Assembly (NCBI RefSeq): GCF_002117485.1
Contig: NZ_CP021033.1
Location: 620,001 to 684,000, forward strand
DNA: 64,000 bases
Direction of reading: 5' to 3'
Origin: Rhizobium sp. NXC14
GTDB lineage: Bacteria > Pseudomonadota > Alphaproteobacteria > Rhizobiales > Rhizobiaceae
Position numbers and translations under genes: made by a program. Positions 1 to 64,000 of this stretch are shown here, one piece after another. Position 1 is the first letter of the stretch, and every line of letters begins with the position of its first letter. Under the pieces are notes generated by a model. That model had not been told where the DNA came from. It searched no databases and worked only from the letters and a program-made list of their open reading frames with translations.

Positions 1-603
1 GTCGTCGATCGCAGCGACATGGTGTTCCTGGCGATACGGCCGCAGGTCGCCGAGGAGGTCGTGCGGGAATTGTCGTTCAGGGCGGGACAGACGGTCGTCA
101 GTGTCGTCGCGGCGACAGAGCGCCATGCCCTCCTCGACTGGATCGGCGCCGACGTGCATCTCGTGCAGGCGATCCCCCTGCCTTTCGTCGCAACGCGCCA
201 GGGCGTCACCGCCATCTATCCGCCCGATGATACGGTCGCAGCGCTGTTCGACACGCTTGGGACGGCCGTCCAATGTCAGTCGAGGAAGGAATACGACCTT
301 CTCGCAGCCGCAAGCGCAACGATGTCTACCTATTTCGGAATCATGGAAACGGTCGGCGTCTGGCTGGAAACGAGCGGCCTCGAAAGAGCGAAAGCAAATG
401 CCTACATCGCCCCTCTCTTCGCGAGCCTGGCGCAAAAGGCAAGCGGCCCCGGCGCCGAGCCGTTCAGAACGCTGAGCCGCGAATTCGCAACCAGGGGCGG
501 GCTGAACGAGCAGGTTCTGACCGACTTCGAGAAAAAGGGCGGCATCGCGGCGCTGATCGAAGCGCTCGACGGCGTGCTCGCCCGCATCGAGGGCAGGAAC
601 TAA
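1..603 (+). CDS. pyrroline-5-carboxylate reductase-like protein (ProC family), 5' end outside window
   Basis: The frame is open from base 1, so the start and most of the NAD(P)-binding Rossmann fold lie upstream of the window. The visible part begins in the second half of that fold (SDMVFLAIRPQV, resembling the family's D-x-V-x-L-A-V-K-P-Q strand) and runs through the helical dimerisation domain to a TAA stop at 601-603. Family members reduce pyrroline-5-carboxylate to proline or act on related imino acids. This copy ends in a divergent C-terminal half (DFEKKGGIAALIEAL), so it may be a ProC paralogue rather than the housekeeping enzyme. It converges on the Xre regulator, with the two stop codons overlapping. 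Confidence 0.75.
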   Translation, partial: VVDRSDMVFLAIRPQVAEEVVRELSFRAGQTVVSVVAATERHALLDWIGADVHLVQAIPLPFVATRQGVTAIYPPDDTVAALFDTLGTAVQCQSRKEYDLLAAASATMSTYFGIMETVGVWLETSGLERAKANAYIAPLFASLAQKASGPGAEPFRTLSREFATRGGLNEQVLTDFEKKGGIAALIEALDGVLARIEGRN

Positions 604-1148
604 AAAGTAGGCGGAGTGCAGGCGCTGATAACCTCGCAGGCCACCGGCCCGATGCAGCGGAACCGGTGCGGGCGCCGGCTTTCAAAATAATAAGCGTCAC
701 CTGGCCCCAGCACGCGTCGTTCGTCGTCGACCGTGACCTCGAGCCTTCCCGAGAGCACGATCCCGCCCTCCTCTCCCTCGTGGACAAGAGGAATTTTTCC
801 GGTGTCGGCACCCGGCTGGTAGCACTCCTTAAGCATCTGCAGGCTGCGCCCGAACAGGGTTTCGCCAACCTGCTTGTAGGAAATGGCACCCTTGCCGATC
901 TCCACCAGCTCCTCAGCCGCGTAGAAAGCCTTTTTCGGACGTTCGGGTTCGAAGGCGAAGAATTCCGCCAGCCCGATCGGGATGCCGTCGAGAATTCGCT
1001 TCAGGGCTCCAACCGACGGATTGGAGGCGTTCGATTCGATCAGCGAGATCGTCGAGTTCGGCACACCGGTGCGTTTGGCAAGCTCGCGCTGGGAAAGCTT
1101 GTGGGCGATGCGAAGATGGCGAAGGCGGCTGCCGATATCGACTGACAT
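600..1148 (-). CDS. Xre-family regulator with C-terminal cupin domain
   Basis: This 182-residue protein has an N-terminal helix-turn-helix (residues about 8-62, containing SQRELAKRTGVPNSTISLIE) and a C-terminal cupin (about 105-180, with VHEGEEGGIVLSGRLEVTV and GDAYYF). That layout is typical of PuuR-like regulators that sense an amino acid or polyamine-derived ligand in the cupin barrel. The start at MSVDIG is preferred over an upstream in-frame ATG because the extra 43 residues resemble no domain. It is divergent from the omega-amino acid transaminase gene, its likely target. A 7-bp inverted repeat lies between them. The ligand is unknown. Confidence 0.82.
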   Translation of the reverse strand: MSVDIGSRLRHLRIAHKLSQRELAKRTGVPNSTISLIESNASNPSVGALKRILDGIPIGLAEFFAFEPERPKKAFYAAEELVEIGKGAISYKQVGETLFGRSLQMLKECYQPGADTGKIPLVHEGEEGGIVLSGRLEVTVDDERRVLGPGDAYYFESRRPHRFRCIGPVACEVISACTPPTF

Positions 1149-1172
1149 GATGGATCCGTTTGCGTTGTTCAG

Positions 1173-1206
1173 AATATCTAAAATGTGTCTGATGGGCCAA
1201 GATATT
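1173..1206. promoter_or_regulatory. inverted repeat AATATCT-N20-AGATATT between regulator and transaminase
   Basis: A perfect 7-bp inverted repeat with a 20-base spacer sits in the 139-base divergent intergenic region. The two half-sites are 27 bases apart centre to centre. It could be the operator of the Xre-cupin protein. This is inferred from position and symmetry only. Confidence 0.35.
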
Positions 1207-1287
1207 TCAACAACTTGCGCCGGCAAAGAAAAGGACTTGTTTGCAAAGGAGAAATCATCATTCTCGACCCATCCCAAGGAAGCCAGA

Positions 1288-2622
1288 ATGGATCAGATGA
1301 ACAAAACGAACGCGCCCGTACTCGAAAATTTCTGGATGCCATTCACGGCCAACCGGCAGTTCAAGGCCACGCCGCGCCTTTTGGCCGCCGCGGAGGGCAT
1401 GTACTACACCGACGTTGACGGAAACCGGGTTCTTGACGGCACGGCCGGGCTCTGGTGCTGCAATGCCGGCCACGGCCGCAAGAAGATCTCCCAGGCGGTC
1501 GAGCGCCAGCTTGCCACCCTCGATTATGCCCCGACCTTCCAGATGGGCCATCCGATCGCGTTCGATTTCGCCGCGAAGCTCGCCGCAATCGCGCCGGGCG
1601 GGGCTGACGCCAAGCTCGACCGTGTATTCTTCACCGGCTCCGGTTCGGAATCGGTGGATACAGCTCTGAAGATCGCTATCGCCTATCAGCGCGCGATCGG
1701 CCAGGGCACACGCACGCGCATCATCGGCCGCGAGAAGGGATATCACGGAGTCGGCTTCGGCGGCATTTCCGTCGGCGGCCTCGTCAACAACCGCCGCGTC
1801 TTCCCGCAAATCCCGGCCGACCATATGCGCCACACGCTCGACATCGAGCGTAATGCCTTTTCCAAGGGTCTTCCAGCCCATGGCGTGGAACTGGCCGACG
1901 ATCTCGAACGCCTGGTGCAGTTGCACGGCGCCGAAACCATCGCCGCCGTCATCGTCGAGCCGATGGCGGGATCGGCGGGCGTGGTGCTTCCGCCGAAAGG
2001 CTATTTGGAGAAGCTGCGCGCCACTGCCGACAAGCACGGCATCCTGCTGATCTTCGACGAGGTCATCACCGGCTTCGGCCGTCTCGGCACAGCTTTCGCG
2101 GTGGATTATTTCGGCGTCGTGCCTGACCTCGTCACCACCGCAAAGGGCCTGACCAACGGCGCCATCCCGATGGGCGCAGTCTTTGCCAGCCGTAAGGTTC
2201 ATGACGGACTCATGGTCGGACCGGACAATGCGATCGAACTCTTCCACGGCTATACCTATTCCGGCCATCCGGTCGCCTGCGCTGCGGGGCTCGCAACTCT
2301 CGAAATCTACGAGGAAGAAGGGCTGCTGACGCGCGCAGCCGAGCTTGCCGACCACTGGCAGGAAGCCGTTCACTCGTTAAAGGGCCTGCCTCACGTCGTC
2401 GACATCCGCAACCTCGGACTGGTCGGCGCAATCGAACTCGCTCCCCGTGACGGGGCACCGGGAACCCGTGCCTACGACGTCTTCGTCGATTGCTTCAAGA
2501 GGGGCCTGCTGATCCGTGTGACAGGCGACATCATCGCGCTTTCTCCGCCGCTCATCGTCGAGAAGGACCAGATCGACACGATTGTCTCGACGATCGGCGA
2601 TGCGCTGAAGCGCGCGGCATAA
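1288..2622 (+). CDS. omega-amino acid:pyruvate aminotransferase (class III, PLP)
   Basis: This 444-residue class III aminotransferase would transfer the amino group of an omega-amino acid such as beta-alanine to pyruvate, giving alanine. Visible family features are the N-terminal FWMPFTANRQFK, GTAGLWCCNAGHG, the phosphate-binding FFTGSGSESVDTALK, the cofactor-contacting LIFDEVITGFGR and the Schiff-base lysine Lys286 in TTAKGLTNGAIPMG. The start is the ATG with an AAGGA ribosome site seven bases upstream; in-frame sequence further upstream overlaps the divergent regulator and is not part of the protein. Product alanine would feed the dad genes 2.5 kb downstream. The exact amine substrate cannot be read from sequence. 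Confidence 0.9.
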   Translation: MDQMNKTNAPVLENFWMPFTANRQFKATPRLLAAAEGMYYTDVDGNRVLDGTAGLWCCNAGHGRKKISQAVERQLATLDYAPTFQMGHPIAFDFAAKLAAIAPGGADAKLDRVFFTGSGSESVDTALKIAIAYQRAIGQGTRTRIIGREKGYHGVGFGGISVGGLVNNRRVFPQIPADHMRHTLDIERNAFSKGLPAHGVELADDLERLVQLHGAETIAAVIVEPMAGSAGVVLPPKGYLEKLRATADKHGILLIFDEVITGFGRLGTAFAVDYFGVVPDLVTTAKGLTNGAIPMGAVFASRKVHDGLMVGPDNAIELFHGYTYSGHPVACAAGLATLEIYEEEGLLTRAAELADHWQEAVHSLKGLPHVVDIRNLGLVGAIELAPRDGAPGTRAYDVFVDCFKRGLLIRVTGDIIALSPPLIVEKDQIDTIVSTIGDALKRAA

Positions 2623-2649
2623 TCCCACCCGGCTCTGGGAGCTCTCGCA

Positions 2650-2700
2650 ATGATCGCCGACGGGCTCTTCGAACGGTTCCCCTTCGACAAGATCTACGGA
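2650..2700 (+). pseudogene. remnant of an M20-type amidohydrolase (hippurate hydrolase family)
   Basis: The first 17 codons (MIADGLFERFPFDKIYG) match the well-conserved M20D amidohydrolase segment around MIxDGLFERFPxDxxYG. In intact enzymes this lies mid-protein. No amidohydrolase sequence is recognisable before it, and the frame loses resemblance soon after and stops at 2770-2772. It is best read as a deletion scar between the transaminase and the AraC gene. Confidence 0.5.
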
Positions 2701-2768
2701 ATCCAGCAGATTTTCACATCGGGATCGTATGCCGGCGGCTCCGGCCAAGCTGAAATCCTTGAGCGAGG

Positions 2769-3788
2769 TTAGCGCTTCACGGTCTGTGACGGCAACAGGC
2801 CGAAACGCTTCCGGTAGTCGGCTGCAAATCGCCCGAGATGGGTGAACCCCCATCTCAGCGCGATTTCGGCGATGGCCTGGGTTCCGTCTGAGTCTAGCAG
2901 ATCGCGATGGGCGGCAGCCATCCTGATTTCATGCAGATAGGCGATCGGAGTGGTGTTCCTGAACTGACGGAAGCCCTGCTGCAAAGTTCGAACGCTTACC
3001 TTGGCCGCCATGGCGATTTCGCTGAGCGAGATCGGTTCCGCGATATGTTCCTGCATGAAATCCATGGCCCATTTTACATGACGCGGGGCCGGGAGAGGCG
3101 CGGAGCGCGCCAGTTCCTCCGAATAGTGATGGGGACATGTCTCCAGAAGCAGGTACACCGCTGCATCGCAGAGCGATTTGACTGCAAGAGGTGAGCGTTG
3201 CAGCACGCCGTTGCCACTGAGGCCGCTGTGGAGGTTCGAGACGAGTTGCTGCAGGAGAAACCCCGGACCGGCCGTCAGATCGATGTCGGTGCGGAAGCCG
3301 ACATCGCCGCTGATCGTCCGCTCGCACATATGGGTGAGCTGCGCAGCGATCTTGGCGCGGTCGATGAAAAGGCAGAAATGACGGCGGGGGCCGACGATCC
3401 TCGTTCCCCTGACGGCGCCCTGTTCCAGGATTACGCCACGACCCGGTAGCGAATATATCGGCTCCCGCTTGCCGCCGAACAACATCATCCCCTGTGTCGG
3501 CAGGAACATAGACAGTTTATCGGCGACCCCGTCTCGCCTGCTGGAAATCGAACCTTCGTAAGAGCAATCGGCGACGCTTACATCTTCCATCGAGATGAAA
3601 TTGCAGCGATATCCAATGGGCGTCGTGCCTTCCGCCGAAACGCTTATCTTGGATGTCGGCGTTGACAATGCTTCTGCGAGCTGATCCGCGTCCGTTCCGT
3701 TCTGCACCGTTGCTCGAAAAGACACATTCGCTACTCCCGACGGTTGGACCAGGTTGCCAGGGGCATGCCAATCGGAGCTAGCGGACAT
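2769..3788 (-). CDS. AraC-family transcriptional regulator
   Basis: This 339-residue protein has a C-terminal AraC/XylS DNA-binding domain in the last 100 residues: first helix-turn-helix ISLSEIAMAAKVSVRTLQQGFRQ, second IAEIALRWGFTHLGRFAADYRKRFG. The long N-terminal half resembles the AraC-binding-like domain of regulators controlling aromatic-acid or amino-acid catabolism. It stands alone between the amidohydrolase scar and dadA, so its target is not obvious; the lost amidohydrolase pathway is one possibility. Confidence 0.82.
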   Translation of the reverse strand: MSASSDWHAPGNLVQPSGVANVSFRATVQNGTDADQLAEALSTPTSKISVSAEGTTPIGYRCNFISMEDVSVADCSYEGSISSRRDGVADKLSMFLPTQGMMLFGGKREPIYSLPGRGVILEQGAVRGTRIVGPRRHFCLFIDRAKIAAQLTHMCERTISGDVGFRTDIDLTAGPGFLLQQLVSNLHSGLSGNGVLQRSPLAVKSLCDAAVYLLLETCPHHYSEELARSAPLPAPRHVKWAMDFMQEHIAEPISLSEIAMAAKVSVRTLQQGFRQFRNTTPIAYLHEIRMAAAHRDLLDSDGTQAIAEIALRWGFTHLGRFAADYRKRFGLLPSQTVKR

Positions 3789-3862
3789 TCGTGACCTCGC
3801 AAAAAGATGACCGCAAGTGACAAGCGTATCATCTCATTCATTCCTCCTGCCGTCTATGCGCG

Positions 3863-5131
3863 TCAGCCGTATCGGCTAACGGCAAGATCCCTCGCATCGA
3901 TATCAGGCGTGGCGCCGCCGACGAGGTCGCTGATCAGCCGCGCCGAACCCGTGCTCATGGTCCAGCCGAGCGTGCCGTGACCTGTATTGAGGAACAGGCC
4001 TGCGATCTTGGTCGGGCCGATGACCGGCGTGCCGTCCGGCGTCATCGGGCGCAGGCCGGACCAGAAGGAAGCCCTGGAAACATCGCCGCCGGGGAAAAGA
4101 TCGGTGACGGAATGTTCGAGCGTGCTGCGGCGGGCGAGACCGAGATCGTTGGTATAGCCTGATATTTCGGCCATGCCGCCGACGCGGATGCGGTCGCCGA
4201 GCCGGGTGATCGCGATCTTGTAGGTTTCGTCCATGACGGTCGATTCCGGCGCGCGCGCGGCATCGGTAATCGGGATGGTCAGCGAATAGCCCTTGACCGG
4301 ATAGACCGGCAGGCGAATGCCGAGCGGCTTCAGCAGCAGCGGCGAATAGCTGCCGAGCGCGACCACGACGGCATCCGCGCTCAACCGCTCGCGCCCGCGA
4401 TCAAGATCGCGATCGGTGACGATCCCGCGTACGCGGCCGGCCTCGACGTCGAGAGCCTTGATCGTCGTCCCATAGGCGAAACGGACGCCGAGCGCCTCGG
4501 CTCTGTCGGCGAGCGCATTGGTGAACTTGAAGCAATCGCCGGTTTCGTCCTTCGGCGTCAGCAGCCCGCCGACGATCTTGTCGCGCACGTGCTTCAGCGC
4601 CGGTTCGACGCGAATGCAGCCATCCCGGTCCAAGACCTCGTAGGGAATGCCGTCGGCGGCGAGCGCCTTGACGTCCTTCGCCGAGGCATCGAGCTGCTGC
4701 TGCGTGCGGAACAGCTGCAGAGTTCCCTGCATGCGTTCGTCATAGGTGATACCGGTTTCGGCGCGAAGTTCGGCGAGCGCGATACGGCTGTAATCGGCAA
4801 GACGCAGCATGCGGCTCTTGTTGATCGCGTAGCGCTCGGAGGTGCAGTTCGACAGCATCCTCGCCATCCAGGAGAGCATGGCCATGTCCAATTTCGGGCG
4901 CAGGATGAGCGGCGCATGCTTCATGAACAGCCATTTCATGGCCTTCATTGGAATGCCGGGTGCCGCCCATGGGGAGCAATAGCCGAATGAGACTTCGCCG
5001 GCATTGGCAAAGCTCGTCTCCAGCGCTGGCCCCGATTGCCGATCGACGACGGTAACCTCGTGGCCTGCCTTGGCCAATTGATAGGCGGATGTGACACCGA
5101 CGATGCCGGCGCCCAGAACGATGACTTTCAT
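3863..5131 (-). CDS. dadA: D-amino acid dehydrogenase small subunit
   Basis: This 422-residue FAD enzyme oxidises D-alanine and other D-amino acids to 2-oxo acids at the inner membrane, passing electrons to the respiratory chain. It opens with the dinucleotide-binding motif [22 protein letters not shown] and carries DadA signatures such as [16 protein letters not shown] and, near the end, [19 protein letters not shown] and [13 protein letters not shown]. It starts 30 bases after the dadX stop, indicating a dadX-dadA operon. Racemisation of L-alanine by DadX followed by DadA yields pyruvate. The divergent Lrp-type gene is the expected activator. Confidence 0.93.
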
Positions 5132-5161
5132 GATGTCCCCAAGGATGGAGCCAGCCGGCTC

Positions 5162-6295
5162 TCAGCGATATTGCCTGTGATACCGATCGCCGAGACCGGT
5201 CAGGATTTCATAAGATATGGTGTCGGCATCCCGCGCAATATCCTCGAGCGTCTGATGTGGACCGAGCACCTCGACAAGGCTGCCGAGCGTCAGCGCGCCT
5301 TCGGGCAGCGCCGACATATCGACCGTGATGCTGTCCATCGAAACGCGGCCGACGATCGGCAGCCGGGTGCCCTGGTAATAGACGGCTCCGCGGTCGCTCA
5401 GGCAGCGCGGCAGGCCGTCGGCATAGCCGGCGGCAATGGTGGCGAGACGCATTTCCCGTTGCGCGACATGCGCGCCACCATAACCAACCTTGGTGCCCGG
5501 TGATACGGTCCGCGTCTGCACGACGGCAACATCGAGACTGACGACCGGCTCCATCGGGTTCGCCGGGCCGGCGCTCGGAGCGCCGCCGTAAAGCGCGATG
5601 CCCGGCCGGGCGAGCACGCCATGATAGGCTTTGCCAAGGAAAACCCCGCCGGAATTGGCGAAGGAGATGTCGAAGCCTGGAAATTCGTCGGCGATGCAGG
5701 ACATTTCTGCCAGCTGGTCGCTATTCTGCTGACCCTCGGCCTCATCTGCCGAAGCCAGGTGGCTCATGATGAACAGGACTTCGATGTTGGTGCCGTTGCG
5801 AAGGGCTGTCGCCAGTTCCGCCCTTTCCTCCGGGGGAAAGCCCAGCCGCGACATGCCGGTGTCGAATTGCAGGACGGCAGGCAGGCAGCGCTTCAGCGCG
5901 CGCGCCGCCGCGGACCATTGCTGCCACTGGGCGAGCGAATTGAGGACCGGTACAATGTCCAGTTCTGCGCAGGCAATCTCATTGCCCGGCTGCAGGCCGT
6001 TCAGCACGAAAATCTGGGCGTCCTGCGCGAGCGCCGGCCGCAGCCGCGCCGCCTCGACGAATTGAGCAACGAAGAAGTGCCGGCAACCTTGGGCGTAGAG
6101 GGTTTTCGCCACCCGCTCCGCGCCGAGGCCATAGGCATCGGCCTTTACAACGGCGCCTGCGCGCACGGGGACCAGCATCGACAGGAGCTTCCGATAATTG
6201 CGGCCCAGTGCCGCAAGATCGATCGTCAGAAAGCCCGTGGCTCCCTGCGTGATCGTGGCAGTACGTGCATGGGAGACCAAAATAGCGCTGTCCAT
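5162..6295 (-). CDS. dadX: catabolic alanine racemase
   Basis: This 377-residue PLP racemase interconverts L- and D-alanine. The PLP lysine is Lys51 in AVVKADAYGLGAERV; the second catalytic residue is the tyrosine in KVGYGGAHVAQ, and RVSMDSITVDM is the conserved C-terminal segment. The start ATG (MDSAILVS) has GAGGGTG just upstream; a longer in-frame ATG would overlap the lrp-type gene. Linkage to dadA and an Lrp-family gene marks it as the catabolic, alanine-inducible racemase rather than the cell-wall one. Confidence 0.92.
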   Translation of the reverse strand: MDSAILVSHARTATITQGATGFLTIDLAALGRNYRKLLSMLVPVRAGAVVKADAYGLGAERVAKTLYAQGCRHFFVAQFVEAARLRPALAQDAQIFVLNGLQPGNEIACAELDIVPVLNSLAQWQQWSAAARALKRCLPAVLQFDTGMSRLGFPPEERAELATALRNGTNIEVLFIMSHLASADEAEGQQNSDQLAEMSCIADEFPGFDISFANSGGVFLGKAYHGVLARPGIALYGGAPSAGPANPMEPVVSLDVAVVQTRTVSPGTKVGYGGAHVAQREMRLATIAAGYADGLPRCLSDRGAVYYQGTRLPIVGRVSMDSITVDMSALPEGALTLGSLVEVLGPHQTLEDIARDADTISYEILTGLGDRYHRQYR

Positions 6296-6419
6296 GTTCA
6301 CCCTCTTGTTTCCATGGAGTGTATGAAAGAATAAGCGATATTGCCGGTCATTTCGTCTTATGATATTGCACGGCTTGCATTTTGTGCGCATAATCTACGA
6401 AAATTTGGAACAATCGATC

Positions 6420-6884
6420 ATGCCTGCCCTCGACACGACAGATCGCAACATCCTGAGGCTGCTGCGCCTTGACGCCAGGATGAGCAATGCCAAGCTTGCT
6501 GCCGAAATCGGCCTTTCGCCATCGGCCTGCCTCAGACGTATCAAGATCATGGAAAAGACGGGCGTGATCCGCGGCTACACGGCGCTTCTCGATACGAGCA
6601 ACGCGGATGCGATGATTGCCGTTATCATCAACATCACCCTCGAACGGCAGACGGAGGATTATCTCGACCGTTTCGAGGCGGCCGTCCGCCGTCATCCGGA
6701 AATCCGCGAATGTTTCCTGATGACGGGTGGATCCGACTATCTGCTGCGCGTGGAAGTCGCCAATGCCGGCGAATTCGAACGGATCCACAAGGAAATATTA
6801 TCGGCCTTGCCAGGCGTCCTCAGGATTCACTCCAGCTTCTCGATACGCAACGTCCTGGCGACGCGCACCAAAAGTAAGCGATGA
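6420..6884 (+). CDS. dadR: Lrp/AsnC-family regulator of alanine catabolism
   Basis: This 154-residue protein has an N-terminal winged helix (LDTTDRNILRLLRLDARMSNAKLAAEIGLSPSACLRRI) followed by an AsnC ligand-binding domain (CFLMTGGSDYLLRVEV). It is transcribed divergently from dadXA across about 125 bases. In rhizobia and pseudomonads DadR is the alanine-responsive activator of dad genes, so the symbol is given by synteny. An upstream in-frame ATG at 6360 is unlikely because the extra 20 residues match nothing and would take up the promoter region. AT-rich tracts in the intergenic region suit Lrp-type binding, but no exact operator is claimed. Confidence 0.88.
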   Translation: MPALDTTDRNILRLLRLDARMSNAKLAAEIGLSPSACLRRIKIMEKTGVIRGYTALLDTSNADAMIAVIINITLERQTEDYLDRFEAAVRRHPEIRECFLMTGGSDYLLRVEVANAGEFERIHKEILSALPGVLRIHSSFSIRNVLATRTKSKR

Positions 6885-7030
6885 GCAGGCGTCGGCCTGA
6901 ATCGCTCTCCAGTCTTGCAGCCCGCGTCTCCAGACGCGTAGACGACACTGATCCTCGAATTGCTTCCCAGAAGCAGTTGCGTTGTCGGGCCGATCACTCC
7001 AACGGAGTCACTGATCACTTCGAGGCTCTG

Positions 7031-8794
7031 TCAGGCTAACCGGATAGAGTTGGCTTGCCCGAACTCCAATGCTTCCTGCGCCAATCGCCCTGCCAGTTCG
7101 GCAAACGACTGCGGGCGTCCAAAAGCATAACCCTGGAGAGTGTGGACGCCAAGATCGGCGAGCACTTTGGCATGCTCGAAGGTTTCCACGCCTTCCGCAA
7201 TCACCTCCATGTCAAGCGCGCGCGCTATGTCGACCAGCGAACTGACAAGCCGGCGGCTGGGAACGGATTGCAGGATCGGCATCACAAGCTGGCGATCGAT
7301 CTTGACGCGGTCCGGTCTGAGCTCGAGCAGGCCCAGCAAGGAGGCATGCCCCGATCCGAGATCGTCGATCTCGATGTCGATACCGAAGGACTTGATGGCC
7401 TGGATGTTCTGGCGCACCCGATCGCTCAGGCTGTCCAGGAATATCGTCTCTATCAGCTCGAAGCTCAATCGGCCGGGCGGGATGTCATAGCCGCCGAGTT
7501 TCGTTGTCAATTCAGGATCATCGAGACGCTCGGCGGAGAGGTTGATCGACAGCCGAACGCGCTCGAGCAGCGAGGCCGAGGATTTCATATCCAATAGGAC
7601 GGCCCTCAGGATGACATCGTCAAGCTCTGCGACCAATCCGTTCGACGAGGCGAGAGGCAGGAAATGCGCCGGAGCGAGAATTCCTCTCGTCGGATGGTGC
7701 CATCTCGCCAGAGCTTCGATGCCGTTTACCCGGAAAGACCTGGCGTCGACCTGCGCCTGGTAAAATGGACGGATCTGGCCGAGCGCCAATCCGGATCGCA
7801 GATCCTGGACGAGCTGCCTTTCGTTCGCCAGCCTCGAAGCCATCTCGTCGGTAAAAATCTCGGCGCGATTCCGGCCATTCCGTTTGGCGTGGTACAAAGC
7901 CAGGTCCGACTGGGAGAGCAGCTTGGCAAAGTCTCCGCTCATGGCGCTGGCAACGCCAATGGAACACTGCACGCTGAGTGCCTGGTCGACACCAGGAAGC
8001 GGGCTTTCCAGGCGTCGCTGAATATGATCGAGCACCGCCCTCGTTCTGTCGGGCTCGTCTTCAGTGACGATGACTGCGAACTCATCGCCGCCGAGGCGCG
8101 CTGCGACGTCATCTGCGGAAATGGCCTGCAGAAGAATCTCGCTGACATGACACAGAACGAGGTCGCCGACCGCATGCCCGAAGCGATCATTGATCTCCTT
8201 GAAATGGTCCACGTCAATATGGAGAAGCGCAACCTTGACGCCCTCCTGCCTGGCAAGCTCGGATAGGGCGAAATCGAAACTACGCCGGTTCAAGAGACCG
8301 GTGAGGTGATCGTGATCGGCCGCGAACCGAGCTTCCGCGCGGCTCCTCTCCAGTTCCTTGTTGAGCAGGACGTCGTCGGTCACATCCCATTCGGCGCCGA
8401 CAAAGCAGGGGTCGCCGGCCACATCGACGAAATAGCGAGCGCGCGAACGCAGATAGCGGATCGCTCCGTCTGGTCGAACAATGCGAAATTCCGATGCGTA
8501 ATCCGATCTGGTTTCGATCGCCCGCAGAAATATTTCATTGGTCGCCGCCAGATCATCGGGGTGGACGCTGTCCAGCCAGATAACATCAAGCGGCGCTTTC
8601 GGAACGCCATAGATCAGCTTGAGCTGCTCGTCCCATCGCGTCTGATTTTTTGCGATATTGTGCTGCCAGATGCCAATCCTGGATGCCTCAAGCGCCAAGC
8701 CAAGCTGGCGAAGCAGATTTTCAAGTTCGACATTCGTTCTGGATCGTTTGCTGCTCAAGGCAATCTCGCTGTTACGTTCGCCCGAGTGTCGCAT
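7031..8794 (-). CDS. PAS-GGDEF-EAL cyclic-di-GMP signalling protein
   Basis: This 587-residue protein has a PAS/PAC sensor (about residues 30-155, ending with a FVGAEWDVTDD PAC motif), a GGDEF diguanylate cyclase domain (HLTGLLNRRSF... ARLGGDEFAVIV) and a C-terminal EAL phosphodiesterase domain. The GGDEF signature is intact. The EAL domain has EALARWHHP, the metal-site motif DDLGSGHASL and AEGVET, so both activities could be real. No membrane segment is seen; it is probably cytoplasmic and senses through PAS. It stands alone, with no obvious operon partner. Confidence 0.92.
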   Translation of the reverse strand: MRHSGERNSEIALSSKRSRTNVELENLLRQLGLALEASRIGIWQHNIAKNQTRWDEQLKLIYGVPKAPLDVIWLDSVHPDDLAATNEIFLRAIETRSDYASEFRIVRPDGAIRYLRSRARYFVDVAGDPCFVGAEWDVTDDVLLNKELERSRAEARFAADHDHLTGLLNRRSFDFALSELARQEGVKVALLHIDVDHFKEINDRFGHAVGDLVLCHVSEILLQAISADDVAARLGGDEFAVIVTEDEPDRTRAVLDHIQRRLESPLPGVDQALSVQCSIGVASAMSGDFAKLLSQSDLALYHAKRNGRNRAEIFTDEMASRLANERQLVQDLRSGLALGQIRPFYQAQVDARSFRVNGIEALARWHHPTRGILAPAHFLPLASSNGLVAELDDVILRAVLLDMKSSASLLERVRLSINLSAERLDDPELTTKLGGYDIPPGRLSFELIETIFLDSLSDRVRQNIQAIKSFGIDIEIDDLGSGHASLLGLLELRPDRVKIDRQLVMPILQSVPSRRLVSSLVDIARALDMEVIAEGVETFEHAKVLADLGVHTLQGYAFGRPQSFAELAGRLAQEALEFGQANSIRLA

Positions 8795-9022
8795 TGAATA
8801 TCTTAAAGAGTGCTAATCGAACGAAGGCCAAAGACCCTGTTGGCCAATCAGTCAGCCCATAAGCGGCCAGTGCGATGCACAAATATAACGCTCTTGCGAA
8901 TGCCACCGCCCTGGCATCAGCACAAATACTAATCACATATTCAGGCTGCCCATGAAATAAGCAGGCTGGAACTGATTTATTTTTCCCTTTCAGCTCATGA
9001 AGTTACTGGCGTCCCTTTGGAC
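8795..9022. other. intergenic stretch upstream of the nitrate operon promoter
   Basis: These 228 bases separate the start of the cyclic-di-GMP gene from the sigma-54 promoter. I see no gene. NtrC sites would be expected here if the operon is nitrogen-controlled, but I did not find a convincing TGCACC-N5-GGTGCA palindrome by eye. Confidence 0.5.
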
Positions 9023-9039
9023 TTGGCACACCGATTGCA
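9023..9039 (+). promoter_or_regulatory. sigma-54 (RpoN) promoter of the nitrate ABC operon
   Basis: TTGGCACACCGATTGCA matches the sigma-54 consensus TGGCAC-N5-TTGCA, with the invariant GG (9025-9026) and GC (9037-9038) exactly 10 bases apart. Transcription should start near 9050. It fits NtrC-dependent expression of a nitrate uptake operon under nitrogen limitation. Confidence 0.82.
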
Positions 9040-9049
9040 GGCCTTCAAT

Positions 9050-9176
9050 GTGCATCGGTCAACGGCGACCGCTGCAGATGGGCGCGACATAAGCGCTTAC
9101 GTTAGACATCGACGTCGCAAGGATTGCCCTCCGGGATGCACTCATCCCGTGGACGCATTCCGGCGGCGTTTTTTTG
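9050..9176 (+). promoter_or_regulatory. putative ANTAR-type antitermination leader of the nitrate operon
   Basis: Right after the predicted start is a hairpin, CGGTC-AACGGC-GACCG (9056-9071), extended by GCA/TGC outside one mismatch. Its six-base loop has A at position 1 and G at position 4, the ANTAR-target signature. A second, weaker hairpin, GAC-ATCGAC-GTC (9105-9116), also has a six-base A1/G4 loop. Its 3' strand overlaps bases 9113-9118 that can instead pair with 9163-9168 just before seven Ts. Such mutually exclusive antiterminator and terminator forms are known for NasR/NasT-controlled nitrate operons. The NasT-like protein is not encoded in this window. Confidence 0.6.
9113..9175 (+). 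terminator. intrinsic terminator inside the nitrate-operon leader
   Basis: CGTCGC (9113-9118) can pair with GCGGCG (9163-9168), with an additional GGAT/ATTC stretch and a perfect apical hairpin CGGGATG-CACT-CATCCCG (9132-9149), followed at once by TTTTTTT (9169-9175). Placed before the first gene it would terminate transcription unless an antiterminator frees it. An alternative nearby pairing is GGACGCA (9151-9157) with TGCGTCC (9175-9181). Confidence 0.55.
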
Positions 9177-9210
9177 CGTCCGAATTCACCAAGCAGAGGG
9201 GAACCTGCAG

Positions 9211-10524
9211 ATGAAGAAGATTTCGACGACTGCGATATCGGCAACCGGCATCACCCGCCGGAGCATGCTCAAGACGACTGCAGCGGCCGCCCTCATCGGC
9301 GCCGTCAAGACCGCCTTTCCCTCCGGCGCCTTTGCGGCCGGGGCAGGCCCTGAAGTGAACGGCATCAAGCTCGGCTTCATCGCGCTCACGGATTCCGCGC
9401 CGCTGATTATCGCCAAGGAAAAAGGCCTGTTCGAAAAATATGGACTTCCGGAAACGGATGTCGCCAAACAGGCGTCCTGGGGTGCGACGAGAGACAATCT
9501 CGTGTTGGGCGGCGCAGCCAACGGTATCGACGGCGCTCACATCCTCTCGCCGCTCCCCTATCTCATGCACACCGGCAAGGTGACGCAGAACAACAAGCCG
9601 GTGCCGATGGCAGTCCTTGCCCGGCTCAATCTCGACAGCCAGGGCATCTCCGTCGCCAAGGAATATGCCGAAACCGGCGTCCAGCTCGATGCCTCGAAGC
9701 TGAAGGCAGCCTTCGAAAAGAAGAAGACCGAAGGCAAGGAGATCAAGGCCGCCATGACCTTCCCGGGCGGCACTCACGACCTCTGGATCCGCTACTGGCT
9801 TGCCGCCGGCGGCATCGACCCGAACAAGGACGTTTCGACCATCGTCGTGCCGCCGCCGCAGATGGTGGCCAACATGAAGGTCGGCAACATGGACGTTTTC
9901 TGTGTGGGCGAGCCTTGGAACGAGCAGCTCGTCAACCAGGGCATCGGCTTCACGGCAGCCACCACGGGCGAGCTCTGGAAGGGCCATCCCGAAAAGGCGC
10001 TGGGGCTCCGCGCCGAATGGATCGAAAAGAACCCGAATGCCGCCAAGGCCCTGCTGATGGCCGTCATGGAAGCGCAGCAATGGTGCGACAGCATGGACAA
10101 CAAGGCGGAGATGGCGGAGATTCTCGGCAAGCGTCAATGGTTCAACGTTCCGACCAAGGATGTGCTCGGCCGCCTGAAGGGCGATATCAATTATGGCAAT
10201 GGCCGCGAGGTCAAGGCGACCGATCTCTACATGAAGTTTTGGAAGGACGGCGCCTCATACCCGTTCAAGAGCCACGATGCCTGGTTCATGACGGAAAACA
10301 TCCGTTGGGGAAACCTGCCGGCGACGACCGATGTGAAGGCGCTGGTCAACCAGGTGAACCGCGAGGACATCTGGCGCGAGGCTGCCAAGGATCTCGGCAT
10401 CGCTGCTGCCGACATTCCCGCATCGTCGTCCCGGGGCAAGGAAACCTTCTTCGACCGCAAGGTCTTCGATCCTGAAAACCCCTCCGCCTACTTGGAGAGC
10501 CTTTCGATCAAGGCCGTCTCCTGA
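9211..10524 (+). CDS. nrtA: nitrate-type ABC transporter substrate-binding protein (NrtA/CmpA family)
   Basis: This 437-residue protein has a twin-arginine type signal (TRRSMLKTTAAAALIGAVKTAF) followed by an NrtA/CmpA/SsuA-like fold (IKLGFIALTDSAPLIIAKEKGLFEKYGL...). NrtA proteins bind nitrate in the periplasm and pass it to the permease. The start ATG is preceded by AGAGGGGA; the frame upstream runs through the leader and is not translated. It is first in nrtABC, behind the sigma-54 promoter and terminator-containing leader. Nitrate is favoured over bicarbonate or sulfonates because of that control region, not from binding-site residues. Confidence 0.85.
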   Translation: MKKISTTAISATGITRRSMLKTTAAAALIGAVKTAFPSGAFAAGAGPEVNGIKLGFIALTDSAPLIIAKEKGLFEKYGLPETDVAKQASWGATRDNLVLGGAANGIDGAHILSPLPYLMHTGKVTQNNKPVPMAVLARLNLDSQGISVAKEYAETGVQLDASKLKAAFEKKKTEGKEIKAAMTFPGGTHDLWIRYWLAAGGIDPNKDVSTIVVPPPQMVANMKVGNMDVFCVGEPWNEQLVNQGIGFTAATTGELWKGHPEKALGLRAEWIEKNPNAAKALLMAVMEAQQWCDSMDNKAEMAEILGKRQWFNVPTKDVLGRLKGDINYGNGREVKATDLYMKFWKDGASYPFKSHDAWFMTENIRWGNLPATTDVKALVNQVNREDIWREAAKDLGIAAADIPASSSRGKETFFDRKVFDPENPSAYLESLSIKAVS

Positions 10525-10582
10525 TCCCGCCTCTGGCGCGCGAACGGCGCGCCGGCCTTCCATTCCCGTGAGGAGCGCGCTG

Positions 10583-11476
10583 ATGTCCGCCCTGGCAAAT
10601 AAAGAAAATCCCTCGATCGTCGCCTCTGCAAAGCCGGCGGCGAAGGTTCTGTCATTCTCCGGCAAGCAAGCATCGCGGATCGATTTTCGCCGCGCGGCGC
10701 TGACCGCACTTCACAATGTCGTTCCGCCGTCCGTCGTGCTGGCTCTCGTGCTCCTCCTCTGGCAGGCGCTCTGTTCATCGGCGGACGCCTCTCTGCCTTC
10801 GCCGCACCAGGTCTGGCAGGATAGCTACGACCTCATCGCCTATCCGTTCTTCAACTACGGCTCCCAGGATATCGGGCTCGGCTGGCGGGTGCTGGTCTCG
10901 CTGCAGCGCGTGGCTTATGGCTTCGGCCTTGCCGCAGTCACCGGCGTCATCATCGGGGCGATCATCGGTCAATCGGTCTGGGCCATGCGCGGCCTCGATC
11001 CGATCTTCCAGGTGCTGCGCACGGTGCCGCCGCTCGCTTGGCTGCCGCTGTCGCTCGCCGCATTCCAGGATTCCAGCCCTTCGGCGATCTTCGTCATCTT
11101 CATCACCTCGATCTGGCCTGTCATCATCAACACCGCCGTGGGCGTCCGCAATATTCCGCAGGATTATCGCAACGTCGCCGAGGTGCTGCGGCTCAACCAG
11201 CTCGAATTCTTCTGGAAGATCATGCTGCCGTCGGCGGCCCCTTACATCTTCACCGGCCTCAGGATCGGCGTCGGCCTTTCCTGGCTCGCCATCGTCGCGG
11301 CCGAAATGCTGACCGGCGGCGTCGGCATCGGCTTCTTCATCTGGGATGCGTGGAACTCCTCGCGCCTTCCCGACATCATCGTCGCGCTCGCCTATATCGG
11401 CATCGTCGGTTTTGCTCTCGACAAGCTGGTGGCCGCGCTCGGCAAACTCGTCACCCGCGGCGCCATGGCCAACTGA
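10583..11476 (+). CDS. nrtB: nitrate-type ABC transporter permease
   Basis: This 297-residue inner-membrane permease is of the NrtB/SsuC type. It has a first membrane helix near PPSVVLALVLLLWQAL and the conserved cytoplasmic EAA-like loop around RNVAEVLRLNQLEFFWKIMLPSA, which contacts the ATPase. The ATG has AGGAG eight bases upstream; a GTG 15 bases earlier is less likely. It lies 58 bases after nrtA and 11 bases before the ATPase gene. Confidence 0.88.
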   Translation: MSALANKENPSIVASAKPAAKVLSFSGKQASRIDFRRAALTALHNVVPPSVVLALVLLLWQALCSSADASLPSPHQVWQDSYDLIAYPFFNYGSQDIGLGWRVLVSLQRVAYGFGLAAVTGVIIGAIIGQSVWAMRGLDPIFQVLRTVPPLAWLPLSLAAFQDSSPSAIFVIFITSIWPVIINTAVGVRNIPQDYRNVAEVLRLNQLEFFWKIMLPSAAPYIFTGLRIGVGLSWLAIVAAEMLTGGVGIGFFIWDAWNSSRLPDIIVALAYIGIVGFALDKLVAALGKLVTRGAMAN

Positions 11477-11487
11477 GGACCATATCG

Positions 11488-12285
11488 ATGAACGCCTATC
11501 TCAAGCTCGATCATATCGACAAGCATTTCGATCGCGGCGGCGTGCGCGCCGAAGTCCTGAAGGACATCAACCTGACGATTTCTCAGGGGGAATTTGTTTC
11601 GATCATCGGTCATTCCGGTTGCGGCAAGTCCACCCTGCTCAATCTCATTGCCGGCCTGACCCCGGTTTCGGCAGGCGCCGTGCTTCTGGAAAATCAAGAG
11701 GTCAACGAGCCAGGCCCGGAACGCGCCGTCGTTTTTCAGAACCATTCGCTCCTGCCCTGGCTGACGGTCTATGAGAACGTGAACCTCGCCGTCTCCAAGG
11801 TCTTCAGCCGAACGAAGACCAAGGCCGAGCGACATGACTGGGTGATGGCCAATCTCGACCTCGTGCAGATGGCCCATGCCAGGGACAAGCGGCCCGCGGA
11901 GATATCCGGCGGCATGAAGCAGCGCGTCGGCATTGCCCGCGCGCTTTCAATGGAGCCGAAGATCCTGCTGCTCGACGAGCCGTTCGGGGCACTCGACGCA
12001 TTGACCCGCGCCCATCTTCAGGATGCGGTGATGGAGATCCATAGCCGGCTCGGCAACACGATGGTGATGATCACCCATGATGTCGATGAAGCGGTGCTGC
12101 TCTCCGACCGCATCGTGATGATGACCAACGGCCCTGCGGCCCGGATCGGCGAAGTGCTCGACGTCACCATGCCCCGCCCCCGCAACCGCATCGAGCTCGC
12201 CTCCGACCGGACATATCTCAAATGCCGCGAGGCCGTGCTCAAATTCCTTTACGAACGCCACCGCTTTATCGAAGCCGCGGAGTAA
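11488..12285 (+). CDS. nrtC: nitrate-type ABC transporter ATP-binding protein
   Basis: This 265-residue ATPase has Walker A GHSGCGKST, the Q-loop, signature EISGGMKQRVGIARAL, Walker B ILLLDEPFGALDA and switch histidine MITHDVDEA. It resembles NrtD/SsuB/TauB ATPases and lacks the extra solute-binding-like domain of cyanobacterial NrtC, so the symbol follows alphaproteobacterial usage. It energises nrtAB and is the last clear gene of the operon; vbsP begins 46 bases further on, with different apparent function. Confidence 0.87.
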   Translation: MNAYLKLDHIDKHFDRGGVRAEVLKDINLTISQGEFVSIIGHSGCGKSTLLNLIAGLTPVSAGAVLLENQEVNEPGPERAVVFQNHSLLPWLTVYENVNLAVSKVFSRTKTKAERHDWVMANLDLVQMAHARDKRPAEISGGMKQRVGIARALSMEPKILLLDEPFGALDALTRAHLQDAVMEIHSRLGNTMVMITHDVDEAVLLSDRIVMMTNGPAARIGEVLDVTMPRPRNRIELASDRTYLKCREAVLKFLYERHRFIEAAE

Positions 12286-12331
12286 ATCCCGCGGAGATTG
12301 CCAATCGGGCCGAGTTACGCATACTGGCCTG

Positions 12332-13066
12332 ATGCAGCAATCAGAAAATCAACCGGCCGCCATCGATGTCGTGCTCTGGAAATATCCGAAGAACGACAGC
12401 GGCGAGAAGCGCTGGATGCAGTGGCTTTCACCGAATGAGCGGGAGCGCGCCGCGACCTATCGCTTCGAGCGCGACCGGACCTCGTTCATCGCCGGCCGCT
12501 GTCTGCTGCGGCAAGTGCTGAGCGCGCATACCGAGACGCAGCCTGACAAGCTGCTGTTGCAGGCGGATGCGAACGGCAAGCTGACGGCCGAGGGTCGCGA
12601 CGGGCTGCAGTTCAGCCTTTCCAATGCCGACGGGCTGGTGGCCGTCGCCGTCACTTCAGAATGCGAGCGCGTCGGGATCGACTGCGAACGCGCCGACGCC
12701 GAAATCGAAGCGGCGGCCTTGGAGAGCTATTGCAGCCTGGACGAACGCTATTGGCTCGATCAACTGCCTCCGGGCGAACGATCGCGTGCAGCCGTTGCCC
12801 TTTGGGCGCTCAAGGAGAGCCATCTCAAGGCACTCGGGGTAGGCTTGCGTGAAGATCCCCGCAGCGTCGCCTTTTCCTGGCAGGACGGCTTCCCGGTCCT
12901 GGTTCAGAGCGGCGAACCGGACCGGCAATGGCATCACCGCCTGATCGAGAGCGGCAGCCAGCACGTCGCCGCGCTGGCCGTCCACTCACAATTTCGCGCC
13001 CCCAGCATTCATGTCCTGACGTTTCAGGATGACAGCATGCCGTCCGAATGGCCGGCCCGGAGCTGA
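12332..13066 (+). CDS. vbsP: 4'-phosphopantetheinyl transferase (Sfp type) for the siderophore NRPS
   Basis: This 244-residue Sfp-type enzyme moves phosphopantetheine from CoA to the carrier-domain serine of the synthetase (Ser1009 of VbsS). The two diagnostic motifs are present: VGIDCE (metal-binding Asp and Glu) and WALKESHLKALGVGL, the WxxKEAxxKxxG box. In R. leguminosarum VbsP is needed for vicibactin. Its last 43 bases overlap the 3' end of vbsO on the other strand. Only 46 bases separate it from nrtC, so read-through from the nitrate operon is possible; I saw no RpoI-type promoter directly in front. Confidence 0.87.
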   Translation: MQQSENQPAAIDVVLWKYPKNDSGEKRWMQWLSPNERERAATYRFERDRTSFIAGRCLLRQVLSAHTETQPDKLLLQADANGKLTAEGRDGLQFSLSNADGLVAVAVTSECERVGIDCERADAEIEAAALESYCSLDERYWLDQLPPGERSRAAVALWALKESHLKALGVGLREDPRSVAFSWQDGFPVLVQSGEPDRQWHHRLIESGSQHVAALAVHSQFRAPSIHVLTFQDDSMPSEWPARS

Positions 13067-14382
13067 TGCGACATGGCAGAAGCTGCCTCCGTCGCCCAGA
13101 CCAGCTGGGCATTGTCAGGCTCGGCATCGAAATGCTGCCGGCCGAGAAGCGTGTTGACGATCTTGGCGCTACGCCACGCCATGAGGCTGAGCTGCGAGTC
13201 GGCTATGCCGTGCGAGTATCGGCCGGCGTTCTGTGCAAACAGGCGGTTGGTCCTCGGGCCTGTCCACTGCATCGTGTAGTCGTCGTTCAGGGTGGGGTAG
13301 CCGTTTCTGTCGAGGCTGATCCTTTCGCTTAGCGATCCGAGCGCATCCGGCAAACGGAACCTGTAGCCGGTCGCAAGAACCACCGCGTCGGCATGAAGCA
13401 CCTCTATCCCGCCATCGAAATGGTTGCGGACGATGAGCCGATAGGCATTGCCGTTCCGCTCCATCTGGATCACATCGCGGTTCGGCGACAAAGATGCATT
13501 CAGCGTGCTCTGCTCAAGGTAACGCAGCGCATAGAGGCGGCGGTAGATCGAGTGGATCGTCGAAATCGACAGGCCATCGCTGGTCAGGATCGAGTTCTTC
13601 AGCGCCGCCTGCTTCTGTTCGCCGCCGAGCTTCAGATAGGCCTGCACATATTCCGGCGAGAAGACCTGGTTCGAAAACGGCGTATCGTTGATGGGCTCGA
13701 AATTATGGCGCCGGCTGATCCAGGTCAGTTCCGTCATCGAGCCAGGGTCGCCAAGCAGCGCTTCCACCACCTCGCCGCCGCTCTGGCCGCCGCCGACCAC
13801 GAAAATGCGGGAAGCGCCGAGATCGATGAGGCGCGATTTGGCCTCGCTATTGTGGAAGCAATCCGCACCCAAGAAGGGTTTTGCCCAGTCGGGCACGAAG
13901 GGCGAGGACCCGGTGCCGATCGCCAGGTTGCGCGCTTCTTCCTGGCCGTTGTCGAAGCGCAGGACGAAGCGGTCGTCGCGGTGCTCGACGTCGCGAATTT
14001 CAGTCGAAAAGCGCAAACCGTCTACGCCGTTGGCAACCCAGGCGAGATAGCGTGCAAACTCCTGCCGCGGAACGGCCTCGTAATTGGCGTTCAGGAAGGC
14101 GTAGAGCCGCTTATGGGCGACCAGATAGGAGATGAAGGACCAGCGGCTGGTCGGCAGGACCGGGGTGACGAGGTCCTTGAGGAAGGACGATTGCAGCTCG
14201 ACGCCGGGCATCATCATGCCGGGATGCCAGTCGAAGGCGCCGCGCCGCTCGAAGAAGCGGCTGCGGACGTCGGGCACGGTTTCCAGCAGGCAGGCAAGGC
14301 TCAGGTTGGAGGGACCGATGCCGATGCCGGCAAGATCGAGCAACTCGTTCAGGGCATCTCTGCGGGTAAAAGCGACGGTCAT
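13024..14382 (-). CDS. vbsO: L-ornithine N5-monooxygenase (siderophore hydroxylase)
   Basis: This 452-residue flavin monooxygenase makes N5-hydroxy-L-ornithine, the hydroxamate precursor. FAD motif LAGIGIGPSNLSLA is near the N-terminus, followed by the substrate-channel segment FDWHPGMMMPGVELQ, the NADPH motif IFVVGGGQSGGEV and the C-terminal VVLATGYRFRLP. The ATG overlaps the vbsS stop (ATGA), so the two are translationally coupled. A longer in-frame ATG at 14514 lies inside vbsS. It is the last gene of vbsGSO. Family members act on ornithine or lysine; ornithine is assigned from vicibactin chemistry. Confidence 0.9.
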   Translation of the reverse strand: MTVAFTRRDALNELLDLAGIGIGPSNLSLACLLETVPDVRSRFFERRGAFDWHPGMMMPGVELQSSFLKDLVTPVLPTSRWSFISYLVAHKRLYAFLNANYEAVPRQEFARYLAWVANGVDGLRFSTEIRDVEHRDDRFVLRFDNGQEEARNLAIGTGSSPFVPDWAKPFLGADCFHNSEAKSRLIDLGASRIFVVGGGQSGGEVVEALLGDPGSMTELTWISRRHNFEPINDTPFSNQVFSPEYVQAYLKLGGEQKQAALKNSILTSDGLSISTIHSIYRRLYALRYLEQSTLNASLSPNRDVIQMERNGNAYRLIVRNHFDGGIEVLHADAVVLATGYRFRLPDALGSLSERISLDRNGYPTLNDDYTMQWTGPRTNRLFAQNAGRYSHGIADSQLSLMAWRSAKIVNTLLGRQHFDAEPDNAQLVWATEAASAMSHQLRAGHSDGMLSS

Positions 14383-17300
14383 GCGTTGTCCTTCTCTGTT
14401 TCCTTGAGACGCAGGGCAAGCCTTGAGTGGAAGGCCGGAGACCCGATCATGTGCAGGTGGTTGGTGCCGGTGATGATCTCGGCCGCGTGCGCCCGCGGCG
14501 ACAGGCGGCGCCAATCGATCAGGTTCAGGCCGCGATTGAGGCTGTCGTCGGCTGCCCAGGGATAGATCGGCACGTCATGGGGAACGAGCCGATGCTTGCG
14601 GAAGATCAGGGCATTGTCGATCAGCACCCAGAACGTATGTTCGCGGCTGCTGATCTCGGGTCCGTCTGTGGGAAGCGGGTCCTTCTCGTCGCCGACGAAG
14701 CGCAGGAACTGCTCGTAGGTATCGGCGTCCATGGTCGAAAGCAGCCGGTCCCATTCCGGGCGCATCGCCGTCTTTTGCAGCCATGCCTGCACGTCGCGAT
14801 GCAGCGCATCACGCTCGCCCGGCCGGAAGCGCGGTTTGGCGCCGATCGCGAATTCCGATCCGAGATCGCAGACATCCACCATCGCCATCATCCGGACGTC
14901 GACCTCGTTGGCGAGAGTGCGGGCAGCCTCATAGGCCAGAAGCCCGCCCCAGGACCAGCCGAGAAAGTAGCAGGGCGCACCTTTACTATGCGTTCTGATG
15001 TAATCGACATAGCTCTCTATGATCTCTTCAACGGGCGCGCCGACTTCCTTCTTCTCGGACAGCGAGTGGCAAATGAAGCCAGTCGCCGGCTGGTCGGCGC
15101 CGAGATAATCGACGAGTTTCACATATTCGCGGGTGCTGACGAGAAGCCCCGGGAAGCAATAGAGCCGCGGCTTGGCCCCTGAAGCGCGCAGCACGATCAC
15201 CTCGGAGAGATCTCGCTCCTCCCCCTGTTCCATCACGCCGGCAAAGGCGCGGATGGTCGGGTTATTGAAGATATCTGCGACGGTCAGCGGAACCTTCGGC
15301 CGGCGCTGCCGCAGCTGCGTGAGGATGCGGATCGCGCCCAGCGAATTGCCGCCGATGGCGAAGAAATTGTCCTCGACGCTGATCGCCTCCAGCTTGAGAA
15401 CCTGGCGCCAGACATCCAGCACCTCTTCTTCGAGCGCAGTCACCGGCTCGACGATGGCGCGCTTGACGGGCTGGGGCGCGGGCAGCGCGAAGCGGTCGAG
15501 CTTGCTGTTCGGATTGGTCGGCATCTTTTCGAGTTCAACCACGGCCGCCGGCACCATGTAGGACGGCAGGCTGCGCTCGAGTCCGGCGCGGACCGTCTCG
15601 ACGTCGAGCCTCTCGTCCTTCTTCCGAACGACATAGGCGACCAGCGCCTTTTCGCCGGCATCGTCGTCGCGCAGCACGACGAGGGCCTCACCGACGCCGG
15701 GCTGCTGGAGGAGTGCTGCTTCGATCTCGCCGAGTTCGATGCGATAACCGCGCAGCTTCACCTGATGATCGACGCGGCCGACGAACTCGACGGTTCCGTC
15801 CTCGCGCCAGCGCGTCAGGTCGCCGGAGCGATAAAGCCGGCCGCCTTCCTTGGAGAATGGGTCGGGAATGAAGCGGTCCGCCGTCGTATCCGGCTTGCCA
15901 ATATAGCCGCGGGCAATGCCCTCGCCGCCGATATAGAGCTCGCCGGTCACGCCGATCGGGCACAGATTGAGGTCGGGATCGAGCACATAGACGCGCCGGA
16001 GCCCGACGGCGCGTCCGAGCGGCGCATAGACGCCCTGGAACCTGGTGCCGGCCCGCACCTTCCAGACCATCGGGGTCATGATCGTTTCCGTGGGACCATA
16101 GCCGTTGATCAGCCATTCCGATTTCAGCGCCCGCGACAGAAGATCGAAGGTCGATTGCGCGAGCCCCTCGCCGCCGAAGGAATAGAGCCGCATCGGCGGG
16201 GCGCCGTCGGTAATGTCGGCCCATTCCGCCAGCTGCTGCAGATAGGTCGTGGGAATGCTGGCATTGTTGGCGCCATGCTTGCGCATCGCCGTCAGCGTTT
16301 CTTCCGGCGTCCAGAGCGGCTGGTCGGGAAGGATGATGCTGCCGCCCTCCATCAGCGGGTTCATCCAGCGCTCATGGCCGCCGTCCGAACTGAAGGGCAG
16401 GAAGGGCAGCTCGCGGGACTCCGAGCTCATGCCATAGACCCGCGAGGTATTCTGCAGATGGTGCGTCAGCGGCCCGTGCTCGACGGCGACACCTTTCGGC
16501 AATCCCGTCGATCCCGAGGTGTACATGACATAAGCGAGCTGATCCTTGTGCGTGGGAATATAGAGCGGCGTGTCCGGCTCGCCGTCGAGGTCGAGCTTGT
16601 CTAGTTCTAGGACGATGGCGTCGAGCTCTTCCGGCAGGCGGTGGCGCAGCCAGCTGTGGGTGAGGACGATCTTCACCCCGCCGTCGCGCAGGATGTGATG
16701 GTTGCGCGCCGGCGGATGATCGGGCTCGACCGGGATGTAAGCACCGCCCGCCTTCAGCGTGGCGAGAATGCCAACGATCGCCTCCGGCGAACGCTTGATG
16801 AAGATCGCGACCGTCACTTCGGCGCGGACACCGAGCTGCCGCAGCCGATGCCCGAGGCTGTTCGTGCTCGCCTCCAGCCAGCCATGGCTCCACGCCTCGT
16901 CGCCATAAACGATCGCGGTCTTCTCCGGCGTGCGGCGCGAATGGGCCGAGATCAGTTCGTGCACCGGCCGGTCGTCGTTGACGACATCATCCTCATAGGG
17001 CGCCGACAGCCAATCGAGCTCGTCGCTGCCCATGAGCTCGATATCCTTGATCTTGAGATCCGGCTTTACGACGATCTGCTCCAGCACCAGGCAGAAATGC
17101 CTGGCGACACGGGCAACCAGGGCGCCGTCGTAGAGATCCTGGGCATAATCGATCAGCCCGTACGCGGCGCCATCTGTGCGAGCCTCGATCATGAGGGAAA
17201 GCTCGCTATCGGCGCGCGCGCCCAGCGGTTCCAGGTTCGTCGCCTGCCTCGGAACCGGATAGGGCTCGCGGAATTCGAACAGCGCCTTGACCACGGCTTC

Positions 17301-18368
17301 CTGTGCCGCCGCTTCGTCGACGACCAACTCCTGCGTGATGCGCTCCAGCGGCACGAGGCGGGCAAGCCCCTCCTGCGTCACCGACGAGATTGCCGCAACG
17401 ACATCATCGAGAGAGTGCCGGGAGGTCAGGGAAAGCACGAGGGGAAGAACCTGTGCGGCGCGGCCACGGCTGGCGAAATGCTCGGTGCCGGGGCGGGCGA
17501 TCAGCAGCCCGGTCAGCAAAGCATAGTTGCCGCTGTAGCGCGCCAGCAGCGCGCAGAAGGCGGCGTGAAGCACGCGCTCGATCTGGTATCTCTTGCTCTC
17601 CGCATGCCGTTCGAGCTTGGCCCAGAGGTTGGGCTCGATCGCAAACCGATGCTCAGCACGCGCCACGCCGGCAAGCCCGCCGCTGTTGAAGCGGGTGGGA
17701 AAGGTCGAGGCCGCGTAGTCGAGACCGATCGTGTCGCGCCAATAGGCAAGCGCTTTGCGCGCTTCATCCGTCTCCAGCCATTCCTCCTCCCGCGTCCCGG
17801 CCGAGATTTCCGCCGGCTGCACGTCGCCGGCGGGTTCACCATCGAGAATGCGCGCCAGCGAGGCTGCAAGAACGGATTTTTCCCGGTCGTCTGAGATGAT
17901 CGGATGCAGCACGATCGTCAGCAGCGACTGCCCGTCGGCAAGCTGGATGATCTGGATGCGCGCGCCCGGCCCGTCCAGCAGATCGAAGCGTCTGTCGCGA
18001 AAGGCTTTCCGCGCAGCCAAGGCCTCAGCCTCGGAAAGAGCAGCACCTTCTTTGCCGAGGATTTCGATCGGCACGGCGTTCGATGCGCCGCGATATTGCT
18101 CGATGCGCCCGCCCGCCAGCCGGCGGAAACGAGTGGAAAGCGACGGGTTCTCAGCCACGAGCGCGCGGCAGGCGCCGGCGATCGTCTCGACGCCGGTCGC
18201 GGCACTCAATCGCAGCCCGATGACCTGATCGGGAAAGACCGTGTAATTGCCGATCTGCTCCAGCGACCAGATGCGCTTCTGCGCGATCGTCAGCGGAAAA
18301 CTCTCGAAGACGGCATCCACAGCGTCGGTCGGGCGGGCATCGGCGAAATTGGTAATCTGCTTGTTCAT
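14379..18368 (-). CDS. vbsS: single-module non-ribosomal peptide synthetase for vicibactin
   Basis: This 1329-residue protein reads as C*-A-PCP-TE. The N-terminal condensation-like domain (about 24-440) has a recognisable first motif (PLTIAQKRIWSLEQ), but its HHxxxDG active-site motif reads HPIISDD (155-161), so the catalytic second histidine is proline. The adenylation domain (about 465-965) has YTSGSTGLPKG, NGYGPTE, RVDHQVKLRGYRIELGEIE and Lys956. The carrier serine is Ser1009 (GGNSL) and the thioesterase (about 1065-1325) has GWSWGG with Ser1139. Only one module makes a trimeric product, so it must act iteratively, with TE-driven ester formation and ring closure the likely route. It lies between vbsG and vbsO. 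Confidence 0.92.
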   Translation of the reverse strand: MNKQITNFADARPTDAVDAVFESFPLTIAQKRIWSLEQIGNYTVFPDQVIGLRLSAATGVETIAGACRALVAENPSLSTRFRRLAGGRIEQYRGASNAVPIEILGKEGAALSEAEALAARKAFRDRRFDLLDGPGARIQIIQLADGQSLLTIVLHPIISDDREKSVLAASLARILDGEPAGDVQPAEISAGTREEEWLETDEARKALAYWRDTIGLDYAASTFPTRFNSGGLAGVARAEHRFAIEPNLWAKLERHAESKRYQIERVLHAAFCALLARYSGNYALLTGLLIARPGTEHFASRGRAAQVLPLVLSLTSRHSLDDVVAAISSVTQEGLARLVPLERITQELVVDEAAAQEAVVKALFEFREPYPVPRQATNLEPLGARADSELSLMIEARTDGAAYGLIDYAQDLYDGALVARVARHFCLVLEQIVVKPDLKIKDIELMGSDELDWLSAPYEDDVVNDDRPVHELISAHSRRTPEKTAIVYGDEAWSHGWLEASTNSLGHRLRQLGVRAEVTVAIFIKRSPEAIVGILATLKAGGAYIPVEPDHPPARNHHILRDGGVKIVLTHSWLRHRLPEELDAIVLELDKLDLDGEPDTPLYIPTHKDQLAYVMYTSGSTGLPKGVAVEHGPLTHHLQNTSRVYGMSSESRELPFLPFSSDGGHERWMNPLMEGGSIILPDQPLWTPEETLTAMRKHGANNASIPTTYLQQLAEWADITDGAPPMRLYSFGGEGLAQSTFDLLSRALKSEWLINGYGPTETIMTPMVWKVRAGTRFQGVYAPLGRAVGLRRVYVLDPDLNLCPIGVTGELYIGGEGIARGYIGKPDTTADRFIPDPFSKEGGRLYRSGDLTRWREDGTVEFVGRVDHQVKLRGYRIELGEIEAALLQQPGVGEALVVLRDDDAGEKALVAYVVRKKDERLDVETVRAGLERSLPSYMVPAAVVELEKMPTNPNSKLDRFALPAPQPVKRAIVEPVTALEEEVLDVWRQVLKLEAISVEDNFFAIGGNSLGAIRILTQLRQRRPKVPLTVADIFNNPTIRAFAGVMEQGEERDLSEVIVLRASGAKPRLYCFPGLLVSTREYVKLVDYLGADQPATGFICHSLSEKKEVGAPVEEIIESYVDYIRTHSKGAPCYFLGWSWGGLLAYEAARTLANEVDVRMMAMVDVCDLGSEFAIGAKPRFRPGERDALHRDVQAWLQKTAMRPEWDRLLSTMDADTYEQFLRFVGDEKDPLPTDGPEISSREHTFWVLIDNALIFRKHRLVPHDVPIYPWAADDSLNRGLNLIDWRRLSPRAHAAEIITGTNHLHMIGSPAFHSRLALRLKETEKDNA

Positions 18369-18386
18369 CTTGCCATCCAGACGTTT

Positions 18387-18605
18387 TCAGAGACGCGCAT
18401 CGGCTGCCATGGCCGAGCGCAGGGAGAGCGGGCGAGGATCGGCCCAGATGTCGCGGATATGGGCGAGGCATTCCTGGCGCGAACCGGCAAAACCCGCCGG
18501 CTGCCAGGTCACTGGAATCCGCTTGTCCTGCGGCCAGACCGAGTAGTGATGCTCGGTGTCGTGGACGACGATCCAGAGATCGTCGCGGGGCTCAAGATTG
18601 TCCAT
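18387..18605 (-). CDS. vbsG: MbtH-like NRPS partner protein
   Basis: This 72-residue protein has the MbtH pattern: HHYSVWP, then a PVTW...AGF segment and ECLAHIRDIWADPRPLSLR, with all three conserved tryptophans. MbtH proteins bind and activate adenylation domains. It is the first gene of vbsGSO, 18 bases upstream of vbsS, and its promoter is the TAAAC-N16-CGT element on this strand. Confidence 0.9.
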   Translation of the reverse strand: MDNLEPRDDLWIVVHDTEHHYSVWPQDKRIPVTWQPAGFAGSRQECLAHIRDIWADPRPLSLRSAMAADARL

Positions 18606-18642
18606 TCGAAGCTCCTGCAGAGATTGACGTCATTCGCAAATG

Positions 18643-18666
18643 ACGGATCCCGCCTGCTGGAGTTTA
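18643..18666 (-). promoter_or_regulatory. RpoI/PvdS-type ECF promoter of vbsGSO
   Basis: Read on the minus strand: TAAAC (18666-18662), 16 bases, CGT (18645-18643), ending 38 bases before vbsG. The PvdS iron-starvation box is TAAAT-N16/17-CGT, and RpoI is its rhizobial relative. The same layout recurs for the divergent vbsADL operon. Confidence 0.72.
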
Positions 18667-18701
18667 GAAAATTGCTGAGAATTTTTTTCTTCGTTTACCC
18701 C

Positions 18702-18725
18702 TAAATCCGCCCAAGGATGGATCGT
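18702..18725 (+). promoter_or_regulatory. RpoI/PvdS-type ECF promoter of vbsADL
   Basis: TAAAT (18702-18706), 16 bases, CGT (18723-18725) is an exact match to the PvdS-type consensus. It lies 33 bases before the first vbsA start codon. Its -35 element is 36 bases from that of the divergent vbsGSO promoter. Confidence 0.78.
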
Positions 18726-18757
18726 CATTCTATCAAATCGCCACAGGAGCGGGCTTC

Positions 18758-19789
18758 ATGCTCGCAGCATCAAAAGCCCTGCCGATCAAGGAGAACATCA
18801 TGGATTTCGACGCCGCCAAGCAAAGGCGGGCTCTACAGGCGCGCAGCTATGTCAGGCTCGCCCCCAATATCGTCCATCTCCACACCGTGCGCGGGAATCA
18901 CGAAGTCGCCCTCGAAGTCGAAGCCGGCATCGCCTCGCTGACCTTCTACGAGGGAAATCCCGTGCAATCGGCCGAGCTTCTCATGGCAGCCGCCGAAGCG
19001 GTGACGGCGCAAGATCGGTCGATCAAATCGGTCGCTTTCGAAGGCCATAAGGCCAGCCTTCCCCGGCACATCTCAGGCACCGATGGACGGCTCGATTCCG
19101 CTATCCTCTGGCAATGGCCCTCGCTGTGGCTGCCGCAGATGTCCTATCCGCTGCCGCCGGTGCAGCAGATGACCGCGGGGCGCTATCATCCGCGCCGGCC
19201 GGCAAAGCCGAAAGGCACGGTCTACCAGCGCTTCATCCCGTGGCTGGAGCGGGACATCAGCTTCAGGGTGGCCGATCCCGAGACCGATCTTGCGGCCTTT
19301 AACCGTTGGATGAACGACGAGCAGGTCAACACGATCTGGGAGGATGCGGGCTCGATCGACAAGCACCGGGAGATCCTGGAGGCGAGGATCGCCGATCCGC
19401 ATGTCCTGCCACTGATCGGCAGTTTCGCCGACATTCCCTTCGGCTATTTCGAGGTCTACTGGGCCAAGGAAAACCGGCTCGGTCCCTACTACGATGCCGA
19501 TGATTACGATCGCGGATGGCATGTCGCGATCGGCGAGCCCGATTATCGCGGCAAGAAATGGATCAGCGCGTGGCTTCCCTCGCTGATGCATTTCATCTTC
19601 CTCGACGATCCCCGCACGAAATGCATTGTCGGCGAACCGCGCGCCAGCCACGAGCAGCAGATCCGCAATCTCGACCGCTCGGGCTTTGCCAAGATCAAGC
19701 ATTTCGATTTTCCGCACAAACGGGCGCTTCTCGTCATGCTGACGCGCGAGCGTTTCTTCGGCGATCATCTCTGGGTGCCCGCATCATGA
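18758..19789 (+). CDS. vbsA: N5-hydroxyornithine acyltransferase (IucB/RhbD-type GNAT)
   Basis: This 343-residue protein has a siderophore acyltransferase domain in its C-terminal half: FNRWMNDEQVNTIWED, PFGYFEVYWAKENRLGPYY, DYDRGWHVAIGEP and HKRALLVMLTRERFF are hallmarks of the IucB/RhbD/PvdF-like GNAT group. In vicibactin synthesis VbsA adds (R)-3-hydroxybutyrate to the N5-hydroxyl amine to form the hydroxamate. Two starts are plausible: 18758 (AGGAG eight bases upstream, used here) and 18800 (AAGGAG six bases upstream). Its stop overlaps the vbsD start (ATGA). Confidence 0.88.
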   Translation: MLAASKALPIKENIMDFDAAKQRRALQARSYVRLAPNIVHLHTVRGNHEVALEVEAGIASLTFYEGNPVQSAELLMAAAEAVTAQDRSIKSVAFEGHKASLPRHISGTDGRLDSAILWQWPSLWLPQMSYPLPPVQQMTAGRYHPRRPAKPKGTVYQRFIPWLERDISFRVADPETDLAAFNRWMNDEQVNTIWEDAGSIDKHREILEARIADPHVLPLIGSFADIPFGYFEVYWAKENRLGPYYDADDYDRGWHVAIGEPDYRGKKWISAWLPSLMHFIFLDDPRTKCIVGEPRASHEQQIRNLDRSGFAKIKHFDFPHKRALLVMLTRERFFGDHLWVPAS

Positions 19790-21204
19790 ACGACATGAGC
19801 GAGATGAGCGGCAGCCTGCGGAAACGACGGCTTGCGCCGGAAGATCTTGCCAGCCCGCACCTGTTCAGGCTGCTGCTGCGGCTCGGGCTGCCCGCCATGT
19901 TTGGCCTGTCGATCAATGCCGCCCATCACACGATCAACATGGTCTTCGTCGGCACGATCGGGGAGGATCAGATCGCCGCGATCATGATCGTGCTGCCGAT
20001 CCTGATGCTCGTCGCAGCCTTCGGCGAAGGCATCGGCGTCGGCGTGGCAACCGAGGTCGGGCGGGCGCTCGGCGCCGGCAACCGGTCGAGCGCGAGCACG
20101 CTTGCCTCGGTCAGCCTGGCCGCCGGCGTCGCCTTCGGCGCGGCCAGTGCGGCCGCAATCGTCGCATTTCCATCTTTCCTGCTGTTCGGCGCCACGCCAG
20201 CCATCGAGCCGCTTGCGCAGCATTACCTGCTCATCATCGCGGTCTCGATCCCGCTGACGATGGCGCAGATCATTCTCGATTTCCTGGCGATCGCCGAGGG
20301 CAATGCCCGCTTCAGCATGTGGACGCTGGTCGCCTGCTTTGCGCTGAACATCATTCTCGACCCGATCATGATCTTCGGCTTCGGCCTTGGGCTGCAGGGC
20401 GTGGCGATCGCGACAATCCTCTCCCAGCTCGTGGCGCTCTCAATCTACGGCGCCTATCATGCGAGACGGCTCGGCACGATCCGGCTGACGTTCGGCTGGC
20501 GGTTCGGCGATCTCAGGCATCTGAGGCCGGTCCTTGCCGTTGGCGCGCCAACGACGCTGACGAGCCTCGCAACCGCTGGCGCAATCGCCGCGATGCTGTC
20601 TGTCGCCGGCACCTATCATGGCGAGGACGGCATTGCCGGAGTCGGGATCGCCCTGCGGCTGCTTGCGGTCGGCGCACTCCCTGTCATCGGCATTTCGCTG
20701 GGCGCGCAGTCCATCCTGAGCTTCGCCTGGGGCCGCGGGGATATATCACGGGTGCTCTCGGCAACCCGCATGCTAACCGCCGTCACGAGCGCGGTCGGCG
20801 GCGCCTACGGGTTGACGGCGATCATCTTCTCCGGGCACCTTGCCTCGTTCTTCACCGACAATGCGTCCGTGGCATCGATCGCAGGCCAGGCGATCGTCGC
20901 AACCCATCTCCCCTTCCTGCTGTTCGGCCTCCGGCAGACCGTGCTGATCCTCTTCCAAGCACAGGGCAGGCCGAAAGCCGCCCTTGCCGTAGGCTTGGCG
21001 CAATATGGATATCTTCTCTTTCCGTTGCTTGCTTTCCTGCCGCCCTTCTTCGGTTTTTCAGGCCTGCTCGCAGCCATGTTTCTGGCCTCGTCGCTCACCG
21101 ACCTGCTGTCATGCTTCTGCCTGGCGAGATCACTCAGCGCGCTCCGGCAGAGCTCGGCCGGTGATCTGACCGCACTCCGTCCCTATCCCAGCTTTTGCCC
21201 CTGA
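19786..21204 (+). CDS. vbsD: MATE-family efflux protein, probable siderophore exporter
   Basis: This 472-residue membrane protein has twelve predicted helices in two similar halves, with typical MATE segments such as LGLPAMFGLSINAAHHTINMVFVG in helix 1, FALNIILDPIMIFGFGLGLQG, and PVIGISLGAQSILSFAWGRGD in the second half. It probably exports vicibactin using an ion gradient. It is translationally coupled to vbsA and ends 10 bases before vbsL. The vbsD symbol follows the known vbsADL order; export has not been shown from sequence. Confidence 0.85.
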   Translation: MNDMSEMSGSLRKRRLAPEDLASPHLFRLLLRLGLPAMFGLSINAAHHTINMVFVGTIGEDQIAAIMIVLPILMLVAAFGEGIGVGVATEVGRALGAGNRSSASTLASVSLAAGVAFGAASAAAIVAFPSFLLFGATPAIEPLAQHYLLIIAVSIPLTMAQIILDFLAIAEGNARFSMWTLVACFALNIILDPIMIFGFGLGLQGVAIATILSQLVALSIYGAYHARRLGTIRLTFGWRFGDLRHLRPVLAVGAPTTLTSLATAGAIAAMLSVAGTYHGEDGIAGVGIALRLLAVGALPVIGISLGAQSILSFAWGRGDISRVLSATRMLTAVTSAVGGAYGLTAIIFSGHLASFFTDNASVASIAGQAIVATHLPFLLFGLRQTVLILFQAQGRPKAALAVGLAQYGYLLFPLLAFLPPFFGFSGLLAAMFLASSLTDLLSCFCLARSLSALRQSSAGDLTALRPYPSFCP

Positions 21205-21214
21205 GAGGATCATC

Positions 21215-22399
21215 ATGAACCTGTCCTTCAGCCCACGCGACCTTGGCGACCAAGCGGCCGACGATCTCTTCACGCCCGTCGATCCCTCGGCCTTCAACGC
21301 CGTGTCGCCGCCGATCTTCCAGACCTCGCTCTTCACCTATGACAGTTACGAGGCGATGGAGGATGTCTTCGCCGGCCGGGCGCGCAACTTCATCTATTCG
21401 CGCGGCGACAATCCGACTGTCCGTGAATTCGAGCTCTTGGTCGCCCGCCTCGAAGGCGCGGAAGATGGGCGCGCCTTTTCAAGCGGAACGGCCGCCATCA
21501 CCGCGACCATTCTCAGCCTCGTGGAAGCGGGCGACCGGGTCGTCGCCGTCCGCCACCTCTATAATGATGTCTACCGCCTGCTGGTCAAGCTGCTCGGCAG
21601 GCTCGGCGTCACGGTGGATTTCATCGATCCTTCCGACCATGACGAGGTGCGCAAGGCGCTGCCGGGCGCAAGGCTGCTCTATCTCGAAAACCCCTCCTCC
21701 TTCGTCTTCGAGCTTCAGGACATCGTGGCGCTGTCGGCCATGGCACAGGAGGCGGGTGTCACAACCGTCATCGACAATTCCTGGGCGACGCCGCTCTTCC
21801 AGAAGCCGATCCTGCACGGCGTCGATATCGTCATTCACGCCGCCTCGAAATATCTCGGCGGCCACAGCGATACGGTCGCCGGCGTCGTCGTCGGCACGAA
21901 AGAGGCGATCGCCAGGATCAACTCGACCTCCTACCCCTATATGGGCGCCAAGCTCTCGCCCTTCGAGGCCTGGCTCCTGCTGCGCGGCATGCGCACGCTG
22001 CGCGTCCGGCTGAAGGAGCATGAGCGCAGCGGACTTCTGCTCGCCGACCGGCTGAAACAGCATCCCGACATCGCCCGCGTTCGCCACCCGGCCTTTCAAG
22101 ACCACCCCGGCCGGGCGACGCTGTCGGGTTATGCCGGGCTCTTCTCTTTCGACCTCACGCCCGACATAGATGTCGCGCGTTTCGTCAATGCGCTGCGCGA
22201 GATCCGCCTCGGCGTCAGCTGGGGAGGGCCGGAAACGCTTGTGGTCCCCGCCAAGGTGGCGCTGCAGATTCCCGACCGGATGACCACCTTCATCCGGTTC
22301 GGCGTGAGCGAGCAGACGGTTCGCTTCGCCGTTGGACTGGAAGAACCGGAACTGCTTTGGAGCGACCTGCAGCAGGCGCTGCACGCCGCGCGGCGCTAG
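21215..22399 (+). CDS. vbsL: PLP enzyme of the Cys/Met-metabolism fold, proposed ornithine epimerase of vicibactin
   Basis: This 394-residue protein has the trans-sulfuration family pattern: IYSRGDNPTVREFELLVARLEG, the cofactor-phosphate loop FSSGTAAITATIL, VIDNSWATPLFQ and the PLP lysine in HAASKYLGGHSDT. Ordinary relatives are cystathionine lyases or methionine gamma-lyases. In vbsADL the protein is assigned to L-to-D epimerisation of the ornithine unit, because vicibactin contains D-ornithine and VbsS has no epimerisation domain. ATG follows GAGAGGATCATC. The 3' end overlaps the rpoI frame on the other strand by about 110 bases. Confidence 0.85.
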   Translation: MNLSFSPRDLGDQAADDLFTPVDPSAFNAVSPPIFQTSLFTYDSYEAMEDVFAGRARNFIYSRGDNPTVREFELLVARLEGAEDGRAFSSGTAAITATILSLVEAGDRVVAVRHLYNDVYRLLVKLLGRLGVTVDFIDPSDHDEVRKALPGARLLYLENPSSFVFELQDIVALSAMAQEAGVTTVIDNSWATPLFQKPILHGVDIVIHAASKYLGGHSDTVAGVVVGTKEAIARINSTSYPYMGAKLSPFEAWLLLRGMRTLRVRLKEHERSGLLLADRLKQHPDIARVRHPAFQDHPGRATLSGYAGLFSFDLTPDIDVARFVNALREIRLGVSWGGPETLVVPAKVALQIPDRMTTFIRFGVSEQTVRFAVGLEEPELLWSDLQQALHAARR

Positions 22400-22946
22400 G
22401 ATCCTGCCGATGTTCGTGATCGGCACGAGGGGAGTCAGTGATCGCCGAATGGCAATGCCGCTCCGCCGCCTTGATCATGAAATTAACAAGGGTCCGTGAG
22501 ACGCCGAGTTCGGCCGCGATGTCCTTCTGCGGCACGCCGTTCAGGCGGTGACGGATGAAGGCGTCGTTGGTGCGCTTCGGCAGCGCCTCGAGCGAAGCCA
22601 GCACGTCACGCAGGGTCTCTGCGGCAACGAGCTGGTCAAGCACCGTTGGGACGGGAGCCGTGATCTCCTGGATTTGATCTATCGACCTATGGTTGTTCGT
22701 CTGATGGCGTTGGCGGCGGCTCTCATCCAGTGCGAGATTATAGACCATCCGGAAGGCATAGCCGATGGGGCAGCGAATACCGTCGACATTGACCCCATAA
22801 GCTTTGATGACTCCGTCCTGAAATATGTCCTCGGAGTATGCCCTTGATTTGAGAACGCTTTCGATCGTCTTCAGGAGCTTATCCTTGTTTTCGATCATTG
22901 CGTTGACAACCGCATTCCCGTTCACATCACGATGCGATGCTCGCAT
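22290..22946 (-). CDS. rpoI: ECF sigma factor RpoI controlling siderophore synthesis
   Basis: This 218-residue FecI/PvdS-group sigma factor has region 2 (AYSEDIFQDGVIKAYG, GYAFRMVYNLALDESRRQ) and region 4 (ALPKRTNDAFIRHRLNGVPQKDIAAELGVSRTLVNFMIKAAERHC). RpoI activates vbsGSO and vbsADL in R. leguminosarum, and both have matching promoters here. There is no FecR-like anti-sigma gene beside it. Start 22946 has AAAGG nine bases upstream; Met17 (22898) is an alternative. The last ~57 residues after AERHC are arginine/alanine-rich, match nothing expected and run antisense into vbsL, so the natural stop may have been lost. Confidence 0.88.
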   Translation of the reverse strand: MRASHRDVNGNAVVNAMIENKDKLLKTIESVLKSRAYSEDIFQDGVIKAYGVNVDGIRCPIGYAFRMVYNLALDESRRQRHQTNNHRSIDQIQEITAPVPTVLDQLVAAETLRDVLASLEALPKRTNDAFIRHRLNGVPQKDIAAELGVSRTLVNFMIKAAERHCHSAITDSPRADHEHRQDPSAARRAAPAAGRSKAVPVLPVQRRSEPSARSRRTG

Positions 22947-23062
22947 TGTCCTGTACCTTTTTACGAATGGAAAATCAGGCTCTGTCTTGCTGGTCGGTTC
23001 GGCCTTGGCGCTCCTTTTTCAAAGCGGATGTGCACGATGTGATTGCAGTGTCTATTTTAAGG

Positions 23063-23077
23063 TGATAACAAGAGTCA
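23063..23077. promoter_or_regulatory. RirA-type iron-responsive operator (IRO box)
   Basis: TGATAACAAGAGTCA matches TGA-N9-TCA, the operator of the rhizobial iron repressor RirA. It lies in the 165-base space between rpoI (117 bases from its start) and the GNAT-fhuDB operon (35 bases from its start), where it could repress either or both under iron sufficiency. Confidence 0.65.
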
Positions 23078-23111
23078 AGTTTAAATCCACCGGGCTGAAG
23101 GCGAGAAAAAA

Positions 23112-23603
23112 ATGGGACGAACAGTTGAGATCCTGACCGGCAAGGCGGAACTCTGCCGATCGATCATGAGTGCCTTGCCCGACTGGTTTTCGGAATCCGA
23201 GGTCATCGAAGCGAGCGCCCAGGCGATCGAGAAGTTGCCGGTGTTCGGCTATATCGAAGCGGATGTCGTCACCGCGCTGATGGCCTTGAAGCCGCACCTG
23301 CCTGATGCCGTCGAAATTGCGCTGATCGCGACGCGGCCGGAATATCACGGCCAGGGCGCAGGGCGACATCTCCTCGACGCTGCCGGAGGCTTCGCCCAGA
23401 AATCGGGCGCCCGGCTGCTGACGGCCAAGACGCTTGCGCCGCGCGGCCGCGACGAGCCGCAATTCGAGGCGACACGCCGCTTCTACGACCGGAACGGCTT
23501 CGTCAGGGCGGAGGTGTTTGCCAAACTCTGGCACGAGGACCATCCGTGCCTGTTCATGATCAAGCCGCTCGCCGGAAAACAGCCGAGCGAGGCCGCGCTT
23601 TGA
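23112..23603 (+). CDS. GNAT acetyltransferase at head of siderophore uptake operon (candidate VbsC-type acetylase)
   Basis: This 163-residue GNAT protein has the acetyl-CoA loop in VEIALIATRPEYHGQGAGRHLLDAAGG and the C-terminal strand region FYDRNGFVRAEVF. The substrate cannot be read from sequence. Vicibactin carries an N2-acetyl group on each ornithine, a separate vbsC acetylase is known from R. leguminosarum, and no other acetyltransferase of this kind is seen in the island, so it is a candidate for that step. Equally it could acetylate another amine. It is coupled to the binding-protein gene (TTGA overlap) and lies behind the IRO box. Confidence 0.7.
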   Translation: MGRTVEILTGKAELCRSIMSALPDWFSESEVIEASAQAIEKLPVFGYIEADVVTALMALKPHLPDAVEIALIATRPEYHGQGAGRHLLDAAGGFAQKSGARLLTAKTLAPRGRDEPQFEATRRFYDRNGFVRAEVFAKLWHEDHPCLFMIKPLAGKQPSEAAL

Positions 23604-24469
23604 GACGACGGGACTTTCTTCTGAGCGCGCTGGCCATGACGAGCGCACCCGTCATGGCCCGCGCCGCTGATAACGGCGTCGTGTCGCTCGATTACGGATT
23701 GGCATCGACGATGATGGCGCTCGGCAGCGTGCCGCGAGCGATCGCCTCGCTCAGGAACTGGTCGGAATGGGTCGTCGAGCCAACCATGCCGCAAGGCGTC
23801 GTCGATATCGGCACCACCTCCGAGATCAATCTCGAAGTCCTCACCAGCCTCCGGCCATCGCTCATCCTGAGCACGCCTTTCCTGGCGGCGCTGGATGAAA
23901 ATCTCTCCCGCATCGCGCCGGTCGCGACCTTCACTGTTTATGCCGAGAACGGCGATGCGCTCGACCGCTCCTACGCCGAAACGCGGCGTCTCGGCGCCAT
24001 GATCGGGCGACAGAGGCAAGCGGAGGCGTTTCTCGCCCGCGCCGATGCCATGTTCGAGCGGCTGCGCGAGAGGGTGAGGGGCCTGTCCGCGCCTCCTGTC
24101 GCCGTTATCAACTTCGTCGACCGGAGGCATGCGCGCATCTACAGCGGCCCGGGGCTTTACGGCGGCACCATGCGGCGCATCGGCCTTGAGAATGCCTGGA
24201 AGGGCGAGGCCAGCTACTGGGGATTTCAGACTATCGGACTGGAACAGCTCGCCGAACTCGATGAAGAGGCGCACCTCGTCGTCGTGTCGCCCTTGCTTCC
24301 GCCTGATGTCCTGACCCGGCTTTCAGAAAGCCCGCTTTGGGCCAGCCTCCCCTTCGTCCGGCGCCAGCGCATCTCGGTCGTTCCCGGCGTCCTGATGTTT
24401 GGAATGGTCCAGGAGGCGCTGCGCTTTTCGACACTGATAGTCGATGTTCTGGAGACTGCCGCCCGATGA
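23600..24469 (+). CDS. fhuD: FhuD-like iron-siderophore periplasmic binding protein
   Basis: This 289-residue protein begins with a twin-arginine signal RRRDFLLSALAMTSAPVMARA and continues as a class III (TroA/BtuF-like) binding protein (VVSLDYGLASTMMALGSVP; VVDIGTTSEINLEVLTSLRPSLIL). The proposed start is TTG at 23600, overlapping the GNAT stop; starts upstream would lie inside the GNAT gene, and the first later ATG would cut the signal peptide. Its stop overlaps the fhuB start. It should deliver ferric vicibactin or another hydroxamate from the receptor to FhuB. Confidence 0.82.
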   Translation: MRRRDFLLSALAMTSAPVMARAADNGVVSLDYGLASTMMALGSVPRAIASLRNWSEWVVEPTMPQGVVDIGTTSEINLEVLTSLRPSLILSTPFLAALDENLSRIAPVATFTVYAENGDALDRSYAETRRLGAMIGRQRQAEAFLARADAMFERLRERVRGLSAPPVAVINFVDRRHARIYSGPGLYGGTMRRIGLENAWKGEASYWGFQTIGLEQLAELDEEAHLVVVSPLLPPDVLTRLSESPLWASLPFVRRQRISVVPGVLMFGMVQEALRFSTLIVDVLETAAR

Positions 24470-26430
24470 AGGCTGAATTTTCCCGCTTCGGCGCGCCAGC
24501 ACTTGCGGCGCTATTGCTGTTTTCAGGCCTCAGCCTTGCGATGCTCGATCTCCTGCCGGCGCTGCCGCATATCGAAACCAAAGGCGGATACGACGCCCAG
24601 CACCTTCTGCTTCTCTATTCCACGCTGCCGCGCATGGCGACGGCCCTGATCACGGGAGCCGCCCTCGCACTTTCTGGGACGATCCTGCAGCAGGTGCTGC
24701 GCAATCCTCTCGCTTCACCAACGACGCTCGGCGTCTCGGCCGGCGCCAATCTGGCACTGGTTTCCGTCATGCTCGCCTTTCCCTCACTGGCGGGATGGAG
24801 CCGCGACGCGGTCGCGCTCGCAGGAAGTGCGGTTGCCGCCTTCGCCCTCTTTTCGATCAGCGCCCGGCACGGCTTTTCGCCCTTTTCCCTCATCCTGTCG
24901 GGCATGATCATCGGCCTCTGGTGCGGCGCAGCAGCGGCCATCCTCATTCTGATGAACGATCAATATCTCTCCGGGATCTTCATCTGGGGCGCCGGGTCTC
25001 TGTCGCAGCAAAGCTGGGCGATCCCGCTGTCGCTGCTGCCCAAGGTCGCCCTCGTCGCCGGCCTCGCCTTCCTCGCCGCGAGACCGCTGGCGCTGAGCCA
25101 GCTCGGAGATGCCGGCGCAGCGAGCCTAGGTCTGCCGATCAAATGGGCGCGCGGCTTTATCATAGCGATTGCGATTGCGCTGAGCGCCCTCGTCACCAGT
25201 GCCGTCGGCGTCATCGGCTTCATCGGGCTGGTCGCCCCGCAGATCGTCCGGCTAGCCGGCGCACGCCGGGTCGTCAGCCAGTTGATCTGGTCGCCCATAG
25301 CAGGCGCCGGCCTTCTTCTTCTGACCGATGAGGCGATCAAGCTCCTCGCTCCTGGCGATTTCGTGCCGACCGGGGCCGTCACCGCATTGCTCGTCGGACC
25401 GATCCTGATTGCTCTGCTTCCACGCCTTGCAACAGCCTCACGCACGCTCCCCGGCATGACCTCACCACGGCTCGCGATCGGCAGCAAAGGGTCCTCCCTC
25501 GTCCTGCTGTTCGCCTCGGTCGTCGCATTGGCGATCGCCGCGATCTTCTTCGGCCGGGCATCAGATGGCGCGTGGACATGGCTGCCCGCCGCCTCATGGA
25601 ATGAAATCCTCCCCCTCCGCCTGCCCCGGGTCGCCGCCGCCTTCGGCGCCGGAACCGTGCTCGGCGTGACGGGGCTGATCCTGCAGCGGCTGACCGGAAA
25701 CGAAATGGCGAGCCCCGAGGTGCTCGGCGTTTCGGCCGGGGCGACGCTTGGCGTCGCGACCGCCATGTTCGCCTTCGCCGCACCTGGCCTGACCGTCCAG
25801 CTTGCCTTTGCCGGCGGCGGCGCGCTTGGCGTGCTGCTGCTGATCTTCCTCCTGAGCGCCCGTTCAGGCTTCGGCCCGAACCGCGTGCTGCTCGCCGGCA
25901 TCGCCTTCGGCGCAATGCTCGATGCCGGGATCGGCGTGCTGGCGGCAAGCGGCGATCCGCGCGGCCTGGCGCTCATCCGCTGGATGTCGGGCTCGACCTA
26001 TTTCGTCGACAATGAGGTTGCCGCAAGCGCCCTCTCAATTGCGCTTGCCTGCCTCGTCGCGGCCTTTCTCGCCAACCGATGGCTTGCGCTGCTGCAGCTC
26101 GGCTCGGAGACGGCGAGCGAACTCGGCCTCAGGATCGCACCGGCGCGCGGCGTCTTCTTCGGGCTCTCGGCGATCATGACGGCGGCCGCCACGCTTGTCG
26201 TCGGCCCCTTGAGCTTCGTCGGGCTGATGGCGCCGCACCTTGCCCACGGCCTCGGACTTCGCCGCCCTTCCACCCAGCTCCTCGCCGCAGCGCTGATCGG
26301 GGCGACCCTGCTCGTCATCGCCGACTGGGCCGGCCGCATGATCGCCTTTCCCTATCAGGTTCCTGCCGGTTTGATTTCGGCTCTGGTCGGGGCGCCGATG
26401 CTGCTTTTCGTTCTGCGCCGGCGGCCTTGA
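24466..26430 (+). CDS. fhuB: FhuB-like iron-siderophore permease (two fused halves)
   Basis: This 654-residue inner-membrane permease is made of two FecCD/BtuC domains in one chain, the hallmark of FhuB. Each half repeats the same landmarks: LPRMATALITGAALALSG / LPRVAAAFGAGTVLGVTG near the start, LASPTTLGVSAGANL / MASPEVLGVSAGATL, and the ATPase-facing VIGFIGLVAPQIVRLAG / PLSFVGLMAPHLAHGLG. It imports hydroxamate siderophores with FhuD. A FhuC-type ATPase would be needed but does not follow; the next gene is convergent. Confidence 0.9.
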   Translation: MKAEFSRFGAPALAALLLFSGLSLAMLDLLPALPHIETKGGYDAQHLLLLYSTLPRMATALITGAALALSGTILQQVLRNPLASPTTLGVSAGANLALVSVMLAFPSLAGWSRDAVALAGSAVAAFALFSISARHGFSPFSLILSGMIIGLWCGAAAAILILMNDQYLSGIFIWGAGSLSQQSWAIPLSLLPKVALVAGLAFLAARPLALSQLGDAGAASLGLPIKWARGFIIAIAIALSALVTSAVGVIGFIGLVAPQIVRLAGARRVVSQLIWSPIAGAGLLLLTDEAIKLLAPGDFVPTGAVTALLVGPILIALLPRLATASRTLPGMTSPRLAIGSKGSSLVLLFASVVALAIAAIFFGRASDGAWTWLPAASWNEILPLRLPRVAAAFGAGTVLGVTGLILQRLTGNEMASPEVLGVSAGATLGVATAMFAFAAPGLTVQLAFAGGGALGVLLLIFLLSARSGFGPNRVLLAGIAFGAMLDAGIGVLAASGDPRGLALIRWMSGSTYFVDNEVAASALSIALACLVAAFLANRWLALLQLGSETASELGLRIAPARGVFFGLSAIMTAAATLVVGPLSFVGLMAPHLAHGLGLRRPSTQLLAAALIGATLLVIADWAGRMIAFPYQVPAGLISALVGAPMLLFVLRRRP

Positions 26431-26440
26431 GAAGCCGCCT

Positions 26441-27190
26441 TCATCCCGCCAATGCTTCGGCATCGGCCCCTGCAGGGATGCGCAATGGAGAGGAAGCATC
26501 GGTCGCAGCACGCCATACCGCCTCGACGACGTCGACGGGCTGTGTCAAGGCGGTCTCCGACTGCTGCTCCCACGACGCGAACACTTCTGCGACGACCGAC
26601 GAATAGGCTTCCGGGAAGCCGCCCTGTCGTTCAATCCGTGCGCGCGCCGTATCGCCGAACCGCGTTTCCGGCGCGCGCCCTGGGAGCACGATCCTCACAC
26701 GCACATTGAACGGCTCCAGCTCGAGCGCGACAGATTCGGTGAACGCGTTCACTGCGGCCTTGCTCGCCGTATAGACAGAGAGGAGCGGGAGCGGCTTGAG
26801 CGTTACGCTTGACGTAACGTTGACAACAACGCCTCCCTGCCGCTCCCGCATCTGCGGCAGAAGCGCTTGCGTCATGGCGATCATTCCGAGCGTGTTCGTC
26901 TCAAAAATTTCGCGGGCGATCTCCATCGGCGTTCCCTCAACCGCGTTGAGCCAGCCGATGCCGGCGTTGTTTACCAGCACGTCCACAGGACCTGCGGCGT
27001 CAACCGCAGCGCGGATGCTTTCAGGTCTCGTGACATCCAGAGCAACGATCTTGAGTTGGTCTGAAGGCGGCAGCAGGTCTTGGCTCGGCGTTCGCATGGT
27101 GGCGATCACCTTCCAGCCCTGCGCGAGAAAGAATCTGGCAATTTCCAGCCCGAACCCCGACGAGCATCCTGTAACGAGAACGGTCTTCAT
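26441..27190 (-). CDS. short-chain dehydrogenase/reductase
   Basis: This 249-residue classical SDR has cofactor motif TGCSSGFG, structural NNAG and catalytic YTASK with the upstream serine in NVTSSVT. It probably oxidises or reduces a small carbonyl or alcohol compound with NAD(P). It is divergent from an AraC regulator, a pairing commonly seen where the regulator controls the SDR. Convergence with fhuB and lack of any link to siderophore chemistry suggest it is a passenger in the island, although supply of a hydroxyacyl unit cannot be excluded. Confidence 0.82.
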   Translation of the reverse strand: MKTVLVTGCSSGFGLEIARFFLAQGWKVIATMRTPSQDLLPPSDQLKIVALDVTRPESIRAAVDAAGPVDVLVNNAGIGWLNAVEGTPMEIAREIFETNTLGMIAMTQALLPQMRERQGGVVVNVTSSVTLKPLPLLSVYTASKAAVNAFTESVALELEPFNVRVRIVLPGRAPETRFGDTARARIERQGGFPEAYSSVVAEVFASWEQQSETALTQPVDVVEAVWRAATDASSPLRIPAGADAEALAG

Positions 27191-27285
27191 ATCTGTCTCC
27201 TATCTATGCTGACAGCTACAGATGTAGACGGGGATATCGCCACTGAATATCATGCGCGATCCTTGTTTCATTATCAGGAGTATCG

Positions 27286-28203
27286 ATGAGCGATCCTTTG
27301 GCTGATATGGTCACGCTACTGCAGCCAACGGCGCGCCATTCAAAGCTCGTCAGCGGCGCAGGGATGTGGCGCGTTGAGCGCCAGGAGACCGGACAGCCCT
27401 TCTACTGCGTCGTGCTGGAAGGTTCTTCGCGGCTGAGCGCGGAGGACGAGCAGATCACATTGCGCGAAGGCGACTTCGTCCTGATCCCGGCCGTCCATGC
27501 CTTCACGATGTCGAGCCTGGGCGACGGATTATCGCCCGGCATCGATCCCCTCACCGTCACGATGCTTCCTGAAGAGACCCGTCACGGCGATCCCGAAGGG
27601 ACTCCGAATGCACGCCTGCTTGTCGGCCACTTCGCTTTCGGCTCGCCCGATGCGGCGTTGTTGGTTTCCCTGCTGCCGCGGATCATTCATATCCGCGGCG
27701 ACAGCAGACTGGCGGCGATCGTACAGCTCGTCACGGACGAAGCCCGCACCGAGCGGCCGGGAAAGAATATGATCCTGGCGCGGCTATTGGAAGTCTTGCT
27801 TGTCGAGGCGCTGCGCTCGAATGCCGGGGAGAAAGCGCCGCTCGGAATCCTGCGGGGTCTGAGCGATACACGTCTTGCCCTGGCCATCCGTCGGCTGCAC
27901 GAAAATCCGGCCAGGGAATGGACGGTGGAGCAGCTTGCCCGAGAGGCGGCCCTGTCGCGGTCGGCGTTCTTCAACCGCTTCCGCCGCACTGTGGGTCTGG
28001 CGCCAATGGAGTATCTGATATCATGGCGCATGGCGCTCGCCAAAAATCTACTGAGGCAACGCGATATCGGAATTCAGGAGATCGCCGAGCGCGTCGGCTA
28101 TGGCTCCGCAAGCGCGTTCAGCACGGCATTCACGCGCTTTGTCGGATTGCCGCCGTCACGATATGCCGAGCAGGCAAAGACCATGTCAAACGCCGCCGCA
28201 TAA
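27286..28203 (+). CDS. AraC-family regulator with N-terminal cupin
   Basis: This 305-residue protein has an N-terminal cupin (CVVLEGSSRLSAEDEQITLREGDFVLIPA) and a C-terminal AraC domain with helix-turn-helix segments WTVEQLAREAALSRSAFFNRFR and IQEIAERVGYGSASAFSTAFTRFVG. It belongs to the common 'AraC cupin' group linked to SDR or oxidoreductase genes. It is divergent from the SDR gene across about 95 bases and is its likely regulator. ATG follows AGGAGTATCG. Confidence 0.85.
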   Translation: MSDPLADMVTLLQPTARHSKLVSGAGMWRVERQETGQPFYCVVLEGSSRLSAEDEQITLREGDFVLIPAVHAFTMSSLGDGLSPGIDPLTVTMLPEETRHGDPEGTPNARLLVGHFAFGSPDAALLVSLLPRIIHIRGDSRLAAIVQLVTDEARTERPGKNMILARLLEVLLVEALRSNAGEKAPLGILRGLSDTRLALAIRRLHENPAREWTVEQLAREAALSRSAFFNRFRRTVGLAPMEYLISWRMALAKNLLRQRDIGIQEIAERVGYGSASAFSTAFTRFVGLPPSRYAEQAKTMSNAAA

Positions 28204-28215
28204 TTCTAATCGGCC

Positions 28216-29001
28216 TCAATGCCGTCCGTCCGGCAGCGGGCAGGCTTCGCCGCAGCCGCCGACGCCAGGCAGGTTATAACGCAGGCAGCAGACCTTGCGG
28301 CGGGCGAATTCCAACCCGCATTGCTGGCGCGCCATGCGGATCATGCCGAACATCGGATTGCGCCCGCCGCCCGGCCACTCAGCATCATTCAGCAGCGCCA
28401 GACCGCCTTCGACGAGGGCGGGCTCGTGGCGGTGAGCGATCTCTTTCAGGATCCAGGAGAGGTAGGCCGCCGCATTGTTCCAGAGAAGCTTCGGCGCCAC
28501 GCCGGAATTGGCGGCAATCGCCGAAATGACGGGCTCCGCATGGCCGAGCATCAGCCGGTGAAGCTCGGCCGCCGGATCGACGGCAATCTCGGGACTGTCG
28601 GACATCACGAACGCTTCCGGCTCGCCCGTCTCAGCATTGCAAACGAGCGACAGCCGGTCGATTTCCAACGGCAGGGCGATGCGGTTGACGAACATGTGGA
28701 CGCTCGGGGCGATCGTCAGCATGCTGAAATAATAGAGCGTCCACATGGAGACGATCGCGCGGCGATCGCTGCCCGGAAACTTTTGAGCATAGCGGGCGAT
28801 GATTCCGTCAAAGACGTCGCGATCGCCGAGATCCCGGCAGGGAACGACCAAGCCCGCCTGCGAGGGAGTACCGAGCAGTTTGCCGCGGCAATAGGCGAAC
28901 GGGCCGTCGCCCACCAGGCCGTCAAGATCGACGGCCTGGTGGGCGACAGGATGATCGGCGATCGAAGGGCGTGAGGCCGCCCCGTTCATCTCTGCCGCCA
29001 T
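28216..29001 (-). CDS. FhuF-like ferric siderophore reductase
   Basis: This 261-residue protein resembles FhuF in its overall layout (IAVDPAAELHRLMLGHAEPVI, SGVAPKLLWNNAAAYLSWIL) and ends with a cysteine cluster CC-x10-C-x3-C (VCCLRYNLPGVGGCGEACPL). FhuF proteins hold a [2Fe-2S] cluster in a CC-x10-C-x2-C motif and release iron from hydroxamates in the cytoplasm. Here the last spacing is three residues, not two. It starts 4 bases after the receptor stop, so both form one operon; it would complete the uptake route. Confidence 0.8.
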   Translation of the reverse strand: MAAEMNGAASRPSIADHPVAHQAVDLDGLVGDGPFAYCRGKLLGTPSQAGLVVPCRDLGDRDVFDGIIARYAQKFPGSDRRAIVSMWTLYYFSMLTIAPSVHMFVNRIALPLEIDRLSLVCNAETGEPEAFVMSDSPEIAVDPAAELHRLMLGHAEPVISAIAANSGVAPKLLWNNAAAYLSWILKEIAHRHEPALVEGGLALLNDAEWPGGGRNPMFGMIRMARQQCGLEFARRKVCCLRYNLPGVGGCGEACPLPDGRH

Positions 29002-29005
29002 GGTG

Positions 29006-31186
29006 CTACCACCGATACTTCAGGGTGCCGGTCATGTTGCGACCCTGGCCGAGATAGCAGAAGCCCTCGTTGCAGACCGTGTCGCGCTCATCGGCGATGT
29101 TGCGGATGGCGAAGGCCGCAGTCAGGCCTTCGTATTTCTTGTCGATTGAACCGAAATCATAAGCGGCGGACGCATCGACATAGAAACCTGAAGGGTTCTT
29201 CGATGTATTGGCGGTATCGGTCCAATTTTCGCTGACATAACGGACACCCGCGCCGACTGAGAGACCATGGAAGGGATTGGTTTCCTGGAACGTATAATTG
29301 GCCCAGAGGCTGGCGACGTGGGAGGGAGTCACGGCCGGCGTATTGCCTTCGTTGGTACCCGCGGTCACTTCAGAATGGTTGTAAGTGTAAGCCGCAATCA
29401 GGTCCCATCCATCGCCCACAGCCGCGCGAGCTTCAAGTTCGATACCCTTTCCCGTCACCTCGCCGAGCGAGTCATAGGCAAGCGTCAGTGGATCGACCAG
29501 CACCGGCTTGTTCTTTTCGACGATGTGATACGCAACCGCCGACAGGAGGATATCTGTGCCTGGCGGCTGATATTTGACGCCCAGTTCGTACTGTTCACCC
29601 TCGGTCGGCTCCAGAATCTTGCCTGAAGTCGAACGGTTAGTCACGGGATCAAATGACGTCGAATAGGAGACGAAAGGCGCAAGGCCGTTGTCGAAGAGAT
29701 AAAGCGCCCCGGCCTGCCACGAAAAGGCGTTTTTATTGACGTCTTCCGAGTCGCTCATCCCGAAGGAAGGATAGGTCGTGTCACGCGTCTGGTTGACCCA
29801 GGTCTGGCGGCCACCGAGATTGAAGCGCCAGTTCCCGGCTTCGATCTGGTCCAAGGCGTAGACGCCGACCTGGCGCATGTCGGCATCGGCAACGATGAAG
29901 TTATAGGCCGGCGTCGCACCCGAGACGCCATAGGTCGGATTGGCAATATCGAAATCGAATGCCGGGTTGGCTGCATCGAAGCCGTAGCCCCAGTTCGACT
30001 GGAGATTGGTGTAGTCGAGCCCGAACAGCATCGTATGCGCAAGCGGGCCTGTATCGAACTTCGCCTCGAGCTGGTTGTCGACCTGGAAGACGTTCATCTC
30101 GTCCCGGATCGAACTTGCATTGCGGTGCGCGACGGTGCCGGTCCAGCTCGAAATGCCGAGATAGCGGGCGCGAAGGTCGAGGTGCGAGTAACGCAGGTTC
30201 TGCCGGAAGGTCAGGCCATTGTCGAAATCATGCTCGAACTGATAGCCGATCTGCTGCTGCTTGACCTTCTGATAGTCGTAGTCGGGATCGCTCTGCCGGA
30301 TATCGAGAATCTCGCCGCCTTGAGTCGTGACCGCGCCGACATTGGCGTCGGTCTCGTCGGACTGCGCCAGACCATATATCGTCAAGGACGTACCTTCGTC
30401 GGGCTTCCAGGTGAAGGACGGCGCGAGGAAGTAGCGGTCGTCGGCAATGTCGAAATTGGTATCGCCGCGGCGGGCGAGGCCAACGATGCGATAGAGGAAA
30501 TCGTCGTTGTCTTCGCTGATCGGCCCGCCGAAATCGAACATCCCCTGCACCCGATCCTTGGTGCCGTAGGTGATGCCGACTTCGCGGATCGGCTCTTCGG
30601 TCGGAAGCTTCGAGATCTTGTTCACGAGGCCGCCCGGCGATCCCGAACCGTAAAGAACGGAAACCGGTCCCTTGATCACCTCCACGCGCTGCTGCTGATA
30701 GGGATCGGTACGGAACATGCCGTAATTGATATAGGGCTGGCGCAGGCTGTCACGGTAGTCGCCGACCGTCGTAATGTTGAAGCCGCGGATGAAAATCTGG
30801 TCGAAACGCGGATCGAAGCCGTTGGGGCCTGTCGTCACGCCGGCCGTGTAACGCACCGCCTCGATAACCGTCTGGGCGCCGCGCTGCTCGATTTCCTTCT
30901 CTGTGGTGACCGAGATCGAGCGCGGGGTCTCGACCAGCGGCGTGCTGATCTTGGTCGTGCCGGCGCTGTTCTTGGCGGTGACAGACGTCCGGTCGGTCTT
31001 GCTATCAGAGGCTGCACCTTGAATGACGATTGGCTCCAGTGTCGTCGCGGTGTCACCTGCGGAGGCGCTCTGGGCGGCAGCCGGCGATGCTGCAATGCCG
31101 ATCAGGACTATTGCGGTCGTCGCACAAAGGCTGTCTCTGTAAATTCGCGATACATTATTAGAAACATTCAAAAAAACACGCGCCAT
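29006..31186 (-). CDS. fhuA: TonB-dependent hydroxamate-siderophore receptor (FhuA/FoxA type)
   Basis: This 726-residue outer-membrane receptor has a signal peptide ending near SPAAAQS, a TonB-box-like LEPIVIQG, a plug domain (TPRSISVTTEKEIEQRGAQTVIEAVRYTAGV; GSGSPGGLVNKISK) and a 22-strand barrel that ends in KYRW with the terminal aromatic residue. Closest motifs are those of FhuA/FoxA/FiuA ferrichrome-ferrioxamine receptors, so ferric vicibactin is the expected ligand. An RirA-type box lies about 68 bases upstream. The symbol is by function; orthology to the characterised rhizobial fhuA is not proven. Confidence 0.88.
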   Translation of the reverse strand: MARVFLNVSNNVSRIYRDSLCATTAIVLIGIAASPAAAQSASAGDTATTLEPIVIQGAASDSKTDRTSVTAKNSAGTTKISTPLVETPRSISVTTEKEIEQRGAQTVIEAVRYTAGVTTGPNGFDPRFDQIFIRGFNITTVGDYRDSLRQPYINYGMFRTDPYQQQRVEVIKGPVSVLYGSGSPGGLVNKISKLPTEEPIREVGITYGTKDRVQGMFDFGGPISEDNDDFLYRIVGLARRGDTNFDIADDRYFLAPSFTWKPDEGTSLTIYGLAQSDETDANVGAVTTQGGEILDIRQSDPDYDYQKVKQQQIGYQFEHDFDNGLTFRQNLRYSHLDLRARYLGISSWTGTVAHRNASSIRDEMNVFQVDNQLEAKFDTGPLAHTMLFGLDYTNLQSNWGYGFDAANPAFDFDIANPTYGVSGATPAYNFIVADADMRQVGVYALDQIEAGNWRFNLGGRQTWVNQTRDTTYPSFGMSDSEDVNKNAFSWQAGALYLFDNGLAPFVSYSTSFDPVTNRSTSGKILEPTEGEQYELGVKYQPPGTDILLSAVAYHIVEKNKPVLVDPLTLAYDSLGEVTGKGIELEARAAVGDGWDLIAAYTYNHSEVTAGTNEGNTPAVTPSHVASLWANYTFQETNPFHGLSVGAGVRYVSENWTDTANTSKNPSGFYVDASAAYDFGSIDKKYEGLTAAFAIRNIADERDTVCNEGFCYLGQGRNMTGTLKYRW

Positions 31187-31253
31187 TGCTTGGTCCCTAC
31201 GTCACGGATGCGGGCGGAACCTATGGAGCGAAGTGGAGCTTGTCAACATAAGA

Positions 31254-31268
31254 TGATTATTTTAGTCA
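31254..31268. promoter_or_regulatory. RirA-type iron-responsive operator before the receptor
   Basis: TGATTATTTTAGTCA matches TGA-N9-TCA with an AT-rich centre. It lies 68 bases upstream of the receptor start and is the second such box in the island, suggesting iron repression of the fhuA-fhuF-like operon. Confidence 0.68.
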
Positions 31269-31570
31269 CCTTTTATCCGATGATCTGCCTATCACGGCCA
31301 TTCGCGAACAGGTTGCACGCAGCATCGACACTGGAACGCTGGCACGGAACACCTGCGATGCAGGCTCCGGCCGCGCCTCCTGTCCTTTGCGGATCCGTAC
31401 GCAGTCGGCATAACATTCTCCCGCCCGGAGTAACGACCGGAGCAATACAGCATCAGGCGACCCTAGATTCTCTATCGATCTTGATAGGGAGAGGAGTTTT
31501 CTATTGAGGCAAATAAAAAATCTGGTTTACTGCCACTTCGCTTGTTGGCTTTCAGGGGGGGATTTAGCCG
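31269..31570. other. intergenic region between receptor promoter and L,D-transpeptidase gene
   Basis: About 300 bases with no gene I can support. A short open frame reading ITAIREQVARSIDTGTLA crosses it but matches nothing I can name. A GATCTTGATAGGGAGAGGAG stretch near 31480 may belong to the promoter and leader of the next gene. Confidence 0.4.
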
Positions 31571-32246
31571 GTGGTGTGGACGCGCAGGAGTATTATGCTC
31601 GGTGGATTGGCGTTGCTTGGGACCGGCGCCGTCAGCAAACCGGCAGCCGCAGCGGCAGCTTCTTATTTCGACGGCACAGCCGTCGACAACGGCGTGACAT
31701 TCCGCAGCACCAATTTCGCCAAAATCGACAAGCGCTGGCATCGCCAGGTCGTCAAATATTTTAGCAGTGAGCCGATCGGTACCGTTGTCGTCGATACAAG
31801 GCACCATTTTCTCTACCTGATCATGGAGAACAAGACCAGCCATCCGCTATGGCGTCGGGGTCGGTCGCGAAGGTTTCAAATGGTTTGGCCGCGCCACCAT
31901 CGACGCCAAATCGCTCTGGCCGCGCTGGACGCCGCCGCCGGAGATGCGCAAGCGCCATCCCGAACTGCCGGAATTCGTCTCGGGTGGCTCACCGAAGAAC
32001 CCGCTCGGCCCTCGCGCCATGTATCTGCATCGCGACGGCGTCGACACCGGCTATCGATTCCACGGCACGCTGGAGCCATGGAGCATCGGCAAGGACGCCT
32101 CCAGCGGCTGTATCCGCATGTTCAACGAAGACGCCATCGATCTTTACCAGCGCTGCCCCATTGGCACGGCCGTACAGGTTCTGCCGCATATTGCCGACCA
32201 GGCTGAGGGCGCCACTCAGGTTAGCGAAACAACTCCGGTCGAATGA
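31571..32246 (+). pseudogene. L,D-transpeptidase (ErfK/YbiS/YkuD family) broken by a one-base insertion
   Basis: The first frame (GTG 31571) encodes a Tat-like signal (TRRSIMLGGLALLG) and FDGTAVDNGVTFRSTNFAKI...GTVVVDTRHHFLYLI. Around base 31838 an extra A shifts the frame; one base later the correct frame resumes (AIRYGVGVGREGFKWFGRA) and runs through RFHGTLEPWSIGKDASSGCIRM, with the YkuD catalytic histidine and cysteine, to the stop at 32244-32246. These enzymes make 3-3 cross-links in peptidoglycan or attach outer-membrane proteins. Both halves are otherwise well preserved, so this is either a very recent mutation or a sequencing error. Confidence 0.8.
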
Positions 32247-32260
32247 GGAATATCACCCCT

Positions 32261-32797
32261 ATGTCTGCAATGATCGGATACACCAAGCGCCTTGCCGGCG
32301 CAGCGATGCTCTTGGCGCTCGCCGCCTGCTCCACCACCGAAGTCGCCTCCCTGGAAGAACCGGCCGCGGTGCCGATGACCGGCCAGACCAACGACCCCGC
32401 CCCCGGTTTCGAGAACGTTGCGGCTGGTAGCGAGGAGGATTTCATTCTCAATGTCGGCCGACGGATCTACTTCAAGCAGGACTCCGCCGCGCTCGATACC
32501 GTCGCCATGGCAACCTTGGACAACCAGGCCGCCTGGCTCAACAGGAACCCAACGTGGCTGCTCAAGCTGCAGGGATTTGCCGACGATTCCGGCTCCGCCT
32601 CCAATATGCAGACGCTGTCACAGAAGCGCGCCGATGCGGCGATGGCCTATCTCGCCTCGAAGGGCGTAGACCCCAAGCGCATGTGGGCCAAGGGCTACGG
32701 CAACGACCGCGAAGTCCGCGACTGCACGGAGCGCTCCTGCAAGGTGCAGAACCGGCGCGTCGTCACCAATCTGCGCACCCAGCCGGATGCGGTTTGA
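32261..32797 (+). CDS. OmpA-like lipoprotein (Pal-type)
   Basis: This 178-residue lipoprotein has signal peptide MSAMIGYTKRLAGAAMLLALAAC with a lipobox ending in the lipidated cysteine, and a C-terminal OmpA peptidoglycan-binding domain (IYFKQDSAALD, LQGFADDSGSASNMQTLSQKRADAAMAYLASKGV, CKVQNRRVV). It probably anchors the outer membrane to the cell wall. An in-frame ATG at 32243 overlaps the L,D-transpeptidase stop; the later ATG gives a more normal signal peptide. Pairing with an L,D-transpeptidase suggests a two-gene envelope operon. Confidence 0.85.
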   Translation: MSAMIGYTKRLAGAAMLLALAACSTTEVASLEEPAAVPMTGQTNDPAPGFENVAAGSEEDFILNVGRRIYFKQDSAALDTVAMATLDNQAAWLNRNPTWLLKLQGFADDSGSASNMQTLSQKRADAAMAYLASKGVDPKRMWAKGYGNDREVRDCTERSCKVQNRRVVTNLRTQPDAV

Positions 32798-32837
32798 TCG
32801 CAGATGAACTTTCCGGGACGCGCCGAACAAAGGTTGC

Positions 32838-33045
32838 TTAGTACATGTATTGCACGCCCCCGTCGGGATGGTGGATGAGGCCGCGATGGACGGGCCGTCG
32901 ATCATGAAGCGTCTAGTTCGAGGCATCGAGGACGAAATCTGCATGGGCGGTCCAGCTTGCCGCCTGCCGCCAGGCCTTGCCACGCCATAGACCTGGAAGT
33001 TCTCATTGAACACCGGCGTATTTCGATCTTCATCCGCGCCGGAAC
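32838..33045 (-). pseudogene. remnant of an IS3-family transposase (OrfB)
   Basis: Reading the minus strand across frames gives VFNENFQVYGVARPWRQ, then TAHADFVLDA, DRRPVHRGLIHHPDGGVQYMY and a stop. These match ordered blocks of IS3-family OrfB (VFDENFxVYGVRKVWRQ and HHSDRGVQY) with most of the intervening sequence, including the first catalytic aspartate region, deleted. It is a decayed insertion sequence and cannot be active. Confidence 0.65.
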
Positions 33046-33141
33046 GCCTGTAATTTGACGGTCGTGCGATTAGACTAAGACCGTCAGCGCTTTAAGCTGC
33101 CGTGGAGTAGATTAAAATTAGCCGGGCTTAGACTTTAAATT

Positions 33142-33432
33142 TGCCGAGAACTGGCGTCTTGGTCAGACCGGCGCTTTTCCTTCTCCCACTACTGGACGAG
33201 AGACCAAGATGAAGTCGATGTCATCGTCGAGGATCGGCGCGGCCGGGTTGTTGGGATTGAAGTAAAGGCGTCGGCAACGGTGAAGTCTGACGATTTTCGC
33301 GGGCTGCGCCAGTTACAAGAGGCGGTCGGCGATCGTTTCGTGCGAGGGCTCGTCTTACACGACCACGACCGAGTGACCCCGTTCGGAGAAAAGCTACAAG
33401 CCGCCCCGCTATCACTTCTATGGACAATGTGA
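33142..33432 (+). pseudogene. C-terminal fragment of a DUF4143-type AAA ATPase
   Basis: One open frame reads ELASWSDRRFSFSHYWTRDQDEVDVIVED, then GIEVKASATVKSDDFRGLRQLQEAVG, ending at TGA 33430-33432. This is the restriction-endonuclease-like DUF4143 tail of the widespread 'ATP-binding protein' family often found near mobile DNA. The AAA ATPase part and start are missing. It lies directly beside the IS3 remnant, so an insertion-deletion event probably removed the rest. Confidence 0.65.
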
Positions 33433-33930
33433 ACTGCGATCGAAAAGCGCCGGGCGGGTTAGGGGCGGGGCCATTCGTGCCAGTTTGAAGAATGTCGCTC
33501 GTCCCAGTTCGATCCGTGATCGCCAGGAGCACCAACACGTCAAGCCCTCACATCGCTAGCGCAACGGCGGCAAAGATGACCTGAAAAGTAATGACATGAC
33601 CAATCGAAAGCGATGAGGTCGTCACAAATCACTGCAGAGACGGACCGTAGGGAGCGGGCGCGAAACGCAACGATCTCGTCGCGGGTGAGAATTCGAGGAA
33701 GAGCAAACTCGGTCCGCATCATTCGTGCACAAGGGCCGGCCACATGGCGCCGGCCCCAGTCGACGCGGAACCCTGTTCAGGATCGCGCTTCAGAAACGGC
33801 GTGCGCATTGCGAAGCTTGCCTAACGACCTCGAAAACAGAGGCTTTGCCGCATCTTTAGCGCTGCTTCTGCGACGTTTCCTGATCTCCACGATAAACGGC
33901 TTAATTCGGGACTTCATGAAGAGGCTCTCC
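33433..33930. other. intergenic region with one strong inverted repeat
   Basis: Nearly 500 bases without a supported gene. A perfect 8-bp inverted repeat GGGCCGGC/GCCGGCCC with an 8-base loop lies at 33733-33756 but has no T-run. A 67-codon frame on the minus strand (33540-33743) has no recognisable motif and is not annotated as a gene. Confidence 0.45.
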
Positions 33931-34401
33931 TTAAGCCACCTGACGCTCGGCTTCGATCTGAAGAGGCGCCTGCTGAAAGGAGCCGTCTCCGATGGCGATC
34001 TTGCGCGGCTTCATGGCTTCGGGCACTTCACGCTTCAGCGCAATCGAGAGAATACCGTTCGTCAGCGAGGCGTTCTCGACCCTGACGTGATCGGCGAGCT
34101 CGAAGCGGCGTTCAAATGCGCGCCCGGCGATGCCGCGATGCAGATATTCGCCTTCTTTCCCATCGGGCTTTTGCCCCTTCACCAGAAGGACGTTCCGCTC
34201 CTGGGTGATGTCGAGGTCACCTTCGGCGAAGCCGGCCACCGCCATCTGAATGCGATAGTCGTCTTCGCCCGTCTTGACGATGTCATAGGGCGGCCAGGTC
34301 TCGATCGCCTGCAGGCGCTGCGCATTGTTCAGGAGATTGAAGACACGGTCGAATCCGATGCTGGACCGGTAAAGGGGGGCGAAATCAAGTTCGTTTCTCA
34401 T
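33931..34401 (-). CDS. small heat-shock protein (Hsp20/IbpA family)
   Basis: This 156-residue alpha-crystallin-type chaperone has an N-terminal arm (DFAPLYRSSIGFDRVFNLL), the crystallin core (PPYDIVKTGEDDYRIQMAVAGF; NVLLVKGQK; YLHRGIAGRAFERRFELADHV) and the C-terminal NGILSIALKRE. It binds unfolding proteins under heat stress. The start MRNELDF is chosen because GGAGGA is eight bases upstream; an ATG six bases earlier is too close. Its 5' leader is a ROSE-type thermometer. The longer in-frame reading to 34527 lies inside that leader. Confidence 0.92.
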   Translation of the reverse strand: MRNELDFAPLYRSSIGFDRVFNLLNNAQRLQAIETWPPYDIVKTGEDDYRIQMAVAGFAEGDLDITQERNVLLVKGQKPDGKEGEYLHRGIAGRAFERRFELADHVRVENASLTNGILSIALKREVPEAMKPRKIAIGDGSFQQAPLQIEAERQVA

Positions 34402-34502
34402 AGCCATATCCTCCGTAAAGCAACATGGGTTGGAGACGCGTCGGAAACCTGCGTCTCCCCTCTGATCATCGGCCCGCTTTTGCGCTGCCGACGACGATGA
34501 TC
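34402..34502 (-). ncRNA. ROSE-type RNA thermometer in the hsp20 leader
   Basis: On the minus strand the leader forms consecutive hairpins: GATCATCG/CGATGATC (34464-34502, 8 bp), GGAGACGC/GCGTCTCC (34432-34458, 8 bp), and, next to the start, TTGCT-TTAC-GGAGGA (34409-34423), where the conserved U-U/C-G-C-U of ROSE elements masks the Shine-Dalgarno. ROSE elements repress rhizobial small heat-shock genes at low temperature and melt on heating. The match is by structure and the anti-Shine-Dalgarno motif; folding was not computed. Confidence 0.72.
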
Positions 34503-34636
34503 TGGTTCCGCATGATTTTCCATTCAAGAGGAGAATCTAAAAAATTTCAGGCTGCTTGATCCGGCAGTCCGGAGCGCCTCTTGCGCACTGTTTTCATTCA
34601 GCTCAACCAATGGCGCCTGGCCGTTCGACATCGGAA

Positions 34637-37099
34637 TCATGAGGTCGGCGGCAGCACGTAGCCGGCCGGCGACGGCAGGTGGAGCACGAATCTTGTATCG
34701 GCGGCATTCGCCGCCAGGACCAGGTGATAACCACCCGGTTCGGCCCGGAAGGCGCCGGCCTCGATATCGAAATAGGCCAGATCGCGCGGCAGAACCTTCA
34801 TAACGGCTGTGCATGTTTCGCCGGGTTGCAGCGAGAGCTTTGCGAAGGCGCGAAGTTCCTTGTCCGGCCGTTCCACTTTGGCTAACGGCGAGCGTACATA
34901 GAGCTGGACCAGTTTCGAGCCTGGCCGGTCGCCTGTGTTGGTGACGTCAATGCTGACGGTTATGCCTTCAGGATCCATTTCTCCTGCGGAGAGTCGCGGT
35001 TCGCCCCAACGGAAGCGGCTATAGCTAAGGCCGAAGCCGAAGGGGAAGAGAGGTTCGACGGCGCTGATATCGTGATGGCGATAGCCGACGAAGACGCCTT
35101 CGGCATAGTGCACATGCCCATTCTTGCCGGGATAAACGGTAGGATCGCCTGTGATGGCGGAATTGTCGGCAAGCGCCTTCGGGAAGGTCTGCGGCAGGCG
35201 GCCGCCCGGCTCGGCTTCGCCGAACAACACGTCGGCAACGGCATTGCCGAGTTCCTGTCCGGGATACCACATCTGCAGCACGGCACGGACCTTGCCGAGC
35301 CAGGGCATCTCGATGGGACCGCCGGTCTGCAGCACAACGACGGTGTTGGCGTTGGCGGCGGCGACCTTCTCGATCAGTTCCTCCTGCCGCCCCGGTAGCC
35401 GCATGTCGGGCAGATCCAGCCCTTCCGTGTCCCACTCGCCGTCGCGACCGACGAGAAGCAGCGCGACATCGGCATTGCGGGCCGTTTCGACGGCGACTTC
35501 GATATCGGCCTCGCCGAGCGGTTTTTCGACGCCGAAGCGGACGGCGATGAGGTTGATGCCCTCCTCGTTCGCCGTGGATGGCTCATATTCGACGGCAATT
35601 TCGTAAGGCCTGCCCGCTTCGAGCGTCACCGCGCCGCGCTGTTCGTCATTGGCGGTGCCGAAATAATTCTCGCCGCGCACCCAGCCGTCATGGCCGTCGA
35701 CGATCAACCGGCCGTCGACGAAGAGCCGCGCCAGTCCGGCATTGGTCATGCCGAAGACATGTTGGCCGCTCTCCTCAGGCGCATATTGCATCACCATCCG
35801 GGCGGAGAAATCGGCGGGGTCGAGTTCGCCCGACGGCAGTTCGAACCAGAAGAATTCGCCCTTGTCGACGGTCTCGACGTGAAGCGGGGTGCCCTTACAG
35901 CCGCGCCCCTCGAAATATTCGACGGTGATCTTTCCCTTGAACACGTCGATCAGGCGGTTATGGCGGCAGCCGACGGCGTGGCTGATGCTGTTGGCATTGG
36001 AAAGAGCGGCGCGAATGCCTTCGAGCGGGCTCACCGTATAATGCGCGTTGATCTGCGCGCTGCCCCCACCCATGACGCGGGCGCTCGCCGCATTCGGTCC
36101 GATGACGGCGATCCGATCGAGCGAGGTCTTGGCAAGCGGCAGGATGCCGTCATTCTTGAGGAGCACCGCGCCTTCGGCACCGAGGCGCCGGATCAGCGCC
36201 CGGTCTTCCGGCAGGTCGACCGCCCGTTCGGTGAGATCGGGCTTACTTTCGAATGCGCCGACGCGCTCGAGCAGCAGCAGCATGCGCCGCGCCGCCGCCC
36301 GCACGGTGGCGGCTTCCACCTTGCCTTCGCGCACGGCCGCAACCAGCTTCTCACCGCGGTCGCGCGCCGGCCCTGGCATTTCGAGATCGAGGCCGGCATT
36401 GATCGTCTCGGCCGTGGAATGCGAGCCGAACCAGTCGGACATGACGATGCCGTCGAAGCCCCATTCCTCGCGCAGCACCTTGGTCAGCAACCATTGATGC
36501 TCGCTCGTATAGGTGCCGTTGAGGCGGTTATAGGAGGACATGACCGCCATGACGCCGGCGCGGCGCACCGCCTGCTCGAAGGGCGGAAGATATATTTCGC
36601 GCAGCGTCCGCTCGTCGATATCGGACGACATGGTCTGCCGCTCGATCTCGGATTCATTGCCGGCGAAGTGTTTTATGGTCGCCGCGATCCCCTCGCTCTG
36701 CACGCCCTCTATATAGGCGACCGCGAGTTCTGATGTCAGCATCGGATCTTCGGAATAACATTCGAAATTGCGGCCGTTGAGGCCGGAGCGATGAATATTC
36801 ACTGTCGGCGCGAGCAGCACGGCCGCTCCCTTGCTCTTTGCCTGGCGCGCAAGGGCAACCCCCATCTGCCTGACGATATCGGGATTCCAGCTGGCGCCGA
36901 GCGCAATGGCGACAGGAAAGCAGGTCGCCTTGACGCCGGCGACCAGCGAGCCCGCGCCGCGAGCGCCGTTCGGTCCGTCCGTCACCTTGATCTTCGGCAC
37001 GCCAAGCCGCTCGACGGGCACGGTCGTCCAGAAATCGGCGCCCGACAGCAACGAGACCTGTTCTTCGAGCGTCATCTCGTCGAGAATGGAATCGATCAT
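34637..37099 (-). CDS. GH3 beta-glucosidase with PA14 and fibronectin-III-like domains
   Basis: This 820-residue enzyme has the GH3 N-terminal barrel (KVTDGPNGARG; LLAPTVNIHRSGLNGRNFECYSEDP; KHFAGNESE) with nucleophile Asp222 in GFDGIVMSDWFGSHS, then a second GH3 domain (AVIGPNAASARVMGGGSAQI). A PA14 insert lies around residues 385-530 (GQHVFGMTNAGLARLFVDG), and the C-terminus is fibronectin-like (ISIDVTNTGDRPGSKLVQLYV in outline). No signal peptide is seen, so it is probably cytoplasmic and acts on imported oligosaccharides or plant glucosides. Start 37099 has GGGAGG six bases upstream. A divergent TetR gene probably regulates it. Confidence 0.9.
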   Translation of the reverse strand: MIDSILDEMTLEEQVSLLSGADFWTTVPVERLGVPKIKVTDGPNGARGAGSLVAGVKATCFPVAIALGASWNPDIVRQMGVALARQAKSKGAAVLLAPTVNIHRSGLNGRNFECYSEDPMLTSELAVAYIEGVQSEGIAATIKHFAGNESEIERQTMSSDIDERTLREIYLPPFEQAVRRAGVMAVMSSYNRLNGTYTSEHQWLLTKVLREEWGFDGIVMSDWFGSHSTAETINAGLDLEMPGPARDRGEKLVAAVREGKVEAATVRAAARRMLLLLERVGAFESKPDLTERAVDLPEDRALIRRLGAEGAVLLKNDGILPLAKTSLDRIAVIGPNAASARVMGGGSAQINAHYTVSPLEGIRAALSNANSISHAVGCRHNRLIDVFKGKITVEYFEGRGCKGTPLHVETVDKGEFFWFELPSGELDPADFSARMVMQYAPEESGQHVFGMTNAGLARLFVDGRLIVDGHDGWVRGENYFGTANDEQRGAVTLEAGRPYEIAVEYEPSTANEEGINLIAVRFGVEKPLGEADIEVAVETARNADVALLLVGRDGEWDTEGLDLPDMRLPGRQEELIEKVAAANANTVVVLQTGGPIEMPWLGKVRAVLQMWYPGQELGNAVADVLFGEAEPGGRLPQTFPKALADNSAITGDPTVYPGKNGHVHYAEGVFVGYRHHDISAVEPLFPFGFGLSYSRFRWGEPRLSAGEMDPEGITVSIDVTNTGDRPGSKLVQLYVRSPLAKVERPDKELRAFAKLSLQPGETCTAVMKVLPRDLAYFDIEAGAFRAEPGGYHLVLAANAADTRFVLHLPSPAGYVLPPTS

Positions 37100-37142
37100 G
37101 CAAACCTCCCGTTCAAAGACTGCGAGCACCGTCTGTTAAACC

Positions 37143-37158
37143 TACCGATTACTCGGTA
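37143..37158. promoter_or_regulatory. palindromic operator TACCGA-TTAC-TCGGTA
   Basis: A perfect 6-bp inverted repeat with a 4-base centre lies in the 166-base space between the GH3 gene and the divergent TetR gene. Its 16-base size fits a TetR dimer site. It sits 44 bases from the beta-glucosidase start and may overlap its promoter. Confidence 0.58.
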
Positions 37159-37265
37159 TTTTTAATATGTCAAGCTGACGGAGCTGATGTAAGAAGAAGA
37201 GGATATATCGGCCGGAGCATTGCGGATCGGCGCATCGCCGTTAAAAGAGGCCGACGGGAGAAATA

Positions 37266-37895
37266 ATGGCAGAACGGAAGACGGGACAGGACGAGAAAAG
37301 ACGGCGTCGATCCCCCAAAGGAGAGGAGCGCCGCGCGGAAATCCTGGCCGCGGCGATGCGGCGCTTTGCCGAAGACGGCTATCAGAATGCCGCGATCGGA
37401 GATATCGCCCGGGACGTCGGCCTGTCGCTGCCCGGCCTGCTGCACCATTTCCCCACCAAGGTCGATCTGCTGCTCGCGATCCTCGCCAAGCGCGATCTCG
37501 ATAGCGCCGATTTCATCGGGCACTATCGCTCCGATGTCAGCGGCCTACTCAAGGGCATGGTCGAGATCTTCCGCCGCAATGCCGAAATGATCGAGGTCGT
37601 CAGAGCCTTCGCGATTCTGAATGCCGAAAGCCTGATGAAGGATCACCCCGCCAAGGCGTGGTTTCTCGCTCGCACTGCGGAGATGCAGAAGGACATCGCC
37701 GCGACTTTCGAGCGGGCGATCGCCGATGGCTCGATCGACAAGAGGATCGACAGCAAGGTGATAGCGGCCGAACTGATCGCCGTGATGGACGGCCTGCAAA
37801 TGCTCTGGCTGCGCGATCCCGATCGCTTCGATATGGTCGGCGGTCTGGAAGCTTATGTCGACCGCCTGCTGGCGAGCCTCGCGCCGGAGGGATGA
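37266..37895 (+). CDS. TetR-family regulator
   Basis: This 209-residue protein has an N-terminal TetR helix-turn-helix (RRAEILAAAMRRFAEDGYQNAAIGDIARDVGLSLPGLLHHFPTKVDLL), with the ligand domain in the rest. It starts with GGGAGAAATA upstream and is divergent from the beta-glucosidase, with the palindrome between them. It probably represses that gene until a glucoside-derived ligand appears. Its last 43 bases overlap the convergent hydrolase gene. Confidence 0.85.
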   Translation: MAERKTGQDEKRRRRSPKGEERRAEILAAAMRRFAEDGYQNAAIGDIARDVGLSLPGLLHHFPTKVDLLLAILAKRDLDSADFIGHYRSDVSGLLKGMVEIFRRNAEMIEVVRAFAILNAESLMKDHPAKAWFLARTAEMQKDIAATFERAIADGSIDKRIDSKVIAAELIAVMDGLQMLWLRDPDRFDMVGGLEAYVDRLLASLAPEG

Positions 37896-38824
37896 ACTCT
37901 CTTTTCATCGAAGCGCGTGAGCCAGATCATGATGCGGCTGACGGTCTCTTGGTATCTTTGCCCGACAAGTAAGCCCGTATGCGTCGTGCCCCAAAGACCG
38001 AGATACTCGCCTCCGATGTGCCGCGCCGTCGCCCGGCCTCGCCGATCGGCGGCGTCATCGTTGACGGCTGAGATGACGAGGCTAGGGCAGGTGATCTTGC
38101 CGCCGTCGACGGAAATTCCCTGCGCTCCGAAATGAAAAGAAAAGGCGCCGAAGGCTTTGGCGGATTCCATGGACAGGTATTTCCGCTGGAAGGCGATGTC
38201 CTCGGGCGTTTCATCGGGGCTGGATTGCTCGTCGCGTACTGGCGCGGGAATGACGACCCCAGGTATCTCAGGCGCAAGATCCTGGTAAGGCACCTCGTCA
38301 TGCACCTGCCTGGAGATGCTGGAATCGATCAATATCAGCCCGGCAATACCAACGATCTCTGCCAGCTTCTGGCTGAGGATTCCGCCCATGCTGAAACCGA
38401 TCACAACAGGAGGAACAGCACATTCCCCAGCGATTGCGGACGTCGCCTCACGAACATCTTCAAGATAGTTCTCGAATTTCACCTTCGTGAAATCCACCGA
38501 CCTGCTTTTATAGTGACCTCGCAGATTGATGCAGTAAGAATCCCACCCCGCCGCCATGAAGTGCGGAATGTACTTGCTCCACATCCAGCTGCCGGTGAAG
38601 GCGCCATGGACAAAGAGCAGAGGCGGTCGATCGGCCTCATCCGAGCGATCGTTCCCGCGAAAGATTTCCAGGAAAAGGTCGTTCTCGCCAATATATTTGC
38701 CCGTGTGCTCCGGCAACTCTCTCGCGTAGTCCCGAATGCCATCCACTCCCTTTATCTTGGCAGGCCTATTCGTTCCCGCTATCGAACAAAGGATATTTGT
38801 TACGCAATATTGATCAACTGCCAC
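37853..38824 (-). CDS. alpha/beta-hydrolase fold protein
   Basis: This protein, up to 323 residues, has oxyanion-hole segment LLFVHGAFTGSWMW, nucleophile elbow VVIGFSMGGILSQ with its serine, a later aspartate region (LVISAVNDDAADRRG) and a histidine in THTGLLVG. It resembles general esterases or hydrolases with an N-terminal YIGENDLFLEIF region. The start is uncertain: the first 35 residues are atypical, but no stronger internal ATG with a ribosome site was seen. The substrate is unknown. It is divergent from a LysR gene and convergent with the TetR gene. Confidence 0.75.
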   Translation of the reverse strand: MAVDQYCVTNILCSIAGTNRPAKIKGVDGIRDYARELPEHTGKYIGENDLFLEIFRGNDRSDEADRPPLLFVHGAFTGSWMWSKYIPHFMAAGWDSYCINLRGHYKSRSVDFTKVKFENYLEDVREATSAIAGECAVPPVVIGFSMGGILSQKLAEIVGIAGLILIDSSISRQVHDEVPYQDLAPEIPGVVIPAPVRDEQSSPDETPEDIAFQRKYLSMESAKAFGAFSFHFGAQGISVDGGKITCPSLVISAVNDDAADRRGRATARHIGGEYLGLWGTTHTGLLVGQRYQETVSRIMIWLTRFDEKRVHPSGARLASRRST

Positions 38825-38870
38825 GGGTGGCCTTACATAAAGGACAAAATGTCTCTGATCGGATCTTGCC

Positions 38871-39794
38871 GTGGATAGTCTCGCGAACCTCTTCGCCTTC
38901 GTTCATGCAGCCGAACAGCAAAGTTATGTCGCAGCCGCGCGCGTTGCCGGCGTTTCACCGTCCGCGATCGGCAAGGCCGTGGCGCGTCTTGAAAGCCGGC
39001 TCGGTGTGCGGCTCTTCAACCGGACAACGCGCAGCATCAGCCTGACCGACGCAGGGGCGGTCCTTTACGAGCGCTACAAGCGCATCATCGACGATATGCA
39101 GGACGCAGAGGCAACCATCCTGCATAGCCGGGAACGCCCAAGGGGCCGCCTGCGCGTCAGCGTTCCGCACATTGTCGGACACCATCTGCTGATGCCGATG
39201 CTGCCGGCCTTTGCCGAGTGCTTCCCGGAGATCGAACTGGATGTGGATTTCGAAGACAGGGTCATAGACCTGGTTCAAGAGGGTCTGGATGTCGTGGTGC
39301 GGAGCGGCGAGCTTGCCGATACGCGGCTGATCGCCCGCCACCTTGGCGATCAGCATTTCGTCGTGTGCGGCAGCCCCGACTATTTCGAGCGCCATGGACG
39401 ACCGGAGACACCTGCCGATCTCTGCGGGCATGCCTGTATTCATTTCAAATACCCATCCAGCGGCCGTATCGCGTCATGGGCCTTCAAGGCACCGTACGAG
39501 CGGCTGCTTCTGCCCAGAAGCCTGACGTTCAACAATACGGATGCGGGGCTGCGGGCAGCGCAGGATGGTCTTGGCCTTGCCCACCTGCCCGTCTACGTCG
39601 CGGAATCGCATATGCGAGCGGGAAGCCTGATCCCCGTCCTCACCTCCTTCATGGTGCCCTTCGGCTCGCTCTCGCTGGTCTGGCCGTCCAATCGCCAGCT
39701 TTCGCCCAAAGTCCGCGCTTTCGTGGATTTCGTCGTCGAGAATTGCGCCGCCCGAGCCGACGCTTTTCGACCGGCAGCCAGCCTGTCGCGCTGA
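38871..39794 (+). CDS. LysR-family regulator
   Basis: This 307-residue protein starts at GTG (MDSLANLFAFVHAAEQQSYVAAARVAGVSPSAIGKAVARLE), giving the standard LysR N-terminal helix-turn-helix, followed by a PBP2-like effector domain of the CrgA type (LRVSVPHIVGHHLLMPMLPAF; DGLGLAHLPVYVAE). It is close to the divergent hydrolase, its plausible target. No second gene follows in the same direction. Confidence 0.85.
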   Translation: MDSLANLFAFVHAAEQQSYVAAARVAGVSPSAIGKAVARLESRLGVRLFNRTTRSISLTDAGAVLYERYKRIIDDMQDAEATILHSRERPRGRLRVSVPHIVGHHLLMPMLPAFAECFPEIELDVDFEDRVIDLVQEGLDVVVRSGELADTRLIARHLGDQHFVVCGSPDYFERHGRPETPADLCGHACIHFKYPSSGRIASWAFKAPYERLLLPRSLTFNNTDAGLRAAQDGLGLAHLPVYVAESHMRAGSLIPVLTSFMVPFGSLSLVWPSNRQLSPKVRAFVDFVVENCAARADAFRPAASLSR

Positions 39795-39860
39795 TCCGCT
39801 GTCGCGCCATATCCGGGGCGGGTACACTTTCCCTACTCACAACGCTGGGGGCTTTGATGC

Positions 39861-40811
39861 TCAGCCGCAGTTCCGGCTTGGTTTGGAATCGGAGCCGGCA
39901 CTTGCTCCGCCATTGAGTGCCATCGGCTGATCTGAACGCGCCATTGCGATCGATGCGGATGATGTCTGCGGGATGCGCGGATCCGTCGTGGCCAGCCAGC
40001 GGTCTGCCGAAAAATACGCCCTGGTTCTTGCCTGCGAACCTGGAGCTGCCTTGAGGCCTAGAGCAAAACTAAATCTGTTCTCGCTGCCGGCTTCGCGCGT
40101 GAAGCTGAGATAAGAGCCGAATCGTTCGGCCTCGACATCGCGAAGTCTTTGGATCGACGCAAGCGCATCTTCAAAATCTCGCCAGCATGCCTGCTTCACA
40201 ATGATCTCGAAAATGCGCAGCACTTCAGGGGCGAGAAGTCCCTCAGCATCAATCTTCGGTCCGACGATCTTGGCGCGGATCTCAACAATATTACCCGTCT
40301 CATCTCCACGAATCCTGAGGAAGGTCGAGCTCAGTGGCCTCACCTCGTCCCGTTCGTAGATGCGCTGAAAATAACATTCATAATCGCGATTGCGCATCGA
40401 TGCAGCTTTCCATTCGCTCACCTCTATGCCGGCCTCTCGAAGAGCGCTGCAAATATTGGCGCCCGAGACCAGCCACATCCGCAGAAACTGGCTTGCCAGG
40501 TCGAGCTTTGGGACCTCCATCAGATGCCGCGATATGGATATCGTCGGACGAAGAAAAGAAGCAGCCGGATCAGAGTGGACGGTTGGGCGTGGCGAAGGGG
40601 CAGCCTTGTTGAGCGCTCCCTTTTCCAAGTCCTCGGTCGGAGATTCGGATTGGCGGATGTCAAGGTAAGAAACCGCAATCGTTGCGACAAGCAGGGCGAG
40701 TAGCAAGAGCGCTGGCCGACGTAACGGGCGGCGGTTGCTCAGCAACGGGAACTTCCAGCGCTTGGATGGGCTGTCGCGAGAAGAACCGGCTGCTGAGAAC
40801 AATTTATTCAC
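39861..40811 (-). CDS. membrane-anchored protein of unknown function
   Basis: This roughly 316-residue protein starts at a GTG (VNKLFSAAGS). One hydrophobic segment (PALLLLALLVATIAVSYL) near residue 35 is followed by a soluble region probably in the periplasm, containing LDLASQFLRMWLVSGANICSALREAG and ECYFQRIYERDEVRPLSSTFLRIRGD. I do not recognise a family with known function. Two well-spaced cysteines lie in the soluble part. The open frame extends 77 codons further upstream, but that part has no protein-like character. It lies downstream of, and on the same strand as, the two-component genes. Confidence 0.6.
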   Translation of the reverse strand: MNKLFSAAGSSRDSPSKRWKFPLLSNRRPLRRPALLLLALLVATIAVSYLDIRQSESPTEDLEKGALNKAAPSPRPTVHSDPAASFLRPTISISRHLMEVPKLDLASQFLRMWLVSGANICSALREAGIEVSEWKAASMRNRDYECYFQRIYERDEVRPLSSTFLRIRGDETGNIVEIRAKIVGPKIDAEGLLAPEVLRIFEIIVKQACWRDFEDALASIQRLRDVEAERFGSYLSFTREAGSENRFSFALGLKAAPGSQARTRAYFSADRWLATTDPRIPQTSSASIAMARSDQPMALNGGASAGSDSKPSRNCG

Positions 40812-41028
40812 TGCGTTGCCTCGCAAGCTTGCGACCAGCGGTGTCGGTCGCCGCCTGGTCAATCCCCGTGGCCAAACCTTTTGAGGCGAGCGACGATGTG
40901 AAAGCGGTACAGCCGGCTCACCTTCGAAACCGCGATTTTGATGTCGAGTGTATCGAGCGTCAAGCAGCAGTCTGAAACGGCTGCGCCCCAAAAGAAAAGC
41001 TCGCCTATGTCGCCGATCCTTCGGGAAA

Positions 41029-41751
41029 TTACTTTCCATCAAGCCATTCCTGCAGCTCCGCCTCAGCGCGTTCGAGAGCGCTGTAATTCAGAAGTTTACG
41101 CAGGAAAGCAATCGTGACGGCGCGGGCGCGGAGATTGAAGCGGCCGTCCTCGTGGTCGTCGACAGCCGTCTGATAGACGTCGAGCTTGTCGTAGAGCTGC
41201 TGCAGGCGGTTTTGCACGCTGCGCAGCGACAGGCTCCGGCGTTTGGCGATGGCCCGGTCAGTCAGACCGAGGGCTATGTCAACGAGGATTTCGTATTCGG
41301 AATCGGTGAAGCCGTTGGTCTGGCCGAGGCTCTTCTGCTGCAGACCACGCACCTCGCGGTCGATGACACACTGGCTCTCGATGAAGATCGAGCGCAACGC
41401 AAGCTTCAGCCGTTCGTCGGAAGCTGATTTCAGCACATAGCCATAGGCGGCGCCATCCGGCACGATGCGCGAGACGCCGCGCACATAAGCCTCATCCGAA
41501 TAATTCGACCAGAACAGGATGCGGGTTTCCGGCCGCTCCTTCCAGATCGTGCGCGCCGCCTCGATGCCGTTGCGGCTCGCCATCTGCAGGTCCATGACAA
41601 TATGCGCCGACTTGTGGTCGCGGGCGAGCTTCTCACCGACGGTTCCGTTCTCCGCCTCGATCACCGTGTCGCATTCCGGCAGGGCGGCGTTAACAGCCTC
41701 ATGCAGGTAGGACCGGTGCAGCGGGTCGTCCTCGACGATCAGAACTTTCAT
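41029..41751 (-). CDS. response regulator, receiver plus LuxR-type DNA-binding domain
   Basis: This 240-residue response regulator has acidic pocket VEDD, phospho-acceptor Asp54 in HIVMDLQMASRNG, a conserved lysine in GYVLKSASDE and a C-terminal LuxR helix-turn-helix (FTDSEYEILVDIALGLTDRAIAKRRSLSLRSVQNRLQQLYDKL). It lies 13 bases downstream of the histidine kinase gene, its partner. Tandem repeats upstream of the kinase and facing the sugar ABC operon are a candidate binding site. Confidence 0.88.
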   Translation of the reverse strand: MKVLIVEDDPLHRSYLHEAVNAALPECDTVIEAENGTVGEKLARDHKSAHIVMDLQMASRNGIEAARTIWKERPETRILFWSNYSDEAYVRGVSRIVPDGAAYGYVLKSASDERLKLALRSIFIESQCVIDREVRGLQQKSLGQTNGFTDSEYEILVDIALGLTDRAIAKRRSLSLRSVQNRLQQLYDKLDVYQTAVDDHEDGRFNLRARAVTIAFLRKLLNYSALERAEAELQEWLDGK

Positions 41752-41764
41752 CTTTTCTTTCTCC

Positions 41765-43003
41765 TCAGTCCGGCTCGCCCGCCGGGCCGCTCGGCGCCAG
41801 CGGCAGCACGACGCGCACCGCGGTCCCGCGATTATTATGCCCGGGGCCGGTCGTGAAGCGCGCCGAGATCAGCCGCGCGCGGGTCTTCATATTGTCGATA
41901 CCGCCGCCGATCCGTCCCCGCGTCTTGGCAAGCCCGGTTCCGTCGTCGGAGATTTCGATCGCCAGCTGTTCGTCGTCGGCTTCGAGCCGCACCATGATCG
42001 CCAGCGGGGCGGCATGGCGCACGGCATTGTTGATCGCCTCCTGCGCTATGCGAAACAAGGCGACGCTGACGGTCGGCTCCAGCCTTTCGAGCGCCCCATT
42101 CGTCTCGTCGACGAGTCCCCATTCGATGCCCGACCCGGTGTCGCGGGTCGATCGGTCGAGATGATGCTCGATCGCCTGAGCGAGGCCGAAGAGCTGGAGC
42201 ACGGAGGGTTTTGCCTGCTCGATGATCTGCCGCAGATCCTGCATGCAATGCTGCAGCGATCGCGAAACGGGTTCGAGCGCCTCGGGGGTCACCTCGCCGT
42301 TGCGCGACAGCCGGTCGATTCGCCGGGCAAGCCGCGTCAGGTCGGCAAGCGTCTGGTCGTGAAGGTCCATGCCGATTCGCTGGCGTTCCTGCTCCAGGGC
42401 TTCGGTCAGCTTCAGCGCGCCCTGACGCAGCCCCTCCTCGCGGGCGCGTGCCTCCGCCTCCACGATCGCCGAGCGTTGCGCCTGCTCGGCCGCCTGCAGC
42501 GCAAAGAAATAGGGCGTCAGCAGGTCGGCGATGATGCGGGCGCGTTCGACGTCCTCCATCGTATAGACGCCCGCCCTGTGAGACGAACAGGAAAGGGCCG
42601 CGATGATCGTGCCCTGCACCTTCATCGGCACATGCAACCGGCTCCTCAGCGATTGTTCGACGATCGGCCGCTTGAACGCGCCCTCGAAATGGAAACGCGG
42701 GTCTGTCATGGCATCGTCCGTGAGCAGAAAATCGACCTCACCTCGCAGCAGCGAACGGATGGGGCTGTTGACGACAGGCGCGCCGGCGATCTCGCCCCAG
42801 GCAGTCTCGATGCCCGTCTCATAGGCCGTGTGATAGTTGCCGCCTTCGAGCAGCACGCAGACGTCGAGATGGTCGTGGGGGATGATGTGGGCGACCTCGG
42901 CAGCGACCGATCGGATCGCCGAGCGGAAGTCGAGCTGGCCCGCGAGCAGCCGGGAAATGCCGAGATAGTGGTCGAACAGGGCTGCCGGTGCGAGATGCAG
43001 CAT
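41765..43003 (-). CDS. soluble GAF-domain histidine kinase (NarL/DegS group)
   Basis: This 412-residue kinase has an N-terminal GAF domain (about 20-170), a coiled-coil linker rich in E/R/A (172-205), an HisKA_3 dimerisation segment with His215 (ERQRIGMDLHDQTLADL), and an HATPase (FRIAQEAINNAVRHA; ISDDGTGL; GGIDNMKTRA). No transmembrane helix is present, so the signal is sensed inside the cell. The ATG at 43003 has GGGGGAGGA eight bases upstream; the longer frame is not used. It is divergent from the sugar ABC operon, which it may control. Confidence 0.88.
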   Translation of the reverse strand: MLHLAPAALFDHYLGISRLLAGQLDFRSAIRSVAAEVAHIIPHDHLDVCVLLEGGNYHTAYETGIETAWGEIAGAPVVNSPIRSLLRGEVDFLLTDDAMTDPRFHFEGAFKRPIVEQSLRSRLHVPMKVQGTIIAALSCSSHRAGVYTMEDVERARIIADLLTPYFFALQAAEQAQRSAIVEAEARAREEGLRQGALKLTEALEQERQRIGMDLHDQTLADLTRLARRIDRLSRNGEVTPEALEPVSRSLQHCMQDLRQIIEQAKPSVLQLFGLAQAIEHHLDRSTRDTGSGIEWGLVDETNGALERLEPTVSVALFRIAQEAINNAVRHAAPLAIMVRLEADDEQLAIEISDDGTGLAKTRGRIGGGIDNMKTRARLISARFTTGPGHNNRGTAVRVVLPLAPSGPAGEPD

Positions 43004-43085
43004 TGTCAGTTCCTCCCCCGTCACGACAGGCTCCTCAACCCGGCGTGATCGTTTCCCAGTAAGCGCCCGCAAATGGGCCGCCGTC

Positions 43086-43121
43086 TTGCGTAAACCCGCA
43101 GCTTGTTGCGCAAAACCCGCA
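43086..43121. promoter_or_regulatory. tandem direct repeats between kinase and sugar operon
   Basis: TTGCGTAAACCCGCA (43086-43100) and TTGCGCAAAACCCGCA (43106-43121) are near-identical, with their AAACCCGCA cores exactly 21 bases apart, about two helical turns. A partial third copy (CCCGCAAAT) lies near 43066. Such phased repeats often bind response regulators; the neighbouring LuxR-type regulator is the obvious candidate. Confidence 0.5.
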
Positions 43122-43282
43122 AACGAGTTGCCGCCTTGCCCCTGTACAGGCAGGCCGATCTCCCGCATCCTGCCCTTACTGAGAGGAGGAAGCTCAGTGC
43201 AAGAACAATTTTCACTCGGGTCTGGTTTGGCCGGCAGGAGTGAAGCGATCCGCCGACCGGCGCGATCATGAGGGAGGAAGAC

Positions 43283-44299
43283 ATGACAATCCGTAAGATG
43301 CTTCTGGCATCGGCCGCTATTGCTTGCGCCGCCATGCCCGTATCCGCCTTTGCCGACACGTCGGCCAAGAAGATCGCTCTTTCCAACAATTATGCCGGGA
43401 ACTCCTGGCGCCAGGCGATGCTGACGAGCTGGAGCAAGGTGACGGGCGAAGCCGTAAAATCAGGCGTCGTTGCCGCGGCCGATCCTTTCACCACTGCCGA
43501 GAACCAGGCGACGGAACAGGCGGCGCAGATCCAAAACATGATCCTGCAGGGCTATGACGCGATCGTGCTGAACGCCGCCTCGCCGACGGCGCTGAACGGC
43601 GCGGTCAAGGAAGCCTGCGACGCAGGCATCACCGTCGTTTCCTTCGACGGCATCGTGACCGAACCGTGCGCCTGGCGTATCGCTGTCAATTTCAAGGAAA
43701 TGGGCCGCAGCGAGGTGGAATATCTGTCGAAGAAACTCCCACAGGGCGGCAATCTGCTCGAGATCCGCGGCCTTGCCGGCGTTTTCGTCGATGACGAGAT
43801 CTCGGCCGGCATCCACGAAGGCGTCAAGCAGTTCCCGCAGTTCAAGATCGTCGGCTCCGTGCACGGCGACTGGGCGCAGGACGTGGCGCAGAAGGCCGTC
43901 GCCGGCATCCTGCCGAGCCTGCCTGACATCGTCGGCGTTGTGACGCAGGGCGGCGACGGTTATGGGGCCGCACAAGCGATCGCCGCGACCGACCGGAAGA
44001 TGCCGATCATCATCATGGGCAACCGCGAAGACGAGCTGAAGTGGTGGAAGGAACAGAAGGACGCCAAGGGCTACGAGACGATGTCGGTGTCCATCGCGCC
44101 CGGCGTCTCCACCCTCGCCTTCTGGGTCGCCCAGCAGATCCTCGACGGCAAGCAGGTCAAGAAGGATCTCGTCGTGCCGTTCCTGCGCATCGACCAGGAC
44201 AATCTCGAAACGAACCTCGCCAATACCCAGGCCGGCGGCGTCGCCAATGTGGAATACACGCAGGCAGACGCGATCAAGGTCATCGAGTCGGCAAAGTAA
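43283..44299 (+). CDS. sugar ABC transporter substrate-binding protein (ribose type)
   Basis: This 338-residue protein has a Sec signal peptide (MTIRKMLLASAAIACAAMPVSAFA) and a type I periplasmic-binding fold of the RbsB class (KKIALSNNYAGNSWRQAM; GYDAIVLNAASPTALNGAV; GVVTQGGDGYGAAQAI). GGGAGGAAG precedes the ATG. It is first of a five-gene operon: binding protein, ATPase, permease, permease, lactonase. The ligand is not readable from sequence, but a sugar or sugar alcohol is likely given the terminal lactonase. Confidence 0.88.
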   Translation: MTIRKMLLASAAIACAAMPVSAFADTSAKKIALSNNYAGNSWRQAMLTSWSKVTGEAVKSGVVAAADPFTTAENQATEQAAQIQNMILQGYDAIVLNAASPTALNGAVKEACDAGITVVSFDGIVTEPCAWRIAVNFKEMGRSEVEYLSKKLPQGGNLLEIRGLAGVFVDDEISAGIHEGVKQFPQFKIVGSVHGDWAQDVAQKAVAGILPSLPDIVGVVTQGGDGYGAAQAIAATDRKMPIIIMGNREDELKWWKEQKDAKGYETMSVSIAPGVSTLAFWVAQQILDGKQVKKDLVVPFLRIDQDNLETNLANTQAGGVANVEYTQADAIKVIESAK

Positions 44300-44371
44300 C
44301 TCTCCCGGCGATTGCCGCGCGCGCCGAAAATGGCCGCGCGGCAGTCCTTCCGAGCAGATGTGGCGGGCAGC

Positions 44372-45823
44372 ATGGATGAGGTTTTGAAGGCGGTGATCGC
44401 CGTCGATGGCGCCAAGGTGAGTTTCGGCGCGGTCAGGGCGCTTGACGGCGTCACGCTCCGCGTCATGTCGGGCGAATGCGTCGGGCTGGTCGGGCACAAT
44501 GGAGCCGGCAAGTCCACCATTGTCAGCGTCATCAATGGCGGCCTCACCCCCCATGAGGGAAGTGTGTCGAGTGATGGCGAGCGGCTGGAGCGTTACGGCA
44601 TCAACGCGGCACGAGCCCGCGGCGTGCGCTGCGTTTTCCAGGAGCTTTCGCTCTGCCCCAACCTCTCCATCGTCGAGAACACGCGCATCATGCACCGCGA
44701 TCTCGGCGGCTTCGGCTGGCGCAGGCGCGCCGCAGAAATCATCGAAAAGAGCCTCGATGCGGTCTTCCCCGGCCACGGCATCGACAGCGGTCGGGCAGTG
44801 GGAGACCTTTCGATCGCCGAGCGACAGATGGTCGAGATCGCGATGGCCTTTTCCGACGCCGGCACCCCGCCGCGGCTGGTGATCCTCGATGAACCGACCT
44901 CCTCGCTCGACGCGAGCCTCGCCCGCCAGATGCTCGACCATGTCCGCCGCTTCGTCACGGCCGGTGGCTCCGTCATTTTTATCTCGCATATCCTCCACGA
45001 GGTCCTCGAAACCTCCGACCGCATCGTTGTCATGAAGGACGGCCGCGTCGTTGCCGAACGCCCCGCCCACGGCTTCGACCATCATGGTCTGGTCGAGGCC
45101 ATGGGCAGCGTTGCGAAGGAGGAGACGGGGCAGCGCCCGGCGCGCGAGCAATCCGCCGCTCCGCTCGTTCTCTCCCATCAGACGGCGGGCCGTCCCTTTT
45201 CGGCCCGCAAGGGCGAGATCATCGGATTGGCAGGTCTTGCCGGCCACGGTCAGACCGAGCTTCTGCTTGCCCTGCACGCCTCCAAGTCCGGCAACTGGCT
45301 GCCCGAGCGCGATCCGCTTGTCACCTTCGTCGCCGGCGACCGACGCCTCAACGGCATCTTCGAACTCTGGAGCATCCTGCGCAACTTTTCCGTCGCCTCG
45401 CTCAGTGACCTGTCGCGGCGTGGCCTCATTGCCGCTGATAAAGAGGAGGCCAAGGGCGCCGACTGGAGGCGGCGGATCGAAATCCGTACGCCCGACATGG
45501 CCAACCGCATTTTGTCGCTTTCCGGCGGCAATCAGCAGAAGGTGCTCTTTGCCCGCGCCCTTGCTACGCGCGCGCCGGTCGTCCTCATGGATGATCCGAT
45601 GCGTGGCGTCGATGTCGGAACCAAGCAGGAGGTCTACGCCATCATCCGCGACGAAGCTTCGCGCGGCCGCACCTTCATCTGGTATTCGACTGAAATGGAC
45701 GAAGTGCGTCTGTGCGACCGCGTCTACGTCTTTCGCGAAGGCCGCATCACTGCCGAACTTGCCGGCGACGCCGTCAACGAGACGAACATCATCGCCGCAT
45801 CCTTCGAGGGGGTCGCCGCATGA
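44372..45823 (+). CDS. sugar ABC transporter ATPase with two nucleotide domains (RbsA type)
   Basis: This roughly 483-residue protein has two ABC domains. The first has a full Walker A (GHNGAGKST), signature VGDLSIAERQMVEIA and Walker B VILDEPTSSLD. The second has the degenerate Walker A usual for RbsA-type proteins (GLAGHGQTE) but a good signature LSLSGGNQQKVLFARAL and VLMDDPMRGVD. The frame is open to a TTG at 44312 and an ATG at 44330; MDEVLKAVIAVDG is chosen because the ABC fold starts there. The stop overlaps the next gene (ATGA). Confidence 0.88.
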   Translation: MDEVLKAVIAVDGAKVSFGAVRALDGVTLRVMSGECVGLVGHNGAGKSTIVSVINGGLTPHEGSVSSDGERLERYGINAARARGVRCVFQELSLCPNLSIVENTRIMHRDLGGFGWRRRAAEIIEKSLDAVFPGHGIDSGRAVGDLSIAERQMVEIAMAFSDAGTPPRLVILDEPTSSLDASLARQMLDHVRRFVTAGGSVIFISHILHEVLETSDRIVVMKDGRVVAERPAHGFDHHGLVEAMGSVAKEETGQRPAREQSAAPLVLSHQTAGRPFSARKGEIIGLAGLAGHGQTELLLALHASKSGNWLPERDPLVTFVAGDRRLNGIFELWSILRNFSVASLSDLSRRGLIAADKEEAKGADWRRRIEIRTPDMANRILSLSGGNQQKVLFARALATRAPVVLMDDPMRGVDVGTKQEVYAIIRDEASRGRTFIWYSTEMDEVRLCDRVYVFREGRITAELAGDAVNETNIIAASFEGVAA

Positions 45824-46770
45824 TGGTCCGGCTGTCATCCGACGCCTTGCGTCTTGCCATTCCCGCCCTTTCGCTGACACTGCTGCTCGCCGCCGTATTC
45901 TGGCTGCAGCCGCGCGCCATGAGCTATGTCGGCCTCAACCTGCTGTTCAATCTCGCTGTGCCGATCGCGCTTGCGACGATCGCCCAGATGCTTGTGATGA
46001 CGGTGAACGATCTCGATCTGTCGATGGGCACCTTCGTCAGCTTCGTCGCCTGTGTGAGCGCGACCTTTCTGCGCGACGACCCGGCGACCGGCATCCTGAT
46101 CCTTGCGGGAGCGATCGCGGCCTATGCGGCCCTCGGCGTTATCATCTACCTGCGCGACCTGCCGTCCATTGTCGTCACGCTCGGCATGAGCTTCGTCTGG
46201 GGTGGACTTGCCGTATTGCTGCTGCCGGCGCCAGGCGGGCAGGCGCCGGATTGGGTGCGCTCTCTGATGACCGTCAAGCCGCCGCTGGCGCCGATGGCGA
46301 TCGTCGCCAGCGTCATCATAGCCGCCGTCGCCCATCTTCTGGTCATGCGGTCTTCGCTCGGCGTGCTGATCCGCGGCATCGGCGGCAACCAGCGCTCGGT
46401 CGAGCGGGCCGGCTGGTCGATTGTCGGGGCGCGGGCCATCGCCTATGGGCTTGCCGGCTTCTTCGCGGTGCTTGCCGGCATCGCCCTCGTCGGCCTCACC
46501 ACCTCGGCCGATGCCAATATCGCGCTGCGTTATACGCTGCTGTCGATCGCCGGCGTGATCCTCGGCGGCGGCGAGTTCATCGGCGGCCGCGTCTCCCCTG
46601 TCGGCGCCGTTGTCGGCGCGCTGACGCTGACGCTCGCCGGCTCATTCCTATCCTTCCTGCGCATCTCGCCGGATTGGCAGATCGGAGCCCAGGGCGCGAT
46701 CCTGATCATCGTGCTCGCGCTGCGCCTCATGCTGAACCGGCTGGAGAAACAGGAGAAACGCCGCCGATGA
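45820..46770 (+). CDS. sugar ABC transporter permease 1 (RbsC type)
   Basis: This 316-residue permease has about eight or nine membrane helices and RbsC-family landmarks: TIAQMLVMTVNDLDLSMGTFVSF, PSIVVTLGMSFVWGGLAVL and the ATPase-contact loop GIGGNQRSVERAGWSI. Its start overlaps the ATPase stop and its stop overlaps the next permease (ATGA), so all are translationally coupled. It likely forms a heterodimeric channel with permease 2. Confidence 0.87.
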   Translation: MMVRLSSDALRLAIPALSLTLLLAAVFWLQPRAMSYVGLNLLFNLAVPIALATIAQMLVMTVNDLDLSMGTFVSFVACVSATFLRDDPATGILILAGAIAAYAALGVIIYLRDLPSIVVTLGMSFVWGGLAVLLLPAPGGQAPDWVRSLMTVKPPLAPMAIVASVIIAAVAHLLVMRSSLGVLIRGIGGNQRSVERAGWSIVGARAIAYGLAGFFAVLAGIALVGLTTSADANIALRYTLLSIAGVILGGGEFIGGRVSPVGAVVGALTLTLAGSFLSFLRISPDWQIGAQGAILIIVLALRLMLNRLEKQEKRRR

Positions 46771-47717
46771 AGCCCCTCCTCAGCCTTTCCGGCAAATCTT
46801 GGATCTGGTCATGGCTTGCCGCCTTCGTGGTCTGGTTCCTGACTATCATGGTGACCCTCGGCGCCAGCACGCTCGGCCTGTCGCAGGCAGCACTCACCTT
46901 CGCCGCCTTCTCGGTGATCGTCGGCATCGGCCAGATGTTCGTCATCACGCTCGGTCCCGGCAATATCGATCTGTCGGTTCCCGCCACCATGACACTTGCC
47001 GGTACGGTGGCGCTGAAACTGATGAATGTCGAAAACGGCTTGATCCTGCCTGGGCTTCTTGTCGCCATCCTCATCGGCCTCGTCGTCGGCCTCGGCAATT
47101 TCGCGCTCATCAAGGCGCTGCGCATTCCGCCGATCATCGCCACGCTTTCCATGAGCTTCATCGTGCAGTCCGCGGCGATCTGGGCAAACCGTGGCTTGCG
47201 CATCAAGCCTCCGAGCATGCTTGCGGAGTTCACCACCACGAACACGCTTGGCGTACCGAACGTGGCGATCGTCGCGTTCCTCATCTCGCTACTCGCTTGG
47301 TTCCTGCTCGAGAAGACGATCTACGGGCGCTGGATCTCGGCGATCGGCCAGAGCATGCCCGCCTCACGCATGGCCGGCATTCCGGTCGACGGCACGCGCT
47401 TCGTCACCTACCTCTTCTGCGCCGTGCTCGCATCCGTCGCGGGCTATCTGCTCGCCTGCTTCTCCGGCGGCGCAGCACTCAATATGGGCTCGGAATATCT
47501 GCTGACCTCGATCGCCGTCGTTGTGATCGGCGGCACAGCGGTTGCCGGCGGCGATTCCAACGTGCCGGGCATCTGGGGCGCGTCGCTCTTCATGTTCCTG
47601 GTCGTCTCCATGCTCAACACCTATGGGCTCGGCGCGGGCATCCGCCTCATCATGACCGGCCTCATCATCATCAGCGTGATCATGCTCGCCGGCGGTCGCC
47701 GGGCCGGCATGCGATAA
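46767..47717 (+). CDS. sugar ABC transporter permease 2 (RbsC type)
   Basis: This 316-residue second permease is the same length as the first but clearly divergent: GIGQMFVITLGPGNIDLSVPATM, PPIIATLSMSFIVQSAAIW, the ATPase loop AIGQSMPASRMAGIPV and GGTAVAGGDSNVPG. Paired permeases of this kind occur in transporters for sugars and sugar acids. It ends 14 bases before the lactonase gene. Confidence 0.87.
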   Translation: MKPLLSLSGKSWIWSWLAAFVVWFLTIMVTLGASTLGLSQAALTFAAFSVIVGIGQMFVITLGPGNIDLSVPATMTLAGTVALKLMNVENGLILPGLLVAILIGLVVGLGNFALIKALRIPPIIATLSMSFIVQSAAIWANRGLRIKPPSMLAEFTTTNTLGVPNVAIVAFLISLLAWFLLEKTIYGRWISAIGQSMPASRMAGIPVDGTRFVTYLFCAVLASVAGYLLACFSGGAALNMGSEYLLTSIAVVVIGGTAVAGGDSNVPGIWGASLFMFLVVSMLNTYGLGAGIRLIMTGLIIISVIMLAGGRRAGMR

Positions 47718-47731
47718 TCAGGAAGATCACC

Positions 47732-48646
47732 ATGGCCGAGGCCAGCATCTACGAAATCCACGACCCGCGCTTCCGGCAGTTGATCGTCACCAGCGCCGGT
47801 CTCGACGAACTCTATTCAGGCTGCCGCTGGGCAGAGGGTCCTGTCTGGTTCAACGATGCGAACCAGCTTCTCTGGAGCGACATTCCAAACCAGCGCATGC
47901 TGCGATGGACGCCCGAGGGCGGCGTCTCCATCTACCGGCAGCCATCGAACTTCACCAACGGCCACACGCGCGATCACCAGGGCCGGCTCGTCTCCTGCGA
48001 ACATGGCGGGCGCCGCGTCACGCGCACCGAGATCGACGGCTCGATCACCGTGCTCGCCGACCGTTTCGAGGGCGCGCGGCTCAATTCGCCGAACGACGTT
48101 GTGGTGAAATCGGACGGCACGATCTGGTTTACCGATCCGACCTACGGCATCATGTCGAATTATGAAGGCTATCAGGCTGAGCCCGAGCAGGCGACGCGCA
48201 ACGTCTACCGGCTCGACCCGGCGACCGGCCAGCTAACCGCCGTCATCACGGATTTCATCCAGCCGAACGGCCTTGCTTTCTCCCCTGACGAGACGATCCT
48301 CTACGTCGCGGATTCGTCAGCAAGCCACGACGAAAGCCTGCCACGCCACATCCGCGCGTTCGATGTAGTCGACGGCAGCAGCCTTGCGAACGGCCGCGTC
48401 TTCTGCCTCATCGACAACGGCATCCCGGACGGAATCCGGACTGACGTGCAGGGGAACCTTTGGTCCAGTGCCGGTGATGGCGTGCACTGCTTCGATCCGG
48501 CAGGCAAGCTGATCGGCAAGATCCGCGTCCCTCAGACCGTCGCCAACCTGACCTTCGGCGGCCCCGGACGCAACCGTCTGTTCATAGCCGCAACGCGCTC
48601 ACTCTATTCCCTCTATGTTGCCACGACCGGCGCCCAAAGACCGTAA
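47732..48646 (+). CDS. SMP-30/gluconolactonase-like sugar lactonase
   Basis: This 304-residue six-bladed beta-propeller has the metal-site glutamate in CRWAEGPVWF, the asparagine/aspartate residues in LNSPNDVVVKSDGTIWFTDPTYG, and FSPDETILYVADSS and NGIPDGIRTDVQGNLW. These enzymes open sugar 1,4- or 1,5-lactones to the acids. As the last gene of the operon it implies that the imported sugar is oxidised to a lactone by a dehydrogenase encoded elsewhere. ATG follows AGGAAG. Confidence 0.88.
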   Translation: MAEASIYEIHDPRFRQLIVTSAGLDELYSGCRWAEGPVWFNDANQLLWSDIPNQRMLRWTPEGGVSIYRQPSNFTNGHTRDHQGRLVSCEHGGRRVTRTEIDGSITVLADRFEGARLNSPNDVVVKSDGTIWFTDPTYGIMSNYEGYQAEPEQATRNVYRLDPATGQLTAVITDFIQPNGLAFSPDETILYVADSSASHDESLPRHIRAFDVVDGSSLANGRVFCLIDNGIPDGIRTDVQGNLWSSAGDGVHCFDPAGKLIGKIRVPQTVANLTFGGPGRNRLFIAATRSLYSLYVATTGAQRP

Positions 48647-48698
48647 GCCGGTGAATGCCAGATTCTGCGGCGGCGGGTTCATTAACGCCCAATGCGAA

Positions 48699-49098
48699 CT
48701 AATTGAGATCCTCGTAGCCGTATTCCGCGGCGGCGCGACGCGTGAAGTCGCCGGCGACCGCTGCCGTGATGATCACATCGACGTTCCTCTGCATTTCAAT
48801 GACCTTCGCGCGGCGGCGTCGTTCTGCTTCAAGCTTAGACGGCGCGGGCTATCCGGCCGATTTCGTCACGCCGGTTGGCGAATGGGATGTCGGCATCGAG
48901 ATTGCCTTCTGCTAGACCGCTCATGCTTGCGGTAATCTCGCCGATCGGTTTTGCGATCACGCGGGCGGCAAAAACAGCGGCGCCGATCAACGTGATAACG
49001 GTCAACGGACCGACACCGATTGACGTATAGGACGAGGGCAGCGGAGGCATCGGCCTCTTCCTCAGCCTTGGTCGCCATCGCCTTGGCCGAGTCCGCAC
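48699..49098 (-). pseudogene. remnant of a methyl-accepting chemotaxis protein
   Basis: The minus strand encodes a membrane segment and HAMP domain (TVITLIGAAVFAARVIAKPI, GEITASMSGLAEGNLDADI, RRDEIGRIARAV). After an internal stop and an apparent deletion of some ten or more codons, another frame continues with KLEAERRRRAKVIEMQ, VDVIITAAVAGDFTRRAAAEYG and a stop. This is the linker region of rhizobial chemoreceptors; the periplasmic sensor and signalling tip are missing. Confidence 0.7.
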
Positions 49099-49762
49099 CT
49101 TCGATTGGGATAGCGAGCGCAGGATGTGGATATGACAGCTGGCTCGCTCTGTGTCGCATCCGCCGAGTGCGGAACGTCTTCTCGACGACCGGGATTATTC
49201 CCTTGATATGACGGTGACCTGCAGCGAGCGCCGACAGGCGGGGCAGATCCAATGCGGGGCTATCCGCCTCGAGGCCGGCGGTGGCGCGGTCATAAACGGC
49301 AACGCATTGCTTGTTGGTGATCCGCGACATGTAGAGAATGCCGTCGAAATCGGTGCGATCGTAGATGTCTTGGCTGAGCCGGCGTCCGCTCGCCTGCGCC
49401 CGTGCCCGAACGGCATCCGTCGAGACACCGAGCAGGTTTGCGCCTTCGTAGCGCAGGTCGAGTAGAAAAAGCGGGCCCGGGTTTCGGACGGCGGCGACCG
49501 AATAGCGGTCGAACTCCTCCTGGAATATCACTCGCTCGGCTCTACCTTGAAAGCGGTCGCGAACAATCGTTTCCGCGACGGCGATCATGGGGTCCTGAGC
49601 GAGGTAGAGCAGCCGGAACTTGTCCTTGGGGCTCGAAAACCGCGACTTGCCGAAACCCATGCCGAGCGGCGTTCCGGCATGGGCGCGCGCGATGATCCTG
49701 ACATAGTCGGTGACATCAGCCCGGACGGCGAGGCGCTGAAGGATAGTTTTGTCGAGTCTCAT
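48866..49762 (-). CDS. RES-domain toxin (reading through into a chemoreceptor remnant)
   Basis: This 298-residue frame has a RES domain in roughly the first 205 residues: YVRIIARAHAGTPLGMGFGKSRFSSP (R and neighbouring residues of the RES fold), FRLLYLAQDPMIAVAET, IYDRTDFDGILYMSR. RES toxins bind and degrade NAD+. The tail after about residue 205 runs over the decayed chemoreceptor and has no RES character, so the original stop appears lost. It overlaps the upstream antitoxin by ATGA. Whether the extended toxin works is unknown. Confidence 0.78.
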   Translation of the reverse strand: MRLDKTILQRLAVRADVTDYVRIIARAHAGTPLGMGFGKSRFSSPKDKFRLLYLAQDPMIAVAETIVRDRFQGRAERVIFQEEFDRYSVAAVRNPGPLFLLDLRYEGANLLGVSTDAVRARAQASGRRLSQDIYDRTDFDGILYMSRITNKQCVAVYDRATAGLEADSPALDLPRLSALAAGHRHIKGIIPVVEKTFRTRRMRHRASQLSYPHPALAIPIEGADSAKAMATKAEEEADASAALVLYVNRCRSVDRYHVDRRRCFCRPRDRKTDRRDYRKHERSSRRQSRCRHPIRQPA

Positions 49763-50481
49763 TGCACGGCGAAATAGGTCTGAGCCGCGTCGATGACCTC
49801 GTCAGCGCGATCCTGTTTCAGGAGGTCGATGGGCCTGCGCCCGCCCAACATGGGGTTCGGCTGGCAAAGCCACAGCCATGCCACCCGCTGATTGGACACG
49901 AGAGCGGCGACCGTTGCTATGCCCCTTGCGGGACGCCCGTCGATGAATTGTTCGATCGGATAGACGTGCTTTCTCGTTCCCTTCAACAGTGCGATCACCT
50001 CGTCGGCATGCTGCCAGCGATTGAGCGTGGAGCGTGCAATTCCAAAATCGCGCTGGAGTTCGCTGGCGCCGGCAACCGGCCCGGCCCAATCCTCAAGCCT
50101 GCGGGCGACCGCAAGCTCGCCCAGCAACCGCGCGCCCTCCTCGGCCGTAACGATCTTCCCCAGTCCTTCGCCGGCGGAAGGCTCCACGGTTTTCGAAATC
50201 TCGAGCACGATCTTGCCGCCGGCAGGCGCATCGCCGAACGTCTCCACCAGGCCACGAATACGGCGGGCAAGTTCGCCTTGGCGCTTGCTAAGCTCGCGCC
50301 TTACGCTAACGGGAAGATCGACGATGGCCGCAGCCGCCGCGCCCGCAATACTGGCAGACAGGGCCACCGAGCCGGACTCGAATGCGGCGTCGGCTTTCAG
50401 CACGTCAGCAACTTTGGCGGCGACGCGGTCGGCGACCCTTGCCTGACGGGCATGATGCAGCCGGACCTCAGAACCAGCCAT
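49759..50481 (-). CDS. Xre/MbcA/ParS-type antitoxin of the RES pair
   Basis: This 240-residue protein has a helix-turn-helix region (LQRDFGIARSTLNRWQHADEVIALL) and the C-terminal toxin-binding domain (RVAWLWLCQPNPMLGGRRPIDLLKQDRADEVIDAAQTYF), whose end in this family enters the RES active site. The N-terminal 120 residues are longer than in many antitoxins, with an alanine-rich segment. Its stop overlaps the toxin start. The upstream 90 bases, containing TGGTATAGTATCA, probably hold the promoter and self-operator. Confidence 0.82.
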   Translation of the reverse strand: MAGSEVRLHHARQARVADRVAAKVADVLKADAAFESGSVALSASIAGAAAAAIVDLPVSVRRELSKRQGELARRIRGLVETFGDAPAGGKIVLEISKTVEPSAGEGLGKIVTAEEGARLLGELAVARRLEDWAGPVAGASELQRDFGIARSTLNRWQHADEVIALLKGTRKHVYPIEQFIDGRPARGIATVAALVSNQRVAWLWLCQPNPMLGGRRPIDLLKQDRADEVIDAAQTYFAVQ

Positions 50482-50574
50482 GACACTATCTCCATTCTTA
50501 GATGAACTGGTATAGTATCAAATGACCAATTTGTCTAGTTTGTGCCGCACATACCGCGCGTCGCGGATGGTTGA

Positions 50575-53500
50575 TCAGCCCTTTCGCAGCCTCCAAGTCC
50601 TGATTTCGAAGGGCATGATGTCGGCGGGGCCTTTACGCTCCATAGGCTCTTCGAGAATGTTGAGCGGCTGCGACGCCGCCCATCCGGAAGGCAGGGCGAG
50701 GGAAAGTCGGCCACGCCGGCCGGCCGGTTCATAAAGGCGCAGGATCAGGCCTTCGCCCTCCTCCGCCGGCTTCAGGCCCGAAAGTGCGACCGGAGTGCCC
50801 TCGACGCCAAGCGGCGCAAAATTGCCGGCGGAAAGGCCTTTTGCCTCGGCCGTCACCAGCGGCTGGTTGAGATCGAGCGCCTCGTCGAGGACGCCGCCTT
50901 CATGCCAGGCGCCCTCATGCGGCATCAGCGCGTAGGTGAAGCTCTGCTCGCCTTCGTCGGCGAGCGGATCGGGATAAATCGGCCCGCGCACCAGGCTCAT
51001 GCCGATCACATTGCCGCGGGCGCTGTGGCCGTATTTGGCATTGTTCAGGAGCGCGACGCCGAAGCCCGGCTCGCTGATGTCGACGAAGCGATGGGCGGCG
51101 GCCTCGAACATCGCCTGCTCCCAGGAGGTATTCGTGTGTGTCGCCCGCTCGACCACGCCGAAGGCGCATTCGAAGGTCGCCTTGCGAGCCTGCACGTCGA
51201 CCGGGTTCAGCGTGCGCAGCAGGGTGCGGCGGTCGTGCCAGTCGATGGTCGTTTCGATGTCGAGCCGTTTAGCGTTGGCGGTCAGCACATAAGTCTGCGT
51301 GACGCTCGAATTGCGGTAGCGGTGGACGACGCGGATCGCCGCGCGGTGCGGGCCGCTTTCGACGAGGCCGATGCTTTCGGGCGCTTCGAGCCGGACGCCC
51401 TTTTCGGCATAATCGGCGTCGACATCCCAGGCATCCCAGTTGCGCGGCTTATCGGCCGGATAGACCCAGAGCTGGTTGGCGGAGCCATCGACCGCTTCGC
51501 GGCCGCTCGCCTTGTGGATGAGGCTGGCAACGGCTCCATCGTTGCCGATGACCACCGAGAGATGATCGTTTTCCAGGCGATCGGAGCCGGCCTTCAGCCC
51601 ACCCGCCGGCTTCAGCGCCTGCCTGTCGAGGACTGCGACCGATAAGGGAGCGACGATATCGGCGGCCGAAAGTACCGTGCCGTCGGCAAGCGTGGCGCTC
51701 ACCGGCCGCGGCGCAAGCGAGGGATTGACGAAAATGAGGGCATCAGCGACCCCGCCCTTCGGCAAATTGGCCGAAAGGGTCTGCAAAGCCTTGGCCTGCT
51801 CGGCCTTGGCGTGGTCGATGACGCCGCCGAGTTCCTGCTCCGCATCCTGATAGACGTCGCGGATGCTCGAACCCGGCAGGATGTCGTGGAACTCGTTCTT
51901 CAACACCACGCGCCAATCCGCCTCGAGGCTTTTCGGCTTTTCTGCCCCGAGCATATGGGCGAGCGAAGCGAGGGTCTCGGCGGTGATCAGCGCGCGTTCG
52001 GCCTGGCGGTGCTTGCGCTTGACGCCGCTTTGTGTCGTCAGCGTCGCGCGATGCAGTTCGAGATAGATTTCGCCGTCCCAGACGGGGAGCTTCTTCTCCG
52101 ATGCGCTGCGATGCGCCTGCTCGTAGAAGCCCTTGACCGTGCCCCAGCGCGCTTGCGGAATGGCGGGAAAATCGCGCAGCTGCACTTCGCGCTCCACCAT
52201 TTCGGGCGTCACCCCGCCGCCGCCGTCGCCATAGCCGACGGCGAGAAGCGAGGCGTGATGCTGCGCCTTGCCGCGGAAATTCTTCCACGTCGGCAGGTAG
52301 CAATCGGGTTGCACGAAGCCGTTGTAGCCCTGCATCGGATTGTCGAAGGTGTGGGTCAGCACCTGGCTGCCGTCGAGGCCCTTCCACCAGAAGAGATCGG
52401 AGGGCATGTGGTTGGTCTCGCTCCAATTGACCTTGATGGTGAAGAAGCTGTCGATGCCGCCCTGCCTCAAGATCTGCGGCAGCGCGCCGGAGAAGCCGAA
52501 GCAATCCGGCAGCCAGCAGACCGTGTGGCGGGCGCCGAAGGTTTTTTCGAAATAACGCTGACCGTAGAGCACCTGGCGCACAAGGCTTTCGCCGGTCGGC
52601 ATGTTGGTATCGGGCTCGACCCACATGCCGCCGACGGTTTCCCATTTCCCCTCCGCGACCTTCTTCTTGATGCGCTCTAGAAGCTCGGGATCCTCCTCTT
52701 CCATCTGCGCGTAATAATGGGCGGTCGACTGGTTGAAGCGGAATTCGGCGGAGCGCTCCATCAGAGAGAGCGCTGTGTTGAAGGTGCGCCGCATTTTCCG
52801 CCGCGTCTCGCGATAGGGCCAGAGCCAGGCGAGATCGATGTGCGCGTGGCCGGTCAGCACCAGTTCCCCATTCGGGGGGAAGCGCTGCTGCAGCTCCTTC
52901 AACCGCACCGTCAGGACCTCGAAGGCAGCGGCGGCCGAAGCGCTCTGCTCGTCGGTGAGGCCGGCCGGATCGGAAACAAGCTCCGGCAGTTCCCAGATCT
53001 TCTGCTGCATGACGGCGCCCGACGTGCGGGAAATGTAGGCCGCTGTATCCGACGGCCAGTCGAGGCTGCGCAAGGCCTGCTCCGCGGCGCCGACCAGATG
53101 CGGCACGACCTCATGCTCGCCGAGCACGCCGATCGCCTCGGCGATCTGCTTCAGGAGAAGATGCAGGCGGTGAAGGGGACCGTCGAGCCAGATCAGACGG
53201 GCTTTGTTGAGCCGCGGCGCCCGGTTCGGCTCGCCGAAAGGAAAGCGGGCGACGCTTTCCGCCGCGATCGAAAAGCGTCGGTCCTTTACCGGGAATTCCT
53301 GGTGATAGGGATCGAGGCCGAATGTTTCGTTTTCAGCGTCGGGATAGCTGAGCGTAATCAGGCTCTCACCGCCGAGATCCAGCTGCAGGCGAATATCTTC
53401 GAGCGGCCAGCTCTGCGGCGCTTCAGCACTCGCAGCAAAATGCACCACGCCCTGACGATGCGGCCAGTCCTGCAGATGGGCGATCGGCTCGCCCTCGAAG

Positions 53501-53601
53501 GTCCAGCCATCGATCGGGCTGCTATACCGGTCCCGCCAATGCGCGAGCTCGGCGATACGGACCTTCAGACTATCGAGGCGTTGGGCAATGGTGAGCGGCA
53601 T
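50575..53601 (-). CDS. GH38 alpha-mannosidase
   Basis: This 1008-residue enzyme has the GH38 catalytic domain with the zinc motif LTGHAHIDLAWLWPYRETRRK, the segment ETVGGMWVEPDTNMPTGESLVRQ and nucleophile aspartate in VCWLPDCFGFSGALPQIL, followed by the three-helix middle domain (KNEFHDILPGSSIRDVY) and the C-terminal beta-sandwich domain. It cleaves alpha-mannosides, probably in the cytoplasm as no signal peptide is present. It stands alone; supply of mannosides could come from the sugar transporter upstream, but that is speculation. Confidence 0.93.
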   Translation of the reverse strand: MPLTIAQRLDSLKVRIAELAHWRDRYSSPIDGWTFEGEPIAHLQDWPHRQGVVHFAASAEAPQSWPLEDIRLQLDLGGESLITLSYPDAENETFGLDPYHQEFPVKDRRFSIAAESVARFPFGEPNRAPRLNKARLIWLDGPLHRLHLLLKQIAEAIGVLGEHEVVPHLVGAAEQALRSLDWPSDTAAYISRTSGAVMQQKIWELPELVSDPAGLTDEQSASAAAAFEVLTVRLKELQQRFPPNGELVLTGHAHIDLAWLWPYRETRRKMRRTFNTALSLMERSAEFRFNQSTAHYYAQMEEEDPELLERIKKKVAEGKWETVGGMWVEPDTNMPTGESLVRQVLYGQRYFEKTFGARHTVCWLPDCFGFSGALPQILRQGGIDSFFTIKVNWSETNHMPSDLFWWKGLDGSQVLTHTFDNPMQGYNGFVQPDCYLPTWKNFRGKAQHHASLLAVGYGDGGGGVTPEMVEREVQLRDFPAIPQARWGTVKGFYEQAHRSASEKKLPVWDGEIYLELHRATLTTQSGVKRKHRQAERALITAETLASLAHMLGAEKPKSLEADWRVVLKNEFHDILPGSSIRDVYQDAEQELGGVIDHAKAEQAKALQTLSANLPKGGVADALIFVNPSLAPRPVSATLADGTVLSAADIVAPLSVAVLDRQALKPAGGLKAGSDRLENDHLSVVIGNDGAVASLIHKASGREAVDGSANQLWVYPADKPRNWDAWDVDADYAEKGVRLEAPESIGLVESGPHRAAIRVVHRYRNSSVTQTYVLTANAKRLDIETTIDWHDRRTLLRTLNPVDVQARKATFECAFGVVERATHTNTSWEQAMFEAAAHRFVDISEPGFGVALLNNAKYGHSARGNVIGMSLVRGPIYPDPLADEGEQSFTYALMPHEGAWHEGGVLDEALDLNQPLVTAEAKGLSAGNFAPLGVEGTPVALSGLKPAEEGEGLILRLYEPAGRRGRLSLALPSGWAASQPLNILEEPMERKGPADIMPFEIRTWRLRKG

Positions 53602-53916
53602 GGCTTATCCTGTTGAAAATCGGCGGCGCGCGATCGGGAATCCTGGCTTTGGGAGACGAAGATGATGCGATAGGGATCGCGAATGCAGGCCCCTCCTCCC
53701 AACGGGATCCTGTCGATGCTTAGATTAAGTAACTTTGATTTGGCGTCAAGCCGCAAAAGATCTTCTGTCCGAGATCGCCTGGCTGCTGGTCTACGCAACT
53801 CTTTGACTGGGGCGGTGTTCAGGAGCCGGAATGTCTGCCCGTCCGATCAGACGAAGCCAGATCAGACACGGTGAGGGAGTCTCCCGCCTAAGCTGGTGCA
53901 CCCGACGAGACCCACG

Positions 53917-54000
53917 GCAATATTCAATCTCGACGTCAGAGAGCTGCGGAAACATGCTCACCATCAGTTGGCGCAGGCGCAATGTCCACCGCGCGATCAT
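53917..54000 (-). pseudogene. fragment of a DadA/PuuB-like FAD-dependent oxidoreductase
   Basis: The frame MIARWTLRLRQLMVSMFPQL, continuing SDVEIEYC, matches the segment of glycine-oxidase/PuuB-type enzymes that reads LRxxMLxLFPQLxDVxIEYAWGG. The continuation is out of frame and scrambled. Nothing else of the gene remains nearby. Confidence 0.45.
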
Positions 54001-54159
54001 GCGCAGGAACGCATCGAGCCATGAAATCGGTTGGAATGTGACTCGGAAAGTCAGTGCACGATGTCCCAGCTCGCCACTATTGGTGAAGGATTCAACATCT
54101 TTCCACTCCTATAATCTAGGACGCGGTGGCCCGACGCATTTTTGATTGAAAACTGGCTG

Positions 54160-54193
54160 CCCGGACGCAACGCCAGTGGAGCTCGCGTCCGGG
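54160..54193. repeat. 9-bp perfect inverted repeat
   Basis: CCCGGACGC and GCGTCCGGG flank a 16-base loop. It may be a hairpin downstream of the EamA gene, which ends 140 bases away on the minus strand. No T-run follows on either strand, so a terminator role is uncertain. Confidence 0.4.
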
Positions 54194-54332
54194 TCAGGGG
54201 CCTGCTTTGAGGCGTTGGGGCTCTCGCCGTGTCACGACAATATTCATGATAAGTTGTACATGGGGATTGAATCGTGGAATCAAGCTCGGCCCCGGAATGC
54301 CTTGGCCCCGCCATAGCATTCTGACAGATTAC

Positions 54333-55346
54333 TCAGCGAATCCGGCGGGCTGCTTCTCTTTGCCGCCTATCGCATCGAAGTTCGACGGCGACTTCTAAGG
54401 CGCACCTCTCGTCCGCCTCTGCATCATCGTGTCGGCTGCTTCTCGACGAATCTTGGTATCCATAGAGACAAATGGCCGCTGCCAGCAGCATGAGTATCAT
54501 TCCCAACATCCCCGCCGCAGACAAGGCCTCGCCAGCGATCATAGCGCCGACGGCTACAGCAACGATGGGCGACACGAACGCAAAGCTGCCCGCCCGGGCG
54601 GGCCCGATGTCACGAATAAGCTGAAGATAGATGCTGTAACCGATCAGCGATCCGAAGAGGACGAGGAACAGCCAACTCGCGACTGCCTGCCAGTTCCACA
54701 GTGTCTGCAGACTTGCGGTTGCTTCGGGCTCGAAAACCAGTGAACTCAAAAACAGGCCTCCACCTCCGATGAGTGTCGTGCAGCCGGATAAGAAGGTGCT
54801 GCCGTAACGGGCGATTAGCGGCCTGGCCAAGACAGATCCCCAGGCCGACGATACTGCACTCCAGCTGATCGCAAGAAGTCCAACAATGCCGGCGGTGCCG
54901 GAGAGGCTGGTAAATTCGAGTGTGGGTGAAAACAGGAATGACAGGCCGATCATGCCGATGATCATCGCAAAAGCTCGGGGGCCACTCCATCGTTCCTCCC
55001 CCAGCAATATTCCGAACCCGAGCAGAGCCAGGGGCGTAAGCGACATTTCGATCACGGCAGCTGTCCCGGATGCAACGAATTGCATACCCCAAAACAGCGG
55101 ACCGTAGCAGAGTGTGATCATCAACAGGCTTGCAATGACAAGCCTGACCAAATCTTCACCGGCCGCAAACGGTATGCGACAGGACCGCAGCGACCAGCCT
55201 GAGAGCAGAAGGCCGGCGCAAAGAAACCTTGTCGCCGCGAACATCATCGGCGGCACGGTTTCGATACCGGTCTTGACGGCGATCCACGTCAGACCCCAGA
55301 CGAGGCAAAGACTGAGGAACTTGATCACGTTCTTGCGAGGAGACAT
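54333..55346 (-). CDS. EamA/DMT-superfamily transporter
   Basis: This 337-residue protein has ten predicted helices in two EamA repeats, from FLSLCLVWGLTWIAVKTGIETVPPMMFAATRF to GPARAGSFAFVSPIVAVAVGAMIAGEALSAAGMLGMILMLLA. These carriers usually export amino acids or metabolites. Start MSPRKNV is chosen because upstream sequence belongs to the promoter shared with the divergent CGNR gene. The charged tail after the last helix is typical. Confidence 0.85.
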   Translation of the reverse strand: MSPRKNVIKFLSLCLVWGLTWIAVKTGIETVPPMMFAATRFLCAGLLLSGWSLRSCRIPFAAGEDLVRLVIASLLMITLCYGPLFWGMQFVASGTAAVIEMSLTPLALLGFGILLGEERWSGPRAFAMIIGMIGLSFLFSPTLEFTSLSGTAGIVGLLAISWSAVSSAWGSVLARPLIARYGSTFLSGCTTLIGGGGLFLSSLVFEPEATASLQTLWNWQAVASWLFLVLFGSLIGYSIYLQLIRDIGPARAGSFAFVSPIVAVAVGAMIAGEALSAAGMLGMILMLLAAAICLYGYQDSSRSSRHDDAEADERCALEVAVELRCDRRQREAARRIR

Positions 55347-55363
55347 AGAGGGGCCCTTGCTCT

Positions 55364-55393
55364 GTAACGAGTAAACATTATTTATATCGTTAC
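55364..55393. promoter_or_regulatory. inverted repeat GTAACGA-N16-TCGTTAC between exporter and CGNR regulator
   Basis: A perfect 7-bp inverted repeat surrounds an AT-rich 16-base centre (GTAAACATTATTTATA) in the 77-base divergent space. It would overlap both promoters and is a candidate operator for the CGNR protein. Confidence 0.5.
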
Positions 55394-55423
55394 AATCTGG
55401 CAACCTGCTCTTTGTTCCGCACC

Positions 55424-56035
55424 ATGGCCTCATCAATATTCGACATGCGTCTGAGCGGCGGTCATCCTGCCCTTGAACTGGTAAACACCCTCGACAGCCG
55501 CCGCGGCCGTTGGGGGCCCGATTTCCTGCGGTCGTTCGATGACGTGCTGGCGTTCGTTGAAAGGCTTCAGCTCATCGATGCAAGGGGATTGGCAAGTTTG
55601 AGGGAACGCGCGGCGGTCGATCCCGGCAAGGCAGAAGACGCCCTGGCGAATTTGATAAGGCTTAGAGAAACTATCTACACCCTATTCATTGCCGAGGATA
55701 CCGATGCTCCTTATCCCGAGCCAGCATTGAGCACAGTGGTAGAAATGGCGAGAGCAGGCCGCGCAAGACAGACCCTCCTAAAGTCAAATCAGAACTTCGT
55801 CTGGGCACTCCCCTTTGACGATCTGTCCGATATTTTTCACCTATTCGCTATCGCTGCTACTGATCTGTTGACCAACCGGAGCGGCCGCCGTCGCGTGCGT
55901 GAGTGCAAGGGCGATAATTGCGGCTGGCTCTTCCTTGATCGTTCAAAGGGTGGCCGGCGGCGATGGTGCTCGGAGGCAAGTTGCGGGGTACACAGCCGAG
56001 TGAAGCGTTTTCGCGCGCACGGCGACGACCGTTGA
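55424..56035 (+). CDS. CGNR zinc-finger (ABATE-domain) regulator
   Basis: This 203-residue protein has an N-terminal ABATE domain (GGHPALELVNTLDSRRG) and a C-terminal CGNR-type zinc finger: C-x4-C (CKGDNC) followed by WLFLDRSKGGRRRWCSEASCG. Proteins of this family are stress-responsive putative transcription factors. It is divergent from an EamA exporter, a frequent partner of regulators that sense toxic metabolites. An in-frame TTG four codons earlier is less likely. Confidence 0.83.
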   Translation: MASSIFDMRLSGGHPALELVNTLDSRRGRWGPDFLRSFDDVLAFVERLQLIDARGLASLRERAAVDPGKAEDALANLIRLRETIYTLFIAEDTDAPYPEPALSTVVEMARAGRARQTLLKSNQNFVWALPFDDLSDIFHLFAIAATDLLTNRSGRRRVRECKGDNCGWLFLDRSKGGRRRWCSEASCGVHSRVKRFRAHGDDR

Positions 56036-56825
56036 TGATGGCGGTGAGTTCATCAGTATAAGAAGCCTTGAGCGTCCCGGAGATCGGCAGATTGACGGAG
56101 GCGCGAGTGATAAAAATTGAGCTAGCACCAGGAATATGCTGCGGCGCCTTCCCCCGAGGCGTTCGAGCATATTGCGCGCCATCTGAAGCGCGTTGAGCTC
56201 CTGTTCGGCCGGCCGACGGCGGTATCTTTGGTTCCATGGCTGTAGGCAGGCAAACGCCCTCTCACCGCCACTCTCCGGTTCCACGGCGGCGGGCCGGCGA
56301 TCGCGAAGAAGATGTCAAAGCTCGGGATCGAGACGGTGCTGCTCTCAAGGCAGGCGCGATCTGATACTTCCGGCATAATTGGTCTGGTTTAGGAAATCGT
56401 GCGAAAGGGCTAAACAAATATACTTTGGCATAATGGCGAGGGCGCTCCAGGCAGAGTTACTGTTGCAACGGCCCTAAAAGAAACGCCCTCCCATCACGGG
56501 CCGACTTGCCGCGCCGGCGTTTTGCTTGACCGTAAGACCTTCACCCCTGCCGGCGCGGCGCCTCTTATAGCATGAAACCGCATTGCCGCAGCTTTGCTCT
56601 TCGCGGAACTGGCTTAACAACAGGCACTGGAACCCGAGTCGCGAAGATCAGCAGAGCTGCGACCGCCTCATAATCCGAAGCATAGGCTCGTTGACATGAG
56701 AGGAAAGTCGGTGAAGCTTGATTGGATCTGCGATGCCTGCACCTCCGATGGTATGCGGGCAGCATCGAAGCGAGCGGTGTGCCATGGACGACACGGTCAA
56801 AGATGCGCAGAAGACCAGGAAGAAC
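56036..56825. other. gene-poor region before the large kinase
   Basis: Nearly 800 bases with no gene I can support. Short minus-strand frames (around 55943-56376) lack any recognised motif. The notable element is a long GC-rich inverted repeat at 56508-56559. The promoter of the large kinase gene should lie in the last 250 bases. Confidence 0.45.
56508..56559. repeat. 11-bp perfect inverted repeat
   Basis: GCCGCGCCGGC (56508-56518) and GCCGGCGCGGC (56549-56559) are perfect complements around a 30-base loop. It could be a transcription-stopping hairpin or the scar of a mobile element end. Confidence 0.5.
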
Positions 56826-59800
56826 ATGTTCGGACGGAAGCGCGCTCTCGCTTCCATCGGCCAGCAAACTTCGACCGACCTTAGGTACCACGAGCCACAA
56901 TCCTCCTGGAGTGACGGCGATCGCATCTTTACACGAGAGCTGATCCGGAGCGGCAACGGCGCATCAAAAGCCGTTCTGAGGGTGCAGCTTGCAGCCGAAC
57001 ATCCCAATCGAACCAGCCTCGACAGACTGGCCCACGAGTATCGCCTGAAAGACGAACTCGACCGGGAGTGGGCAGCCAAACCGCTGGATTTCACCACGGA
57101 AAATGGTCGTGGCGTGCTCGTCCTCGAAGATTGCGGCGGCGTGCCCCTCCCGCAGTTGATGGGACGGCACAGCCATGGCATGGCAGGCGAACTCACTGTC
57201 TTTCTGCGCCTTGCCAGGGGCATTGCGGCGGCAGTCGGCAAGGCTCACGGATGCGGCCTCATTCACAGGGACATCAAGCCAGCGAATATACTGGCGGACG
57301 AGGCGGATGGACGGGTTCGTCTCACGGGCTTCGGAGTGGCATCGCATCTTTCTCGTCAGCGCCAGGCCGCCGAGCCCCCTGAGGTCATTGCTGGCAGCCT
57401 CGCATATATGTCGCCCGAACAGACCGGCCGCATGAACCGATCGGTGGACTCGCGTAGTGACCTCTACGCCGTCGGCATCACGCTCTACGAAATGATTACC
57501 GGCCAGTTGCCGTTCACTGCTTCGGAGCCGATGGAATGGGTGCACTGCCACGTTGCCAGGCGACCGGTGCCGCCGTCCGAGCGTGCAAGAGAGCTACCAG
57601 GCGTTATCTCGGCAATCGTGATGAAGCTGCTCGCCAAGAACGCAGAGGAACGCTACCAGACGGCCGCCGGGCTAGAGGCGGATCTTCGACGTGCCCTCGT
57701 CGAGAGCGAGAAGTATGGGCGGATCTCAGAATTTCCGCTCGGGACGCGCGATGTGCCGGACAGACTGGTGATCCCCGAGCGGCCCTACGGTCGCGAACGC
57801 GAGATCGCCGCCCTGACCTCCGCATTCGACCGGGCCGTAGCGGGCGCTGGTCCGACGCTGGTGCTGGTTTCGGGTCATGCCGGCGTGGGCAAATCCATGG
57901 TCGTGAATGAGCTCCACCGCGCGCTCGTGCCGTCACGTGGGCTGTTTGCTTCCGGCAAATTCGACCAGAACCAGCGTCACATTCCTTATGCGAGCCTAGC
58001 GCAGGCCCTGCAAGGCCTCGTCCGAGTGCTGCTGGGCAAGAGTGAAGCGGAACTCGCGCCATGGCGCGCTGCTTTAAGCGAAGAGCTGGGCGCGGGCGGT
58101 CGGCTGCTGGTAACGCTCATTCCGGAACTTGAATCTCTCATCGGCCGGCTTCCGGCGGTTGCGGATCTGCCGCCTCAGGATGCCAAACGCCGCTTCCATC
58201 TGAACATCAGGCGGCTGCTGCGCGTGTTTGCCACAGCAGAACATCCGCTTACGCTGTTTCTGGACGATCTCCAATGGTTGGACGCAGCGACGCTCGATCT
58301 GCTTGAAGATTTGTGCACCCAGCAGGATATGCGTCACCTGCTGCTCATTGGCGCCTATCGCGACAACGAAGTATCGTCCACCCATCCGCTGATCCGCCGG
58401 CTGACAGCGATCCGGGAGGCCGGTGGCCAAGTGCATGAAATCGTACTGACACCGCTCAGGCTGGAAGATCTGACCCGGATGCTGGCCGACGCTCTTCATT
58501 ACGGAAGCAAGCGTGTCCAGCCGCTTGCGCGGCTAGTGCACAAGAAGAGCGGAGGCAATCCCTTCTTCGCGCTCCAGTTCCTGAGCACGCTGCCGGACGA
58601 AGGCCTGCTCGAATTCAATCACGAACAGGCGCACTGGGATTGGGATCTCGATCGCATAAGAGCGAAAGGCTATACCGATAACGTCGTGGATCTTATGCTA
58701 AGCAAGCTGCGGCGCCTGCCCGATACCACACAGGCTGCCCTGAACATGCTGGCGTGTCTCGGCAATCACGCGGCGGTTGATACCCTAGCTCTGATCAGGA
58801 GCGAAAATCACGACGCGGTTCATGCAGCCTTTTGGGCCGCGGCGCGGGCCGGACTCGTGCTGCTTGAAGAGGGGTCATCTTACCGCTTCCTGCATGATCG
58901 TGTTCAGGAGGCCGCGTATGGGCTGATCCCTGAAGATGAGCGGGCGGCAGCGCATCTTTCCATTGGCCGCCTCCTGCTGAAGCATAGACCGCCGCAGGCA
59001 CTCGAGGAGAATATTTTCGAGATTGTCGGCCAACTCAACTGCGGCGGCGCGCTCATCGCGCCCGGTGAAGAGCGAGAGCGTCTCGCGGACTTGAACCTGC
59101 TTGCCACTCGCCGCGCCAAGGCGTCGGCTGCATACGAATCGGCGCTGGCTTATGCCGGCACGGGTGCGGCTTACCTGCCGCACGATGCCTGGGAGCGCCG
59201 ATACGAACTCGCTTTCGCCCTCGAACTCCACAGGGCCGAATGCGAATTCTTGACAGGCGCACCGGCGGAGGCGCAGGCCCGCCTCGCGGAATTGGCAAGC
59301 CGAGCCACCAGCCTCGCCGACCTGGCCCGCGTCACGCGCCTGCGCGTCGACCTTTTCATGAGCCTGGGTCGGAGCGATCAGGCCATCATATTCGGTCTCG
59401 ACTACCTGCGCCGGGTCGGCATTTCGTGGTCGTCCCACCCGACCAGGGGCCAGGTGCGCCAGGAATACGCGCGGCTTTGGCGACAACTCGGGGGCCGCCC
59501 TATCGAAGCGCTGCTTAACTCGCCCCCAATGGCGGACCCTGTCGCGCTCGCGACCATGGACGTTCTGACTTCACTTGTTACTCCGGCCCTGTTTACCAAC
59601 GAGAATCTGCGCTGCCTCGTTATCGGGCGAATGGGCAACATCAGCCTCAAGCACGGCAACAGCGACACATCGCCTTATGCCTTCACTGCTGTGGGCACGG
59701 TGCTCGGGCCCTATTTTGGCAACTATGAAGCCGGTTTTCGGTTCGGCCTGCTCGGACTGGACCTGACGGAACAGCCTGGAATGGAACGCCTGAAGGCACG

Positions 59801-62732
59801 AGTCTACCTCGCCTTCGGTAACCTTGCGAAATCGTCGTCGCGTCATGTCCGCACCGGCCGTGCGCTTGCGCAGCGCGTATTCGAAACGGCACAGCAGGTC
59901 GGCGATCTCACCTACGCCGTCTTAAGCCGGAATAACCTTGTGACCTATCTTCTGGCCGCTGGCGAGCCCCTCTCGCAGGTCCAGCGCGATGCGGAAGCTG
60001 GTTTGGACTTCGCGCGTCAGGCCGGCTTCGGAGTCGCCGTCGGTTTCATCAGCGGGCAGCTCCAACTCATCCGCACGCTTCGCGGGCTGACGCCGATCTT
60101 CGGATGCTTCAACGATGAAGGGTTCGACGAGCAGCAATTCGAACTTACGACCGACGGCAAGCCGGGCAGTTGCCTGTACTGGATCCGCAAGCTACAGGCA
60201 TGTGTATTTGCCGGGGATACCCTCACAGCACTTTCGGCAGCGGCGAAAGCAGAAAGCCTCCTGTGGATGACTCCCGCTATTTTCGAGCGGGCGGAATATC
60301 ACTTTTACACCGGACTTTCATTGGCCTCTGCTTTGCAAGGACCGACGACTGAAACAGCTCTTTATCGCAAGGCCCTACGCGCTCATCGCCGGCAGCTCGA
60401 CACTTGGGCCGCGCACAGCCCGGAGAATTTCGCAAGCCGCGCAACATTGCTCGGCGCAGAGGTCGCCCGCTTGGGAAGCCGTGAGTTGCAAGCCGAGCGC
60501 CTCTATGAACAGGCGATCCAGTTGGCGCGTGCGCACGCGCTCCCACACGACGAAGCGATCGCGTATGAGCGCGCTTCGGGCTTTTACCGGGCGCGCGGCT
60601 TCGATGAGATTGCTCGCCTGTATCTTGAAAGCGCCCGTCGCTGTTATCTCAGTTGGGGAGCCGACGGCAAGGTCCGGCAGCTTGAAGAAGCCTATCCCCA
60701 ACTGCGGGATGGGCAACCGGCACCGGCTGCAACAAGCACGATCGAAGCGCCGCTCGAGCATCTCGACCTCGCCACCGTCATCAAGGTGTCGCAAGCAGTC
60801 TCCAGCGAAATCGTTGTCGACAAGCTGATCGATACGGTGCTGCGAATGGCCGTCGAGCAGGCGGGAGCCGAACGTGGCCTTCTGATCCTGTCGCGCGGCG
60901 GTGAACCGCGGATTGCCGCTGAGGCGACGATCCGCGGCGAAGCGGTCCTCATAGAGTTGCGTAATGAGCCCGTCGCCGTCGTGATGCCGGAATCAGTTCT
61001 CAATTACGTCCTGCGTGTGCGGGAAATCGTCAGCCTCGACGATGCGTCGGCTGAAAACGCCTTTGCGGCCGATCCCTATATCCGCCATCGTGCGGCCAGA
61101 TCCATTCTCTGTTTGCCGCTGATCAATCACGCGAAGCTGATCGGTGCGCTGTATCTGGAAAATACTCTGGCGGGCCGTGTCTTCGCGCCGGGGCGCATTC
61201 CGGTGTTGAAGCTCATCGCCTCGCAAGCCGCCAGCACGCTCGAAATCACCGGACTTTACCACGACCTGGCAGAGCGTGAAGCGCGAATAGGCCGGCTTGT
61301 CGAAGCGAACATCATCGGAATTTTTATCCGGGACATCGAAGGTCGGATAATCGAGGCCAACGAGGCGTTCCTGCAAATGGTGGGCTACAGCCGTGACGAA
61401 CTCTTGGCGGGTCAGCTCCTCGATAAGGAGCTGACACCGCCGGAATGGCGCGAACGTGACGCCGAGGCCGAGGCCGAGCTCAGAGTGACCGGCAGCGTCC
61501 GCCCCTTTGAAAAGGTGTACCAGCGAAAGGACGGCGGTCACGTACCCGTGATGATCGGTGAGGCAAGTTTCGAGGGGGCCGGGAGCCAGGCCGTGGCCTT
61601 CGTGCTCGACCTGTCCGAGAGCAAGCGAGCAGAGGAGAGGCTGCGAGCAAGCGAAACTCGTTTTCGGACCTTCGTCGACCATGCCACCGATGCCTTTTTC
61701 CTCCATACCGACGATCTGACCGTCATAGACGTCAACCGCCAAGCCTGTGAAAGCCTCGGTTACAGCCGGGAGGAATTAATTGGCATGCACCCGCGCGACT
61801 TTGACGGAGCTATCGACGAAAAGGCGCTTGCGACATTAGTGGATCGCGTCGACGCAGGACATCCAATGACTTTCGAAACACTCCACCGGCGGAAGGACGG
61901 AACAACGTTTCCGGTCGAGGTTCGCGTCGGCAAATTCCGACAGGAAAAGCAATGGTTTCGTCTTTCGCTGGCGCGTGACATCACCGATCGCAGGCAGGCC
62001 GAGGATGCCATTCAGCTTGCGCGAGCAGAACTTGCCCATGTAAGCAGGCTGACCACTATGGGGGAACTTGTAGCCTCCATCGCCCACGAGGTCAGACAGC
62101 CGCTCACCGGGCTGGTCAGCAGCGGCAATGCCTGCCTTCGCTATCTCGACGCGGATCCCCGTGACATCGTCTCCGCCCGTCGCGCCATCGAGCGCATGAT
62201 CAGCGACGCTTTTCGTGCATCCGAGGTCATCGACCGGATTCGGGCAATGGCGAAGAAATCACCCGAACGCAGGGATCGGCTGAACATCAACGATATCGTG
62301 TCCGAGACGATAGCCCTGGTGTCCACGGACCTTGAACGCAGTGCGGTGTCGCTTCGTACAAACCTCTCCGACGGCTTGCCCCCGATCGTAGGGGACCAAG
62401 TGCAAATCCAGCAGGTGATCCTGAACCTTATCATGAACGCCAACGACGCGATGGCGGCGATGCCAAAAGGAGCGCGCGAACTCATCGTAAGCACTGAAAA
62501 GGCAGCACCCAACACCGTTTTGGTGGCTGTCCGCGATAGCGGCCCTATCCTCGACCCGGCGAAGATCGGCGATATATTCGAGGCGTTCTTCAGTACCAAA
62601 CCAAAGGGTATGGGCATGGGCCTGACGATCAGCCGTTCGATCATAGAGGCTCACAAAGGCCAACTCTGGGCCACGCCAAACGCGCCCCACGGTGCCATTT
62701 TTCAGTTTACATTACCAACCGAGGAGAAATAA
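56826..62732 (+). CDS. giant hybrid: Ser/Thr kinase-like, AAA ATPase, GAF, two PAS, histidine kinase
   Basis: This 1968-residue protein has, in order: a protein-kinase-like domain (HRDIKPANIL with Asp149; the DFG position reads GFG, Gly168); a STAND-type AAA ATPase (Walker A SGHAGVGKS, Lys356; Walker B LFLDDLQWLD); a long helical repeat region (about 600-1300); GAF (about 1315-1478); two PAS domains (to about 1728); HisKA with His1754 (SIAHEVRQPLTG); and HATPase (NLIMNANDAM; GMGMGLTISRSIIEAHKG). It probably senses several inputs and phosphorylates the FixJ-like regulator 51 bases downstream. The start at MFGRKR has AGGA six bases upstream; ATG 56784 is possible. Confidence 0.9.
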   Translation: MFGRKRALASIGQQTSTDLRYHEPQSSWSDGDRIFTRELIRSGNGASKAVLRVQLAAEHPNRTSLDRLAHEYRLKDELDREWAAKPLDFTTENGRGVLVLEDCGGVPLPQLMGRHSHGMAGELTVFLRLARGIAAAVGKAHGCGLIHRDIKPANILADEADGRVRLTGFGVASHLSRQRQAAEPPEVIAGSLAYMSPEQTGRMNRSVDSRSDLYAVGITLYEMITGQLPFTASEPMEWVHCHVARRPVPPSERARELPGVISAIVMKLLAKNAEERYQTAAGLEADLRRALVESEKYGRISEFPLGTRDVPDRLVIPERPYGREREIAALTSAFDRAVAGAGPTLVLVSGHAGVGKSMVVNELHRALVPSRGLFASGKFDQNQRHIPYASLAQALQGLVRVLLGKSEAELAPWRAALSEELGAGGRLLVTLIPELESLIGRLPAVADLPPQDAKRRFHLNIRRLLRVFATAEHPLTLFLDDLQWLDAATLDLLEDLCTQQDMRHLLLIGAYRDNEVSSTHPLIRRLTAIREAGGQVHEIVLTPLRLEDLTRMLADALHYGSKRVQPLARLVHKKSGGNPFFALQFLSTLPDEGLLEFNHEQAHWDWDLDRIRAKGYTDNVVDLMLSKLRRLPDTTQAALNMLACLGNHAAVDTLALIRSENHDAVHAAFWAAARAGLVLLEEGSSYRFLHDRVQEAAYGLIPEDERAAAHLSIGRLLLKHRPPQALEENIFEIVGQLNCGGALIAPGEERERLADLNLLATRRAKASAAYESALAYAGTGAAYLPHDAWERRYELAFALELHRAECEFLTGAPAEAQARLAELASRATSLADLARVTRLRVDLFMSLGRSDQAIIFGLDYLRRVGISWSSHPTRGQVRQEYARLWRQLGGRPIEALLNSPPMADPVALATMDVLTSLVTPALFTNENLRCLVIGRMGNISLKHGNSDTSPYAFTAVGTVLGPYFGNYEAGFRFGLLGLDLTEQPGMERLKARVYLAFGNLAKSSSRHVRTGRALAQRVFETAQQVGDLTYAVLSRNNLVTYLLAAGEPLSQVQRDAEAGLDFARQAGFGVAVGFISGQLQLIRTLRGLTPIFGCFNDEGFDEQQFELTTDGKPGSCLYWIRKLQACVFAGDTLTALSAAAKAESLLWMTPAIFERAEYHFYTGLSLASALQGPTTETALYRKALRAHRRQLDTWAAHSPENFASRATLLGAEVARLGSRELQAERLYEQAIQLARAHALPHDEAIAYERASGFYRARGFDEIARLYLESARRCYLSWGADGKVRQLEEAYPQLRDGQPAPAATSTIEAPLEHLDLATVIKVSQAVSSEIVVDKLIDTVLRMAVEQAGAERGLLILSRGGEPRIAAEATIRGEAVLIELRNEPVAVVMPESVLNYVLRVREIVSLDDASAENAFAADPYIRHRAARSILCLPLINHAKLIGALYLENTLAGRVFAPGRIPVLKLIASQAASTLEITGLYHDLAEREARIGRLVEANIIGIFIRDIEGRIIEANEAFLQMVGYSRDELLAGQLLDKELTPPEWRERDAEAEAELRVTGSVRPFEKVYQRKDGGHVPVMIGEASFEGAGSQAVAFVLDLSESKRAEERLRASETRFRTFVDHATDAFFLHTDDLTVIDVNRQACESLGYSREELIGMHPRDFDGAIDEKALATLVDRVDAGHPMTFETLHRRKDGTTFPVEVRVGKFRQEKQWFRLSLARDITDRRQAEDAIQLARAELAHVSRLTTMGELVASIAHEVRQPLTGLVSSGNACLRYLDADPRDIVSARRAIERMISDAFRASEVIDRIRAMAKKSPERRDRLNINDIVSETIALVSTDLERSAVSLRTNLSDGLPPIVGDQVQIQQVILNLIMNANDAMAAMPKGARELIVSTEKAAPNTVLVAVRDSGPILDPAKIGDIFEAFFSTKPKGMGMGLTISRSIIEAHKGQLWATPNAPHGAIFQFTLPTEEK

Positions 62733-62783
62733 TTGATCCATGTCCGGGGCGCCGCCTGACCGGCGCAAAACTTGGGGACATGG

Positions 62784-63410
62784 ATGAAGGAGATTGTCTA
62801 CATCATTGATGACGACGCATCCGTCCGCGAAGGCCTCGGCGATCTCCTGCGCTCGGTTGGACTTGAGGTACTGACATTCGCGTCCAGCCAGGAATTTTTG
62901 GATAGTAAGCGCCCTGACGTTCCGGGCTGCATCATTCTCGATGTAAGGCTGCCGGGGCGGAGCGGCCTGGAATTTCAGAGCATGCTCCCTTCCCTTGGAA
63001 TTGAGCTTCCGGTCATTTTTATCAGTGCCCACAGCGACATTCCGATCTCTGTGCGGGCGATGAAAGCCGGCGCTATCGAATTCCTGACAAAGCCGCTGCG
63101 CGAGCAGGAATTGCTCGATGCCGCCTATGCCGGGATCGAGCGCGATTGCGCTCGCAGGCAGGAAGTCGCGCTCATTGCCGAGCTTCGGTCCCGCTATGAT
63201 TCGTTGACGCCGCGCGAGCGCGAGATCATGAACCTGGTGGTCGCGGGCAGCGTCAACAAGCAAATCGCTGCTCAAGTGGGCCTGAGCGAGGTGACCGTCA
63301 AGGTTCATCGCGGCCACGTCATGCAAAAGATGCAGGCGAGATCTCTCGTTGACCTGGTCCGGATGGCGGACAGCCTCGGATTGACGACGAAGCCGGCGTG
63401 GGCCAGGTAG
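62784..63410 (+). CDS. FixJ-like response regulator
   Basis: This 208-residue regulator has acidic pocket IIDDD, phospho-acceptor Asp53 (CIILDVRLPGRSG), a conserved lysine in FLTKPLREQELLDA and a LuxR/FixJ helix-turn-helix (SLTPREREIMNLVVAGSVNKQIAAQVGLSEVTVKVHRGHVMQKM). It directly follows the giant kinase and is its probable target. GGGGACA precedes the ATG. Its target genes are not evident; the small downstream protein is one possibility. Confidence 0.9.
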   Translation: MKEIVYIIDDDASVREGLGDLLRSVGLEVLTFASSQEFLDSKRPDVPGCIILDVRLPGRSGLEFQSMLPSLGIELPVIFISAHSDIPISVRAMKAGAIEFLTKPLREQELLDAAYAGIERDCARRQEVALIAELRSRYDSLTPREREIMNLVVAGSVNKQIAAQVGLSEVTVKVHRGHVMQKMQARSLVDLVRMADSLGLTTKPAWAR

Positions 63411-63683
63411 GCTCACATATCTAGACCAAAGTATCGGGCGTCTGCCATGGGTGGATAGTCGGGGTGCCAATTCGGCTGGTCGCTTATCTCATTCGGCAAT
63501 ACGTTCCGAAGCCCGTCGGCTCTATCCTCTTACCAGCTGAAAAAACATGCAGCGACAGGACGGACGTTATCGCGTCTCGTTGCAAGAATCTGCGTCGGGT
63601 CCGCGCCTCCCCACCAATGGACGGACGTCATCGATGTTGATGCAACGCGCGAGCAATCGAAGGATGGAGGAAAGGTATCATCG

Positions 63684-63899
63684 ATGCAAAACCAGAGATA
63701 CGCCCTGCAGAAGAACCTCAACATCTACTGGACGGTAATCGATACGGTTTCAGACCAGAAAGCTCTCGTCCACGGCTTCGTTATGGACATGCTTACCGCC
63801 GATGAGGGCGAAGAACTGGTCAACATGCTGAACCGTGCAGAATCCCACGCTATCCTCGCGCCTGCCCACGGGGAGCACCGCGATCGAAGACGACAGTAA
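63684..63899 (+). CDS. small protein of unknown function
   Basis: This 71-residue protein has a good ribosome site (GGAGGAAAGG) upstream of its ATG. It is mostly helical and acidic in the middle (WTVIDTVSDQKALVHGFVMDML, TADEGEELVNMLNRAE), with a basic tail. I recognise no family. It lies 270 bases after the response regulator and could be under its control. Confidence 0.55.
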   Translation: MQNQRYALQKNLNIYWTVIDTVSDQKALVHGFVMDMLTADEGEELVNMLNRAESHAILAPAHGEHRDRRRQ

Positions 63900-64000
63900 C
63901 TGTTCGATCGCCATCTAGCTGACCGCTCGTCCTATAGACCGTGACGAGGCGACGAGGGTTCTGACACTCTAAGGCGCCTCGAACAAGGGTTAGCTGCAAA
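63900..64000. other. end of window, no feature seen
   Basis: The last 101 bases contain no gene or clear signal. Confidence 0.4.

Follow-up and report, generated by a model that had tools for sequence, protein, structure and literature searches.

A predicted NasT-type antitermination leader behind a sigma-54 promoter motif precedes the nitrate transport operon nrtABC in Rhizobium

The nitrate transport operon nrtABC in the 64-kb stretch of DNA analyzed here (the window) very probably carries the leader of a NasT-controlled operon, NasT binding and nitrate-dependent read-through being predicted from the sequence of the leader and its relatives. The leader is real, conserved, and well explained, and the class of switch is already known. 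Three hairpins and an intrinsic terminator were read in it (Table 1). P1 is built from an outer stem (GCA 9052–9054/TGC 9073–9075) and an inner stem (CGGTC 9056–9060/GACCG 9067–9071) and closes on a hexaloop with A at position 1 and G at position 4 (A1/G4). The initial annotation had placed a hairpin with this loop, AACGGC, about two bases past the predicted start, and with the start at 9050 and P1 from 9052, this is where it lies. Also as first described, a second A1/G4 loop, ATCGAC, overlaps bases that pair in a terminator before seven Ts (read at 9108–9113, 9112–9118, and 9169–9175, respectively). Bases 9112 to 9116 are common to P2 and the terminator, which makes the two structures mutually exclusive. 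Between P1 and P2 stands a third hairpin, PM, absent from the earlier account. The P2 stem has only 3 bp in the window, a point that counts against the main reading.

Table 1. Features of the nrtABC leader and operon in the window
Feature	Position	Strand	Basis
Weak candidate NtrC-type enhancer TGCACAAATATAACGCT	8876–8892	.	148 bp upstream of promoter motif; 3 mismatches to TGCAC-N7-GTGCA
Sigma-54 (−24/−12) promoter motif TGGCAC-N5-TTGC	9024–9038	+	direct reading; predicted start 9050
P1 hairpin, hexaloop AACGGC 9061–9066 (A1, G4)	9052–9075	+	direct reading; covariation in 49 relatives
Middle hairpin PM, between P1 and P2	9079–9099	+	stem 9080–9085/9093–9098; covaries in relatives
P2 hairpin (predicted antiterminator), hexaloop ATCGAC 9108–9113 (A1, G4)	9105–9116	+	stem GAC 9105–9107/GTC 9114–9116
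Intrinsic terminator, excludes P2	9112–9175	+	arms ACGTCGC 9112–9118/GCGGCGT 9163–9169; T run 9169–9175
nrtA, nitrate-binding ABC transporter protein, twin-arginine-like N terminus	9211–10524	+	PF13379, 359 bits; start by eye
nrtB, permease	10568–11476	+	TIGR01183, 306 bits (cut-off 209); predicted start
nrtC, ATPase	11485–12285	+	TIGR01184, 344 bits (cut-off 292); predicted start

The unconstrained minimum-energy fold contains the terminator, and with the whole leader transcribed, the terminator form is computed at −55.5 kcal/mol as compared to −47.6 kcal/mol for the form with P1, PM, and P2. All three hairpins are present in the best fold of transcripts ending at 9118 and at 9160, and the best fold of a transcript ending at 9140 is without the P1 and P2 hairpins. 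As modeled, this order broadly matches what an antitermination leader would need, with stopping as the default and something required to hold P2. Folding energy was weak evidence (z = −1.9; matched by 6 of 200 shuffles) and was therefore not relied on. A descriptor written after the site had been seen, and composed of a sigma-54 site, an A1/G4 hexaloop hairpin of at least 5 bp, a second A1/G4 hairpin of at least 3 bp, an overlapping 7-bp terminator arm, and a run of at least five Ts, gave a single match, at exactly this site, when both strands of the window were scanned, and no match in any of 60 first-order Markov resamplings. With the promoter removed from the descriptor, the mean was 0.017 matches per resampling versus the one observed.

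The genes behind the leader are predicted to encode a nitrate ABC transporter, as NrtB and NrtC exceed their NCBIfam cut-offs and NrtA resembles the nitrate-binding NrtA 2g29, its best solved relative (E = 3e-173); NrtA itself scored over no NCBIfam cut-off. In-frame alternative nrtA starts exist at TTG 9124 and ATG 9136, and by eye the start at 9211 fits better, being preceded by AGAGGGG and closely followed by the twin-arginine motif. The genome consists of four contigs, and the window lies on the one designated C4. Plasmids matched the 9000–12290 region at ∼91%, with R. sophoriradicis, R. etli, R. phaseoli, and similar strains on top, and the same gene block is present on R. etli CFN 42 plasmid p42f. 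From these plasmid matches and the shared block, C4 is taken to be a plasmid; by sequence, the source is a Rhizobium of the etli/leguminosarum group. A 4′-phosphopantetheinyl transferase (PPTase) gene (12332–13066, same strand) starts 46 bp past nrtC, and the gap, inspected by eye, holds no T-run terminator. Next to it are N-hydroxylase and NRPS genes (siderophore-like) on the opposite strand, and PPTase and siderophore-like neighbors recur in R. etli p42f. Read-through from nrtC would couple the PPTase gene to nitrate control. As a conserved part of the operon, this gene was rejected: it is downstream in 2 of 80 named loci (best 80 of 590) and in R. etli p42f, and it was therefore left out of the operon. 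Elsewhere in the window, a ROSE RNA thermometer (34395–34491, minus strand; 46.7 bits, Rfam cut-off 45) precedes an Hsp20 small heat-shock gene.

The RpoN promoter was initially annotated as exact (GG-N10-GC), and a perfect motif was indeed read, with GG at 9025–9026 and GC at 9037–9038 at the sigma-54 consensus spacing. TGGCA and TTGC are invariant in 49 aligned leaders, although among these bases the A and TT alone were free to vary because TGGC and the final GC belonged to the motif by which rows were selected. The genome encodes RpoN (two copies) and NtrC. Upstream of the promoter, the candidate enhancer was scored against TGCAC-N7-GTGCA, which we take to be the NtrC site consensus. NtrC-like sites with at most two mismatches were found in 33 of 50 upstream rows, many of them equidistant, versus a mean of 4.5 in mononucleotide shuffles; the window is counted twice among these rows (also as L002), and its own site fails the two-mismatch cut. 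Upstream of the promoter motif, relatives also show recurrent TGCACAA-rich sites near the NtrC consensus, at distances of ∼148, 136, and 105 bp and thus spaced by about helical turns. Transcription could instead start at a second promoter of the sigma-70 type, in which case nitrogen limitation would be no layer of control. The sigma-54 assignment is argued from sequence alone, the NtrC-like site of the window is weak, and the strict motif is absent in 16 of 110 sorted nrtA loci. We nevertheless consider this start very improbable, since the motif in the window is perfect and by usual spacing puts the start two bases from P1, relatives have it at a comparable distance ahead of P1, and near-consensus NtrC sites are enriched upstream in those relatives.

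A search of the family for NrtA gave matches in 94 of 151 genomes, NasS-like and weaker matches included, and a separate genome scan supplied the named loci, which are the best 80 of 590 confirmed stretches. A script sorted 110 nrtA loci, several of them one genome fetched twice, into 73 with type I leaders (the type found in the window), 20 with type II leaders, 16 lacking the strict sigma-54 motif, and one lacking a T run. Sorting required the sigma-54 motif, the T run, and the P2 3′ arm, so the invariance of these three is partly selected. Reduction at 90% identity brought the type I set down to 50, from which L028 was dropped by hand as type II, leaving 49 leaders with the window included; L048, L108, and L112, which the strict motif had assigned to type II although they read as type I, were left out of the alignment. 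Alignment across relatives had been proposed as a check for compensatory changes, and the P1 stem does covary, with 87.3% of cells paired and changes on both sides in five of nine pairs. PM behaves likewise (84.8% of cells paired; both-side changes in seven of seven pairs). For P1, PM, and P2 together, 88.4% of cells pair, as compared to 82.7% in column shuffles and 25 to 46% with slid partners. All 49 leaders have A1 and G4 in both loops. The P2 stem GAC/GTC is likewise invariant (49 of 49; none of three pairs varies), its 3′ arm being part of the row-selection motif, and the terminator keeps seven of seven pairs in every leader, one pair varying on one side. Near-freezing of P2 and the terminator arm is expected because the same bases must pair in two ways, with selection of the P2 3′ arm contributing, and covariation therefore cannot test P2 in type I leaders.

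P2 does covary in type II leaders, which precede nrtA in Mesorhizobium and others and narK in Rhizobium and in which a short linker joins P1 to P2; AAAGCT and AACGCC are examples of their loops. One pair of the P2-equivalent stem changes from GC to AU in 6 of 19 distinct leaders, and two of four P2 pairs show compensatory change, the outermost of these being unpaired in 12 of the 19 rows. On two of five covariation measures the type II set is weaker (97 and 66 of 500 shuffles reach them). The rows were picked by a script that demands pairing (24 found, L107 and L114 left out, 22 used), so the percentage paired in type II is biased upward.

A covariance model of the type I alignment (R1) scored 73 bits at the window, which is itself one of the 49 training rows. 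The next two matches in the same genome both scored 26.7 bits. One is a relic in the narK leader, described below; the other (C1:2926575) was taken as chance, as it overlaps an open frame ∼0.35 kb upstream of an acetolactate synthase gene. Upstream of that gene, an attenuator-like hairpin and a T run were seen by eye (L126:2740–2920, minus strand).

A search for nasS and nasT elsewhere in the genome had also been suggested, and a NasT-like protein with receiver and ANTAR domains was found beside a NasS-like one on contig C1. It is the only ANTAR protein (PF03861) in the genome. Two outcomes named at first as contrary to the reading, stems free of covariation and a genome lacking a NasT homologue, therefore did not occur. 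The gene order on C1 is ANTAR protein, NasS-like binding protein, NarK-like transporter, NirB, NirD, and a molybdopterin nitrate-reductase-like protein. At E = 1e-20, neither the NasT-like nor the NasS-like protein is named by any NCBIfam model; NirB and NirD exceed their NCBIfam cut-offs, and NarK and the reductase fall below theirs and were named by match and context. Across the 151 family genomes, the type I model matches 28 (E = 1e-4) and the type II model 38 (E = 1e-3), 63 in all, with three genomes, all of the window's genus, matching both. When lists were compared by eye, all 63 leader-bearing genomes belonged to the 95 that encode an ANTAR protein, and none belonged to the 56 that lack one. 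The genomes are related, so this is not a number of independent events. Neither leader was matched in 32 of the 95 ANTAR-bearing genomes under strict filters. In 25 of the 28 genomes, a NasS-like match precedes the type I leader by no more than 1.4 kb (by eye); in G000, G128, and G107, the leader is on another contig. Among named loci (best 80 of 590), within the 4 kb fetched, a NasS-like gene stands upstream of nrtA in 67 of 80 and NirB downstream in 63 of 80.

Physical separation of nrtABC from nasTS in the window's clade raises the alternative that the leader is of the right type but orphaned, nrtABC having moved to another replicon and escaped NasT, with the leader left as a constitutive attenuator. 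The PPTase and siderophore-like genes that adjoin nrtABC, here and in R. etli p42f, would fit such a history. Ten of the 13 loci without an upstream NasS-like gene are Rhizobium of the window's clade, and NirB was found within 4 kb downstream in none of these ten (both counts from the best 80 of 590). However, all ten keep the sigma-54 motif, P2, and the T run, and nine have an uninterrupted P1 (L042 has a mismatch; best 80 of 590). The genome also still encodes NasT- and NasS-like proteins, and escape from NasT appears very unlikely. A protein-independent attenuator, with the terminator tuned by leader-peptide translation, transcription speed, or a small ligand and the A1/G4 loops coincidental, would suit the greater stability of the terminator form and the short leader frames (ATG 9078, 4 codons; GTG 9050, 54 codons) but is highly unlikely, given that the loop positions are invariant in 49 of 49 leaders while the P1 stem covaries around them, that type II leaders with different stems keep the same positions (in rows chosen for them), that leader matches are confined to ANTAR-bearing family genomes, and that the ATG at 9078 occurs in only 13 of 49 aligned leaders. 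A leader peptide as such was rejected, the frames at 9050, 9078, and 9149 all being short.

Under NasT control, events could proceed as follows. In nitrogen limitation, sigma-54 RNA polymerase would start at about 9050, and the nascent RNA would fold P1, PM, and P2. As the transcript lengthens, the more stable terminator would capture the P2 bases and stop transcription before nrtA. Binding of nitrate or nitrite by NasS would release NasT, which, by holding P1 and P2 through their A1/G4 loops, would block the terminator, so that nrtABC is transcribed. NasT encoded on C1 would thus act in trans on C4. The two-layer control initially proposed, nitrogen limitation through RpoN and then nitrate presence through NasT, is supported at the level of sequence; the transcript start, NasT binding, the response to nitrate, and any role of PM are predictions of this scheme.

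At gathering scores, Rfam gave no match at the leader. Its narK RNA family (RF03032), reportedly described in a 2017 survey, scored 22.3 bits at the window (E = 0.02; gathering score 43.2), and the leader, which seems to work like RF03032, is accordingly not filed as a member. RF03032 follows the order of the window leader: a sigma-54-like motif, a P1 loop AACGGC, and then a P2, which in RF03032 reads CGAC-AAAGAC-GUCG. Its consensus structure, however, marks P1 only and leaves P2 unpaired. Its matches precede NarK, NirB, or NrtA/NasS-like genes. Among 299 genomes of the phylum, 15 had a match at E = 0.001, 11 of them over the cut-off and 14 outside the window's class, and by eye all 15 fall among the 106 genomes with an ANTAR protein. 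Twenty of 23 matches were fetched, and counting perfect stems of at least 3 bp, 19 of the 20 have an A1/G4 P1, 18 an A1/G4 P2, and 17 both (exceptions L169, L173, and L184). RF03032 is thus likely a NasT-type leader together with its promoter. No published statement equating the two was found in a literature search whose coverage did not extend to the paper describing the family. Some RF03032 matches (L182–L186) precede an NrtA/NasS-like gene, followed in L184 by a NasT-like gene, and in these loci an RF03032-type leader may also control its own regulators.

Relatives whose genes were read one by one share the order nasT, nasS, leader, transporter, nirB, nirD, and nitrate reductase, the transporter being nrtABC in two, narK in four (including G029), and a more distant nrt set in one. 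In G128, nrtABC is on a different contig from nasT, nasS, and narK. On the chromosome, narK has a chimeric leader in the window's own genome (26.7 bits) and in G029 (33.5 bits): a sigma-54 motif, a type I P1, and a damaged remainder are followed by a complete type II leader. In the chimera at L032:8588–8820 (minus strand), the damaged type I element has the loop AAGGGC. In G047 (L159:2080–2400), a type I leader and the first codons of an nrtA-like gene precede narK (by eye), as if the remnant were a scar of nrtABC loss. These arrangements suggest that chromosomal nrtABC gave way in the window's clade to narK with a type II leader, and that nrtABC with a complete type I leader persists on a plasmid. 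The narK leader of G128 (L165:1–2400) is type II only, and its NasT and NasS share 70% and 41% identity with their counterparts in the window's genome; there, the regulator pair itself may have been exchanged. Taken jointly, the NasT leader could be a portable cassette, leader and transporter (in the window's genus, type I with nrtABC and type II with narK) being exchanged as a unit in Rhizobiaceae by recombination inside the leader, which would leave chimeras and keep a transporter displaced to another replicon under nitrate control in trans; type I would be tripartite, with PM setting the P1–P2 distance or read by NasT, and RF03032 would be the same element fused to a sigma-54 promoter, mainly outside Alphaproteobacteria. 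We regard this composite account as evenly poised between right and wrong.

In Paracoccus, nitrate dissociates NasS-NasT and NasT binds the nasA leader (PMC3795266); when hairpin I is mutated, growth on nitrate is lost, and nasT is itself acted on through an NtrC site (PMC5424462). In its two termination hairpins and its alphaproteobacterial host, this leader, from Paracoccus denitrificans, resembles that of the window, for which the same NasS-NasT regulation and role in nitrate assimilation are predicted. The Paracoccus leader lies between nasTS and nasABGHC, whereas the window leader precedes a transporter operon on a contig other than that of nasTS, and the latter differs further by its sigma-54 motif two bases from P1 and an extra hairpin between P1 and P2. 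A two-hairpin rule with terminator exclusion was proposed as general for ANTAR proteins (Ramesh 2012, PMC3369931), and the EutV/NasR dual-hairpin antiterminators share with the window A1/G4 hexaloops and a P2 overlapping the terminator 5′ arm. Type I leaders differ in having a covarying stem in the P1–P2 linker, of which no mention was found for the EutV/NasR type in the available text of that paper. As read, the window leader carries the loops, P2/terminator exclusion, and compensatory stems of a NasT/NasR-type ANTAR leader, together with an ANTAR protein, a sensor, and a nitrogen operon.

NasT targets dispersed away from nasTS, as proposed here, are also found in Bradyrhizobium, where narK and nirA are such targets (PMC4724949, PMC6759348). 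NasT controls both genes aerobically, narK-lacZ being undetectable without NasT, and the nrtABC promoter is reported to be other than that of narK (PMC4724949); for Bradyrhizobium nrtABC, no NasT leader is described in the available text of either paper. Under denitrifying conditions, narK, with a predicted NasT hairpin, is expressed more without NasT (PMC6759348), so a NasT-type hairpin is no guarantee of activation. A tolC mutant of Sinorhizobium meliloti shows a joint decrease of nrtABC, nirBD, and the nitrate transporter SMb20436 (PMC2912261), which is in line with, but not proof of, their common control. Nitrate ABC genes and ANTAR genes are listed as sigma-54 regulated (PMC12316311). The expectation that this leader would add nrtA transport to NasT-type control holds as far as the literature search shows: no published NasT leader for nrtA was found in it, the supplementary hit tables of PMC3369931 lying outside its coverage. 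To the same extent, nrtABC as a NasT target in trans, the covarying PM, the type II leader and the chimeras that contain it, and the probable nature of RF03032 are new.

The alignment and covariance model describe a leader type that Rfam missed here at its cut-offs, and they offer a testable explanation for RF03032. For rhizobia, the leader would place nitrate uptake under a two-step logic, nitrogen need and then nitrate presence, through an RNA control element that its transporter may have accompanied from one replicon to another.
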